DNA of 41,861 nucleotides from a virus: IMG/VR virus record IMGVR_UViG_3300047564_005879, positions 1 to 41,861 of that record, one strand, 5' to 3'. Both the position numbers and the translations under genes were made by a program. Below, piece by piece: positions 1 to 41,861 of this stretch (position 1 is its first letter; each line of letters opens with the position of its first letter). Under the pieces are notes generated by a model. It ran no database searches, was not told the origin of the DNA, and saw only the letters and a program-made list of their open reading frames with translations.

Positions 1-588
1 GGTAAAAATAGAATCTTATTTGAAAAAACTGCATCTATTATACCAGAAGACTTAAGAACTCGGACTTTTGTCTCAACTGATGATGATCTTATCAAAGATT
101 TAGCATCTAAATTTAATTTTAATATTCATCATAGAGATGAGTCAATTGCACGTGATGAAACATCAATTAAAGATGTTGCAGTTGATTTTATTAAGACTCA
201 AAATGAATTTGATACTACCATAATGCTTTATTTGACTTATCCAGAGAGGCAGTGGAGTGACGTTGTGAGAGCTATAAAGTTCATAGAAGAGAACTCAGGT
301 AGATCCTTGCTTTGTAAGAAAAATGTGAAGACACACCCATATCTTACTTTTCTTAGTAGGGGTGACGTTCACGGTGATCTTCTTGTAAATCATGAACTAT
401 ATAGACGTCAAGAATATCCGGAATGTTTTGAAGTTAGTCACTTTATAAGCATCTTTCAAGATAAAGAATTGAAATTCTTGAACTCTCAGTTGTATAATAA
501 GGATACAATCTTTATGCAAATTGACGATAAAATTGATGTTGATACACTAGGAGATCTTAAAAATTATGAGTACAAAAATAATTGCTGA
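1..588 (+). CDS. Acylneuraminate cytidylyltransferase-like protein (NeuA family), 5' end missing
   Basis: The frame is open from base 1, so the gene begins upstream and only its last 195 residues are present. It resembles CMP-sialic acid synthetases, which couple CTP to a nonulosonic acid. Visible family features are the FVSTDDDLI segment near residue 24, the downstream HHRDESIARDETSIKDV stretch (family pattern of R-x-x-x-x-A followed by acidic/Ser residues and a conserved Asp), and a C-terminal IDVDTLGDL motif like the usual D-I-D-T-x-x-D-L. The P-loop-like nucleotide site at the N-terminus lies outside the window. The stop overlaps the following NeuB-like gene by 23 bases, so the pair is probably translationally coupled. 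The exact sugar (sialic, legionaminic, pseudaminic) cannot be read from the sequence. Confidence 0.72.
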   Translation, partial: GKNRILFEKTASIIPEDLRTRTFVSTDDDLIKDLASKFNFNIHHRDESIARDETSIKDVAVDFIKTQNEFDTTIMLYLTYPERQWSDVVRAIKFIEENSGRSLLCKKNVKTHPYLTFLSRGDVHGDLLVNHELYRRQEYPECFEVSHFISIFQDKELKFLNSQLYNKDTIFMQIDDKIDVDTLGDLKNYEYKNNC

Positions 589-1381
589 AATTGGTATAAA
601 CCATAACGGTGATATTAATCTTGCTAAAAAAATAATTACAGCAGCTTATGTAGCTGGATGCGATTATGTTAAATTTCAAAAAAGAACACCAGAGCTTTGT
701 GTTCCTGATGCACAAAAAAGCAAGATAAGATCTACACCTTGGGGTGATATGACTTATCTCGAGTATAAGAAAAAAATTGAATTTAATAAAGAAGATTATG
801 AAGAAATAGACAAATTCTGCAATACTTTAGGAATAAATTGGTTCGCATCAGCATGGGATATACCATCTCTTGATTTTCTTAGAGAGTTTTCAAATATGGT
901 GAAAATTCCATCTGCGCTGATTACAAATGATGAACTTATTAGATCGGCGCGTAGTAAATTTGATTTACTTCTCATCTCAACGGGAATGAGTACAGAAGAA
1001 GAAATTGAACATGCAGTTAAAATTTGTAATCCTGATGTTATCTTCCACACTAATTCTAGCTATCCAAGCAATATAAGTGATCTTAATTTAAATTACATTA
1101 CACATTTAAAGAAAAAGTTTAATAAGACAGTAGGGTATAGCGGCCACGAGTTCGGTCTCGTAACAACATTTGCTACAATACCTCTTGGCGCAGAGTGGAT
1201 TGAACGTCATGTTACACTTGATAGAAATCTATGGGGATCTGATCAAAAATCGTCTGTCGAGCCAACTGGATTAATAAAGCTTGTAAAGGGTATACGTGAC
1301 ATAGAAGCTTCACTAGGGCATGCGGGACCAAGAAAAGTTCAGGGTGCCGAGCTAGAGAAAAAATCATCTCTTAGAGGATAA
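566..1381 (+). CDS. N-acetylneuraminate synthase-like protein (NeuB family), short form
   Basis: This 271-residue protein matches the catalytic TIM barrel of the NeuB family, which condenses phosphoenolpyruvate with an amino sugar to make a nonulosonic acid. Recognisable motifs are IAEIGINHNGD at the N-terminus (metal/PEP-binding region), DYVKFQK, LLISTGMSTEEEI, HTNSSYPS, VGYSGHEFG with the catalytic-region His, and ERHVTLDR near residue 213. Typical family members are about 340-350 residues and end in a SAF (antifreeze-like) domain that closes the active site. Here the protein stops just after the barrel (..ELEKKSSLRG), so that domain is absent. The start ATG at 566 lies inside the preceding gene, with TAGGAG at 548-553 as an unusually distant ribosome site. 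It works with the upstream cytidylyltransferase. Confidence 0.82.
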   Translation: MSTKIIAEIGINHNGDINLAKKIITAAYVAGCDYVKFQKRTPELCVPDAQKSKIRSTPWGDMTYLEYKKKIEFNKEDYEEIDKFCNTLGINWFASAWDIPSLDFLREFSNMVKIPSALITNDELIRSARSKFDLLLISTGMSTEEEIEHAVKICNPDVIFHTNSSYPSNISDLNLNYITHLKKKFNKTVGYSGHEFGLVTTFATIPLGAEWIERHVTLDRNLWGSDQKSSVEPTGLIKLVKGIRDIEASLGHAGPRKVQGAELEKKSSLRG

Positions 1382-1684
1382 ATGAAAATTTATATTGATA
1401 TTGATGATACAATTTGTAGAACTAGTGGACTAGACTATTCAAATTCAACACCTCTAAAAGAAAGAATTGAAAAAATTAATGATCTTTACAGACAGGGTAA
1501 TACAATAATTTACTGGACAGCAAGAGGGTCAGAGACAGGAATTGATTGGAAAGATATTACGGAAAAACAATTGAATAATTGGGGTGCGCTACACCACAGT
1601 CTTTTATTTAAGAAACCTGCGTACGATCTTTTTATTTGCGATAAGGCAATTAATTCTGAACATTTTTTCTCAAAAAGTGAATAG
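1382..1684 (+). CDS. Small HAD-type phosphatase of a polysaccharide cluster
   Basis: A 100-residue protein with the hallmarks of a minimal haloacid dehalogenase fold: DxDxT motif I at D6-I-D8-D9-T10, motif II threonine in YWTARG (T46), and a KPAYDLFICDKAIN segment (K78, D87) for motifs III/IV. Short HAD proteins of this type are often found beside nucleotide-sugar and capsule genes, where they remove phosphate from sugar phosphates. NeuB products in some pathways are 9-phosphates that need such a phosphatase, which suggests a matching role here, but that is inference. The ATG directly follows the NeuB stop, with AGAGGA at 1373-1378 as ribosome site. There is no cap domain, so the substrate is probably small. 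Confidence 0.65.
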   Translation: MKIYIDIDDTICRTSGLDYSNSTPLKERIEKINDLYRQGNTIIYWTARGSETGIDWKDITEKQLNNWGALHHSLLFKKPAYDLFICDKAINSEHFFSKSE

Positions 1685-1687
1685 CAC

Positions 1688-2644
1688 ATGAGCATAGCAG
1701 TAATTGGTCAAGGATTTGTAGGAGGAAGTCTCACAACAGTCTTTGCAGAGCGTGGGCTTGATGTCTATGCTTACGATAAGTCTGGAAGATATGTAAAGGG
1801 TTCGTTGCCTAGTCACGGTGACCTTGCTGCTGGTTATCCCAACTCTGTTAAAGCGTTGGTCCTAGATAATGAAGAGAACGGAACACCTGACTTCTCGAAC
1901 ATATACTTTGTTTGTCTGCCTACACCTATGTTTGAGGACGGCTCTGCCGATCTTAGTATTGTAGAGAGTGTTCTTGAAGAACTAGCGTCTGTTCCAGGCG
2001 AAAGGATTGCTGTAGTTAAATCTACGGTTCCACCTGGCACTACGGAGAATTGGAATAAAAAATTTGGTTCTCGCGGGCTACACGTTATCTTCAACCCAGA
2101 ATTTCTTACAGAAGCAAATTCACTTGAAGACATGCGTAACCAAAATCGAATCATTCTAGGCGGTCCGCGGCCTTACATTAATAAAGTAAAACAGGTCTTT
2201 CAAGAAGCATTTCCAAATGTACCTATTGTAAAAACAGGCTCAACAACGGCAGAGATGGTGAAGTATGTAACAAATTGCCACCTTGCTGTGAAGGTATCAT
2301 TTGCTAATGAAGTTTCACAAATTTGTGAAGCACTTGACAAGGATGGTTTCAACATTGATTATGATAAGGTCGTGGAGTATGCCAAGTTCGACCGTCGCCT
2401 CGGAGACACACACTGGTCAGTTCCAGGTCCTGTCCCTACTCACGATGGTCGGTACGTGAGGGGATTCGGAGGTCACTGTTTCCCGAAGGACATCAACGCA
2501 TTGATGAGTGTTGCCCGGCAATATGGTGTTGAACCCAAAGTGATGCAGGCTGCGTGGGATAAGAACTTAGAGGTTCGAGGTCATGATGATCGTGACTGGG
2601 AGAAGCAAGTTGGTCGAGCTGTGTCTAAGAAGAATAAATCTTAG
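1688..2644 (+). CDS. UDP-glucose/GDP-mannose dehydrogenase family protein, short form
   Basis: A 318-residue NAD-dependent sugar-nucleotide dehydrogenase, the family that oxidises the C6 alcohol of UDP- or GDP-sugars to a uronic acid. It shows the Rossmann glycine motif GQGFVGGS (7-14), VVKSTVPPGTT (109-119), the NPEFLTEA segment with E142, the central-domain K192 and N196, and GGHCFPKD with the nucleophilic Cys264. Most family members run to about 390-450 residues with a third, UDP-binding domain after this Cys; here only about 50 residues follow, so that domain is missing or reduced. The ribosome site is weak. It closes the nucleotide-sugar block and would supply an acidic sugar donor to the downstream glycosyltransferases. 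Confidence 0.8.
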   Translation: MSIAVIGQGFVGGSLTTVFAERGLDVYAYDKSGRYVKGSLPSHGDLAAGYPNSVKALVLDNEENGTPDFSNIYFVCLPTPMFEDGSADLSIVESVLEELASVPGERIAVVKSTVPPGTTENWNKKFGSRGLHVIFNPEFLTEANSLEDMRNQNRIILGGPRPYINKVKQVFQEAFPNVPIVKTGSTTAEMVKYVTNCHLAVKVSFANEVSQICEALDKDGFNIDYDKVVEYAKFDRRLGDTHWSVPGPVPTHDGRYVRGFGGHCFPKDINALMSVARQYGVEPKVMQAAWDKNLEVRGHDDRDWEKQVGRAVSKKNKS

Positions 2645-2660
2645 AAAAGATTACTAAGAT
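2638..2660 (+). promoter_or_regulatory. Hairpin spanning stop codon, just before GTG start at 2667
   Basis: A perfect 7-bp inverted repeat, ATCTTAG at 2638-2644 and CTAAGAT at 2654-2660, with a 9-base loop. The left arm contains the dehydrogenase stop codon. Six bases separate the hairpin from the GTG start of the nuclease gene, and no Shine-Dalgarno sequence is present in that interval. No T-run follows, so it is not a factor-independent terminator. Confidence 0.5.
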
Positions 2661-2666
2661 AGATAA

Positions 2667-3482
2667 GTGACTACGTTCCCAACTGGCAAACCACACGTAT
2701 CCTACTCTGAAGTCAAGACATGGAAGGAGTGCCCATGGCGACACAAGCTTGTCTATATTGACAAGATTGACATGTTCAAGCCTAGCCCAAATATTGACTT
2801 TGGAACCATCGTCCACGCTGAACTTGAGGATTATCTAGAGCATAGAACTTTCAACCTTGACCGCATGCGCGATGCCATCACTACGACATGGCAGCAGAAG
2901 AGTTTTGAGAAGCCAGAAAACTGGATCAAAGAAGCCGAGCAGATCCTATCTGAGATCCCGCAGTTTCTCGATGATACATTTCCTGATTGGCAGTTCATGG
3001 CGTCAGAGCATGAACTCTACGAAGAGATACCAGGGTCTGATGTCAAGTTTAAGGGTTTCGTTGACGCGATGTTTCGAGCAAAGAACTCGCGCGGTAAAGA
3101 GATACTCTGGATCGCTGACTGGAAGACGACATCTGCCCGCGGTTGGACAACACAGAAGAAGCAGGATTTCATCTACCAGGCACAGATTGCACTCTACAAG
3201 TACTTCTGCTCAAGGAAGTTTGAGCTGGATGCAAAAGAGATCAAGTGCGGATTTGTTCTACTAAAGCGTGGTGCAAAGCCTGGCAAGGCATGCGAGCTTG
3301 TCGAGGTGTCTGTGGGCCCAAAGGCGTTCGAGAAAGCAACCAAAATGGTCAATTCTATGATCGCAGGCGTCAAGGCAAACAAGCCGATCAAGAATAGGAT
3401 GTCTTGCACTTACTGTGATTACAAAAATACTGAGCATTGCAGTGGCTCAAGTGAGTTTGCAGCGTTTACCTCTTATAAATAG
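2667..3482 (+). CDS. PD-(D/E)XK nuclease with Cas4/AddB-like cysteine cluster
   Basis: A 271-residue RecB-family nuclease. The active site is readable: H50 in GTIVHAEL, D133 in KGFVDAMF, D151-W-K153 in IADWKTT, and the downstream YQAQIALY motif (Q171). Four cysteines, C22 near the N-terminus and C247, C250, C258 near the C-terminus, follow the one-plus-three arrangement that holds a 4Fe-4S cluster in Cas4, AddB and related exonucleases. The enzyme probably degrades or trims DNA ends during phage recombination or host DNA breakdown. The start is GTG. GC content is visibly higher than in the sugar genes upstream: the 60 bases from 3061 have 30 G+C against 20 in the 60 from 601. It is a DNA enzyme placed between carbohydrate genes, so its position says little about its role. 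Confidence 0.78.
   Translation: MTTFPTGKPHVSYSEVKTWKECPWRHKLVYIDKIDMFKPSPNIDFGTIVHAELEDYLEHRTFNLDRMRDAITTTWQQKSFEKPENWIKEAEQILSEIPQFLDDTFPDWQFMASEHELYEEIPGSDVKFKGFVDAMFRAKNSRGKEILWIADWKTTSARGWTTQKKQDFIYQAQIALYKYFCSRKFELDAKEIKCGFVLLKRGAKPGKACELVEVSVGPKAFEKATKMVNSMIAGVKANKPIKNRMSCTYCDYKNTEHCSGSSEFAAFTSYK
3474..3481 (+). promoter_or_regulatory. T4-type late promoter core TATAAATA
   Basis: A perfect TATAAATA overlapping the stop codon of the nuclease gene, 24 bases before the glycosyltransferase start at 3506. T4 late promoters consist of just this -10 element, recognised by gp55, and this window encodes a gp55-like sigma factor at 6193. By T4 spacing, transcription would begin near 3487. It is the only perfect + strand copy I noticed. 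Confidence 0.6.
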
Positions 3483-3505
3483 GTGGTTATTATTGAAATA
3501 ACCAC
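3483..3505 (+). promoter_or_regulatory. 9-bp hairpin abutting the ATG at 3506
   Basis: A perfect inverted repeat, GTGGTTATT at 3483-3491 and AATAACCAC at 3497-3505, with loop ATTGA. The right arm ends at the base before the ATG. The only Shine-Dalgarno-like bases (AGGTGG, 3481-3486) are mostly inside the left arm, so the structure would hide them. No T-run follows. A late transcript starting near 3487 would lack half of the left arm and could not form it. Confidence 0.6.
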
Positions 3506-4750
3506 ATGCAGAAGAAAAAAATCATTGTCCTATCGGATCATGCGCTCTCAACATCTGGCGTAGGCACGCAGACACGACACTTGCTCAACGGTCTTGTTAA
3601 GAAGGGTGAGTGGACGTTTAGACAGTTCGGTGCAGCCATGAAGCACAGCGATTATCGAACTATTGTCGTGAATGAAGATCTCATTATCAAGCCAATTGAT
3701 GGTTTTGGTAATAGAGATCTTATTCGTGTTACACTCGCAACTGAAAAGCCAGATGCTATTCTGATCTTCACAGATCCACGTTTTTTCATCTGGCTTTTTG
3801 AGATGGAAGATGAAGTCCATCAAATGTGTCCAATATTGTGGTGGCACGTATGGGACAACCATCCATACCCAAAGTTTAATGACGTGTTGTATCAATCGAC
3901 AGACTTGATCAACTGTCATTCTTATATGACGTATGAGATGGTTAAAGAGCACTTTCCTGATCGAACACACTTTGTCCCGCATGCAATCCCAAATGATATG
4001 TTCTTCCCATTAAGTGAGTTAGAACGAACAAATTACAAGCGAAACTTGTTAGGCCCCAATAGGCTCGATCATTTTGTAGGCATATGGATCAATAGAAATG
4101 CTCGCCGCAAGCGCCCATCAGACGTTCTTCATGCTTGGAAGTTATTGTTAGATAGCATGGAAAAGAACGATGGTCATAGAAAGGCGACACTTATCATGCA
4201 CACAGATCCTCTCGATCAGGAAGGACCAAATCTATTTGCCGTTGCTGAAGAGCTAAACATTACAGATAATGTCTTTTTCTCTAAAGATCGAATTGAATTT
4301 GACAAGATAAATGTTCTTTACAATATTGCTGACGTATGCATCAATATTTCTTATGCTGAGGGATTCGGGCTAGGAACACTAGAGGCAATGCAGGCAGGCA
4401 CGCCTATTGCAGCTGTAAAGACAGGTGGTCTTACACGTCAAGTTGTTGATCATCGCGATGGAACAGCAAATGGTATTGCTTTACCAGTTGAATGCAAGAC
4501 TCTAGTAGGATCGCAGTTGGTGCCATACATTTATGAAGATTATGTCACTGTTGAGACAACAGCAGAGGGCTTGTACAGTCTGTTTAAGATGACAACAGAT
4601 GAAAAGCGTATTCTAAGGGAAAAGGTTAGAAACTACGCTCTAACAGAATTTTCATACCAGAAGACGATTGATGACTGGCACGACACAATGAAAGAGACAA
4701 TTGAAAACTGGAAGAAACGTCATAGCCAATGGGAGATCAAGGAGATATGA
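3506..4750 (+). CDS. GT-B glycosyltransferase (GT4-like, family 1)
   Basis: A 414-residue retaining glycosyltransferase of the GT-B fold. The N-terminal domain starts with a beta strand and the glycine-rich STSGVGTQTRHLL loop (15-27), typical for acceptor/diphosphate contact. The C-terminal domain carries the E-x7-E motif, E285-GFGLGTL-E293, followed by MQAGTPIAAV and GGLTRQVVD, which bind the nucleotide-sugar donor. It likely adds a sugar to a glycan or, less likely, to phage DNA or protein. A perfect late promoter core and a start-codon hairpin lie directly upstream. Its stop overlaps the next glycosyltransferase start as ATGA, so the two are coupled. Confidence 0.78.
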   Translation: MQKKKIIVLSDHALSTSGVGTQTRHLLNGLVKKGEWTFRQFGAAMKHSDYRTIVVNEDLIIKPIDGFGNRDLIRVTLATEKPDAILIFTDPRFFIWLFEMEDEVHQMCPILWWHVWDNHPYPKFNDVLYQSTDLINCHSYMTYEMVKEHFPDRTHFVPHAIPNDMFFPLSELERTNYKRNLLGPNRLDHFVGIWINRNARRKRPSDVLHAWKLLLDSMEKNDGHRKATLIMHTDPLDQEGPNLFAVAEELNITDNVFFSKDRIEFDKINVLYNIADVCINISYAEGFGLGTLEAMQAGTPIAAVKTGGLTRQVVDHRDGTANGIALPVECKTLVGSQLVPYIYEDYVTVETTAEGLYSLFKMTTDEKRILREKVRNYALTEFSYQKTIDDWHDTMKETIENWKKRHSQWEIKEI

Positions 4751-5907
4751 AACGTGTAGTTGTTAGAGCACCCCTTCTGAGTATCTCTGGCTATGGTGAG
4801 CACTCCCGCCAAATTTTCCAGTGGGCAAAGTCAATTGAAACGTGGTCTGTCCAAACACAAGTTCTCAACTGGGGTAACACGTCATGGCACATCAACCCAG
4901 ACAATGAGAATGGCATAGTTGATCAGATTATGAAATCATCAACCAATCAATCTAGTGGTTTTGATATCTCGATACAGGTGCAACTTCCTAATGAGTGGGA
5001 TCCGACGCTTGGTAAATTCAACATTGGTGTGACAGCTGCAGTTGAAACAGACAGGTGCAATCCAGAGTGGGTAGACGCTGTGAATAAGATGTCTGTTGTA
5101 ATTGTTCCAACAGAACACGTAAAGAAGACTCTGCAGACATCAGGCAATGTCACAACACCTATTCATGTCATTGGAGAATGGTACATGCCTGAAATTGATC
5201 AAGTGAAGGATAAATTTCAGCTACCCCTGAGTACAACGTTCAACTTTTTAATTGTATCACAGATGACTTCTAGTAATTCTCTTGATGACAGAAAGAACAT
5301 ACACGATACACTACGATGGCTGTTTGATGTCTTCAAGGACGACAAGGATGTAGGAATTATCCTTAAGACCAACATGGGACGTGGAACAAAGATAGATAGG
5401 AAGATCACATTTGACAACATTGAAAAGTTTGTTGCTCAAAATAGGAAAGGAAAATATCCACGCGTTCACATGATTCATGGCAACCTAACTTCTGAAGAGA
5501 TGGCTGGTCTTTATAGAAACCCTACTATTAAAGGTTTAATTAGTTTGACCAGAGGTGAGGGATTCGGGCTACCAATTCTTGAAGCATCAGCGTCTAGCGT
5601 CCCAGTAGTTGTGACTAATTGGTCCGGTCATCTTGATTTTCTAAAGCAGGGCAAGTATGTGGGAGTTGATTATACGCTAGTTGATATCCCACAGACGCGT
5701 GTCGATGGAAAGATCTTTGTTGCAGGGACAAAGTGGGCTCAACCTAACGAAGCAGACTTTAAGAAGCGCATTGTGAAGTTTAGATCTAGTCCTCTTGTAC
5801 CCAAGGAGTGGGCACAAGATCTTTCTGATAAGTGCCAGAAGACATTCTCAAGAGAGGCGATACTTAAGAAATATGCATCTTTGACTGATGCACTAGATCT
5901 GAGGTGA
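4747..5907 (+). CDS. Second GT-B glycosyltransferase
   Basis: A 386-residue protein when started at ATG 4747, which has AAGGAGAT just before it and overlaps the upstream stop as ATGA; an in-frame ATG at 4729 lacks such a site. The N-terminal SISGYGEHSRQIF segment and the C-terminal E271-GFGLPIL-E279 motif with ASSVPVVVTNWSGH identify a GT4-like retaining glycosyltransferase. It is not a recent duplicate of its neighbour: the middle regions differ and only the E-x7-E area is clearly alike. The pair probably adds successive sugars to one acceptor. Donor and acceptor are unknown; the upstream dehydrogenase and sialate-type genes are candidate suppliers of donor. Confidence 0.76.
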   Translation: MKRVVVRAPLLSISGYGEHSRQIFQWAKSIETWSVQTQVLNWGNTSWHINPDNENGIVDQIMKSSTNQSSGFDISIQVQLPNEWDPTLGKFNIGVTAAVETDRCNPEWVDAVNKMSVVIVPTEHVKKTLQTSGNVTTPIHVIGEWYMPEIDQVKDKFQLPLSTTFNFLIVSQMTSSNSLDDRKNIHDTLRWLFDVFKDDKDVGIILKTNMGRGTKIDRKITFDNIEKFVAQNRKGKYPRVHMIHGNLTSEEMAGLYRNPTIKGLISLTRGEGFGLPILEASASSVPVVVTNWSGHLDFLKQGKYVGVDYTLVDIPQTRVDGKIFVAGTKWAQPNEADFKKRIVKFRSSPLVPKEWAQDLSDKCQKTFSREAILKKYASLTDALDLR

Positions 5908-5909
5908 GC

Positions 5910-6218
5910 ATGTTGATAGCACTCACAGCTCTGTTGATCATTCTTGTGGTGACGCTAAGCGTCTCACTTTATTACAACTACAAATTTGGTCGCATCATTA
6001 TTGAAGTAGAAGACACAGTTGAAGATTCACTAGATCTTCTAGATAAGAATTACGAAAAACTATCAAAGATCCTCGAGATACCTGTCTTCTTCGACTCAGT
6101 TGAAGTTAGGCAGGTGATAGCAGAGATAGACGATGCACGAGGAACTATCTTAAAAATTGCAAACGCTCTAACAAAGAGTGTTGGGAGCGAAGATGGCGCA
6201 CAAGAAAAAGACAGTTAA
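5910..6218 (+). CDS. Small membrane-anchored protein, unknown function
   Basis: About 102 residues. The N-terminus is one hydrophobic segment (MLIALTALLIILVVTLSVS, about 19-22 residues) with few charges before it, then a Tyr-rich border (LYYNYKFG) and a charged helical region likely to sit in the cytoplasm or along the membrane. The chosen ATG at 5910 has GAGGTG at 5901-5906; an in-frame GTG at 5904 is the alternative and adds two residues. The 3' end overlaps the sigma factor gene by 26 bases. I recognise no family. A membrane helix plus coiled region would fit a host-takeover or lysis-control protein, but nothing in the sequence decides this. Confidence 0.6.
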   Translation: MLIALTALLIILVVTLSVSLYYNYKFGRIIIEVEDTVEDSLDLLDKNYEKLSKILEIPVFFDSVEVRQVIAEIDDARGTILKIANALTKSVGSEDGAQEKDS

Positions 6219-6921
6219 GTCATCTTCAGGCACCGGCATGAAGATGTATTTTCATGCTGGAACACATGATGCAATAGTTAAGTTTCAGAGTGAGTCTAAT
6301 GACCTCACAAGAGAAGAAATATACGTCCAAGAGATCCTACCAGCATTTGACAAGCTTGTTGAGAACCTAATCTTTATACAGGGCTTCAATGTTAATCACG
6401 GAAACTTTGACGATCTAAAGTCTGACTGCATCACTTTTCTATTTGAAACTCTTAAGAAGTTTGATGCCTCACGCGGCACAAAGGCATTCAGTTACTTCAA
6501 CGTTGTAGCCAAGAATTGGCTTATTGTCAAGAGTAGGCAGCGTGCAAAAGCTGCAAAGCGGATGTGCAGCATCGACGACAAGGACGCAATCAACGAGATT
6601 GAGCTTATTGACCTAGAGAACTACTCGGTCGATCAGAATCAAGATTCAAAGATGATCAAGGAAGAGACGACATTAAGCATCTTCGCACTACTTGAAGACA
6701 TACGATGTGATATGACGTGTGATAATGAGATTAGGTGCATTGAAGCGATTAAGAAGATCTTTGATGAGATTGACGATGTTGAGATCTTGAATAAGCGCGC
6801 AATCTTTGTCTATGTTCGTGACATCACAGGACTTACACCTAAACAGCTATCTATTGCAATGTCTGGAATCCGAAAGCGATACAAAGATCTCATGCTGACA
6901 GGTGAGTATGATATTTTCTAA
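6193..6921 (+). CDS. 55: Late-transcription sigma factor (T4 gp55-like)
   Basis: A 242-residue protein starting at ATG 6193, with GGAGCG upstream; the frame is open from GTG 6178, but that start has no ribosome site. The middle, from DDLKSDCITFLFETLKKFD through RGTKAFSYFNVVAKNWL, matches sigma region 2 as found in gp55 (helical core, aromatic residues that melt the -10, then a basic segment VKSRQRAKAAKR). There is no region 4, as in gp55, which reads only TATAAATA. The last residues, GEYDIF, form an acidic-hydrophobic tail like the sliding-clamp binding tails of T4 late-transcription proteins and polymerase. It would turn on the structural genes that follow. A perfect late core lies at 3474. 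Confidence 0.75.
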   Translation: MAHKKKTVKSSSGTGMKMYFHAGTHDAIVKFQSESNDLTREEIYVQEILPAFDKLVENLIFIQGFNVNHGNFDDLKSDCITFLFETLKKFDASRGTKAFSYFNVVAKNWLIVKSRQRAKAAKRMCSIDDKDAINEIELIDLENYSVDQNQDSKMIKEETTLSIFALLEDIRCDMTCDNEIRCIEAIKKIFDEIDDVEILNKRAIFVYVRDITGLTPKQLSIAMSGIRKRYKDLMLTGEYDIF

Positions 6922-6932
6922 TAGGAGCTAAA

Positions 6933-7292
6933 ATGGCAGATGTGACAAAGGCAATGGATGTGCTAGATGAGAAAGAGAAGAAGATTAAGCAGTTTTCTGA
7001 TATTCTTGACACACTCACATCAACAGAAGATAAGAAGAAGCTCCTCTGGAAAGAAATCTATGAGAACGCCGTTAATGACCGAGAGAATGCAGGCATCTTA
7101 TTTACAGATGCACTTATGCAAGTGAAAGGAAATACTGCCAACCACAATATTCTCGGTCCTGTTGTTACTAAGTACATTGAGAGAATGTCACGTGCTAACG
7201 ACCAGATCCTTAAGCTTGCAGAGCTCATTGCGCAAGAGGAGAGTAAGGAGATGAGCATGGATGCAATCTACGACAAGATCGGCGAGGACTAA
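6933..7292 (+). CDS. Small helical protein next to late sigma factor, unknown
   Basis: A 119-residue, strongly charged, almost wholly helical protein with a good ribosome site (TAGGAG before ATG 6933). The N-terminal half (DEKEKKIKQFSDILDTL..) looks like a coiled coil; the second half has a conserved-looking GPVVTKYIERMSRANDQIL helix. Its place between the gp55-like gene and the baseplate genes invites comparison with T4 gp33, the late co-activator of similar size (112 residues). T4 gp33 ends in a hydrophobic clamp-binding tail, and this protein ends IYDKIGED, so the match is weak. I leave the function open. Confidence 0.55.
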   Translation: MADVTKAMDVLDEKEKKIKQFSDILDTLTSTEDKKKLLWKEIYENAVNDRENAGILFTDALMQVKGNTANHNILGPVVTKYIERMSRANDQILKLAELIAQEESKEMSMDAIYDKIGED

Positions 7293-8522
7293 GTGAGCTC
7301 AGCAAATAACACAATTTTTGCTCAAATTGGGGGCTCATTTCTTTCTAGAAAAGAATTTGAAAAAGGTCAAGAAACAAATGAGAAACCCTTTTCAACCTTT
7401 GTTGTTAAAGAGTTCTATGATGATCCTGGTCTTTTAACAGACGATGTTAGGAATCGCCTCCTCAAAGAGGTAGTAAATTCTAACTACGTTAGTAAGATGC
7501 CTGTCAATAGCATCGTCGGAATTGACATTGAAAATGAAAAGGGTAAAGCAAGAATTCTTTACCCTTTTTTCTCACAGCACTTATGCTTACCTGTAAAGCC
7601 AGGTGAAGAAGTTTGGGTCTACAGAGAGGGAAATTTATATTATTGGCTATCAAGAAAGTCTGGATCGTATCAGACAGAAGATCCTAACTACACACACATA
7701 ACACGCCAAGTTAATAGTGAGAACTCAGAAGACAAAAGAAGTGCAAAAGATGCATGGTCAGGTGGTGAAAACGTTGCTGGTTTAAATTTTCCTGAAGGTC
7801 ATTCAAATCTTATTCCCAATAGAACTTTAGGTTCTATTGAATCTTTTGAAGATATTGTCAATAGTTCTACAACATATTTAAATAAATTTCAACCTGAGGC
7901 TGTCCCTAGAATAGTAAAAAATCCTGGTGATTTAGTCCTGCAAGGATCAAACAACTCATCAATTACACTTGGAACTAGCACAGACAAAGGACAGGGAAAA
8001 GGTTCAATTGACTTAGTTGCAGGTAGAACTATTAATAATCAAGTTGTTTTAAACAGTAGAAATTATGAAGAAATAAACAAGAAACTTGCTGCTACACAAG
8101 ACGCACCTGTCAATTTTGATAGTGATAAGTCACGCCTTTACATAACAATGTTAGATGATGTTGATAGATCATTTTCAATTGATATAGATGGAATTAATGA
8201 AAGTGGAATAGCAGCTGCTGCTGTTTTAAAGAGTGACCAGGTCAGATTAATTGCAAGAAATGATATAAAAATTACCGTAGGTGACACAGGTGCCGGAATT
8301 GTTATAAAAAGTAGTGGTGAAATTGTTATTATTCCAGCTGCAACAAGCGTTATAAAGTTAGGCGGTGAAGATGCTAATAAGGCAATTTTATGCCAAGAAG
8401 CAGTCCAACTTACACCAGGTAATGTTGAAGCACCATCAATAATTTCAACTGCCGGTGGCATTATAGGCGCACCATCTATATTGGGAACAGGAATATTTGC
8501 CTCTAAAGTGCTGGTGAAGTAA
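7293..8522 (+). CDS. 5: Baseplate hub/spike protein with OB-fold (gp5-like, no lysozyme domain)
   Basis: A 409-residue protein, GTG start at 7293 with GAGGAC upstream. Residues about 70-135 (VNSIVGIDIENEKGKARI.. to WVYREGNLYYWLSRKSG) look like the OB-fold of gp5/VgrG hub proteins. The region around NPGDLVLQGSNNSSITLG and the C-terminus, rich in short Gly/Ile/Val strands, fits a triple-stranded beta-helix spike. T4 gp5 carries a lysozyme domain between OB-fold and spike; the corresponding stretch here is short and shows no lysozyme motif. The protein would form the membrane-piercing tip of the tail. It lies two genes before gp25 and three before gp6, as expected for a hub gene. Two strong hairpins fall inside the gene (7537-7568, 7817-7839). 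Confidence 0.65.
   Translation: MSSANNTIFAQIGGSFLSRKEFEKGQETNEKPFSTFVVKEFYDDPGLLTDDVRNRLLKEVVNSNYVSKMPVNSIVGIDIENEKGKARILYPFFSQHLCLPVKPGEEVWVYREGNLYYWLSRKSGSYQTEDPNYTHITRQVNSENSEDKRSAKDAWSGGENVAGLNFPEGHSNLIPNRTLGSIESFEDIVNSSTTYLNKFQPEAVPRIVKNPGDLVLQGSNNSSITLGTSTDKGQGKGSIDLVAGRTINNQVVLNSRNYEEINKKLAATQDAPVNFDSDKSRLYITMLDDVDRSFSIDIDGINESGIAAAAVLKSDQVRLIARNDIKITVGDTGAGIVIKSSGEIVIIPAATSVIKLGGEDANKAILCQEAVQLTPGNVEAPSIISTAGGIIGAPSILGTGIFASKVLVK
7537..7568 (+). repeat. 12-bp perfect inverted repeat followed by T-run, inside gp5-like gene
   Basis: AAAAGGGTAAAG at 7537-7548 and CTTTACCCTTTT at 7557-7568, loop CAAGAATT, then two more T. As RNA it has the form of a weak factor-independent terminator (GGG-containing stem, six U from 7565), yet it lies in the middle of an open reading frame. 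Confidence 0.7.
7817..7839 (+). repeat. 9-bp perfect inverted repeat inside gp5-like gene
   Basis: CAATAGAAC at 7817-7825 and GTTCTATTG at 7831-7839, loop TTTAG. A second CAATAG at 7859-7864 could compete for the right arm. Confidence 0.6.
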
Positions 8523-9661
8523 TGGGCGCTCTAAAAGATGTTGGTTTTCTAGACAACAGTGGTTTGCTTAGTGATAGTCAACGTCTCCAGCTTATTATAG
8601 AGATAGAAGATGCAATCAGATCAGCACCTAAAGTCAATCTTGTTGGTGCAGAACTTTCACTAATTACTTCACCTATTCCGCTAGCAGCTGATTCATTTTC
8701 AGCGAATAATAGTTTAGATGAACACAAAAAACGTCTACCGCAATGGCATCAGATATATGTGGATACATTTCTTAATTCTGTCATTAATATGTTTGATGCT
8801 GTCCCAACAACTGGTGTTGCTGCTAAAGTAATTCCTATTATAGATCCAACACAACCTATTATTGATATTCTTAATATCTTAAAAAGTCTTGTACCTGATC
8901 TAATCGATTTTGATATCATTGAGTTTTTAACATCAATTTTATCATCACTTTTTCTTAAAATACCTGCTTTCCTTGCTCAATTAGCACTTTTAGCACAAGA
9001 CTTTGTCGAAGGTGTACACGATGCAATGCGTGATGCACTTGAAAAATTTATTGATTTCATAAAGAAGAATGTTATTGAAAAATTTAATAAATCAGATAGT
9101 CAAATTGCGCGTATCAAAGATGAATTTGATAAAAGATTAATAGAGGTTGAAAGATTTAGAAACAGCATAATATCTGCTATTAGAAGGATTATTGAATCTA
9201 TAATTGCATTTCCATCAATTCCTTCTCTTAATATACAGATACCTAATTTTTCATTTGATATCACACTTCCAGATATCTCGCTCCCCGCGCTTCCATCATT
9301 ACCTATATTTCACATTTCACCACCTTACCCACCCGGTATCGCATACTTCTTTCTAGAGTTTATTAAGAGGTTAATTCAAGGAATTACCTTACTGGTTAGT
9401 AAAGTAAGCGAGCTTATAGCAGCAATTCTGCAAGGTATAACATCATTTATTAGGTACATTGTACAATCGATTTTTGACTTAATCAAAACGATCATATCGT
9501 CACTAGTACCTGATATTAGTAAATCTGTTACACTTGCTGCAACAATGCTTATTTTTATTAAAAAAATATCACAAATGGCTATTGTTTCAATTCTAGGCTG
9601 GCTTGTCGGCCCAGGAATTATTATAAATTTAGCAGCAAGAGAAGTTGGTCTAGTAACATGA
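8522..9661 (+). CDS. Very hydrophobic protein of the baseplate hub region, unknown
   Basis: A 379-residue protein overlapping the gp5-like stop as TAATG. It is built of long hydrophobic and amphipathic helices (for example FLTSILSSLFLKIPAFLAQL, FIRYIVQSIFDLIKTIISSL, ISQMAIVSILGWLVGPGII), a charged coiled stretch near residues 165-215, and a Pro-rich strand segment near 230-270 (FPSIPSL.. LPDISLPALPSLPIF). There is no signal peptide. I recognise no family. Sitting between the spike and gp25 genes, it is probably a virion protein of the tail tip or tube interior; the helices could form a channel when the spike pierces the membrane. That role is inference only. Confidence 0.6.
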   Translation: MGALKDVGFLDNSGLLSDSQRLQLIIEIEDAIRSAPKVNLVGAELSLITSPIPLAADSFSANNSLDEHKKRLPQWHQIYVDTFLNSVINMFDAVPTTGVAAKVIPIIDPTQPIIDILNILKSLVPDLIDFDIIEFLTSILSSLFLKIPAFLAQLALLAQDFVEGVHDAMRDALEKFIDFIKKNVIEKFNKSDSQIARIKDEFDKRLIEVERFRNSIISAIRRIIESIIAFPSIPSLNIQIPNFSFDITLPDISLPALPSLPIFHISPPYPPGIAYFFLEFIKRLIQGITLLVSKVSELIAAILQGITSFIRYIVQSIFDLIKTIISSLVPDISKSVTLAATMLIFIKKISQMAIVSILGWLVGPGIIINLAAREVGLVT

Positions 9662-9678
9662 GCAACTTAAGATGCTCA
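9659..9678 (+). promoter_or_regulatory. Hairpin upstream of gp25-like gene
   Basis: TGAGCA at 9659-9664 and TGCTCA at 9673-9678, loop ACTTAAGA. The left arm begins with the stop codon of the preceding gene. TATAAATG, one base from the late promoter core, follows at 9684-9691 and overlaps the ATG at 9689. No Shine-Dalgarno sequence is visible. T4 gene 25 itself is known for a hairpin in its translation start region, which makes the coincidence of interest. Confidence 0.45.
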
Positions 9679-9688
9679 ATAGTTATAA

Positions 9689-10162
9689 ATGATGGCTGAA
9701 CGTAGTTTTAAAAATATAGGCACAACAACAGCGCAACTTCGAACACTTGCGCCCGCTGCCCCTGTCTTTCCAATTGGTATTAAGACACCCATGTCGCTTG
9801 GTGGGAATGGAAATCCTTACCAAATGAATACAACTATTCAAGATCAAATTCAAGATAATTTACGAAACATGATATTGACAAATTATGGTGAGAGATTAGG
9901 CTTGTATGATTTTGGAGGAAATCTTCGTTCAATTCTTGCTGAATATACATCTGATGTTGATGTTGAGGTAATTGCAATGCAATCAATTATGAAAACAGTT
10001 GAAAAATATATGCCATTTGTCACTCTTGATACTTTTGATATGCAGAACTTGCCATCTACACGCAATGGAATGGCTAAATACCAGCTATTGATTAATTACA
10101 GTGTACCGAAGATCGGAGCAACAAATCAACGTGTCAAGATTATTCTTGAGGTAATGGGATAA
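9689..10162 (+). CDS. 25: Baseplate wedge protein gp25-like
   Basis: A 157-residue protein (155-156 if the second Met at 9692 is used) of the gp25/IraD-like family, the small wedge subunit that locks gp6 and gp53 to the tube in T4 and is conserved in contractile injection systems. The signature is in QDNLRNMILTNYGER with LGLYDFGGNLRSIL after it, corresponding to the family pattern of an Ile/Leu-rich strand, T-x-x-G-E-R, then F-G-x-x-L. T4 gp25 is 132 residues, so the size fits. Its stop overlaps the next gene as ATAATG, and gp6-like follows directly, the expected order. Confidence 0.82.
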   Translation: MMAERSFKNIGTTTAQLRTLAPAAPVFPIGIKTPMSLGGNGNPYQMNTTIQDQIQDNLRNMILTNYGERLGLYDFGGNLRSILAEYTSDVDVEVIAMQSIMKTVEKYMPFVTLDTFDMQNLPSTRNGMAKYQLLINYSVPKIGATNQRVKIILEVMG

Positions 10163-12006
10163 TGTCTGCAATACAGCAAAAGTTAAAACAAATTAGGCAG
10201 AGATCATATCTTGGAAAAGATTTTGATGCCCTGCGTGACAATCTTTCAACATATGCAAAAAGCTATTATTCAGACCAAATAAAAGATGTGTCTGAGGGAT
10301 CTGTCGCAGGCATGTTTATAGACATGGCGGCATACACTGGCGATGTTCTCTCTTATTATCTAGACTATCAATTCAACGAAATTAATCTTGCAACAGCAAC
10401 TGATGTTAATAATATTGAGCGTTTAATCCAAAGAGCAGGTGTAAAAATTGCAGGTGCATCACCTGCAATTCTCAATGTTAATTTTTATGCTGTCATACCT
10501 GCTGCACTTTCTAACGGTACATATTCACCTAATCAACAGTATCTACCGATAATCCAGGCTGGAACGCAGGTCACTTCAAATTCAGGTATTGTATTTGAAT
10601 TAACAGAAGATCTTAATTTTGGTGAACTAGATAAAAATGGCAACTTGATCGCACAATATAAGATCTTTACACAAGATGCACTAGGTAATCCAACGAGGTT
10701 TGTTGTTCGAGCAGTAGGCTTCTGTTCATCTGGCAGAACAGAAATAGAAACTTTTTCAATTGGAAATGATTTTATCCCTTTTAGAACAATTACGCTGTCT
10801 AACCAGAATATCACAGAGATAATAAGTGTGTCTGATCTTGACAATAATCAGTATTATGAGGTTGACTCACTAACACACGATGTTGTCTATAAAGCAGTTC
10901 AAAATACAACAAGTGACAGCGATACTGTTGAAGATTCTCTAATAATAATGCCTGCGCCCAGGCGATTCACAGCAGCAGCTAGTAGAGTAACAGGTAAAAC
11001 AACACTTACATTTGGGTCGGGTAATGCTAGTTCGTTAGACGATGATATTATTCCAGATCCATCAGAGCTTGCGTTGCCTCTTTATGGCGCAAAGAGAACA
11101 TTTAGTAAAGCTGTTATTGATCCTAATACACTTTTACAAACAAGAAGTCTTGGAACGTCGCCAACAAACACAACAATAACAGTTTCATACCGCTATGGCG
11201 GTGGTCTTAATAACAATGTTGGTGCAGGAACAATCAACACAATCTCACGTCTTGTTCACAGATTTCCTCCTTCGACACCTTCAAATATTGCAGCAGTAAT
11301 ACGAGCTACATTTGAAGTTGATAATACAGAGGCTGCTGTTGGTGGTGAAGATTCTTTAACACTTGAAGATTTAAGAGCAATTGCACTTGATTACTCAAAT
11401 GCTCAGAATCGAATTGTTACAAAGCAGGACGCGATGGCGCGTGTCTACACAATGCCGTCTAACTTTGGCAGAGTCTATCGTGTTGGTTTTAGACCCAACC
11501 CGGTTAATCCATTGTCAACACTGATGTATATTGTGAGCAGAAATAGTAGCGGACAGCTTGTTTTGTCAACAGACACACTTAAGATTAATTTAAGTAAATA
11601 TCTTAATGAGTTTCGTCTGATTTCTGATGGAATAGACATAGTTGATTCTCCAATTGTCAATTTAAAAGTTAGCTACACTGTTGTCCTAAATTCAACAGCA
11701 GTTAAAAATACAACACTACAGGCAATAAACCGGTCATTGAAAGACTACTTTAATGTTAAGAATTTCCAAATTGATCAGCCAATACTCACTTCAGATATTA
11801 TGAACATCATTCTTAATACTAACGGTGTCTTGTCTATCTCGAATCACACATTTGAAGGATTAAATGGCGTAATAAATGGAACTGCTTATAGCGATGTGAT
11901 CTTTAACGTTGGACAAAATACAATCAATGGTTTAATTGTTCCCCCACCAGGCGGTATCTTTGAAGTGAGATATCCAGACTTTGATATTGTCGGTAACATT
12001 GCTTAG
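10162..12006 (+). CDS. 6: Baseplate wedge protein gp6-like (baseplate J family)
   Basis: A 614-residue protein, close to T4 gp6 (660). The N-terminal part (YLGKDFDALRDNLSTYAKSYY, then DVSEGSVAGMFIDMAAYTGDVLSYYLDYQFNE region) is the typical start of gp6/gpJ wedge proteins, with a helix, a G-S-x-x-G-M loop and a D-x-L-S-Y-Y helix. A beta-rich middle follows, and the end (YPDFDIVGNIA) is the common C-terminal strand. In the virion, gp6 dimers form the ring linking the wedges. GAGGTAATGGGA precedes the ATG. Two hairpins lie inside (10446-10470, 10720-10743). Confidence 0.82.
   Translation: MSAIQQKLKQIRQRSYLGKDFDALRDNLSTYAKSYYSDQIKDVSEGSVAGMFIDMAAYTGDVLSYYLDYQFNEINLATATDVNNIERLIQRAGVKIAGASPAILNVNFYAVIPAALSNGTYSPNQQYLPIIQAGTQVTSNSGIVFELTEDLNFGELDKNGNLIAQYKIFTQDALGNPTRFVVRAVGFCSSGRTEIETFSIGNDFIPFRTITLSNQNITEIISVSDLDNNQYYEVDSLTHDVVYKAVQNTTSDSDTVEDSLIIMPAPRRFTAAASRVTGKTTLTFGSGNASSLDDDIIPDPSELALPLYGAKRTFSKAVIDPNTLLQTRSLGTSPTNTTITVSYRYGGGLNNNVGAGTINTISRLVHRFPPSTPSNIAAVIRATFEVDNTEAAVGGEDSLTLEDLRAIALDYSNAQNRIVTKQDAMARVYTMPSNFGRVYRVGFRPNPVNPLSTLMYIVSRNSSGQLVLSTDTLKINLSKYLNEFRLISDGIDIVDSPIVNLKVSYTVVLNSTAVKNTTLQAINRSLKDYFNVKNFQIDQPILTSDIMNIILNTNGVLSISNHTFEGLNGVINGTAYSDVIFNVGQNTINGLIVPPPGGIFEVRYPDFDIVGNIA
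10446..10470 (+). repeat. 11-bp perfect hairpin with CAT triloop inside gp6-like gene
   Basis: AATTGCAGGTG at 10446-10456 and CACCTGCAATT at 10460-10470 with a three-base loop. A further 8-bp stem, TTCTGTTC/GAACAGAA, lies at 10720-10743. Confidence 0.65.
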
Positions 12007-12014
12007 GAGATGAA

Positions 12015-13526
12015 ATGTACTTAGCTCTATCAGCTAGCAAAGATGCGTACATCACAAATAAGATTATAGGATCATCTTTCCGTGCAACTGATGCCAACTT
12101 AGGTCAAGCGGGAACTCTTGATCTATTCAAATTGTACGACGAGAACACAGTTGTTGGTGAGACAGAACCCATAGAGCTCTCTCGTGCACTAATAAAGTTT
12201 GACTATTCACCGCTTCGCGCGTTGATGTCTAGTAAGCTTGATATCAACGATCCTTCATTCAAGTGCAACCTGGTACTTAGTGATGTCTATGGTGGACAAA
12301 CAACCCCCACCAATTTCAAACTTATTGTATTTCCTCTATCAAGAAGCTTCGATGAAGGCGTCGGCCGTGACGTGGTCGGCTATCGTGACATTGATGTCTG
12401 TAATTTTTTAACAGCATCAGTTTCTACAGGTCAAGTCCAAAAGTGGTATGTAATAGGCGCCAACAAGGAAGGGCTATTAGGATCTTCTGACATTGACATC
12501 ATTTCAAGCGGTAATTTAAATGATGGAAATGGCATAGTCAATCTCTGGCGAGATCAAACCTTTGTCACAGGTGAAGAAGACTTAATTGTTGACATTACTG
12601 ATCTAGTATCAGGCACACTTGCTGGCATGATACCCGATGAAGGTTTTAGAATATCCTTTTCAGGTTCTCAAGAGACTGATCAATTTACAAGATTTGTTAA
12701 GAGATTTACTTCAAGAAACGCTACTAATGTAGGAAAACGTCCAAAGATTACTGTAATATTCGACGATCTTGTTAGAGATAATCACAATAACTTCTTCTTT
12801 AATGAGTCAGGTTCCCTATTGCTGTCTAATAACGTCAGAGGCACACCTAGAAATATACTGTCTGGATCAAATCTTACAGATGTCAAAGGGACAAACTGTA
12901 TGATTCTAACTCTTAAGACAGGATCATTTGTAAAACAGTTTAATGTGTCACAATTGAACTACGGTCAAAACTACGTGACAGGCGTCTATAAGGCTGATCT
13001 TTTATTAAATAGTTATGAAAATGCATCCGTATATAACACACTCATTAATTCTAGTTCAATTGTTTTTACAGAAATATGGGGATCACTTGATGGAAAAGTT
13101 GGGTACCAGACAGGATCACTAACAGTAAACAGACCTGACATTGAGCAGTACCACGTCGATCTCGAGCGTCTCACGATTAGCATGACAAATATGCGAACAT
13201 CATACGAACAAAATGAGTCTTATAGATTTAGATTATTTATTGAAGACATAACACGTCAATTTATAGCAACAAAGCTGCCATATGAGAACAAAGGAATATT
13301 TGTTGATGAGATCTACTACCAAGCACGGGACACTGACCTTAACGAGATAATCATACCTTTTCACAATCCAGGAACAGCTGTGTCAAACGATACATCAAGT
13401 CATTATTTTGACTTTAATATGGTGTCGCTACCTCGAGGACGCACTTATACATTTGATTTTAAGATACTACGTGAAGGGTCAGAGGTCGTATTTAAGGACG
13501 TAGCAGCCAAGTTTAGGGTCAATTAA
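12015..13526 (+). CDS. DNRLRE-like virion protein
   Basis: A 503-residue protein with a strong ribosome site (TAGGAGATG). The first 120 residues (DAYITNK.., N-L-G-x-x-G-x-L-x-L, then SRALIKFDYSPL and NLVLSDVYGG) look like a DNRLRE-type beta-sandwich domain, found in many secreted and phage adhesion proteins. The middle and end are beta-rich with no motif that I know; the C-terminus (FDFNMVSLPRGRTYTFDFKI) reads like another beta-sandwich. It lies between the gp6- and gp7-like genes and is therefore most likely part of the baseplate periphery or a fibre attachment point. T4 has no counterpart at this position. Function is otherwise unknown. Confidence 0.6.
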   Translation: MYLALSASKDAYITNKIIGSSFRATDANLGQAGTLDLFKLYDENTVVGETEPIELSRALIKFDYSPLRALMSSKLDINDPSFKCNLVLSDVYGGQTTPTNFKLIVFPLSRSFDEGVGRDVVGYRDIDVCNFLTASVSTGQVQKWYVIGANKEGLLGSSDIDIISSGNLNDGNGIVNLWRDQTFVTGEEDLIVDITDLVSGTLAGMIPDEGFRISFSGSQETDQFTRFVKRFTSRNATNVGKRPKITVIFDDLVRDNHNNFFFNESGSLLLSNNVRGTPRNILSGSNLTDVKGTNCMILTLKTGSFVKQFNVSQLNYGQNYVTGVYKADLLLNSYENASVYNTLINSSSIVFTEIWGSLDGKVGYQTGSLTVNRPDIEQYHVDLERLTISMTNMRTSYEQNESYRFRLFIEDITRQFIATKLPYENKGIFVDEIYYQARDTDLNEIIIPFHNPGTAVSNDTSSHYFDFNMVSLPRGRTYTFDFKILREGSEVVFKDVAAKFRVN

Positions 13527-13527
13527 C

Positions 13528-16500
13528 ATGCCATCAAATGTTGTTAGGACAAATCGACCAACAGTTTTTACAACTAACTTAAAAGCTGCCTCTCTATCAA
13601 ATAGACGTGACAGTATTACACTGTCTAACCAACCAGAAAATAACATTGGAAATACAGGGTCATTTAGATATGACCAAATTGGTGCAGCTTTAAAGTCAAC
13701 ACAAGAACTTAAAATTGACTACGCTAAATTTGAAAATCACACCTTCTTCAACTCAGCAGTTGCAAAAGTCAATGTTGCATTTGATAGAATCATCAACAAT
13801 TACCCGTTTGATGCTTCTTTAAAAGAAATAGAAGATTTTGAAGATAATTTGACAGGTTTTGAGATGCATGTTTTAAACAACTTCTCAAAAAGCACAAATT
13901 TTCTTCTATTTGATGGGTCTAATAGTATAACGGTGCCAGATGCATCTGGTCAAAATTTTCCTACAATATCAAGAGTAGATACAGGTCAGGGTGTTCTAGA
14001 TCCTCGACACAATAACTTTTCTCTTGAAGCATTTTGCTACCCAGCAGCCAGTCCAAATGACAACCAGATTATATTTCAAAAACGTAGTAGTTCAACATCA
14101 GCAATTACTTTAGCACTATCAGAATCATCTACTGCTACTACATGCAACGCTGTTTTTATGGTGTCATGTAACGGATTATATGCGACTGCATCGGCACAAT
14201 TAAACAAAGGTCAATTTAATCACCTTTATGTTGAATACGATGCACAAGCACTGTCATCATCACTCAAAATATACAAAGACCTTGAGATCGCATCACAAGA
14301 AACAGACATTGTCGTCTTCGATGATCTCAATTTTGGTGCAGCTAGCGTTACGATAGGATCGGGATCAACACATACATTGGGATCGTATAGCTTCGAACCT
14401 AAACAGCATCTAACAGGTGCACTAGACGAACTAAGATTTTATCACGATCTAGTTAGACAAGATGACTTAGCAAAAAACTGGAAGAGAGAGATATACAAGT
14501 CTAGCCCACTAAAGCTTTACTTTAAGTTCAATGAGCCAACTGGTTCATATGCGGCTAACAGTGTAGTTCTCGACTACTCAGGTAATTCACTACATTCATA
14601 CATCAACAATTTTTCAACTTCACAGCGTCTAGGTGCAGGAATTGAAAATCCAATGTCAGCAGAAGATCCTGCGCGGTGCCCTGTTCTATTTGCTGACTAT
14701 CCTGTAACTCTTAGCTATAATCAAGCACTATTAAGTGAAGCAAGCTCATACGATGCTGATAATCCAAATTTGATAACCAAGATCATACCTGCTCACTATC
14801 TTCGTGAAGGTCTAGTTAATCAAGGGTTTGCTGATGAAGATGGAACGATAGGAAATGATCTAACAGGCGCCTCGATGCCTGGAACAGGAGTCATTGGGTC
14901 ACCGCAGATCATCTCAGCAATGCTGCTTGTCTATGCAAAATTCTTCGACGAGTTGAAGATGTTTGTTGATCATTTTTCAAACTTGGTACATGTTGATTAT
15001 GATCAAGATATTTCTGTTAGTGATAAATTTCTTCCATTTCTAGCAAGCTATTATGGATTTGAAGTTCCATCATTTTTTAAGAGTGCGCTTGGCGAACAGT
15101 TCTACGATGGAAGAAATATTACACAAGACGACCAGAAGCTTGCACAGAATCTAGACTATGTAAGAAAGCAACTTTGGCGCAGAATGCTTGTCAACATGTC
15201 AAGCATCATGAGAGAGAAAGGGACAAATGCATCTGTTAGGTCTCTCTTCAATGCAGCAGGCATCATACCTGACAACTTCTTTACAATAAGAGAGTTCGGC
15301 GGGCCCAAAAAGAACTTCTTGACTGGGAGAAGAGAGAACAAGACAGAAATTGCAACTATGTTAGACTTCTCAGGAAGCTTGGCAATGACGACAAGCACAC
15401 CTGATGCCCAAGGGTTCTCTAGTGAGAGGCCTCATGTTGTAGGCAGCTTCCTGTCAGGATCTAGAGATGAGCCCGGTTTTCCATCATTAGCTGGAACAAC
15501 GTCAGATGGCCTCTTTACTTCGGGATCATTTACAATAGAGGGAATCTTCAAATACGTTCCACGACAGCGTCATTATCTCTCAGAAAGCTTGATGCGCTTG
15601 CATGTAACAGGAACTTCATCACCTTCGAGCGCCCACGGCGTCATAATGAATGTTGTAGCATCCTCTGGATCTACGGCAGATGACTTTGCTGTCACATTAT
15701 TTGCAAAGCCCATCGCAGGCGCAGCTTCACCTGTTATTCTGCCACTTGCAGGTATTAATATTTTTGATGGTGACAAGTGGAATATTGCAATAGGCAGGCA
15801 GAGAAGTGATCAAATCGGGTATCTTTCGTCATCTTACTTTTTGAAAGTTGGTAAGTCAATAGATCCAGAAACTTTTGTGTTATATCAAACTGCTACCTAC
15901 TATCACGACGATAACAGTCTCAACGTTCTACAAAACATCAACAGTCTTAATACCTCGGGAACATTTGTCGTCTTCGGATCACAGAGCTTGATGACGAGCA
16001 CAGATTTTCTGAACAATTATTCATTGCAAAGTGCAGTAACGAACTTCTCTGGAAAAGTTGCACAACATAGATTTTGGTCCAAGGCATTGACAGACGGTGA
16101 ATTCACATCGCACATACAGAATTTTAAGTCACTTGGTATTGCCAATCCTCTCATAAACTTTTCATTTGATACAGAGACAACAGGCACGTTTGAGCGTTTA
16201 AGAGTTGATGCAAGCACAGACCAACAGATAACATCTTCTGATGGCGCAGGTTTTCTTCAAATATTTGATTTTAGCCAGAATAATCTAAACATGACAGCAC
16301 TTGGATTTGAAAATAGTCGGCAAGTTATAAAGCCCGAAACATTTTATTATTCGCAACTTGCTCCCAACTTTGATCAAAGTACAACTAACAATAAAGTTAG
16401 AGTTAGAAGTCTTAAGAACCCAGAAGAGAGACCGGACATCACTACTGCACGAATCGCTCCTGTCTATGATGTCATAAGAAGTGATGTTCCAGAAGATGAT

Positions 16501-16911
16501 AGAAGGTTCTTAATAGAGTACTCAGTTGTCAAAGCTTTAAATGAAGATATTGTTCGACTGTTGTCCGATCTTGACTTCTTCAATAATGGTCTAGGAAAGC
16601 CTTCATATATGTATGATGAATTTTATCCAGACATTGATCAACTACGAAAGATCTACTTTAATAGATTAACAGATAAGCTGAACTATAAAGTATTTTTTGA
16701 TCTTTTCAAATGGTTTGACACATCATACACAGACCTTGTAGCGTCTCTTTTACCCAAACAGACGCAATTTCTCGGTATTAACTACACAATTGAATCACAC
16801 ATGTTAGAGCGGCATAGGATGCGCTATCTGTATGACCAACAGTACACACTTGGAACAATTTCAGTTCAAAATGAAGCAGGTATTAGTTTTGAAACTGGAA
16901 TAATTACATAG
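13528..16911 (+). CDS. 7: Baseplate wedge protein gp7-like with two LamG-like domains
   Basis: A 1127-residue protein, similar in size to T4 gp7 (1032). Domain order: an N-terminal region (1-120); a LamG/concanavalin-like sandwich about 125-320 (NNFSLEAFCYP.., GQFNHLYVEYDA, TGALDELRFYHDLV); a helical core about 465-600 with LWRRMLVNMSSIMREKG and T-N-A-S-V-R-S-L-F-N-A-A-G, the pattern shared by P2 gpI-type and gp7-type wedge proteins; a second LamG-like domain about 610-880 (FTIEGIFKYVPR.., GKVAQHRFWSKALTDGEF); and a helical C-terminus with YKVFFDLFKWFD and IESHMLERHRMRY. The LamG parts probably bind a glycan or decorate the baseplate. Ribosome site is weak (TAGGGT, distant). Gene order after gp6 supports the wedge call. 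Confidence 0.65.
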   Translation: MPSNVVRTNRPTVFTTNLKAASLSNRRDSITLSNQPENNIGNTGSFRYDQIGAALKSTQELKIDYAKFENHTFFNSAVAKVNVAFDRIINNYPFDASLKEIEDFEDNLTGFEMHVLNNFSKSTNFLLFDGSNSITVPDASGQNFPTISRVDTGQGVLDPRHNNFSLEAFCYPAASPNDNQIIFQKRSSSTSAITLALSESSTATTCNAVFMVSCNGLYATASAQLNKGQFNHLYVEYDAQALSSSLKIYKDLEIASQETDIVVFDDLNFGAASVTIGSGSTHTLGSYSFEPKQHLTGALDELRFYHDLVRQDDLAKNWKREIYKSSPLKLYFKFNEPTGSYAANSVVLDYSGNSLHSYINNFSTSQRLGAGIENPMSAEDPARCPVLFADYPVTLSYNQALLSEASSYDADNPNLITKIIPAHYLREGLVNQGFADEDGTIGNDLTGASMPGTGVIGSPQIISAMLLVYAKFFDELKMFVDHFSNLVHVDYDQDISVSDKFLPFLASYYGFEVPSFFKSALGEQFYDGRNITQDDQKLAQNLDYVRKQLWRRMLVNMSSIMREKGTNASVRSLFNAAGIIPDNFFTIREFGGPKKNFLTGRRENKTEIATMLDFSGSLAMTTSTPDAQGFSSERPHVVGSFLSGSRDEPGFPSLAGTTSDGLFTSGSFTIEGIFKYVPRQRHYLSESLMRLHVTGTSSPSSAHGVIMNVVASSGSTADDFAVTLFAKPIAGAASPVILPLAGINIFDGDKWNIAIGRQRSDQIGYLSSSYFLKVGKSIDPETFVLYQTATYYHDDNSLNVLQNINSLNTSGTFVVFGSQSLMTSTDFLNNYSLQSAVTNFSGKVAQHRFWSKALTDGEFTSHIQNFKSLGIANPLINFSFDTETTGTFERLRVDASTDQQITSSDGAGFLQIFDFSQNNLNMTALGFENSRQVIKPETFYYSQLAPNFDQSTTNNKVRVRSLKNPEERPDITTARIAPVYDVIRSDVPEDDRRFLIEYSVVKALNEDIVRLLSDLDFFNNGLGKPSYMYDEFYPDIDQLRKIYFNRLTDKLNYKVFFDLFKWFDTSYTDLVASLLPKQTQFLGINYTIESHMLERHRMRYLYDQQYTLGTISVQNEAGISFETGIIT
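16862..16897 (+). repeat. Bulged 10-bp hairpin near end of gp7-like gene
   Basis: CAGTTCAAAA at 16862-16871 and TTTTGAAACTG at 16887-16897; one A bulges on the right arm; loop of 15 bases. Confidence 0.45.
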
Positions 16912-16919
16912 TTATTTGT

Positions 16920-17648
16920 ATGTCATATACACCTTATAACGATAATCCTAGTCCTACAAATAGAAGTACTGATAAAGATGGTATTTCTATAAAGAACATT
17001 GAAAGACATATGCAGGGCATAGAAATTAGAGATCCTCTCAAATTAAGAAGAGGAATTATTCCTAAGATGGGAATGAGGCAGCCTCGAGTCGATGAGAGCG
17101 GATTTCTTGACAATTCACTTGAAATAAACGATTTTGGTCAAGATATTAAAGCATCAACATCTGCCTTTGTCGATACAACAGAGAGAATACTACCTGCTAA
17201 TCTAGTTAATAATGACATTGCCGAGTCATTTCTAAATGAGCTTGTTACGCAGCAAGTAATTGATGAGAAAAATGATGGTACAATAAGCGTCTTCTCAACG
17301 TTTGGCATAGAGGTTCCTTATTCTTTGCGGGGCACAAAAAGTAGCCTTAATGGTGAGAACGAGTACGTAGGAACGCAACTAGTCGAAAGCAATTACAGAC
17401 TTCTTAAAGGACTTGATGATTTTCTTGACGGACAAGAAGAAGTACTTGGAATAGCTGTACCTGCAATTCAATCCACTAACGATCAAGTTCTTTTGCCGTA
17501 CGATGATGGACGTCACGACGACACAGATCGTTTTGGTATCAATATTTTAAATCAGAATGTAAATCTGTATGATCGTTATGCATCGAATGGTTTTGTCTAT
17601 GGAGGAAATTCTAGAGACTCAATCGCTTACTTCGATTTAAAGGGTTAA
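16920..17648 (+). CDS. Virion-associated protein, unknown
   Basis: A 242-residue acidic, hydrophilic protein without Cys, membrane helix or signal peptide. It opens with a Pro/Asn/Ser-rich tail (YTPYNDNPSPTNRST), then mixed helix and strand with many Asp, Asn and Gly, and ends in YASNGFVYGGNSRDSIAYFDL. I recognise no family. The place between the gp7-like gene and a large virion protein, in one unbroken run, makes a structural or assembly role likely. No Shine-Dalgarno sequence is seen before ATG 16920; the start lies in a small stem, TGTATG/TATACA with loop TCA and one G-U pair. An alternative internal start is not obvious. Confidence 0.55.
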   Translation: MSYTPYNDNPSPTNRSTDKDGISIKNIERHMQGIEIRDPLKLRRGIIPKMGMRQPRVDESGFLDNSLEINDFGQDIKASTSAFVDTTERILPANLVNNDIAESFLNELVTQQVIDEKNDGTISVFSTFGIEVPYSLRGTKSSLNGENEYVGTQLVESNYRLLKGLDDFLDGQEEVLGIAVPAIQSTNDQVLLPYDDGRHDDTDRFGINILNQNVNLYDRYASNGFVYGGNSRDSIAYFDLKG

Positions 17649-17650
17649 AG

Positions 17651-19990
17651 ATGAGCACCAAATTTCTAAGAAAGACAACACGTCGCCTGATAAGAGACTA
17701 TGATCAATATCAGGACGCATATCCAAGTCTTATTAGATCATCCGATCCTCTAAATAACGGCGTAGACAAAAATACTAGCTATAGTGACACTAAGACCATT
17801 GTTTTTTCAAAAAACAATGTATCATTTCCTGCAATGGTACCCGCAGGTTCAACTACACAACCATCTAGCTCAATCATTACAAATGCAGTCATCACACCAT
17901 CTAATATTGAGCAACGTCCAAGCCTGCCAGGAAGTGTTGAAAATATAACACCGTTTAATGAGAGTCTCTTTAACCTGCCTGCAACACAAGCCAATACAGG
18001 ATCCATTTCATATGTACCAGGATTTAACACACCTGTTAGAAATAAGATAGGAATACCTATCAATATCACAGCGACAGATGAGCACTTCATGCTCAGGCTT
18101 GCTTTTTCCGACACAAATGCAGATCCTGATGGATATTTCTACGGGCGCGCAGGGACAGGATTCTGCTATTACAACTTTGTTGAAAGGCGATGGGATGACA
18201 TAGGCCTTGTACAGAACTTTTATAAAGGTTACATGGGTGATGTCACACCCTTAAATCCGACAACATTTGCTGGTCAAGATTACTTTATGGCACAGTTTGT
18301 TGGGACACCTAATACATCTTTTAGGAGCGCACCTAGCCCCATAGGAACTCAGAAAGACCTGATACACAGCGGCTACCCAAAGATAGGAACACCTACAGAA
18401 TTTTTTGATGCACCTTATGCGCCTAGATACCATGCAACATCTAGTCAAGGGTTGCAGATGTCTAGCTACATACAACAGCCCTTTGTACTCGAGCGAATCG
18501 ATGTAAAGATTCCGATAGTTGCTAGACGCAAACATGGAAATCAAACAGGCGCAAGTCCGTCTGATCCATATGAGTCATCATTGCGTGATATTGATAACTT
18601 AGTATTTTTCTTGTACAGGCAGGCTGGGAATGATCCGCTCACATCTCAAAGATTCTTGATTGCTCATGAATCAATTAGTTTCTATAACAGCAAGATTAAT
18701 TCTGATTTAAACTTCACAAGTCATAATCCTGTTTTTAGCTATGACTATGATTTATCATTGAATTCCAATGTAGAATCTTTATTTACTGGTTCAATATCGT
18801 TTTCAATGTACCCGAAGATAACATCACCAAATTTTGCCGGGATATCATCATTTGTAGTTAATAATACAGCAGCAGGACGTCTACAGAAAGCAAGTACATT
18901 AAACTACTGGACTGGTCCGCTTCTCTCTTCAGTTACAAGTAGTATTAACAGAGCTAATGGTGATCTCTCATCAGTCAACAATCCATTTTGGCGAGAAAAA
19001 AATACAACTTTTGCTGGCACAATCTTCGAAGCATCATTGCTACCAGACCAGAGATTTTTAATTAATTATGCAACAGGAGCACTGACACCAACCGAACCAA
19101 CAGGACTACTTCTTATAACAGACGATTATAGCAGCGCAAACTGGTCGCAATTTAATGCACCCTACTTGATGCTTCCAACAGATCAATTAATATTTGGCTT
19201 AGAATCTGACATAAATGCAAAAATGTCAGACAGCGGCATATACTCAAATGGAACTGACAAATCATATCTTAGTCAGACAAGCTCATTCTTTAAGATATTG
19301 ACAGACGATGCTCAAGTTACGCTATACGGCTCTTTAGTTCAAAATAGTGTAGCTAAGACACACAATTCAATCAACCAAAGTCTAATCTCTCCTGCAGTTC
19401 ACGAGATCATAGCAAACATTCAAGACGATACAGATCAATTTGACATTGCAGAGAAAGAACTTTATGTTGGGACTTATCTTGATAACTTTATAACAGGAAC
19501 AATGGCTCTAGGCAACAGAGGCGTTGCACAGAGCATAATTGACGGTCCTCAATTATTATCTGGGTCTTTTATTAGATGCTTGCCACTAGAAGATGCTGAT
19601 AAAATTTATTTACAGAAAGGGACAACAACTTTATTCGGCATTTTTGTCGTACCTTATGCTGAACCACGCCGACCTAAAAATTATTTTAGATCAAATCGAT
19701 TTGGCCAACACCGTGACATGCTTGAGCAGGCACGTGATTACAGGATATTCAACAAGAAATTATATAAAAAGAATGGTGGATTTGAAGATTACGGTCCTGT
19801 CTATGCAAAATTTGTTCTCTCGTCATCAGAGACACCCGTGTCTGCATCTCTAACATTCTGCAATAATTTAAGTACTTTTATGACAGGAACATTTCCATTT
19901 GTTGATGCAGAGAACACGTCACGCGGTGTATATCCCACATCACCTAGAAATAATCCATTCACACCTAAAACTCTGATTTTCAAGACCTGA
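17651..19990 (+). CDS. Large virion structural protein, unknown
   Basis: A 779-residue protein rich in Ser, Thr, Asn and Gly with few Cys, the composition of a beta-rich tail or baseplate protein. AAAGGG precedes the ATG. The first 60 residues are basic and helical (RKTTRRLIRDYDQYQDAYPS), suggesting a docking segment, and the C-terminal part contains an aromatic/basic stretch (RPKNYFRSNRFGQHRDMLEQ) and a final beta region. No known domain is recognisable. It sits in the late structural run and should be a baseplate-peripheral or tail protein. A 10-bp AT-rich hairpin lies at 17797-17819 and an 8-bp one at 19205-19230. Confidence 0.55.
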   Translation: MSTKFLRKTTRRLIRDYDQYQDAYPSLIRSSDPLNNGVDKNTSYSDTKTIVFSKNNVSFPAMVPAGSTTQPSSSIITNAVITPSNIEQRPSLPGSVENITPFNESLFNLPATQANTGSISYVPGFNTPVRNKIGIPINITATDEHFMLRLAFSDTNADPDGYFYGRAGTGFCYYNFVERRWDDIGLVQNFYKGYMGDVTPLNPTTFAGQDYFMAQFVGTPNTSFRSAPSPIGTQKDLIHSGYPKIGTPTEFFDAPYAPRYHATSSQGLQMSSYIQQPFVLERIDVKIPIVARRKHGNQTGASPSDPYESSLRDIDNLVFFLYRQAGNDPLTSQRFLIAHESISFYNSKINSDLNFTSHNPVFSYDYDLSLNSNVESLFTGSISFSMYPKITSPNFAGISSFVVNNTAAGRLQKASTLNYWTGPLLSSVTSSINRANGDLSSVNNPFWREKNTTFAGTIFEASLLPDQRFLINYATGALTPTEPTGLLLITDDYSSANWSQFNAPYLMLPTDQLIFGLESDINAKMSDSGIYSNGTDKSYLSQTSSFFKILTDDAQVTLYGSLVQNSVAKTHNSINQSLISPAVHEIIANIQDDTDQFDIAEKELYVGTYLDNFITGTMALGNRGVAQSIIDGPQLLSGSFIRCLPLEDADKIYLQKGTTTLFGIFVVPYAEPRRPKNYFRSNRFGQHRDMLEQARDYRIFNKKLYKKNGGFEDYGPVYAKFVLSSSETPVSASLTFCNNLSTFMTGTFPFVDAENTSRGVYPTSPRNNPFTPKTLIFKT
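17797..17819 (+). repeat. Near-palindromic AT-rich inverted repeat
   Basis: CATTGTTTTTT and AAAAAACAATG flank a single C at 17808. As RNA this gives a 10-bp stem with a three-base loop. Confidence 0.55.
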
Positions 19991-20015
19991 TAGCACTGTT
20001 ATATTTAGACATAGC

Positions 20016-21029
20016 ATGTCAGGAATACTAGACTCCAAAACTCGTATCATGGACGTCGTGTTAACTCACGAAGGACGACGCCAGCTAGCAGCAGGCAAGT
20101 TTGTCCCACAATTTGCATCATTTACAGATGGATCCGTTTTCTATATTAAAGATGAATCAAGTGGTGCAGATGATGCCTCAAAATACATCTACTTTGAGGC
20201 AAGCAATAGGCAACAAGACCAGATTGTCATAGAGAACAATGACAGCGGCCTACTTGTACCTTACAATGGTGATGAATTAAGAGTTTCAACTGATGGGCGC
20301 GTCTACTCAGCATCAATACAGAATTTAGCGGCACCAGGCGGTATCGGTACGTACAATAGAATTAACTATGAACCAGTAACATCATCTTTTGCGTCGATGT
20401 TCAACTTGATTAGTGGTTCGATACTTGATAGCTTGACTGAACAACGTCTTATAAGGACGTCATATCCTTATGAAAGGTATGATAGTTTTGGTCTATCAAC
20501 AGGCTCAATTACATTTAGGATGAATAATTTTAGCCCATTTCGAGGAGTTCAACCGCGAGGACAAATTGGTCATCTAGATCCTCTTATTATCGATAGGCAA
20601 CTATCACACCTCGATAATTTTAAATTTCTAGCACCTGTCTATATAGATGATTCAAATATCCAGAGAAATTTAGGAAATTACAACCCAATTGAGCCTGTAG
20701 AAGCTTTAACCTACGAGCAGCTTATGACCAATCTATTAGGTCCTGATCCTCAAATGCCGCTTAAAGAAAAAAAGATTGTTGATTTTGCACAAACATCAAT
20801 TGGCAGCAATGTTTTCATGCAAATATTTGAAGGATCAACTATTGACAGTACAGGCGTATCAATGCTTAGAAAGCTTGACTGCATAGATTTTGGTGAATTT
20901 AAAGATGAAAATGATCGAGAGCGGCCTTTCAAGCGAGTCTTTTTTATTGGAAAGGTTTATGCTAATAATGACATTAATAGTTACCAATCACCTGCATTTG
21001 TCAATCTTTTCACAATTGTGGCAGAGTAA
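20016..21029 (+). CDS. Virion protein with N-terminal 'VLT-x2-GR-x2-LA' module
   Basis: A 337-residue protein. The first 45 residues (TRIMDVVLTHEGRRQLAAGKF, then F-A-S-F-T-D) share a pattern with the start of the protein at 28829 (VDAVLTDLGRQFLARNDGSF.., K-F-A-L-A-D), so the two have a common N-terminal module. I recall similar openings in virion proteins of marine T4-like phages, but cannot name a function. The rest is mixed, with a helical segment around DSLTEQRLIRTSYPYERYD and a C-terminal strand pair (RVFFIGKVYANND). No Shine-Dalgarno sequence is seen; the ATG is in a small GACAT/ATGTC stem (20008-20020). The length is like T4 gp8 (334), but I see no sequence match. Confidence 0.55.
   Translation: MSGILDSKTRIMDVVLTHEGRRQLAAGKFVPQFASFTDGSVFYIKDESSGADDASKYIYFEASNRQQDQIVIENNDSGLLVPYNGDELRVSTDGRVYSASIQNLAAPGGIGTYNRINYEPVTSSFASMFNLISGSILDSLTEQRLIRTSYPYERYDSFGLSTGSITFRMNNFSPFRGVQPRGQIGHLDPLIIDRQLSHLDNFKFLAPVYIDDSNIQRNLGNYNPIEPVEALTYEQLMTNLLGPDPQMPLKEKKIVDFAQTSIGSNVFMQIFEGSTIDSTGVSMLRKLDCIDFGEFKDENDRERPFKRVFFIGKVYANNDINSYQSPAFVNLFTIVAE
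20174..20201 (+). repeat. 9-bp perfect hairpin inside virion gene
   Basis: TGCCTCAAA at 20174-20182 and TTTGAGGCA at 20193-20201, loop of 10. Downstream, ATTATC-GATAG-GCAA-CTATC-N7-GATAAT (20586-20618) forms another hairpin with a GNRA-type loop. Confidence 0.55.
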
Positions 21030-23447
21030 ATGAATACTATTAATACCGATTTGATAGCAATCATCAAAGATATGCCAAGTGACAGTATTAACCTTGATGT
21101 TGTCACTATCGGTGATACACAGTTTTATGTGTACACTGTTGACTTTATTGTTGATCAAATTGCTGCATATGCAGCAAATATTAGAACAATGAAAGTTGAC
21201 ATTGCATTTAGACGCGTAGGTAAAAAGTTTTCACTATTAAGTAGGAAGACATCTTTATCAGCAAATGAATTTAATTCAAAAATTCTAAGTGGTAGAAAGT
21301 TAAGAACAGAGTTTTTAAAAGAAAAAGACGAAGAACAGAAAAGCGTCACAATTATTTCAAAAAAATCTGATCTTTTCGCAAGATCAAAGAAAATCAGTAA
21401 ATTTCGTCTTCAGCGCACAAGATACACAGACCTCGTCACAATTAATGACAGCTATGAAATAGTAACTTCTATGATTGCCAACCAATCATCAAAATTGGTT
21501 GCGTCTGATTTAGTTAAAAACAATTTATCAGATTCAACTTCTAAAAGCGGCGTTGACCTGTATTCAAATCTAATTTTGAATGGGAAAGATCCTGCTAAAA
21601 GCATTGTCGGAGCCAGTCTAGTCGAAGATGCAACAATGACAAGAAGAGGACTAGGAAATTTAATTCGCGCCAATACAAGTTCATCTAATTCTTTCACAAC
21701 GACTGCAACGCAAGAATCTAAAAATAATTTGCTACCAGCATCTTTGCAAGCACAGAAAAATCAGAGTGTCACTACAGATGTTAGACTTCCATTTATTTTT
21801 AGACTACCCACAACGACATCACTTCCAGGCGGAAAATTTTCCATAATTTGCACAATCACTAAGCAAAATGGAGATCTTGTCCAAAAGATAGATTTTAATG
21901 TTGATCATGCAAGGCAATTAATCAAGTACAACATTCCCAAGAAACTTCCAACATCCTGCGTCAGCTTTATCTCTAGAACTCACGCACAGATTAACGTCTT
22001 CAATGATGATCCGAGAGTTACAAATGTCATGATTTGTGGCCGTGACGTTCCGACATATCAATCAGTTGATGATCAAGCACCCTTTAACAATATTGTGACT
22101 GTACAAGCAAACTCTAGGCAAAAATATAGCTCTAAAAGGCTACAAATTAAGTCAGGGACGAATAAGTTTTTAAGATTACTTCCTGTTCTATCAACAGGTT
22201 TAGTGTTAGGAAATTTTGAGAGTAAAACTCGTTCTACAAGAAGTGAAGTAGTTGCAGGATCTGTGTTAGCTGTTAGCAATAAGGGCAATGTCTTAGTTAA
22301 ACTTTATGGGTCTCCTGCAACTTATAAGTACGTGCAATTTGTGAAGAGATCAGTTGATAGAAAGCAAAGAACGTGGACAGCGATTCAAAATCCTGTTAAG
22401 TTAATTGATGGAATCGCTACAATCGAAGATCTTGATGTTCTCAACGAAAAAACATATGAATACGCTGCATATTTGCAAGATGCTTATGGAAATACTAAGA
22501 AAGCAAGATCATCTTCAATTGTTAGAGTAACTGATTATACATCAGGAACAGAGATCATCGTTACACCTGCAAGTACGAACATCAACAATGGAAACACAAC
22601 AACCACATTCAATATTTCGGTGAAGCTTGTCAAAAATAGTGATACAACATCTATCTTGGCAGCATCTAAACAGCAAGGGACCGAGTTATATTTTGAAAAA
22701 GAGACGACAAAGCTATCCGGTGATTTGTCATCAATAACAAAAGTTAATGTAAAAAGATACTCACTTGATACAGGCATAATTAATGATCTAGGAGTTGTTG
22801 AACCAGGAGAATTTACAGACACAACGCAAGAGAATGTTGTCTATATATTTGAAGGTCTTCTACGCGGTCAAGCTGATCTATTTGAAGAGATCGGCGCAGA
22901 TAAAATTTCTAACAGAGACTTTAATCCTCGAGATGCATTACAAAGAAGTCAAATCGTATCATCAAATTTAACAAAAATTCCCGCCATAACAAATAGTAAT
23001 TTCACTCAAAAATTCTTATCTAAGAAGTCACTTCTACGCGGAACTCTTTCATATGGCAATACAAAGTCCGCAGACATCGACGCGTCGGGGTTTTTGCAAG
23101 GACGCCTTGGAATTACAACAACCTATCAAGTCACAAAAAATAAGTCAATAGCAACTATTGATAATTTTGACCTCATTATTGCAAATGAGTCTTGTCGTCT
23201 TTTAACATTTGATGTAAATCAAACAAATAGTCGCAAAAATATTGATTTTTTCATCATAACAATGCTGAAAGGTGGAATTAGATCTGTAATTGGAACTTGT
23301 CACTACGTAAGCGACAACATTACACAGAATTTTCTTGACATTAAGACACGTTTAAAAACAGGAAAAATTTCCTATGCTATCACACCTGTTTTGTATGATG
23401 GGACAACTTTAAATGAAGTAATAACACCACAATTTGAGGCTATGTGA
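21030..23447 (+). CDS. Large virion protein with FnIII-like region
   Basis: An 805-residue protein starting directly at the previous stop (TAAATG). The first 150 residues are mixed and rich in Lys/Arg (for instance RSKKISKFRLQRTRYTDL). Residues about 415-505 (GNVLVKLYG.., WTAIQNPVKL, then YEYAAYLQDAYGNTKKARSS) look like one fibronectin-III or Ig-like sandwich, with the typical Y-x-Y-x-A-x-L-x-D-x-x-G-N end. More beta-rich sequence follows. Such domains are common on tail proteins and may make weak contact with cell-surface carbohydrate. The overall identity is unknown. The stop overlaps the next gene as TGATG. Several 7-8-bp hairpins lie in the gene (for example 21479-21501, 23145-23161, 23169-23191). 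Confidence 0.55.
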   Translation: MNTINTDLIAIIKDMPSDSINLDVVTIGDTQFYVYTVDFIVDQIAAYAANIRTMKVDIAFRRVGKKFSLLSRKTSLSANEFNSKILSGRKLRTEFLKEKDEEQKSVTIISKKSDLFARSKKISKFRLQRTRYTDLVTINDSYEIVTSMIANQSSKLVASDLVKNNLSDSTSKSGVDLYSNLILNGKDPAKSIVGASLVEDATMTRRGLGNLIRANTSSSNSFTTTATQESKNNLLPASLQAQKNQSVTTDVRLPFIFRLPTTTSLPGGKFSIICTITKQNGDLVQKIDFNVDHARQLIKYNIPKKLPTSCVSFISRTHAQINVFNDDPRVTNVMICGRDVPTYQSVDDQAPFNNIVTVQANSRQKYSSKRLQIKSGTNKFLRLLPVLSTGLVLGNFESKTRSTRSEVVAGSVLAVSNKGNVLVKLYGSPATYKYVQFVKRSVDRKQRTWTAIQNPVKLIDGIATIEDLDVLNEKTYEYAAYLQDAYGNTKKARSSSIVRVTDYTSGTEIIVTPASTNINNGNTTTTFNISVKLVKNSDTTSILAASKQQGTELYFEKETTKLSGDLSSITKVNVKRYSLDTGIINDLGVVEPGEFTDTTQENVVYIFEGLLRGQADLFEEIGADKISNRDFNPRDALQRSQIVSSNLTKIPAITNSNFTQKFLSKKSLLRGTLSYGNTKSADIDASGFLQGRLGITTTYQVTKNKSIATIDNFDLIIANESCRLLTFDVNQTNSRKNIDFFIITMLKGGIRSVIGTCHYVSDNITQNFLDIKTRLKTGKISYAITPVLYDGTTLNEVITPQFEAM
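21479..21501 (+). repeat. 8-bp hairpin inside virion gene
   Basis: CAACCAAT at 21479-21486 and ATTGGTTG at 21494-21501 with loop CATCAAA; perfect pairing. Confidence 0.5.
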
Positions 23448-26400
23448 TGGGAAGCTACAGATATAAAGAGTTGCTGAACTTGCAAGTTCAAGCTAGAAGA
23501 AACGGTAGAGATCCATCGGGAATTGAAGGCTTAGAAACAGGCGCGGGTTCCCGAACAGCTGATCAAGCATCTGCAACAGGTACCAGAGATACAAGTGCGG
23601 GTGCAGTATCAACTGACACAGATCCGTCTGCTTTACCAGAAAATGCAGGAACACAAAGAGCCGGTGTCAATGTTGGCGGTGTTAGAAATACAAGAAATCA
23701 ATTTGGAAGAAATTCATCAGGATTTGACGTTGATGTCTTTACAAGAAATGAAACAAATGACTATACAACACTTGATTCAACCCGTAGAGATGTCTACCTA
23801 ACCGGGTCTTACGGTCTATCTTCTTTGTATCCTGTAATTTTAATGACAGCGCCTAGGACATCTAAGGTAATTGATGTAAATACAGGATTAACAACAACAC
23901 CCTTCATTATTGATCTTAACAACACGATCAAGAAATCAATAGAAAGTAACGTTATAAACGCACTCGCAGAATTTGGTCCAACTCTTCGTCTATCTACAGA
24001 TCAATATACACTAAATGTCTTTAAGGCAAAGCAGTATGCAGACTTGTGTCTGCAGGCTTCATTGGCTAAAGATCGTCTAATTGCTTTGACAAATATCATG
24101 AACACAAGTGCTGATAACATTGCAAACCAGACACAAAATTTTGTCATAAATGGAAGAGAGTACCAGTTTCTAAAAGGCTTGCCCGATGTTATAACATTTA
24201 TCAAAAGCATTCAAGAAGAGTACGACATCGAGGATTTCACAGAAGGTCCGCCAGACGCAATCAATATGCGGGCGGTAGCACAGATATTTAAAATTCTTTA
24301 TAATCAATTTTTGTTAGGTAGTCTAGCGCTATCTAACCCACGTAGATCAAATCAATCATATGGCACAGATCATCTGTGGGGTTCTGTTGATACAAATATC
24401 AATGATCTAGTCACAGGTTTGCAGATTATTGAGACGACAGCAGACCAAATTTCAGTTTCGCCCTATAAAAATTCTGATAGACTTGCAGATCTTGTTAGAA
24501 TAGTCCAAAGAGATCTTGTAATGCAGGCAGCAAAGTCTCAAATAGCTCAAATCCTTTCAAGACCCGCAGACACAACAGTTCAAGAAGATCTTGCAAGCTT
24601 AATTGGCACGTATAAGGATGATGTTGTCTACGCTACAACAGCATACCAGACTTATAGACAAACAATTTTTAGAAGTGGTTATTTAAATGCAGCTGACTTT
24701 ACAGGTGATGCAACACAGTCAGTCGAAGCTCATCCTATTTTTGTCGGTACCAGCGAGAGCGAAAATTTTAATATTTTAGACTCTGTAGATTATTTGTTGT
24801 ATGATGAACTCGCTAGTGAATCTAGTGGTGTAACACTTGATAATTTAGTTAATTTTTCAAACAAATATTCGATGCTCACTTCAAAACTAAAGCTAGTTTA
24901 CCAGAAAATCTTTAGGGATGATGAGACACGCTTGAAATGTTTGAGCATTATTTCATCAAATTTTGTTTCCTTTTTTAAATCATCGATTTCTAAGGAAGAA
25001 TTTTCATCCTTAGCAAGCGGTGCGAGAATGGGAATTCTTATGGCAGCAGCTGTAAATGACAATATTTCAAAAAAATTATTTCAATATATTTGCTCTTCTA
25101 ACGATAAAATTAGAAGAGCAAATGATCTGCTAGTTGCATGTGAAAATATAAAATCAGTATCAGGAAATGACAATTTTAAATTTGTAGCGACAATTAATGT
25201 CGACGGTGGTGAGGGATGGCTTGATATTGAAAATGATTATTTGACACGTGCAAGTGACAGAGGCACGTCATTTGGTATGTTTCATGCAATAGCAGATGAA
25301 GTCGAAAGAGCACTATCGAATGGCACACTAAACAACACACGAACAGATAAGTCTTTAAACATCACAAGAAATGCAAGAGCTTACCTCTTCTATCAGCTAT
25401 TTCTGGATATACTCAGAAAATTTGATTTTACTGTTGAATTCGATAAAGATGAGGCAAGAAGGCCCGACGTCGAATCAGATGAAGGGATAATCGTTCCACA
25501 AATAAGAGTGAGTTATAAACCTGGGCAAGCATTTGCAGTTAGTTTTGCTCTAGAAAATTATGACAAAACGACCTCAGAGTTTGAAAATGAACTTCAAACT
25601 ATAGCTGATGTACTAAAAAGAAATGATGCTAGGTTAATTCATTCAAGTTATTTAGACTCGATTGTGACTAAGATAAATGATCAAGAACAAAATTGTCTAG
25701 ATCTTATAAATTTACTTTCAAATCATGCTGCACAAATTGCTCGAGAAGTTGGCACTTTAACAGCATCTATCACACAAATTAAAAATATCATTACTAACGA
25801 AGGAATTACCTCTAAAGAAAGCATTTTGAATGCAATACAGGCAGAACAAGCTTTCTTGAAGAAAAATATCACTGATCGTTACACCCAGACGCTGCTCAAT
25901 GTACCGTACCTTCCATCAGCTATCGACTATAATGTTAATCAAGCTTTAAACGTTAAGACAGTTGTAGCAACATTACCCGTCTTAAATGATCCAACAAGCA
26001 ATAGATTTACCAAGACATTTATGGTAGCTGTGGGTCTACCGACAGGATTAATGGAAAACTTGAGATATCAAAACAAGCTTTCTACAGGTGAGCACCTCTA
26101 CACTATTGATCTAATTTTTAAGAATCTGCAAGTCACACAAGTAGAAGAAGATCGCGGTCAGACGCCTATCATTTTATCTTACACATTTTCTTCTCGTGTC
26201 TTCGTTGACGAAGGCTATCGTCAAGAAGGTGCACCAGACACAACTGCAAGTAGAGCCACAAATTATAATCAGATCTATAAATTGACTAAGTTTAAATACA
26301 TTGACGATAGTGGAAACTATAAAAAAGCTTCAACAGATGAACTTGCTTTTTTGCTAGGTAGTAGCAAAATAGTTGAGAATCACTTCTTAAGCCACTATTC

Positions 26401-26938
26401 TAAGCTTTTTCTAAAAACCACAGTTGGGATCACGTTTGACGAAGAGGCGTTTGATCTTGTTCCACAAGTTAGACGTTATCCAGATGCTGCACAAGATGGT
26501 AATTTTACTACCATTGTTGATAATATTACAGCAAGGTATCCTGATACGGCTGAAGGTAGACTCAATAGAGAGCGGGCAATACGTGATTTATCAAGATCAA
26601 TTTCACTCGCCCCAGATCAGCATAAAATTTCTATGATGACTTCTAAAATATTTGAAAGAATTCATGTAATTCCTGTTGATATTAGTAGCATGTCGTCCCT
26701 TAATGAAAAGGATCAATTCATCGATGTCGTTGCAAGAATAAGACTCGAAGACAGCCAGCCATCCATGTCTCGTAATCAGTCACCAACAAGGCAAAGTTAC
26801 ACGCAAGCCGTAACTGATGTTGCTGAGTATTTTAGAAATACAGATGTTAGATCACAAGGCGTTGATGCCGTAGGACTAGATAATTTTGTTGAAACAAGCA
26901 GAAGATTTAGTGGGATGCTTGGGGGAAATCGAAGATGA
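23447..26938 (+). CDS. Largest virion protein of the window, unknown
   Basis: A 1163-residue protein. ATG 23447 overlaps the previous stop as TGATG; an in-frame GTG at 23444 adds one residue. Residues about 15-100 are low-complexity, rich in Gly, Ala, Thr and Asn (GLETGAGSRTADQ.., NVGGVRNTRNQFGRN), probably flexible. A long helical middle follows, including a charged coiled-coil-like part around residues 705-800 (ENELQTIADVLKRND.., IAREVGTLTASITQIKNI), then a more conserved-looking end with FTKTFMVAVGLPTGLMENLRY and QTPIILSYTFSSRVFVDEGY. No known domain is recognised. Length and position suggest a tail or baseplate scaffold protein. It contains the strongest perfect inverted repeat of the window (25088-25123). 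Confidence 0.55.
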   Translation: MGSYRYKELLNLQVQARRNGRDPSGIEGLETGAGSRTADQASATGTRDTSAGAVSTDTDPSALPENAGTQRAGVNVGGVRNTRNQFGRNSSGFDVDVFTRNETNDYTTLDSTRRDVYLTGSYGLSSLYPVILMTAPRTSKVIDVNTGLTTTPFIIDLNNTIKKSIESNVINALAEFGPTLRLSTDQYTLNVFKAKQYADLCLQASLAKDRLIALTNIMNTSADNIANQTQNFVINGREYQFLKGLPDVITFIKSIQEEYDIEDFTEGPPDAINMRAVAQIFKILYNQFLLGSLALSNPRRSNQSYGTDHLWGSVDTNINDLVTGLQIIETTADQISVSPYKNSDRLADLVRIVQRDLVMQAAKSQIAQILSRPADTTVQEDLASLIGTYKDDVVYATTAYQTYRQTIFRSGYLNAADFTGDATQSVEAHPIFVGTSESENFNILDSVDYLLYDELASESSGVTLDNLVNFSNKYSMLTSKLKLVYQKIFRDDETRLKCLSIISSNFVSFFKSSISKEEFSSLASGARMGILMAAAVNDNISKKLFQYICSSNDKIRRANDLLVACENIKSVSGNDNFKFVATINVDGGEGWLDIENDYLTRASDRGTSFGMFHAIADEVERALSNGTLNNTRTDKSLNITRNARAYLFYQLFLDILRKFDFTVEFDKDEARRPDVESDEGIIVPQIRVSYKPGQAFAVSFALENYDKTTSEFENELQTIADVLKRNDARLIHSSYLDSIVTKINDQEQNCLDLINLLSNHAAQIAREVGTLTASITQIKNIITNEGITSKESILNAIQAEQAFLKKNITDRYTQTLLNVPYLPSAIDYNVNQALNVKTVVATLPVLNDPTSNRFTKTFMVAVGLPTGLMENLRYQNKLSTGEHLYTIDLIFKNLQVTQVEEDRGQTPIILSYTFSSRVFVDEGYRQEGAPDTTASRATNYNQIYKLTKFKYIDDSGNYKKASTDELAFLLGSSKIVENHFLSHYSKLFLKTTVGITFDEEAFDLVPQVRRYPDAAQDGNFTTIVDNITARYPDTAEGRLNRERAIRDLSRSISLAPDQHKISMMTSKIFERIHVIPVDISSMSSLNEKDQFIDVVARIRLEDSQPSMSRNQSPTRQSYTQAVTDVAEYFRNTDVRSQGVDAVGLDNFVETSRRFSGMLGGNRR
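24313..24337 (+). repeat. 9-bp RNA-type hairpin (one G-U pair)
   Basis: GTTAGGTAG at 24313-24321 and CTATCTAAC at 24329-24337, loop TCTAGCG. One pair is G-U, so the stem is complete only in RNA. Two small hairpins follow at 24364-24378 (CACAGA/TCTGTG) and 24387-24402 (TTGATA/TATCAA). Confidence 0.5.
25088..25123 (+). repeat. 14-bp perfect inverted repeat inside a structural gene
   Basis: ATTTGCTCTTCTAA at 25088-25101 and TTAGAAGAGCAAAT at 25110-25123, loop CGATAAAA; a G-U pair could extend it. It is the longest perfect stem I found. A 7-bp stem (CTAAGGA/TCCTTAG, 24990-25013) lies shortly before it, and an 8-bp stem (AGTTTGAA/TTCAAACT) is at 25578-25600. No T-run follows. Confidence 0.75.
26349..26369 (+). 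repeat. 8-bp hairpin inside virion gene
   Basis: TTTTGCTA at 26349-26356 and TAGCAAAA at 26362-26369, loop GGTAG; perfect pairing. Confidence 0.5.
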
Positions 26939-28779
26939 CAACAATAGAAACTTTTCTATCAAAACCTGCGTTACTAGTAGATCTTCCAGAGCCTGAAAGT
27001 ATCAGCTCAGAATTTATCTATAATTTTTTTACTGCAGATGAAAGAATTAATGAATCAGGTGATGCTTATAACGGTGGTGTTTCATTCACAACAACAACTG
27101 TTGATTTAGGTACAGAAACATACACTACTAATATTGCAACATCTGATATTACTAATTCAAACTTAAAAAAGTTCTACGGTAGAAATGCTATACAACCAAG
27201 ATTTAATAAGATTGTAATTACAAAGCCAAGAACAAGCACAACTGAAAATCTTAGACTTGACACTTCGGATATTACATCAATTGCAAGAGAAATTGCCTTG
27301 AATGTTTTTGGGCGGGTAGGTGTCACAATTGCTGACACATCTCTCGATCAAACTGTATATAATTTACTATCAGGTTCATCTGATCAGATAATGTCTAATG
27401 ATACAAGTGATGTGTCAAGTAGACTAATGGATGCAATTGTCAATAGCATACAACCTGACGGATACAGATATGCAGCGACAGATGCTAGACGTGGCGCAAT
27501 TAATCCTATTGTCGAATCTCTTGCCGGACTTGACTATGGGTTTTCTTATCTCGCAAATATTGCAGGAACAATAACAGCTGCCGCTCTCAATTCAACAAAA
27601 AACATTTATGCAGATGAGACTTCAAGCACACTTGCAGAATTAACAAATATTCAACAGCAGGCAGTTGCTTCAAGTAGTCCTTATGTTTTAAGATCTTCTG
27701 ACTATGAAGCAGATTTCAATTTTATAGATAAGCCTGTTAGACTTAGTTCCGGTGAAACATCACCAGAAAAACTAGAAAACATATTAATCGGTTATGTTAT
27801 ACAAAAGTTTGGAACCAGTCTAGATGGAACTACAACAATAGCAGATGAAAAGTTAGTTCTTAATCCAAATACGACATCTTTTCTTGACGCGAATGTTGCT
27901 TATGGCAAGAGGTACAAATACAGAGTATCGGCACTGTATGCCTGCATGTTTCAATTTAACCAGCAAACAGGCACAGGTGGAAGCGTAGAAGAATCTAGAG
28001 TTGTAACAAAGTATTCAATTTTCTCTTCAAGGGGTATTGACACTGCAGTTCTATGTGAAGAAGAAATTACGCCACCTCCCCCTGTTGATCTTGGTTTTAG
28101 ATACAAGGGTGACAACACAGGCCTTATAATCACGTGGAATTTTCCTATCAATTTGCAATCAGATATTAAAAAATTTCAAGTATTTCGAAGAGCCTCAACT
28201 TCTGAACCATTTAAATTAATTAGAATGTACGACTTTGATGACTCGGTTGTTAAATCAAATGATGCTGAAGGAGTTCCTGAACGACTGATAACACGTAGCC
28301 TGCTCCCAACGACTATTCACAAAGATACAGAATTTACAAAAAATAGTAGATTTATATACGCAATTTGTGCGATAGATGCACACGGATACACGTCAAACTA
28401 CTCAGTCCAGCTCGAAGCATCTTATGACAGATATCGCAATCGAATTAACACACGTGTCATTTCAAGATCAGACGCGCCCAAACCATATCCAAATATATTT
28501 GTTGATCGTGACACATTTATAGATACCATGAAGATGTCTGGTTATACTAGACTTAATATCTACTTCGATCCTGAGTATATTGATGTTACTGACAAAGACG
28601 GTGTATCACAGCACCACGTTATTACAACAAGTACAAGATCAGATGATAATCTGTATAAAATGATGATTGTCAACACAGACTTTCAGCAGAGCCAAACACT
28701 TGATATCAAAATTGATGATAGTTATGTTCAACCTCCAGTTATAACTCCATCGAGAGCGCGCGTTTTTAGTCCAACTTAA
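26935..28779 (+). CDS. Virion protein with FnIII-like domain
   Basis: A 614-residue protein whose ATG overlaps the previous stop (ATGA), with GGGGGAAA upstream. The N-terminal 300 residues are Thr/Ser/Asn-rich and mixed. Around residue 320, YGKRYKYRVSALYA resembles the last strands of one FnIII domain, and residues about 380-490, beginning after a PPPPVDLGF linker (GLIITWNFP.., IKKFQVFRRAS, FIYAICAIDAHGYTSNYS), form a clear FnIII-like unit. The C-terminus has a further beta region (YTRLNIYFDPEYIDVT). This is probably a peripheral tail or fibre-network protein that meets the cell surface. The family cannot be named. Confidence 0.6.
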   Translation: MTTIETFLSKPALLVDLPEPESISSEFIYNFFTADERINESGDAYNGGVSFTTTTVDLGTETYTTNIATSDITNSNLKKFYGRNAIQPRFNKIVITKPRTSTTENLRLDTSDITSIAREIALNVFGRVGVTIADTSLDQTVYNLLSGSSDQIMSNDTSDVSSRLMDAIVNSIQPDGYRYAATDARRGAINPIVESLAGLDYGFSYLANIAGTITAAALNSTKNIYADETSSTLAELTNIQQQAVASSSPYVLRSSDYEADFNFIDKPVRLSSGETSPEKLENILIGYVIQKFGTSLDGTTTIADEKLVLNPNTTSFLDANVAYGKRYKYRVSALYACMFQFNQQTGTGGSVEESRVVTKYSIFSSRGIDTAVLCEEEITPPPPVDLGFRYKGDNTGLIITWNFPINLQSDIKKFQVFRRASTSEPFKLIRMYDFDDSVVKSNDAEGVPERLITRSLLPTTIHKDTEFTKNSRFIYAICAIDAHGYTSNYSVQLEASYDRYRNRINTRVISRSDAPKPYPNIFVDRDTFIDTMKMSGYTRLNIYFDPEYIDVTDKDGVSQHHVITTSTRSDDNLYKMMIVNTDFQQSQTLDIKIDDSYVQPPVITPSRARVFSPT

Positions 28780-28828
28780 GATTTAACTTGTAGATTCAAG
28801 AAAAGAATATTTAGAAGAAGGTGTACAA
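28780..28828 (+). other. Longest intergenic gap (49 bases)
   Basis: The gap holds TAAGAT overlapping the upstream stop (28777-28782), a small CTTG-N6-CAAG stem, and a good ribosome site (AGAAGAAGG) for the ATG at 28829. No late promoter core and no terminator were seen. Confidence 0.4.
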
Positions 28829-29533
28829 ATGGGTTTTCTCAACCAGACAACAAACAACATTATCGTGGACGCAGTTCTAACAGATCTTGGTCGACAATTT
28901 TTGGCCAGAAATGATGGAAGTTTTAACATTGTTAAATTTGCTCTAGCTGATAATGAACTTGATTACACAATTATCCAGCAATATGGGCGTCTTGTAGGCA
29001 AAGACAAGATCGAGAAAAACACTCCCGTCTTTGAAGCATCAACGAATGCAAATATTGCTCTAAAGTACAAGTTGATTAGCTTGTCCAATCCAGCACTTAC
29101 ACAACTGCCGTCTATAACACTTGATTACGGATCGGCAGTTGTAAGTTCAAATGTTGTAGCTATTTCAAGGCTTACGCAGAATCCATCTTTCACCATTACG
29201 GCTAAGCAGACGATACAGCAAGGTAACTTTGTTACTCCTGAGCTTATTGATAATGCATTTGAAGTAAGAGTTAATGATCTCTTCTTGGGCTTACAGAACT
29301 TAGTCCCAGATTCAGTCGACGCTAACAATAATGCCTCTTACCTCATAGACAGGTCAGCTGCACTGTCAAGCGCAAGCGAAGCCTCGGGTCAGTTTACAGT
29401 TCGTCTTAAAACTTTCTCACAGACACTATTTGACACTTATAAGTCACCAGGACTTAACGCTGTTAGATCATATGTGAGGATCACAGGCGTCAATTCAGGC
29501 GCTGTCAAAGAATTTGAAGTAAGGATCAGCTAG
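28829..29533 (+). CDS. Virion protein with N-terminal 'VLT-x2-GR-x2-LA' module, short
   Basis: A 234-residue protein with ribosome site AGAAGG seven bases before the ATG. Its opening (VDAVLTDLGRQFLARNDGSF and K-F-A-L-A-D) matches the first residues of the 337-residue protein at 20016, so they share an N-terminal domain and then diverge. The remaining part is beta-rich with SSNVVAISRL and a C-terminal VRSYVRITGVNSGAVKEFEV segment. The function is unknown; a structural or fibre-linking role is likely from its position just before two proteins with a common C-terminal module. A long-range 10-bp hairpin lies inside (29096-29145). Confidence 0.55.
   Translation: MGFLNQTTNNIIVDAVLTDLGRQFLARNDGSFNIVKFALADNELDYTIIQQYGRLVGKDKIEKNTPVFEASTNANIALKYKLISLSNPALTQLPSITLDYGSAVVSSNVVAISRLTQNPSFTITAKQTIQQGNFVTPELIDNAFEVRVNDLFLGLQNLVPDSVDANNNASYLIDRSAALSSASEASGQFTVRLKTFSQTLFDTYKSPGLNAVRSYVRITGVNSGAVKEFEVRIS
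29096..29145 (+). repeat. Long bulged hairpin inside virion gene
   Basis: ACAACTGCCG at 29101-29110 pairs perfectly with CGGCAGTTGT at 29133-29142 (10 bp, loop 22). In an alternative register CTTAC (29096-29100) pairs with GTAAG (29141-29145) on top of eight of these pairs, with a two-base bulge, for 13 pairs in all. Confidence 0.6.
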
Positions 29534-29541
29534 GATAAAAA

Positions 29542-30741
29542 ATGCCTACATTTAAAGAGATTACCGCAGCAGACATCAAGACAAGTCGCTCTGTCTTAAA
29601 TCAGCTAGTCGATGTCATCCAGAATGACATCTCAGGAACAAGCACACGCAAGACATACCAGGTCTTCGTTACAGGGGGAGTAGGACCAGGAGTAACTTCC
29701 TCACTTTTCCAGACTGTGTTTGACCAGGATTACACTCTGCAGACTGCAAACGAAGTCCTCGACCTGACAGTTGGCATCTTTTCTGGTAGCGCAATAGTTG
29801 CTAGCTGTAGCACTGGAGAAGACACAGCGGGCAAGCTTCTCTTTCCATCACAAACTCTGATGATGAGAGAAAAGATCAACATCTACAGACAATATGCGCA
29901 GACACTTCTCGGTGACGCTGATAATCAATTTACAGCACCATTTACTTCCACATCAACAAGCACATCAAATAATATTGATGAGGCGCTTTTTATCAATATT
30001 AAGCGCCTCTTTGCTCGTGACCGCATTAAGCCACAAACCTTTGCGATGCAGTTTTATATGACAGGTGTTGTCGACGGAACAACATCAGGTCAGCCTAGCT
30101 ACTCAAATGTTGATAGAACATCAACGTCAGGTTCAGCTATCTTCACAGACGCAGGTAAGACAACACAGTTTGGATTTGGTGGTCAAGTTGGTGATATTGC
30201 ACTGTCAACAGACAGTGATTATGTTCTAGGAAATATCTTCTATGACCAGGGCATCATCGTCCTCGATGCAAAGAAAATCATCTCAGGGTCACAACACGTT
30301 TCTGGAACTATCAGTGCCTTATCTCCATCAGGAAATACAGTTATAGGAAGCTCATCGGGCAACCCAAGCGCAAAGTTTATTCCAGATTTCATGGTCTCGG
30401 GATCAATAGATGACATTGTTAATCACTTTGCATCTTGCAGAATGAGCAGTGGGTCATTGACTGCAATGACATTCCAGAACAATACCAATATTAATTCAAC
30501 ATTAGTGTTCTGTCGTGCAACTGCTGATGAATTTAACTACTCAGCAAACCCAACATTTACAGATGTTAATGGTAACATAGTCGTCATTGATGATCCCACA
30601 ACTGATCGTACCTTCAGTTACATCACAACGGTGGGCCTCTACGATGCGAATGATAACTTGCTAGCAGTCGCTAAGATGAGTCGTCCAATTGAGAAGAATG
30701 ATGAGAAGGATCTAACATTCCGCATTCGACTTGACTTTTAA
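29542..30741 (+). CDS. Virion protein with shared C-terminal fibre-like module
   Basis: A 399-residue protein, TAGGATAA before the ATG. The N-terminal third (TSRSVLNQLVDVIQND, TRKTYQVFVTGGVGPG, SSLFQTVFDQDYTLQTANEV) is compact and looks conserved. A Ser/Thr repeat (TSTSTSTS) near residue 135 precedes a helix. The last 170 residues are related to the C-terminus of the next protein: GNIFYDQG against GNIFYDEG, EFNYSANPTF against EINSSSNPSY, and ITTVGLYDANDNLLA against ITGINIHDDNFNVIM. That module probably trimerises or attaches to a partner. Several hairpins lie in the gene (29611-29631, 29970-30009, 30064-30086, 30200-30217, 30453-30470). Confidence 0.6.
   Translation: MPTFKEITAADIKTSRSVLNQLVDVIQNDISGTSTRKTYQVFVTGGVGPGVTSSLFQTVFDQDYTLQTANEVLDLTVGIFSGSAIVASCSTGEDTAGKLLFPSQTLMMREKINIYRQYAQTLLGDADNQFTAPFTSTSTSTSNNIDEALFINIKRLFARDRIKPQTFAMQFYMTGVVDGTTSGQPSYSNVDRTSTSGSAIFTDAGKTTQFGFGGQVGDIALSTDSDYVLGNIFYDQGIIVLDAKKIISGSQHVSGTISALSPSGNTVIGSSSGNPSAKFIPDFMVSGSIDDIVNHFASCRMSSGSLTAMTFQNNTNINSTLVFCRATADEFNYSANPTFTDVNGNIVVIDDPTTDRTFSYITTVGLYDANDNLLAVAKMSRPIEKNDEKDLTFRIRLDF
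29611..29631 (+). repeat. 8-bp hairpin inside virion gene
   Basis: GATGTCAT at 29611-29618 and ATGACATC at 29624-29631, loop CCAGA; perfect pairing. Confidence 0.5.
29970..30009 (+). repeat. Two interleaved, mutually exclusive hairpins
   Basis: Hairpin A pairs TAATATTGAT (29970-29979) with ATCAATATTA (29992-30001), 10 bp. Hairpin B pairs GAGGCGCTT (29980-29988) with AAGCGCCTC (30001-30009), 9 bp and much richer in GC. The arms run A, B, A', B' with no spacer between A and B, so both cannot form fully at once. This is the geometry of a two-state RNA switch or a strained pseudoknot. Confidence 0.65.
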
Positions 30742-30755
30742 TGTGAGGGAGGACG

Positions 30756-33113
30756 ATGTCATTCATCAAGCTGCAGCCTGAGAACTTCGACACGTTCTCT
30801 CTCACACTGCGGCCTCGCGCCGAGTTTGTGTCCTCTTCAAGCGGAATTACAGGATCTGTACGTCTTATTGAGCGCCCAAGTACTTTTAACAAGGAAATTG
30901 TTACTTCGTATGACAGGACGACGTATAGCGATGAGCTAGGGGAGCTCGACGACCTGCTCGAGAGAGCATCTACGGCAGGCGATGACTCTGACCGTGCTGG
31001 CTATATAGAAGATTATCTTACACGTGTTAATAACCAGAAAGAAAACCAGAAAAACAACATCGTCATCCCTGTCCAACGCATAACACAGTCGATAGAATTC
31101 GATCGCAACTCATTCACTAAAAGCATCATCAAGAATGTCATGATGCCACAGTACCGATCTGTCTATACAGATTGCGACTACTCTTATAAGAACTACCACA
31201 CGATCAACTTCTTCACGGCGTCGACTGTTCCTAGTGATAGTGCAATTATTTATCCTAATGTTAATGATCAATACACACTGACAGATGCTTTTAGCTTTGA
31301 CTTCTACATTAATCCCAGGTATCTACCAGATGTGGGTGCTGTTTTTAATGCAGGTGCAATCTTGCACATGTCGTCATCATTGTGTGTATCTCTGCTAACA
31401 GGATCGCACAGGAATGCAGATGGTCAAGTTGATCAATTTCGTCTTGCAGTCGGTTTTAAGCATAGTGCCAATGAACCTCCTAGTAGCATTAATGTCACTC
31501 AAGCTAACGGTACAAGATCTTATCCGCAAGATCTAATATACGTCAGTGATGATAATCTCTTAAAGCACAATAATTGGCATCATGTTTCAATACGCTGGGG
31601 CGCAGCATATAACAATGGAACAGGCTCTTTTGCTGTTGATTCCATAACATCATCGTTCCACTATCCAAGCAGCTCAATAGTAGGAAGCGCAAATCCCAAT
31701 GTTGTGATATTGGGAAACCAGTATGTTGGAAGTGATGATACAACTAAGTTTTTTAACAGTTCTGTTCAATATAGTGAAGGATTAACAAGTTTAAACTCAG
31801 GCTTATTAGATCCGAGCGGCTTCACTTTTTTAAGCCCTCTTAATTCTGAATTACATGACCTTAAGATCTTTAATAGAGTCTTAAACAACTCTGAAGTAGA
31901 ATACTATAGAAAATATGGCACCAGCCTTGATACATCGGGTCTTATCTTTTATGTGCCTCCGTATTTTACTAACAGTACAATAAAGACTCAAGATTGCTTC
32001 GCTGCACCCACATTTAAGGCAACAAGGCCGCCATACACTCCATTTGATGTAAATCTTGCATCACAGGTGCAGGTTTTTTCACCAAACTTACAAAATTTTC
32101 TCGTTGATTTTGTTAATAAAGAGACATCTCAACCGCGTCTATACAATTTGACGTCGTCTGTTGATCTTAATGCAGTAGATTTGTATGCTGCTGATCACAT
32201 GTTTAGAAGCGGATTGTTCATCAAGCGAGCATACACGATTTTACCGTGTGACAACGGACTATTCGTCCCTAATTTCTCTGTAATGCCCACAGCATCGTAT
32301 GGGTCCGCAGCATACCCAACAAACTATACACCTTACACAGATTCATCAGGAATAACAGATATAACTAGCATTAGTTTGTCTAATCTAGTTGTTACTAGTA
32401 GTACATCAAAAGGTGAACAAACAGTTGATCTTATTGAAAGGCAGTTTTTTATGTCACCAGAGAACTATCTTTACGATACAGCATCTTTCCCCACACAGGG
32501 AGAGGCTTTGAATGCAGGAGATCTGACTGTATTGCTATCTTTTTCTGGATCAAATGCTGCCAAAGCAGACACATCAAGTAATCTTTCTACCATCTACCAG
32601 ATCAGTAATCTCTACTATGGCAACCAGATTTTTCCAGAATCTTTTACCATCTCATCGACATCTCTGACAGGGTCGGGCGGTAAGATCAACATCACGCTTA
32701 AGGACAATGGTAACGGTGGTCTCTACAGAGCAGATGCAGTCACACCTCATCCTACATGGGCGACTGTAGGTAACATTTTCTATGATGAGGGTCTTTCCAT
32801 CATCAAGTCACCTCACCTCTACTACTTTGGTAAGGATAATTTCTCTGTCTCGTTCAATGGATCACAGAATATTCACACATATACCATCGATGCTATCTGT
32901 CCAGCTGGAGAGATCAACTCATCATCTAATCCGAGTTACCTATCATTCCCGCCCACAAATGAACAGAATGAAACGGCAGATAACTTCGTGTACATCACGG
33001 GCATCAATATTCACGACGACAACTTCAACGTTATTATGAGAGCGAACCTGGCACAACCAGTGCTCAAGAGGCCCGATGAAGAGTTTCTCTTTAGAATCAA
33101 GTACGACATGTGA
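30756..33113 (+). CDS. Virion protein with LamG-like domain and shared C-terminal module
   Basis: A 785-residue protein with a strong ribosome site (GGGAGGAC). After an N-terminal region with a charged helical part (residues about 55-110), residues about 165-390 form a LamG/concanavalin-like sandwich: FSFDFYINPRYL.., LKHNNWHHVSIRWG, NVVILGNQYVG, and the closing ELHDLKIFNRVLNNSEVEYY typical of LamG domains. The last 130 residues share GNIFYDEG, a N-S-S-S-N-P motif and a final FRIKYDM strand with the 399-residue protein upstream. It may bind glycans on the host surface. The 3' end overlaps the RuvC-like gene by 38 bases. Confidence 0.65.
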   Translation: MSFIKLQPENFDTFSLTLRPRAEFVSSSSGITGSVRLIERPSTFNKEIVTSYDRTTYSDELGELDDLLERASTAGDDSDRAGYIEDYLTRVNNQKENQKNNIVIPVQRITQSIEFDRNSFTKSIIKNVMMPQYRSVYTDCDYSYKNYHTINFFTASTVPSDSAIIYPNVNDQYTLTDAFSFDFYINPRYLPDVGAVFNAGAILHMSSSLCVSLLTGSHRNADGQVDQFRLAVGFKHSANEPPSSINVTQANGTRSYPQDLIYVSDDNLLKHNNWHHVSIRWGAAYNNGTGSFAVDSITSSFHYPSSSIVGSANPNVVILGNQYVGSDDTTKFFNSSVQYSEGLTSLNSGLLDPSGFTFLSPLNSELHDLKIFNRVLNNSEVEYYRKYGTSLDTSGLIFYVPPYFTNSTIKTQDCFAAPTFKATRPPYTPFDVNLASQVQVFSPNLQNFLVDFVNKETSQPRLYNLTSSVDLNAVDLYAADHMFRSGLFIKRAYTILPCDNGLFVPNFSVMPTASYGSAAYPTNYTPYTDSSGITDITSISLSNLVVTSSTSKGEQTVDLIERQFFMSPENYLYDTASFPTQGEALNAGDLTVLLSFSGSNAAKADTSSNLSTIYQISNLYYGNQIFPESFTISSTSLTGSGGKINITLKDNGNGGLYRADAVTPHPTWATVGNIFYDEGLSIIKSPHLYYFGKDNFSVSFNGSQNIHTYTIDAICPAGEINSSSNPSYLSFPPTNEQNETADNFVYITGINIHDDNFNVIMRANLAQPVLKRPDEEFLFRIKYDM
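31694..31715 (+). repeat. 9-bp RNA-type hairpin (one G-U pair)
   Basis: TCCCAATGT at 31694-31702 pairs with ATATTGGGA at 31707-31715 around loop TGTG; one pair is G-U. A similar stem, CGATCTGT/ACAGATTG with loop CTAT and one G-U pair, is at 31155-31174, and AGATCTT/AAGATCT at 31515-31534. Confidence 0.55.
32361..32392 (+). repeat. 13-pair hairpin with one bulge inside LamG-like gene
   Basis: ATAACTAG (32361-32368), bulged C, ATTAG (32370-32374), loop TTTGT, then CTAAT (32380-32384) and CTAGTTGT (32385-32392). Twelve Watson-Crick pairs and one G-U pair; a strong structure in RNA. Confidence 0.65.
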
Positions 33114-33636
33114 TACAATCCTCGGCCTCGATATTTCGACGTCATGCACAGGTTATGCGATTGTGACGACAGATGTAGGCAGAGTAGTTGAGGTAGGAAA
33201 TTTTAAGCTTGACAAGTTTGACGACTTCTTCGATAAGTGCGATGCTTATAGGTCCGCACTCTCGGCAGTTTTTGCAAGACATGTGGGCATCAAGAAGATC
33301 TGCATCGAGGAGAACTTGCAAGCATTCCGGCCAGGCATGTCATCTGCTAAGACGATCAATACACTCGCTCGTTTTAATGGCGCTGCATCTCTGATCTCTT
33401 ACGAAGTTTGCAAGACAAAACCTGTCTTTCTCAATGCCACATCAGCAAGGTCAAAGCTAGGCATTAAGCTTGACCGCAAGTCAGAAGTGTCCACAAAGCA
33501 GCAGATCTTCGAGTTCATCAAGCCTCAAATTGACATTGAGTGGCCCACCACAAAGACAGGCGGTGTCCAGACATCTTGCTATGATATGGCAGATGCATAT
33601 GTGCTAGCTCGCGCAGGTTGGTTGAACAAAGAGTAG
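33076..33636 (+). CDS. RuvC-like Holliday junction resolvase
   Basis: A 186-residue RNase H-fold nuclease. The four acidic residues of RuvC are in place: D19 in ILGLDISTSCTGYAI, E78 or E79 in KICIEENLQAF, and D170 and D173 in CYDMADAYVLAR. It would cut four-way junctions during recombination-dependent replication or before packaging; T4 uses the unrelated endonuclease VII for this. The ATG at 33076 lies inside the previous gene, with AAGAGG about five bases upstream; no other usual start codon occurs before the first motif. This gene opens the replication block, where GC content is higher than in the structural run. Confidence 0.8.
   Translation: MKSFSLESSTTCDTILGLDISTSCTGYAIVTTDVGRVVEVGNFKLDKFDDFFDKCDAYRSALSAVFARHVGIKKICIEENLQAFRPGMSSAKTINTLARFNGAASLISYEVCKTKPVFLNATSARSKLGIKLDRKSEVSTKQQIFEFIKPQIDIEWPTTKTGGVQTSCYDMADAYVLARAGWLNKE
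33449..33475 (+). repeat. 9-bp hairpin with one bulge in RuvC-like gene
   Basis: GGTCAAAGCT (33449-33458) pairs with AGCTTGACC (33467-33475) with one bulged A and an 8-base loop. Confidence 0.4.
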
Positions 33637-33639
33637 CCG

Positions 33640-33657
33640 TATCTTACTATTAAGATA
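33640..33657 (+). promoter_or_regulatory. Hairpin running into the primase start codon
   Basis: TATCTTA at 33640-33646 and TAAGATA at 33651-33657, loop CTAT; perfect 7-bp stem whose last base is the A of the ATG. No Shine-Dalgarno sequence lies between hairpin and start. AAAGAG at 33628-33633 would be brought close to the ATG if the hairpin folds. Confidence 0.55.
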
Positions 33658-34619
33658 TGACGACTGTCACTTCAACCGAGAAGATAAGATTTCTGCGCGG
33701 CATATTTCGTGACATCCAAGTTTCACGAGACGGCAACGATTGTGCTGTTCCGTGCCCAAACTGTAAGACACCTGATAAGAAGAAGCTGTCGATCAACGTT
33801 GAGACGTGGAAGTACCATTGCTGGGTGTGCGGTGTCAAAGGTGGAAATCTTCGATCGCTCTTTAAACAGTACTATTCACCCGAAGTTGTTGTCGCTTTTA
33901 GAGAGCGTTTCGGCATTAGTGACGATGATGCTGCTGAGGTTCCTGCCGTAGAGGTCGTGACACTGCCCGATGGTTTGCAGCCTGTTGCGCTTGTAGCAAA
34001 CTCTAAGAACCCTAATTTCAGAGCGACATACAACTATCTGATGCGTCGCGGCCTAACTGAGCGTGACCTGTGGTATTGGAAGATGTGCGTCAGCAGTGAG
34101 AATAGCTTTACAAGACGCGTCATCATACCCTCATTTGACGCTGATGGCGATCTCAACTATTACGTCTCACGTTCGATTGACAAAGACACAAAACCTCGAT
34201 ATGTCAATTCAAAAGCAAACAAGACTGAGATCATTTTCAACGATCTGATGGTTGATTGGTCAAAGCCCGTTGTGATCGTCGAGGGCGTCTTTGATGCGAT
34301 CAACGTTGGCCAGAATGCAATCCCAATACTTGGATCGTATCTACCGCAATCGGCAGCACTTTTTGCCAAGATTGTGGCAAATAACATACCGGTGACGTTG
34401 GCACTCGACCCCGACGTTGAGGATAAGATGCACAAGATTGCAGGTGATCTGTACAAGTTCGGCGTCGAGGTCAGACAAGCAGACATCACAGGTTTTAAAG
34501 ACATCGGTGAGATGCCGCGTGACGTTGCTAAGCAGCGTATAGCAGATGCAAAAGTGTGGCATCCAAAGATCAGCATGCTGCACAAAATTAGCAAGATATC
34601 AAGTGGATCTATTCTATAG
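33657..34619 (+). CDS. 61: DNA primase (T4 gp61-like, zinc finger plus TOPRIM)
   Basis: A 320-residue protein. A zinc-binding N-terminus has C33-P-N-C36 and C55-W-V-C58, the CHC2-type finger of bacterial and phage primases. A TOPRIM domain follows, with E209 in VVIVEGVFDAIN and D251-P-D253 in LALDPD. T4 gp61 is 342 residues, so the length is as expected. It makes RNA primers for lagging-strand synthesis, normally with the gp41 helicase, which is not in this window. The ATG abuts a hairpin and lacks an ordinary ribosome site. The next gene starts 16 bases after the stop. Confidence 0.83.
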   Translation: MTTVTSTEKIRFLRGIFRDIQVSRDGNDCAVPCPNCKTPDKKKLSINVETWKYHCWVCGVKGGNLRSLFKQYYSPEVVVAFRERFGISDDDAAEVPAVEVVTLPDGLQPVALVANSKNPNFRATYNYLMRRGLTERDLWYWKMCVSSENSFTRRVIIPSFDADGDLNYYVSRSIDKDTKPRYVNSKANKTEIIFNDLMVDWSKPVVIVEGVFDAINVGQNAIPILGSYLPQSAALFAKIVANNIPVTLALDPDVEDKMHKIAGDLYKFGVEVRQADITGFKDIGEMPRDVAKQRIADAKVWHPKISMLHKISKISSGSIL

Positions 34620-34634
34620 CAGATATTTAACTGC
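34619..34634 (+). promoter_or_regulatory. Small hairpin abutting the ATG at 34635
   Basis: GCAG at 34619-34622 and CTGC at 34631-34634 with an 8-base loop. The stem is short, but the right arm again ends at the base before the ATG, and no Shine-Dalgarno sequence is visible. Confidence 0.3.
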
Positions 34635-34994
34635 ATGCCTAGTAATCTAAAACTTCGTCGCTTCATTCTCAAAGAGATGGCCGATGTGCTCGCAGATGAT
34701 GCACTCTTCACAAAGCAGACCCCACAAGACGACTCACCTGTTGGTGACGTGGACGACGAGACCGTAGATGAGGGCGGCGACTGCGGTTGTGGTTGCGGTG
34801 GAGCACCGGGAGGTTGCGGCGACAAGAAGAGCGGAACAATCACAGCAACTGCGCTCTTCAAGAGAAGCCTCTATGAGATCATTGAAGATGCAATTGGTGT
34901 GTACGACCAGTACGATGATGCTGACCAGATAAGCGACGAGATGATTGCTGAGATCGAGCACTTCAGCAACAAGCTCAAAGCCTTCAGGAACTAA
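34635..34994 (+). CDS. Small acidic protein with Cys/Gly-rich centre, unknown
   Basis: A 119-residue protein with three parts: a basic N-terminal helix (LKLRRFILKEMADVL), an acidic linker (about 30-48), and a glycine-cysteine knot C50-x-C52-x-C54-x6-C61, then a helical acidic C-terminus (SLYEIIEDAIGVYDQYDDADQ..). The four closely spaced Cys could hold zinc or an iron-sulphur centre; the spacing is not that of a zinc finger I know. It lies between primase and the Mre11-Rad50 fusion, suggesting a role in replication or recombination. I recognise no family. Confidence 0.55.
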   Translation: MPSNLKLRRFILKEMADVLADDALFTKQTPQDDSPVGDVDDETVDEGGDCGCGCGGAPGGCGDKKSGTITATALFKRSLYEIIEDAIGVYDQYDDADQISDEMIAEIEHFSNKLKAFRN

Positions 34995-34996
34995 AA

Positions 34997-35004
34997 TATA
35001 AATC
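34997..35004 (+). promoter_or_regulatory. Late-promoter-like TATAAATC
   Basis: Seven of eight bases of the T4 late core, 29 bases before the ATG of the Mre11-Rad50 fusion, in a 38-base gap. TAAGATTA follows at 35019. A recombination gene would not be expected to need a late promoter, so this is tentative. Confidence 0.3.
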
Positions 35005-35032
35005 TATCGTTTCTTGTCTAAGATTAGAACAT

Positions 35033-38000
35033 ATGAAAGCGTTCCATATCTCAGACATCCATTTTAGAGGCCTGTCTCGACATGACGAGTATAGGAAGTG
35101 TTTCACTAGATTGTTCGACATCGCTCGAAAGGAGAAGCCTGATGTCTTCTTCGTCGGTGGTGACATCGTTCACTCCAAGACACAAGGTATTACACCAGAG
35201 TTAATTGATATTTTGACCTGGTGCTTCGAGACGATGGCAGAGATCGCACCTGTCCATATGATCTTGGGCAATCATGACGGTCTCATCCACAACAAGAGCC
35301 GTCAAGATGCGATCACACCCATCATCAACGCGCTGGGAAACAAGCGCATTTACTTGTACAAGAAGTCGGGTGTTTATCCGACAGGCCTGTCTGGCATCAA
35401 CTGGTGTGTCTTTTCGTGCTTTGACGAAGAAGGCTGGGATGATGTCAAGCCTGTCAAGGGTGAGATCAACATCGCTTGCTTCCACGGTGCCGTTCGTGGG
35501 TCCTCGACAGACTCTGACTGGAAGATCAACGGCGAAGTGACATCAAACTTCTTTGATGATTTTGACTATACTTTCCTAGGTGACATCCACAAGCGTCAAA
35601 ATGTCACAGGCAACGGCGTGATTGCCTATCCAGGGTCGTTCATCCAGCAAGATTACGGCGAGGATGTCATCAAGGGATGTCTGCTGTGGGATATTAAGTC
35701 AGCAGTCGATTACAGCTGTAAGTTCATCCACATCATCAATGACTCACCATTTGTAACGATCGGTTACCGTGGTGATCTTGATGAAACTTACCAGATGATC
35801 GACAGCGCACCTTCAGGTGCACGTGTCCGCATTGGTTCTGATGTTCCGGTACCTCCTACAACACTGCACCTCATTGAATCGAAGCTGCAAGCTGAGAAGT
35901 CACCGAAAGAGATTGTCTATAAGATCGCAGATCTAGATGCTGGTAAAAGCCTTGCAAAGACAAGTGGAACACCTGTAACAGATCTCAGACAGCCTAACAC
36001 AATCAAAGAGTTGATCCGCGACTTCTACGCTGACTCAGCGTTGCCAAAAGACAAGTTCGAGCGGGTTGATGCAATTGTTGATAGGTACATGACGTCACTT
36101 GAATTAGGCGGAGACGAGGACCGAAATTACAGTTGGTCACTTGATAAGTTGGCGTTTAAGAACACGTTCGCGTTCCGTGGCGACAATGAGATTGACTTTA
36201 CCAAGTCATCGGGCATCACAGGTATCTTTGGTAAGAACCGTGCTGGAAAGTCGTCCATCATTGGTAGTCTCGTTTATTGCCTCTTCAATACCTCGGATAG
36301 AGGATCTCTCAAGAATCTCCACATCATCAATGATAAGGAGGACACGTGTGATGCCGAAGCAGATATTACGGTCAAGGGCGATAAGTACAAGATTTCTCGC
36401 AAAACTAAGAAGACAGTCAATAAGAAGGGTGACGTTAACGTCAATACGACGTTAGGCATCACTAAGCTAGATACCGATATGCAGCTTAGCGACGTATCAG
36501 ATGAACAGCGTCGTGAGACAGAGAAAGTGCTGCGTCAGCTAATTGGAACTGCAGATGACTTCTTCATGACATCGCTTGCAGCTCAAGGTAACCTCAATAA
36601 GTTCTTTGAGGAGAAGTCGACCGCCCGAAAGCAGATTATTGGAAAGTTTCTCAATCTTGACATCTTTGACTCACTTTATGAACGATCACGCGAGGACCTT
36701 GTTCCTCTCCGTGCCTCATTTAGAGGACGACGTGACAAGCAGCAGATTGATGCAAAAATTTCTGATGCTGTAAAGATGCTCGCCATAGAACGGGAGAAAA
36801 CTTCTGAGCTTGATAGAACACACGGCGATCTGACACGAAAATTGGCAGACCTACGTGTCATCATCAATGGTGACACATCAGTTGAAGCAGCCGTTAAGCT
36901 GCGGGAGTTCGAGCAGCGCCGTGACCGCCTTGCTGAGAAGCGAAAGGAGCATGCATCTCAAATTGAGGATGCTAGTACACTACGCTCTAAGCACACAACA
37001 CGTCTCGAGAAATTCAGCGCTCTCAAGGAAAAGTTCCCTATTGATGAACTTCGCCAGAAAGTTCAATCACAAAGGTCCCTGGAGACAAAGCTTGAAGCTG
37101 CAAACAGAGCGTTGCAGCAGCATCTTAAATCTCTAGGAAGGCTGAATGAAGATGTTGGAATTCTATCAACAGTTCCGTGCGGTGACGAATTTCCAACGTG
37201 TCCATTCATCAAGAAGGCATTTGAGAGTAAGTCAAAGATTGGTCAGGAGCAGCTAGAAGTTGAAGAGCAGCGGAAGTACATCAAGCTGCTTCAAGACAAT
37301 ATCAATGAAATAGCTGAGCAGAATCTTGATGATAAAGTCAAGAAATATGACCTAATGCTCCAGGAAGAGAGGACACTGCAATTTGATGTTAGTAAGCTTG
37401 ATCTAAAGATCGAGCATGCAGAGGCGTCACTAAAGACAGTTGATGGTGATCTTTCAACATGTAATCTTGAGATCGACCGACTTAGCGCAGTTGTCAAAGA
37501 CTCAGACAACCTGTGTGGTGTCTATGACAGTATCAAGGAAGTAGAAGAAGAGCTTGAGAAGACACGTAAATTGCAGCTCACAAATGCAAAGAACGTCGGT
37601 GCTCATGAGACATCGATCACAACACTTCAAAGTGAGAAGGAGACGCTTGAGAAAGATCTTGCTGACCTCGAGATCTTTGAGTTGTTCAACGTCGCCATGT
37701 CAAAGAAGGGTCTCCCATCTCGCCTAATCTCTAAGCTGCTTCCTCTTGTCAATGCCGAGATCCAGAATATTCTGCTCGGTGTCTGCAATTTCACAGTCGA
37801 GCTTGAGGTGGATGAGGAGTCGAACTCACTTGAAGTTTACATTAACTACGGTGATAAGCGACGGATAATTGAGCTAGGATCAGGAATGGAAAAGATGATC
37901 TCTGCAATTGCGACAAGAGTTGCTCTCATCAATATGTCATCTTTACCCAAGTCTAATATCTTTATCATTGATGAAGGGTTCGGTGCTCTTGATGATACTA

Positions 38001-38152
38001 ATCTTGAAGCATGTTCACGCCTCCTGCGGTCCTTGAAGAAGCACTTCAGCCAGATCCTCATCATCTCACACGTAGATGCGATCAAGGATGCAGTTGATAA
38101 CTTTGTTGAGATCAATTGGATTGATGGAGGTGCAAGTGTTAGATACTCATGA
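35033..38152 (+). CDS. Fused Mre11-Rad50 (gp47-gp46) recombination nuclease/ATPase
   Basis: One unbroken 1039-residue frame carries both subunits of the SbcCD/Mre11-Rad50 complex. Residues 1-355 are the Mre11/gp47 phosphoesterase: D8-I-H10, GGD44-IVH47, GNH81-D82, CFH151-G, GD184-IH186. From about 367 Rad50/gp46 begins: Walker A GKNRAGKS (400-407), coiled coil about 560-710, hook cysteines C716 and C723, second coil to about 880, signature ELGSGMEK (947-954), Walker B IFIID980-E981, and H1013 in SHVD. T4 gp47 (339) plus gp46 (560) total 899, so the fusion is near full length for both. The complex resects DNA ends for recombination-dependent replication. The spacing C-x6-C in the hook differs from the usual C-x2-C. 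Confidence 0.88.
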   Translation: MKAFHISDIHFRGLSRHDEYRKCFTRLFDIARKEKPDVFFVGGDIVHSKTQGITPELIDILTWCFETMAEIAPVHMILGNHDGLIHNKSRQDAITPIINALGNKRIYLYKKSGVYPTGLSGINWCVFSCFDEEGWDDVKPVKGEINIACFHGAVRGSSTDSDWKINGEVTSNFFDDFDYTFLGDIHKRQNVTGNGVIAYPGSFIQQDYGEDVIKGCLLWDIKSAVDYSCKFIHIINDSPFVTIGYRGDLDETYQMIDSAPSGARVRIGSDVPVPPTTLHLIESKLQAEKSPKEIVYKIADLDAGKSLAKTSGTPVTDLRQPNTIKELIRDFYADSALPKDKFERVDAIVDRYMTSLELGGDEDRNYSWSLDKLAFKNTFAFRGDNEIDFTKSSGITGIFGKNRAGKSSIIGSLVYCLFNTSDRGSLKNLHIINDKEDTCDAEADITVKGDKYKISRKTKKTVNKKGDVNVNTTLGITKLDTDMQLSDVSDEQRRETEKVLRQLIGTADDFFMTSLAAQGNLNKFFEEKSTARKQIIGKFLNLDIFDSLYERSREDLVPLRASFRGRRDKQQIDAKISDAVKMLAIEREKTSELDRTHGDLTRKLADLRVIINGDTSVEAAVKLREFEQRRDRLAEKRKEHASQIEDASTLRSKHTTRLEKFSALKEKFPIDELRQKVQSQRSLETKLEAANRALQQHLKSLGRLNEDVGILSTVPCGDEFPTCPFIKKAFESKSKIGQEQLEVEEQRKYIKLLQDNINEIAEQNLDDKVKKYDLMLQEERTLQFDVSKLDLKIEHAEASLKTVDGDLSTCNLEIDRLSAVVKDSDNLCGVYDSIKEVEEELEKTRKLQLTNAKNVGAHETSITTLQSEKETLEKDLADLEIFELFNVAMSKKGLPSRLISKLLPLVNAEIQNILLGVCNFTVELEVDEESNSLEVYINYGDKRRIIELGSGMEKMISAIATRVALINMSSLPKSNIFIIDEGFGALDDTNLEACSRLLRSLKKHFSQILIISHVDAIKDAVDNFVEINWIDGGASVRYS

Positions 38153-38378
38153 ATCTACACCACTCTTCTGTCCAGTTTGTGAATCTGCCATGTCGTCAAA
38201 AGACGATGACTTGTACTTTAATCTTCTTGAATGCTGCAAAGATTGCGGCATGACATGGGCCGAGACCAATAGAACTGCGTGGTTAAATGGTTGGCGCCCT
38301 CATAGACAAGAAATTGATAATGAAATTCTTCGTAGAAGATCACACATACTTAACGGGATAGATATAAAGAGAGGTTAG
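38136..38378 (+). CDS. Small zinc-ribbon protein
   Basis: An 80-residue protein starting at GTG 38136 with GGAGGTG at 38127-38132; the frame is open further upstream but without a ribosome site. C12-P-V-C15 and C34-x2-C37 (C33 also possible) make a zinc ribbon, followed by a basic helix (NGWRPHRQEIDNEILRRR) that could touch DNA or RNA. The start lies inside the last codons of the Mre11-Rad50 gene. The function is unknown. Small zinc proteins beside packaging genes may act in transcription or as nuclease cofactors, but nothing here decides. Confidence 0.65.
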   Translation: MLDTHESTPLFCPVCESAMSSKDDDLYFNLLECCKDCGMTWAETNRTAWLNGWRPHRQEIDNEILRRRSHILNGIDIKRG

Positions 38379-38382
38379 TCTC

Positions 38383-38766
38383 ATGCTTTCAATGCAACAA
38401 GTAAATACACTCGGGCAGCTCATTGACACTACATTTGGTAAGAGTTCAACTACGACTGCACCAACTGTCTCAATTAAGATGGTCCTTCAAGGAAACTCTC
38501 TAATTGTTAAGTACACTACGCTCGTTCATTTTGCTTCTGAGCAGTCAATGCGTGAGCAGAGTAAGGAACTAGAGCGTGCAGCAGTCCAGCTCACAAAGAA
38601 GTCAATTGATAATGTTATTAGCGAATTTAAGAAGATTGAGGGCAAGGCTTTAAAAGCTACCAAGAAGACAACTGATAATGGCATCGAGCTAATCAGCATG
38701 TCACCTTATAATCCTCGCAAAGTTGCCTACTATAGATTCAATACGACGTATGAAATTGATGTATGA
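38383..38766 (+). CDS. Small protein before the terminase, unknown
   Basis: A 127-residue protein with AGAGAGG before ATG 38383. It has a helix-strand N-terminus (MQQVNTLGQLIDTTFGK), a strand pair (SIKMVLQGNSLIVKYTTLVHFA), a long charged helix (about 50-90) and a strand end (RKVAYYRFNTTYEIDV). The stop overlaps the terminase start as ATGA. The position is that of the small terminase gp16 in T4, but T4 gp16 is 164 residues and largely helical, and I see no resemblance. It may still serve packaging. Confidence 0.55.
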   Translation: MLSMQQVNTLGQLIDTTFGKSSTTTAPTVSIKMVLQGNSLIVKYTTLVHFASEQSMREQSKELERAAVQLTKKSIDNVISEFKKIEGKALKATKKTTDNGIELISMSPYNPRKVAYYRFNTTYEIDV

Positions 38767-40358
38767 ATACCAGCAACAAATCAAGACAAGTTTCTGAGAT
38801 AATAAGATGTGGTAAAGACCCATCATATTTTTTCAACAACTATGTCAAGATTCAGCATCCGACTAAAGGAACGATACCGTTTAAGACGTTTCCTTTCCAA
38901 GACCAGTGCGTAGATGACTTTATAGAGAATCGATTCACAGTCATTGTTAAAAGTCGTCAGCTTGGTCTATCAACGCTTGTTGCTGCATATTCTGTCTGGC
39001 TTGCACTTTTCCAGAAAGACAAGAACATCCTGATCATTGCAACTAAGCTCGGTGTTGCCCAGAACTTCATTAAGAAAGTGAAGACTATGGTAAGCAACCT
39101 TCCACCCTGGATGGTGTTACCGCAGATTACGCTAAACAATCGGCAGATGATCGAATTTAGTCACGGTTCTTCAATTAAGGCAGTACCCACCTCAGAAGAC
39201 GCAGGACGTTCTGAGTCGCTGTCACTGCTCATCATTGATGAGGCTGCATTCGTTAGAAACTTTGATGAGCTGTGGACAGGTTTGTACCCTACAATCTCAA
39301 CAGGTGGACGTGCTATTGTTCTTTCAACACCTAACGGCGTTGGTGGACAGTATTACAAGCTTTTCACTGAGGCCGAATCAGGTCTGAACGAATTTAAAGC
39401 CATCCGTTTGAACTGGGATGTGCACCCAGAACGTAATCAAGAGTGGTTCGAGAAGGAAACGAGAAATCTGTCATCCAAAGAGATCGCACAAGAATACCTG
39501 TGCGACTTTGCTGCATCAGGCGAGACGTTCCTCAATGACGATGACATCAAATGGATTAGCAATATTATACGCCCACCGATCGATCGCGGAGGCCCAGATA
39601 GAAATGTCTGGATTTGGAAACATGCACTCACAGAGCATAAGTACATCATTTCAGCTGACGTTGCAAGAGGAGACGGTAAAGACTACTCAACATTTCATGT
39701 TATCGATGGAACTGAAGGGGAAGTAGTTGCTGAGTACAAGGGGAAGATTGCGCCAGATAAGTTTGGCGAGCTCTTAAATGAGTATGGCTTGTTGTATAAC
39801 AAAGCACTGATGTGCCCAGAGAATAACTCATTTGGATATGCAACAATAGTCAAGCTTAAAGATCTAGGCTATCCAAAGATGTACTACAATAAGAACAAGT
39901 CGGTCTACATTGGCGACTATGTTCCTCCTGCTGAGACAGAGCTTGCAGGTTTTACGACCAGCGGAAAATCACGTACACAAATATTGACTAAGCTAGAAGA
40001 GGTTATTAGAAATAAGCAGCTATTAATCTATTCGTCTCGTTTTTATGAAGAGCTAAAGACATTTGTCTGGAATGAGAATAAAGCGCAGGCCATGAAAGGT
40101 GAAAATGATGACCTTATCTTGTCGCTTGCTATTGGAACGTGGCTTTATGATGCATCATCTGACTACAGCAAAGACTCAGATAAGCTAAATCAGGCTATGC
40201 TTTCTGCAATGGGTATTAAGAGCAAGCAATTTAATGGTGCGTCAAACGATGTATTATCGAACAAGCACCAACAAGAGACAAACCGAGATCGCGTGCTACG
40301 TGGTTACTCGCGGCCGATGGGGATTCCTCCTGAGTTCGCGTGGGTCTACAAGAACTAG
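38763..40358 (+). CDS. 17: Terminase large subunit (gp17-like)
   Basis: A 531-residue packaging motor. The ATPase has Walker A SRQLGLST (64-71), Walker B LLIID159-E160 and the coupling motif STPNG (188-192). The RNase H-like nuclease has D299 in ISADVARGDG, E353 in CPENNSFGYA and D449 or D450 in GEND-DLILSLA. T4 gp17 is 610 residues; the shorter length is from the N-terminus and C-terminal tail. The enzyme cuts concatemeric DNA and pumps it through the portal encoded next. The ATG overlaps the preceding stop. In T4 the sheath and tube genes 18 and 19 lie between gp17 and gp20; here they do not. Confidence 0.92.
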   Translation: MNTSNKSRQVSEIIRCGKDPSYFFNNYVKIQHPTKGTIPFKTFPFQDQCVDDFIENRFTVIVKSRQLGLSTLVAAYSVWLALFQKDKNILIIATKLGVAQNFIKKVKTMVSNLPPWMVLPQITLNNRQMIEFSHGSSIKAVPTSEDAGRSESLSLLIIDEAAFVRNFDELWTGLYPTISTGGRAIVLSTPNGVGGQYYKLFTEAESGLNEFKAIRLNWDVHPERNQEWFEKETRNLSSKEIAQEYLCDFAASGETFLNDDDIKWISNIIRPPIDRGGPDRNVWIWKHALTEHKYIISADVARGDGKDYSTFHVIDGTEGEVVAEYKGKIAPDKFGELLNEYGLLYNKALMCPENNSFGYATIVKLKDLGYPKMYYNKNKSVYIGDYVPPAETELAGFTTSGKSRTQILTKLEEVIRNKQLLIYSSRFYEELKTFVWNENKAQAMKGENDDLILSLAIGTWLYDASSDYSKDSDKLNQAMLSAMGIKSKQFNGASNDVLSNKHQQETNRDRVLRGYSRPMGIPPEFAWVYKN

Positions 40359-40366
40359 GAGAACAA

Positions 40367-41861
40367 ATGGCGCAAGATAGTAACCTCTTTAATAGGCTCA
40401 CTAAGCTATTTAGAAGTGGTCCAGTCATCAAGAGACGAGTTAGAGAATATACACCGACTACAAAGACAACATCAGCATTTGAGCAATTTAGGAAGGCACA
40501 GAGCTACGTCTACAGCTCGGCGATGAGTGCATACGGCTCCTATGACCGTATGGCAAGGTACTCCGACTTTCAGGAGATGGAGTACACACCAGAGATCGCA
40601 TCAGCACTTGACATCTACTCTGAGGAGACGATCTCACCCGATGAGAAGGGTAACGTCCTCCACATCCACTCAGAAAATCCAGTCATCCACAAGCTGCTTA
40701 ACGAGCTCTTCTACGACACGCTCAATGTCAACTTTAATTTGACGTCTTGGGCACGCAATATGTGCAAGTACGGTGACTTCTTCCTCTTTAACGACGTTTC
40801 ACCTGATCAAGGCGTCATCAATGTCTACCCAATTCCAGTCAATGAAATTGAGCGTGAAGAGGGATATGACAAGGATGACCCAATGGCAGTTCGATTTCGC
40901 TGGCTGACACAGGGAAATCAAGTCCTTGAGAACTGGCAGGTGTCGCATTTTAGAATTTTAGGAAATGATGCATTTTTGCCATACGGATCGTCGGTCCTCG
41001 AGGCAGCACGTCGAATCTGGCGCCAACTGATCCTCGTCGAGGATGCGATGCTTGTGTATCGCATTGTCCGTGCACCTGATCGTCGTGCTTTTTACATTGA
41101 TGTGGGTAACGTTCCGCCCGAAGACATCTCCAACTACATGGAGCAAGCACAGGCACAGCTTAAGAAGAGCCAAGTTGTCGATAAGCAGACAGGTCGAGTT
41201 GACCTGCGTTACAACCCAATGTCAGTTGATGAAGACTACTTCATTCCAGTTCGCGGCGGACAGTCAGGCACCAAGATTGAAACGATCGCAGGTGGAACTA
41301 ATGCAGCAGCAATTGAAGATGTTCAATACATCCAAAAGAAGCTTTTTGCTGCACTTAAGATTCCTAAAGCTTATCTGGGGTACGATGAAGGCCTGGGCGC
41401 AAAAGCAACACTTTCCCAAGAAGACATTCGCTTTTCTAGGACAATCGCTAGAATACAGCGGACAATAGTCTCAGAACTTAACAAGATCGCTATCATTCAT
41501 TTGCACTCAAATGGTTTCGATGGCCCGGATCTTCTTGATTTTGATCTTAAACTAACAAATCCTTCAACGATCGCACAGCAGCAGAAGCTTGAACTTTATA
41601 ATACCAAGTTCCAGATTGCTGCCTCAGCAAATGGTATTCCTAACCTTGTTGACAAGCGCTGGGTGAGGAAGAAAGTCTTCCAGATGTCTGATGAAGAGAT
41701 TGAAGCAATTGACAAGGGCATCATCAAGGATAAAGAGATGGAGCTTCGCGTCGAGGCCGTTAAGCTACCTGAAGATAAGTCAACTGTTCCTGACATGTCG
41801 ACGATGGGCGCAGGTATTCCTACCTCGCCGCTCGCCACACCGCCAGAGCCTGGCGCCGAAC
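40367..41861 (+). CDS. 20: Portal protein (gp20-like), 3' end missing
   Basis: The frame is open from ATG 40367 to the window edge, giving 498 residues; T4 gp20 is 524, so little is missing. Good ribosome site TAGGAGAA. The text is that of T4-type portals: AFEQFRKAQSYVYSSAMSAYG, YSDFQEMEYTPEIASALDIY with a following SEETISPDEKG, then LTSWARNMCKYGDFFLFNDV, FRILGNDAFLPYGSSVLEAA with R-R-I-W-R-Q, YRIVRAPDRRAFYIDVGN, and IKIPKAYLGYDEG-like AALKIPKAYLGYDE. Twelve copies form the ring through which DNA enters the head. It follows the terminase with eight bases between. Confidence 0.9.
   Translation, partial: MAQDSNLFNRLTKLFRSGPVIKRRVREYTPTTKTTSAFEQFRKAQSYVYSSAMSAYGSYDRMARYSDFQEMEYTPEIASALDIYSEETISPDEKGNVLHIHSENPVIHKLLNELFYDTLNVNFNLTSWARNMCKYGDFFLFNDVSPDQGVINVYPIPVNEIEREEGYDKDDPMAVRFRWLTQGNQVLENWQVSHFRILGNDAFLPYGSSVLEAARRIWRQLILVEDAMLVYRIVRAPDRRAFYIDVGNVPPEDISNYMEQAQAQLKKSQVVDKQTGRVDLRYNPMSVDEDYFIPVRGGQSGTKIETIAGGTNAAAIEDVQYIQKKLFAALKIPKAYLGYDEGLGAKATLSQEDIRFSRTIARIQRTIVSELNKIAIIHLHSNGFDGPDLLDFDLKLTNPSTIAQQQKLELYNTKFQIAASANGIPNLVDKRWVRKKVFQMSDEEIEAIDKGIIKDKEMELRVEAVKLPEDKSTVPDMSTMGAGIPTSPLATPPEPGAE

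Follow-up and report, generated by a model that had tools for sequence, protein, structure and literature searches.

The locus

The DNA stretch analysed here (the window) is a 41.9-kb fragment of 41,861 nucleotides from IMG/VR virus record IMGVR_UViG_3300047564_005879. A single open frame at positions 35033-38152 of the plus strand encodes a protein of 1039 amino acids in which Mre11 is followed by Rad50, an assignment supported by Pfam, PHROG, near relatives and a structure model. On the same strand lie, upstream, the genes of a RuvC-like Holliday junction resolvase of 186 amino acids (33076-33636; PHROG_159/827) and of a DNA primase of 320 amino acids (33657-34619; PHROG_47) and, downstream, the gene of a T4-type terminase large subunit (38763-40358; PHROG_2, Pfam Terminase_6N). 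The order resolvase, primase, Mre11-Rad50, terminase is conserved in related loci: genes similar to the resolvase and the primase are present in 60 and 78, respectively, of the 81 related loci with enough upstream sequence, and a gene similar to the terminase is present in 69 of the 93 with enough downstream sequence. The original prediction had viewed the gene against the background of T4-type phages; the T4-type terminase domain and the presence of baseplate-wedge genes agree with this, but in the tree described below T4 gp46 and gp47 fall outside the fused family.

Between the primase and the fusion gene there is a gene of a 119-amino acid protein (34635-34994) with a CGCGCGG stretch, found in 7 of the 81 loci, and the 3' end of the fusion gene is overlapped by a small Cys-rich open reading frame (38076-38378) that belongs to no known family and has a similar counterpart in 62 of the 93 loci.

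Domain organization of the fused protein

Pfam assigns residues 1-187 of the 1039-residue protein to Metallophos (calcineurin-like phosphoesterase) and residues 384-1028 to SMC_N, while PHROG_100 (SbcD) covers residues 1-363 and PHROG_77 (SbcC) residues 369-1037, so that SbcD and SbcC matches lie on the two parts of one chain. The structure model of this chain (mean pLDDT 84.6, pTM 0.49) finds its PDB fold matches among Mre11-Rad50, SbcCD and SMC heads; since it is a monomer model with a pTM of 0.49, the placement of the domains relative to each other is uncertain.

The Mre11 part begins with the phosphoesterase domain (residues 1-245, positions 35033-35767), delimited by the Pfam match, the motif columns and the model, and carrying the motif residues D8, H10, D44, H47, N80, H81, H151, D184 and H186. 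It is followed by a capping domain (residues 246-299, 35768-35929), recognized by the order of strands and helices in the model, and, after a weakly modelled segment (residues 300-314), by a helix-loop-helix (residues 321-355, 35993-36097) with predicted helices at 321-331 and 339-355. By analogy with the T. maritima complex, this element is likely the one that binds Rad50. The model and the family rows place a linker of about 11 residues (356-366, 36098-36130) between the end of this helix-loop-helix at residue 355 and the first predicted Rad50 strand, which begins at residue 367; W368, just past the linker, is conserved in 85 of 88 family rows.

The Rad50 part consists of an N-terminal ATPase lobe (residues 367-542, 36131-36658) with Walker A at 400-407, an antiparallel coiled coil with its apex (residues 543-889, 36659-37699), seen as helices in the model, and a C-terminal lobe (residues 890-1039, 37700-38149) with the signature at 947-954, Walker B at 976-981 and H1013 of the H-loop; both lobes are delimited by motifs, family rows and the model. 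A predicted hook loop (residues 714-724, VPCGDEFPTCP, 37172-37204) lies between model helices 670-713 and 724-761. What the original prediction had said about the chain itself was thus borne out: the frame contains no stop, every residue is where it had been placed, the ABC ATPase set is complete and both halves are near full length.

The nuclease active site

The prediction of a complete nuclease motif set held only in part. The named residues are all in place, but they deviate from the canonical Mre11 set, because the G-H-x-H of two-gene Mre11/SbcD proteins is replaced by G-D-I-H, with an aspartate (D184, codon at 35582-35584) at the position equivalent to P. furiosus His206, and the third residue of the GDxxD motif is H47 (GDxxH). 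Both changes are those published for Mimivirus R555, which has a histidine in place of the third aspartate of GDxxD and an aspartate in place of His206 (PMC3175470). The sequence GDIH was found in 87 of the 88 family rows and ADIH in the last one, so the D184 column is invariant, and all eight two-gene pairs compared have GHxH. The histidine of the H47 type is not diagnostic of the fusion type, since two two-gene pairs of Gram-positive phages have it too.

Because D184 replaces a canonical metal-ligand histidine, the activity or the metal preference of the enzyme may differ from those of other Mre11 proteins. It could even be supposed that the nuclease half is degenerate or weak and that the protein mainly tethers DNA ends, and the invariance of this aspartate in a family whose two-gene counterparts have histidine points that way. 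This is unlikely, however: hardly any variation is seen at the remaining metal ligands (D8, D44, H81, H151 and H186 in all 88 rows, N80 in 87, H10 in 86), purifying selection on the Mre11 half is strong (pN/pS ~0.04), and aspartate can ligate Mn or Mg.

The linker and the integrity of the frame

The short linker, near-constant in length across the family, is also what could suggest that the fusion creates a different kind of gating, in which the travel of Mre11 away from Rad50 during the ATP cycle is limited, and the original prediction had raised the possibility that a covalent link changes how the nuclease is gated. This is a possibility at most, and such a restraint is quite improbable: 9-12 residues were calculated to bridge the gap of ~28 Å in the T. 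maritima complex (PMC3175470), so the 11 residues present here fit an ordinary complex and require no new restraint. Since a short linker only joins parts that already touch each other, what the fusion brings is most likely not new chemistry but a guarantee that the two activities are made in equal amounts and inherited together.

Relatives were used in place of read coverage. Of the 17 loci that a protein scan of IMG/VR brought up, those free of contig-end cuts have one frame through both halves. Eight other contigs (L002-L007, L009 and L011), 95-97% identical, contain the same 1039-residue frame, and a more distant one (L012, 76% identical) contains a frame of 1038 residues; the frame is open across the linker in all of these near relatives. 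Against the eight, the whole gene has a mean pS of 0.39 and pN of 0.019 (pN/pS ~0.05), and the linker, over its 11 codons only, a pS of 0.65 and pN of 0.05. Among about 100 full-length relatives none has two genes at the Mre11/Rad50 boundary. The fusion is therefore real and conserved under purifying selection. That two genes were joined here through a missed stop or indel has a precedent in Listeria phage LMTA-57, but can be dismissed for practical purposes given a frame kept intact in nine relatives despite a mean pS of 0.39, the lack of two-gene relatives at this boundary among intact family loci, and a linker that reads as a conserved peptide ending in W and not as a ribosome-binding site. 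The LMTA-57 gene itself (L022, 3917-6946) was rejected as an independent fusion: its single 1009-residue frame of 3030 nucleotides is one base short of the 3031 nucleotides in close relatives with two CDS. It is an artefact or a mutation, and probably a database error.

Distribution of the fusion and its relationship to known systems

A profile scan revealed at least 588 confirmed relatives, 80 of which were kept, and 16 were found when prokaryotes were scanned with one genome for each species, mostly on metagenome-assembled contigs, which are perhaps phage contigs themselves. One frame of at least 1000 residues is present in 109 of 137 loci (a count to which the window's own frame, the LMTA-57 artefact and a contig present twice contribute), and most of the remaining loci are cut by contig ends. 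The fusion is thus common to hundreds of environmental phage contigs. In a tree of 34 fused, 4 broken and 8 two-gene rows, built by a quick method and with several long branches, a branch of support 100 separates the fused and broken rows together from the two-gene pairs. Because they form one clade, a single origin of the fusion is likely in this sample, which is one without the published plasmid and eukaryote fusions.

The fusion as such is not a discovery, and its presentation as a novelty did not stand: in 2011, Yoshida, Claverie and Ogata described Mre11/Rad50 fusions in Bacillus phage 0305phi8-36, in plasmids and in eukaryotes as well as in Mimivirus (R555) (PMC3175470). In their study, aquatic viral metagenomes proved rich in R555 homologues located next to phage primases, and a phage origin of these homologues was argued for; the fusion could be confirmed there in only a few long sequences (PMC3175470). 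The protein of the window resembles the R555 lineage, judging by the shared active-site changes and by fold matches of the model: in a viral structure library it comes closest to giant-virus proteins that are as long as a complete fusion, namely those of Tupanvirus (E 1.5e-60), Yasminevirus, Harvfovirus and Catovirus. By its published description, R555 likewise has Mre11 followed by Rad50 in one chain, GDxxH, an aspartate at the His206-equivalent position, a linker of 9-12 residues and homologues that adjoin phage primases in aquatic metagenomes; it differs in its length (1351 versus 1039 residues) and in the tailed-phage context of the gene described here. R555-like fusions, whose abundance in viromes had in 2011 been seen on mostly short reads, can now be linked with hundreds of phage contigs that contain the gene in full length and share a conserved neighbourhood of recombination, replication and packaging genes.

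The 'AAA domain containing protein' of Microcystis phage Mel-JY01 (WWT39521.1) and its relatives are also fused, match over the full length, have G-D-x-H and a primase upstream, but the Mel-JY01 protein is 27% identical to that of the window, has a C-x2-C hook and belongs to another sub-lineage. T4 gp47/gp46 and SPO1-type SbcD/SbcC belong to the same two protein families and probably share the role, but are encoded by two genes and have G-H-x-H and a C-x2-C hook. E. coli SbcCD, with the same fold and ATP-gated nuclease architecture, differs in the same three respects and has a much longer coiled coil.

The hook

Less expected than the fusion is the predicted hook motif, altered and well conserved. 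According to a paper on the zinc hook, CXXC is conserved across all life and in viruses (PMC5093744), and a literature search of open-licence papers found no C-x6-C Rad50 hook. The spacing in the window is indeed C-x6-C (C716 and C723), as originally noted, in place of the usual C-x2-C. C723 is present in all 88 family rows, 68 of which have C-x6-C, 16 C-x2-C (among them the Mel-JY01 sub-lineage, the huge-phage fusion L021 and two broken loci) and four another spacing; among eight two-gene Rad50s, C-x2-C was seen in seven and neither spacing in the remaining one, from a Moorella phage. A DNA-pattern scan for the C-x6-C motif, blind to the fusion, found at least 120 stretches. Its 76 new loci comprise 36 full fusions, 12 fusions that lack one motif or run into a contig end, 21 cut before or within Mre11 and seven others (five re-split and two fused with deviating motifs). 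No annotated phage record matched when a 78-residue hook peptide was used as the query.

It is possible, and we propose it tentatively, that a large single-chain phage lineage swapped C-x2-C for a conserved C-x6-C loop (VPCGDxFPTCxFI) that would give dimerization another metal geometry or strength, and that some members were then re-split inside Mre11 at a new place, so that a fused enzyme is again made from two genes, which overlap. Such a hook offers a natural test of what a zinc hook requires. In two loci (L097 and L101) the heads group with the C-x6-C sub-lineage and the hook is of the C-x2-C type; an exchange of the coiled coil is possible there.

Relatives split within Mre11

Some relatives are re-split inside Mre11, away from the old gene boundary. 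In five of them (L042, 3304-6544; L108, 2301-5553; L173, L201 and L207) the cut falls between GDIH and YPG and the two genes overlap; all metal ligands remain on the first piece, which has gained a conserved tail resembling ELxIDExDLxxYPGAEV. These five group together (support 95) beside fused rows. Another locus (L155) shares the cut point of these five, its two pieces lying about 200 bases apart. In a 484-kb phage (L020), a 305-residue open reading frame with a TnsA-like endonuclease domain (5656-6573) lies between the pieces of the fusion gene; Rfam detected no intron in this insert at the gathering score and gave chance-level matches only at a relaxed threshold. A later cut in L132 (4992-8859) leaves the nuclease alone (272 residues), a Lys/Glu-rich open reading frame (220 residues) and the cap with Rad50 (793 residues). 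On the tree with the two-gene pairs, breaks inside Mre11 fall in three separate places. Phage genes split by a homing endonuclease with functional products are known, and the nrdA gene of Aeromonas phage Aeh1, split with mobE, provides a model for these relatives only, the enzyme being a different one (PMC2988022); by this analogy, a homing endonuclease may have caused the re-splitting.

Proposed role

Ten large related records, whose completeness as genomes is not established, gave the fusion gene as their only full-length SbcD or SbcC match (in nine records with the SbcD model, in all ten with that of SbcC); two additional SbcC matches in Mel-JY01 are weak and partial. We consider it highly probable that the gene is the phage's only recognized Mre11-Rad50 (SbcDC) machine, a single chain of the R555 type that would carry out gated end processing before packaging. 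The chain probably works as a pair, joined at the Mre11 domains, the ATP-bound Rad50 heads and the hooks, which would make it the equivalent of the usual 2:2 complex, and ATP engagement would gate the access of DNA ends to the nuclease. The gene order suggests, if indirectly, recombination-dependent replication and end processing, and likeness to T4 gp46/gp47 likewise makes end processing for this mode of replication the likely role; hairpins or blocked ends would probably be processed too. A single-chain Mre11-Rad50 is also a convenient object for testing ATP gating at fixed stoichiometry.

Elsewhere in the window, a PD-(D/E)XK exonuclease gene (2667-3482) encodes its second recombination-type nuclease, and a UDP-glucose dehydrogenase-like gene and two glycosyltransferase-like genes occupy positions 1688-5907.
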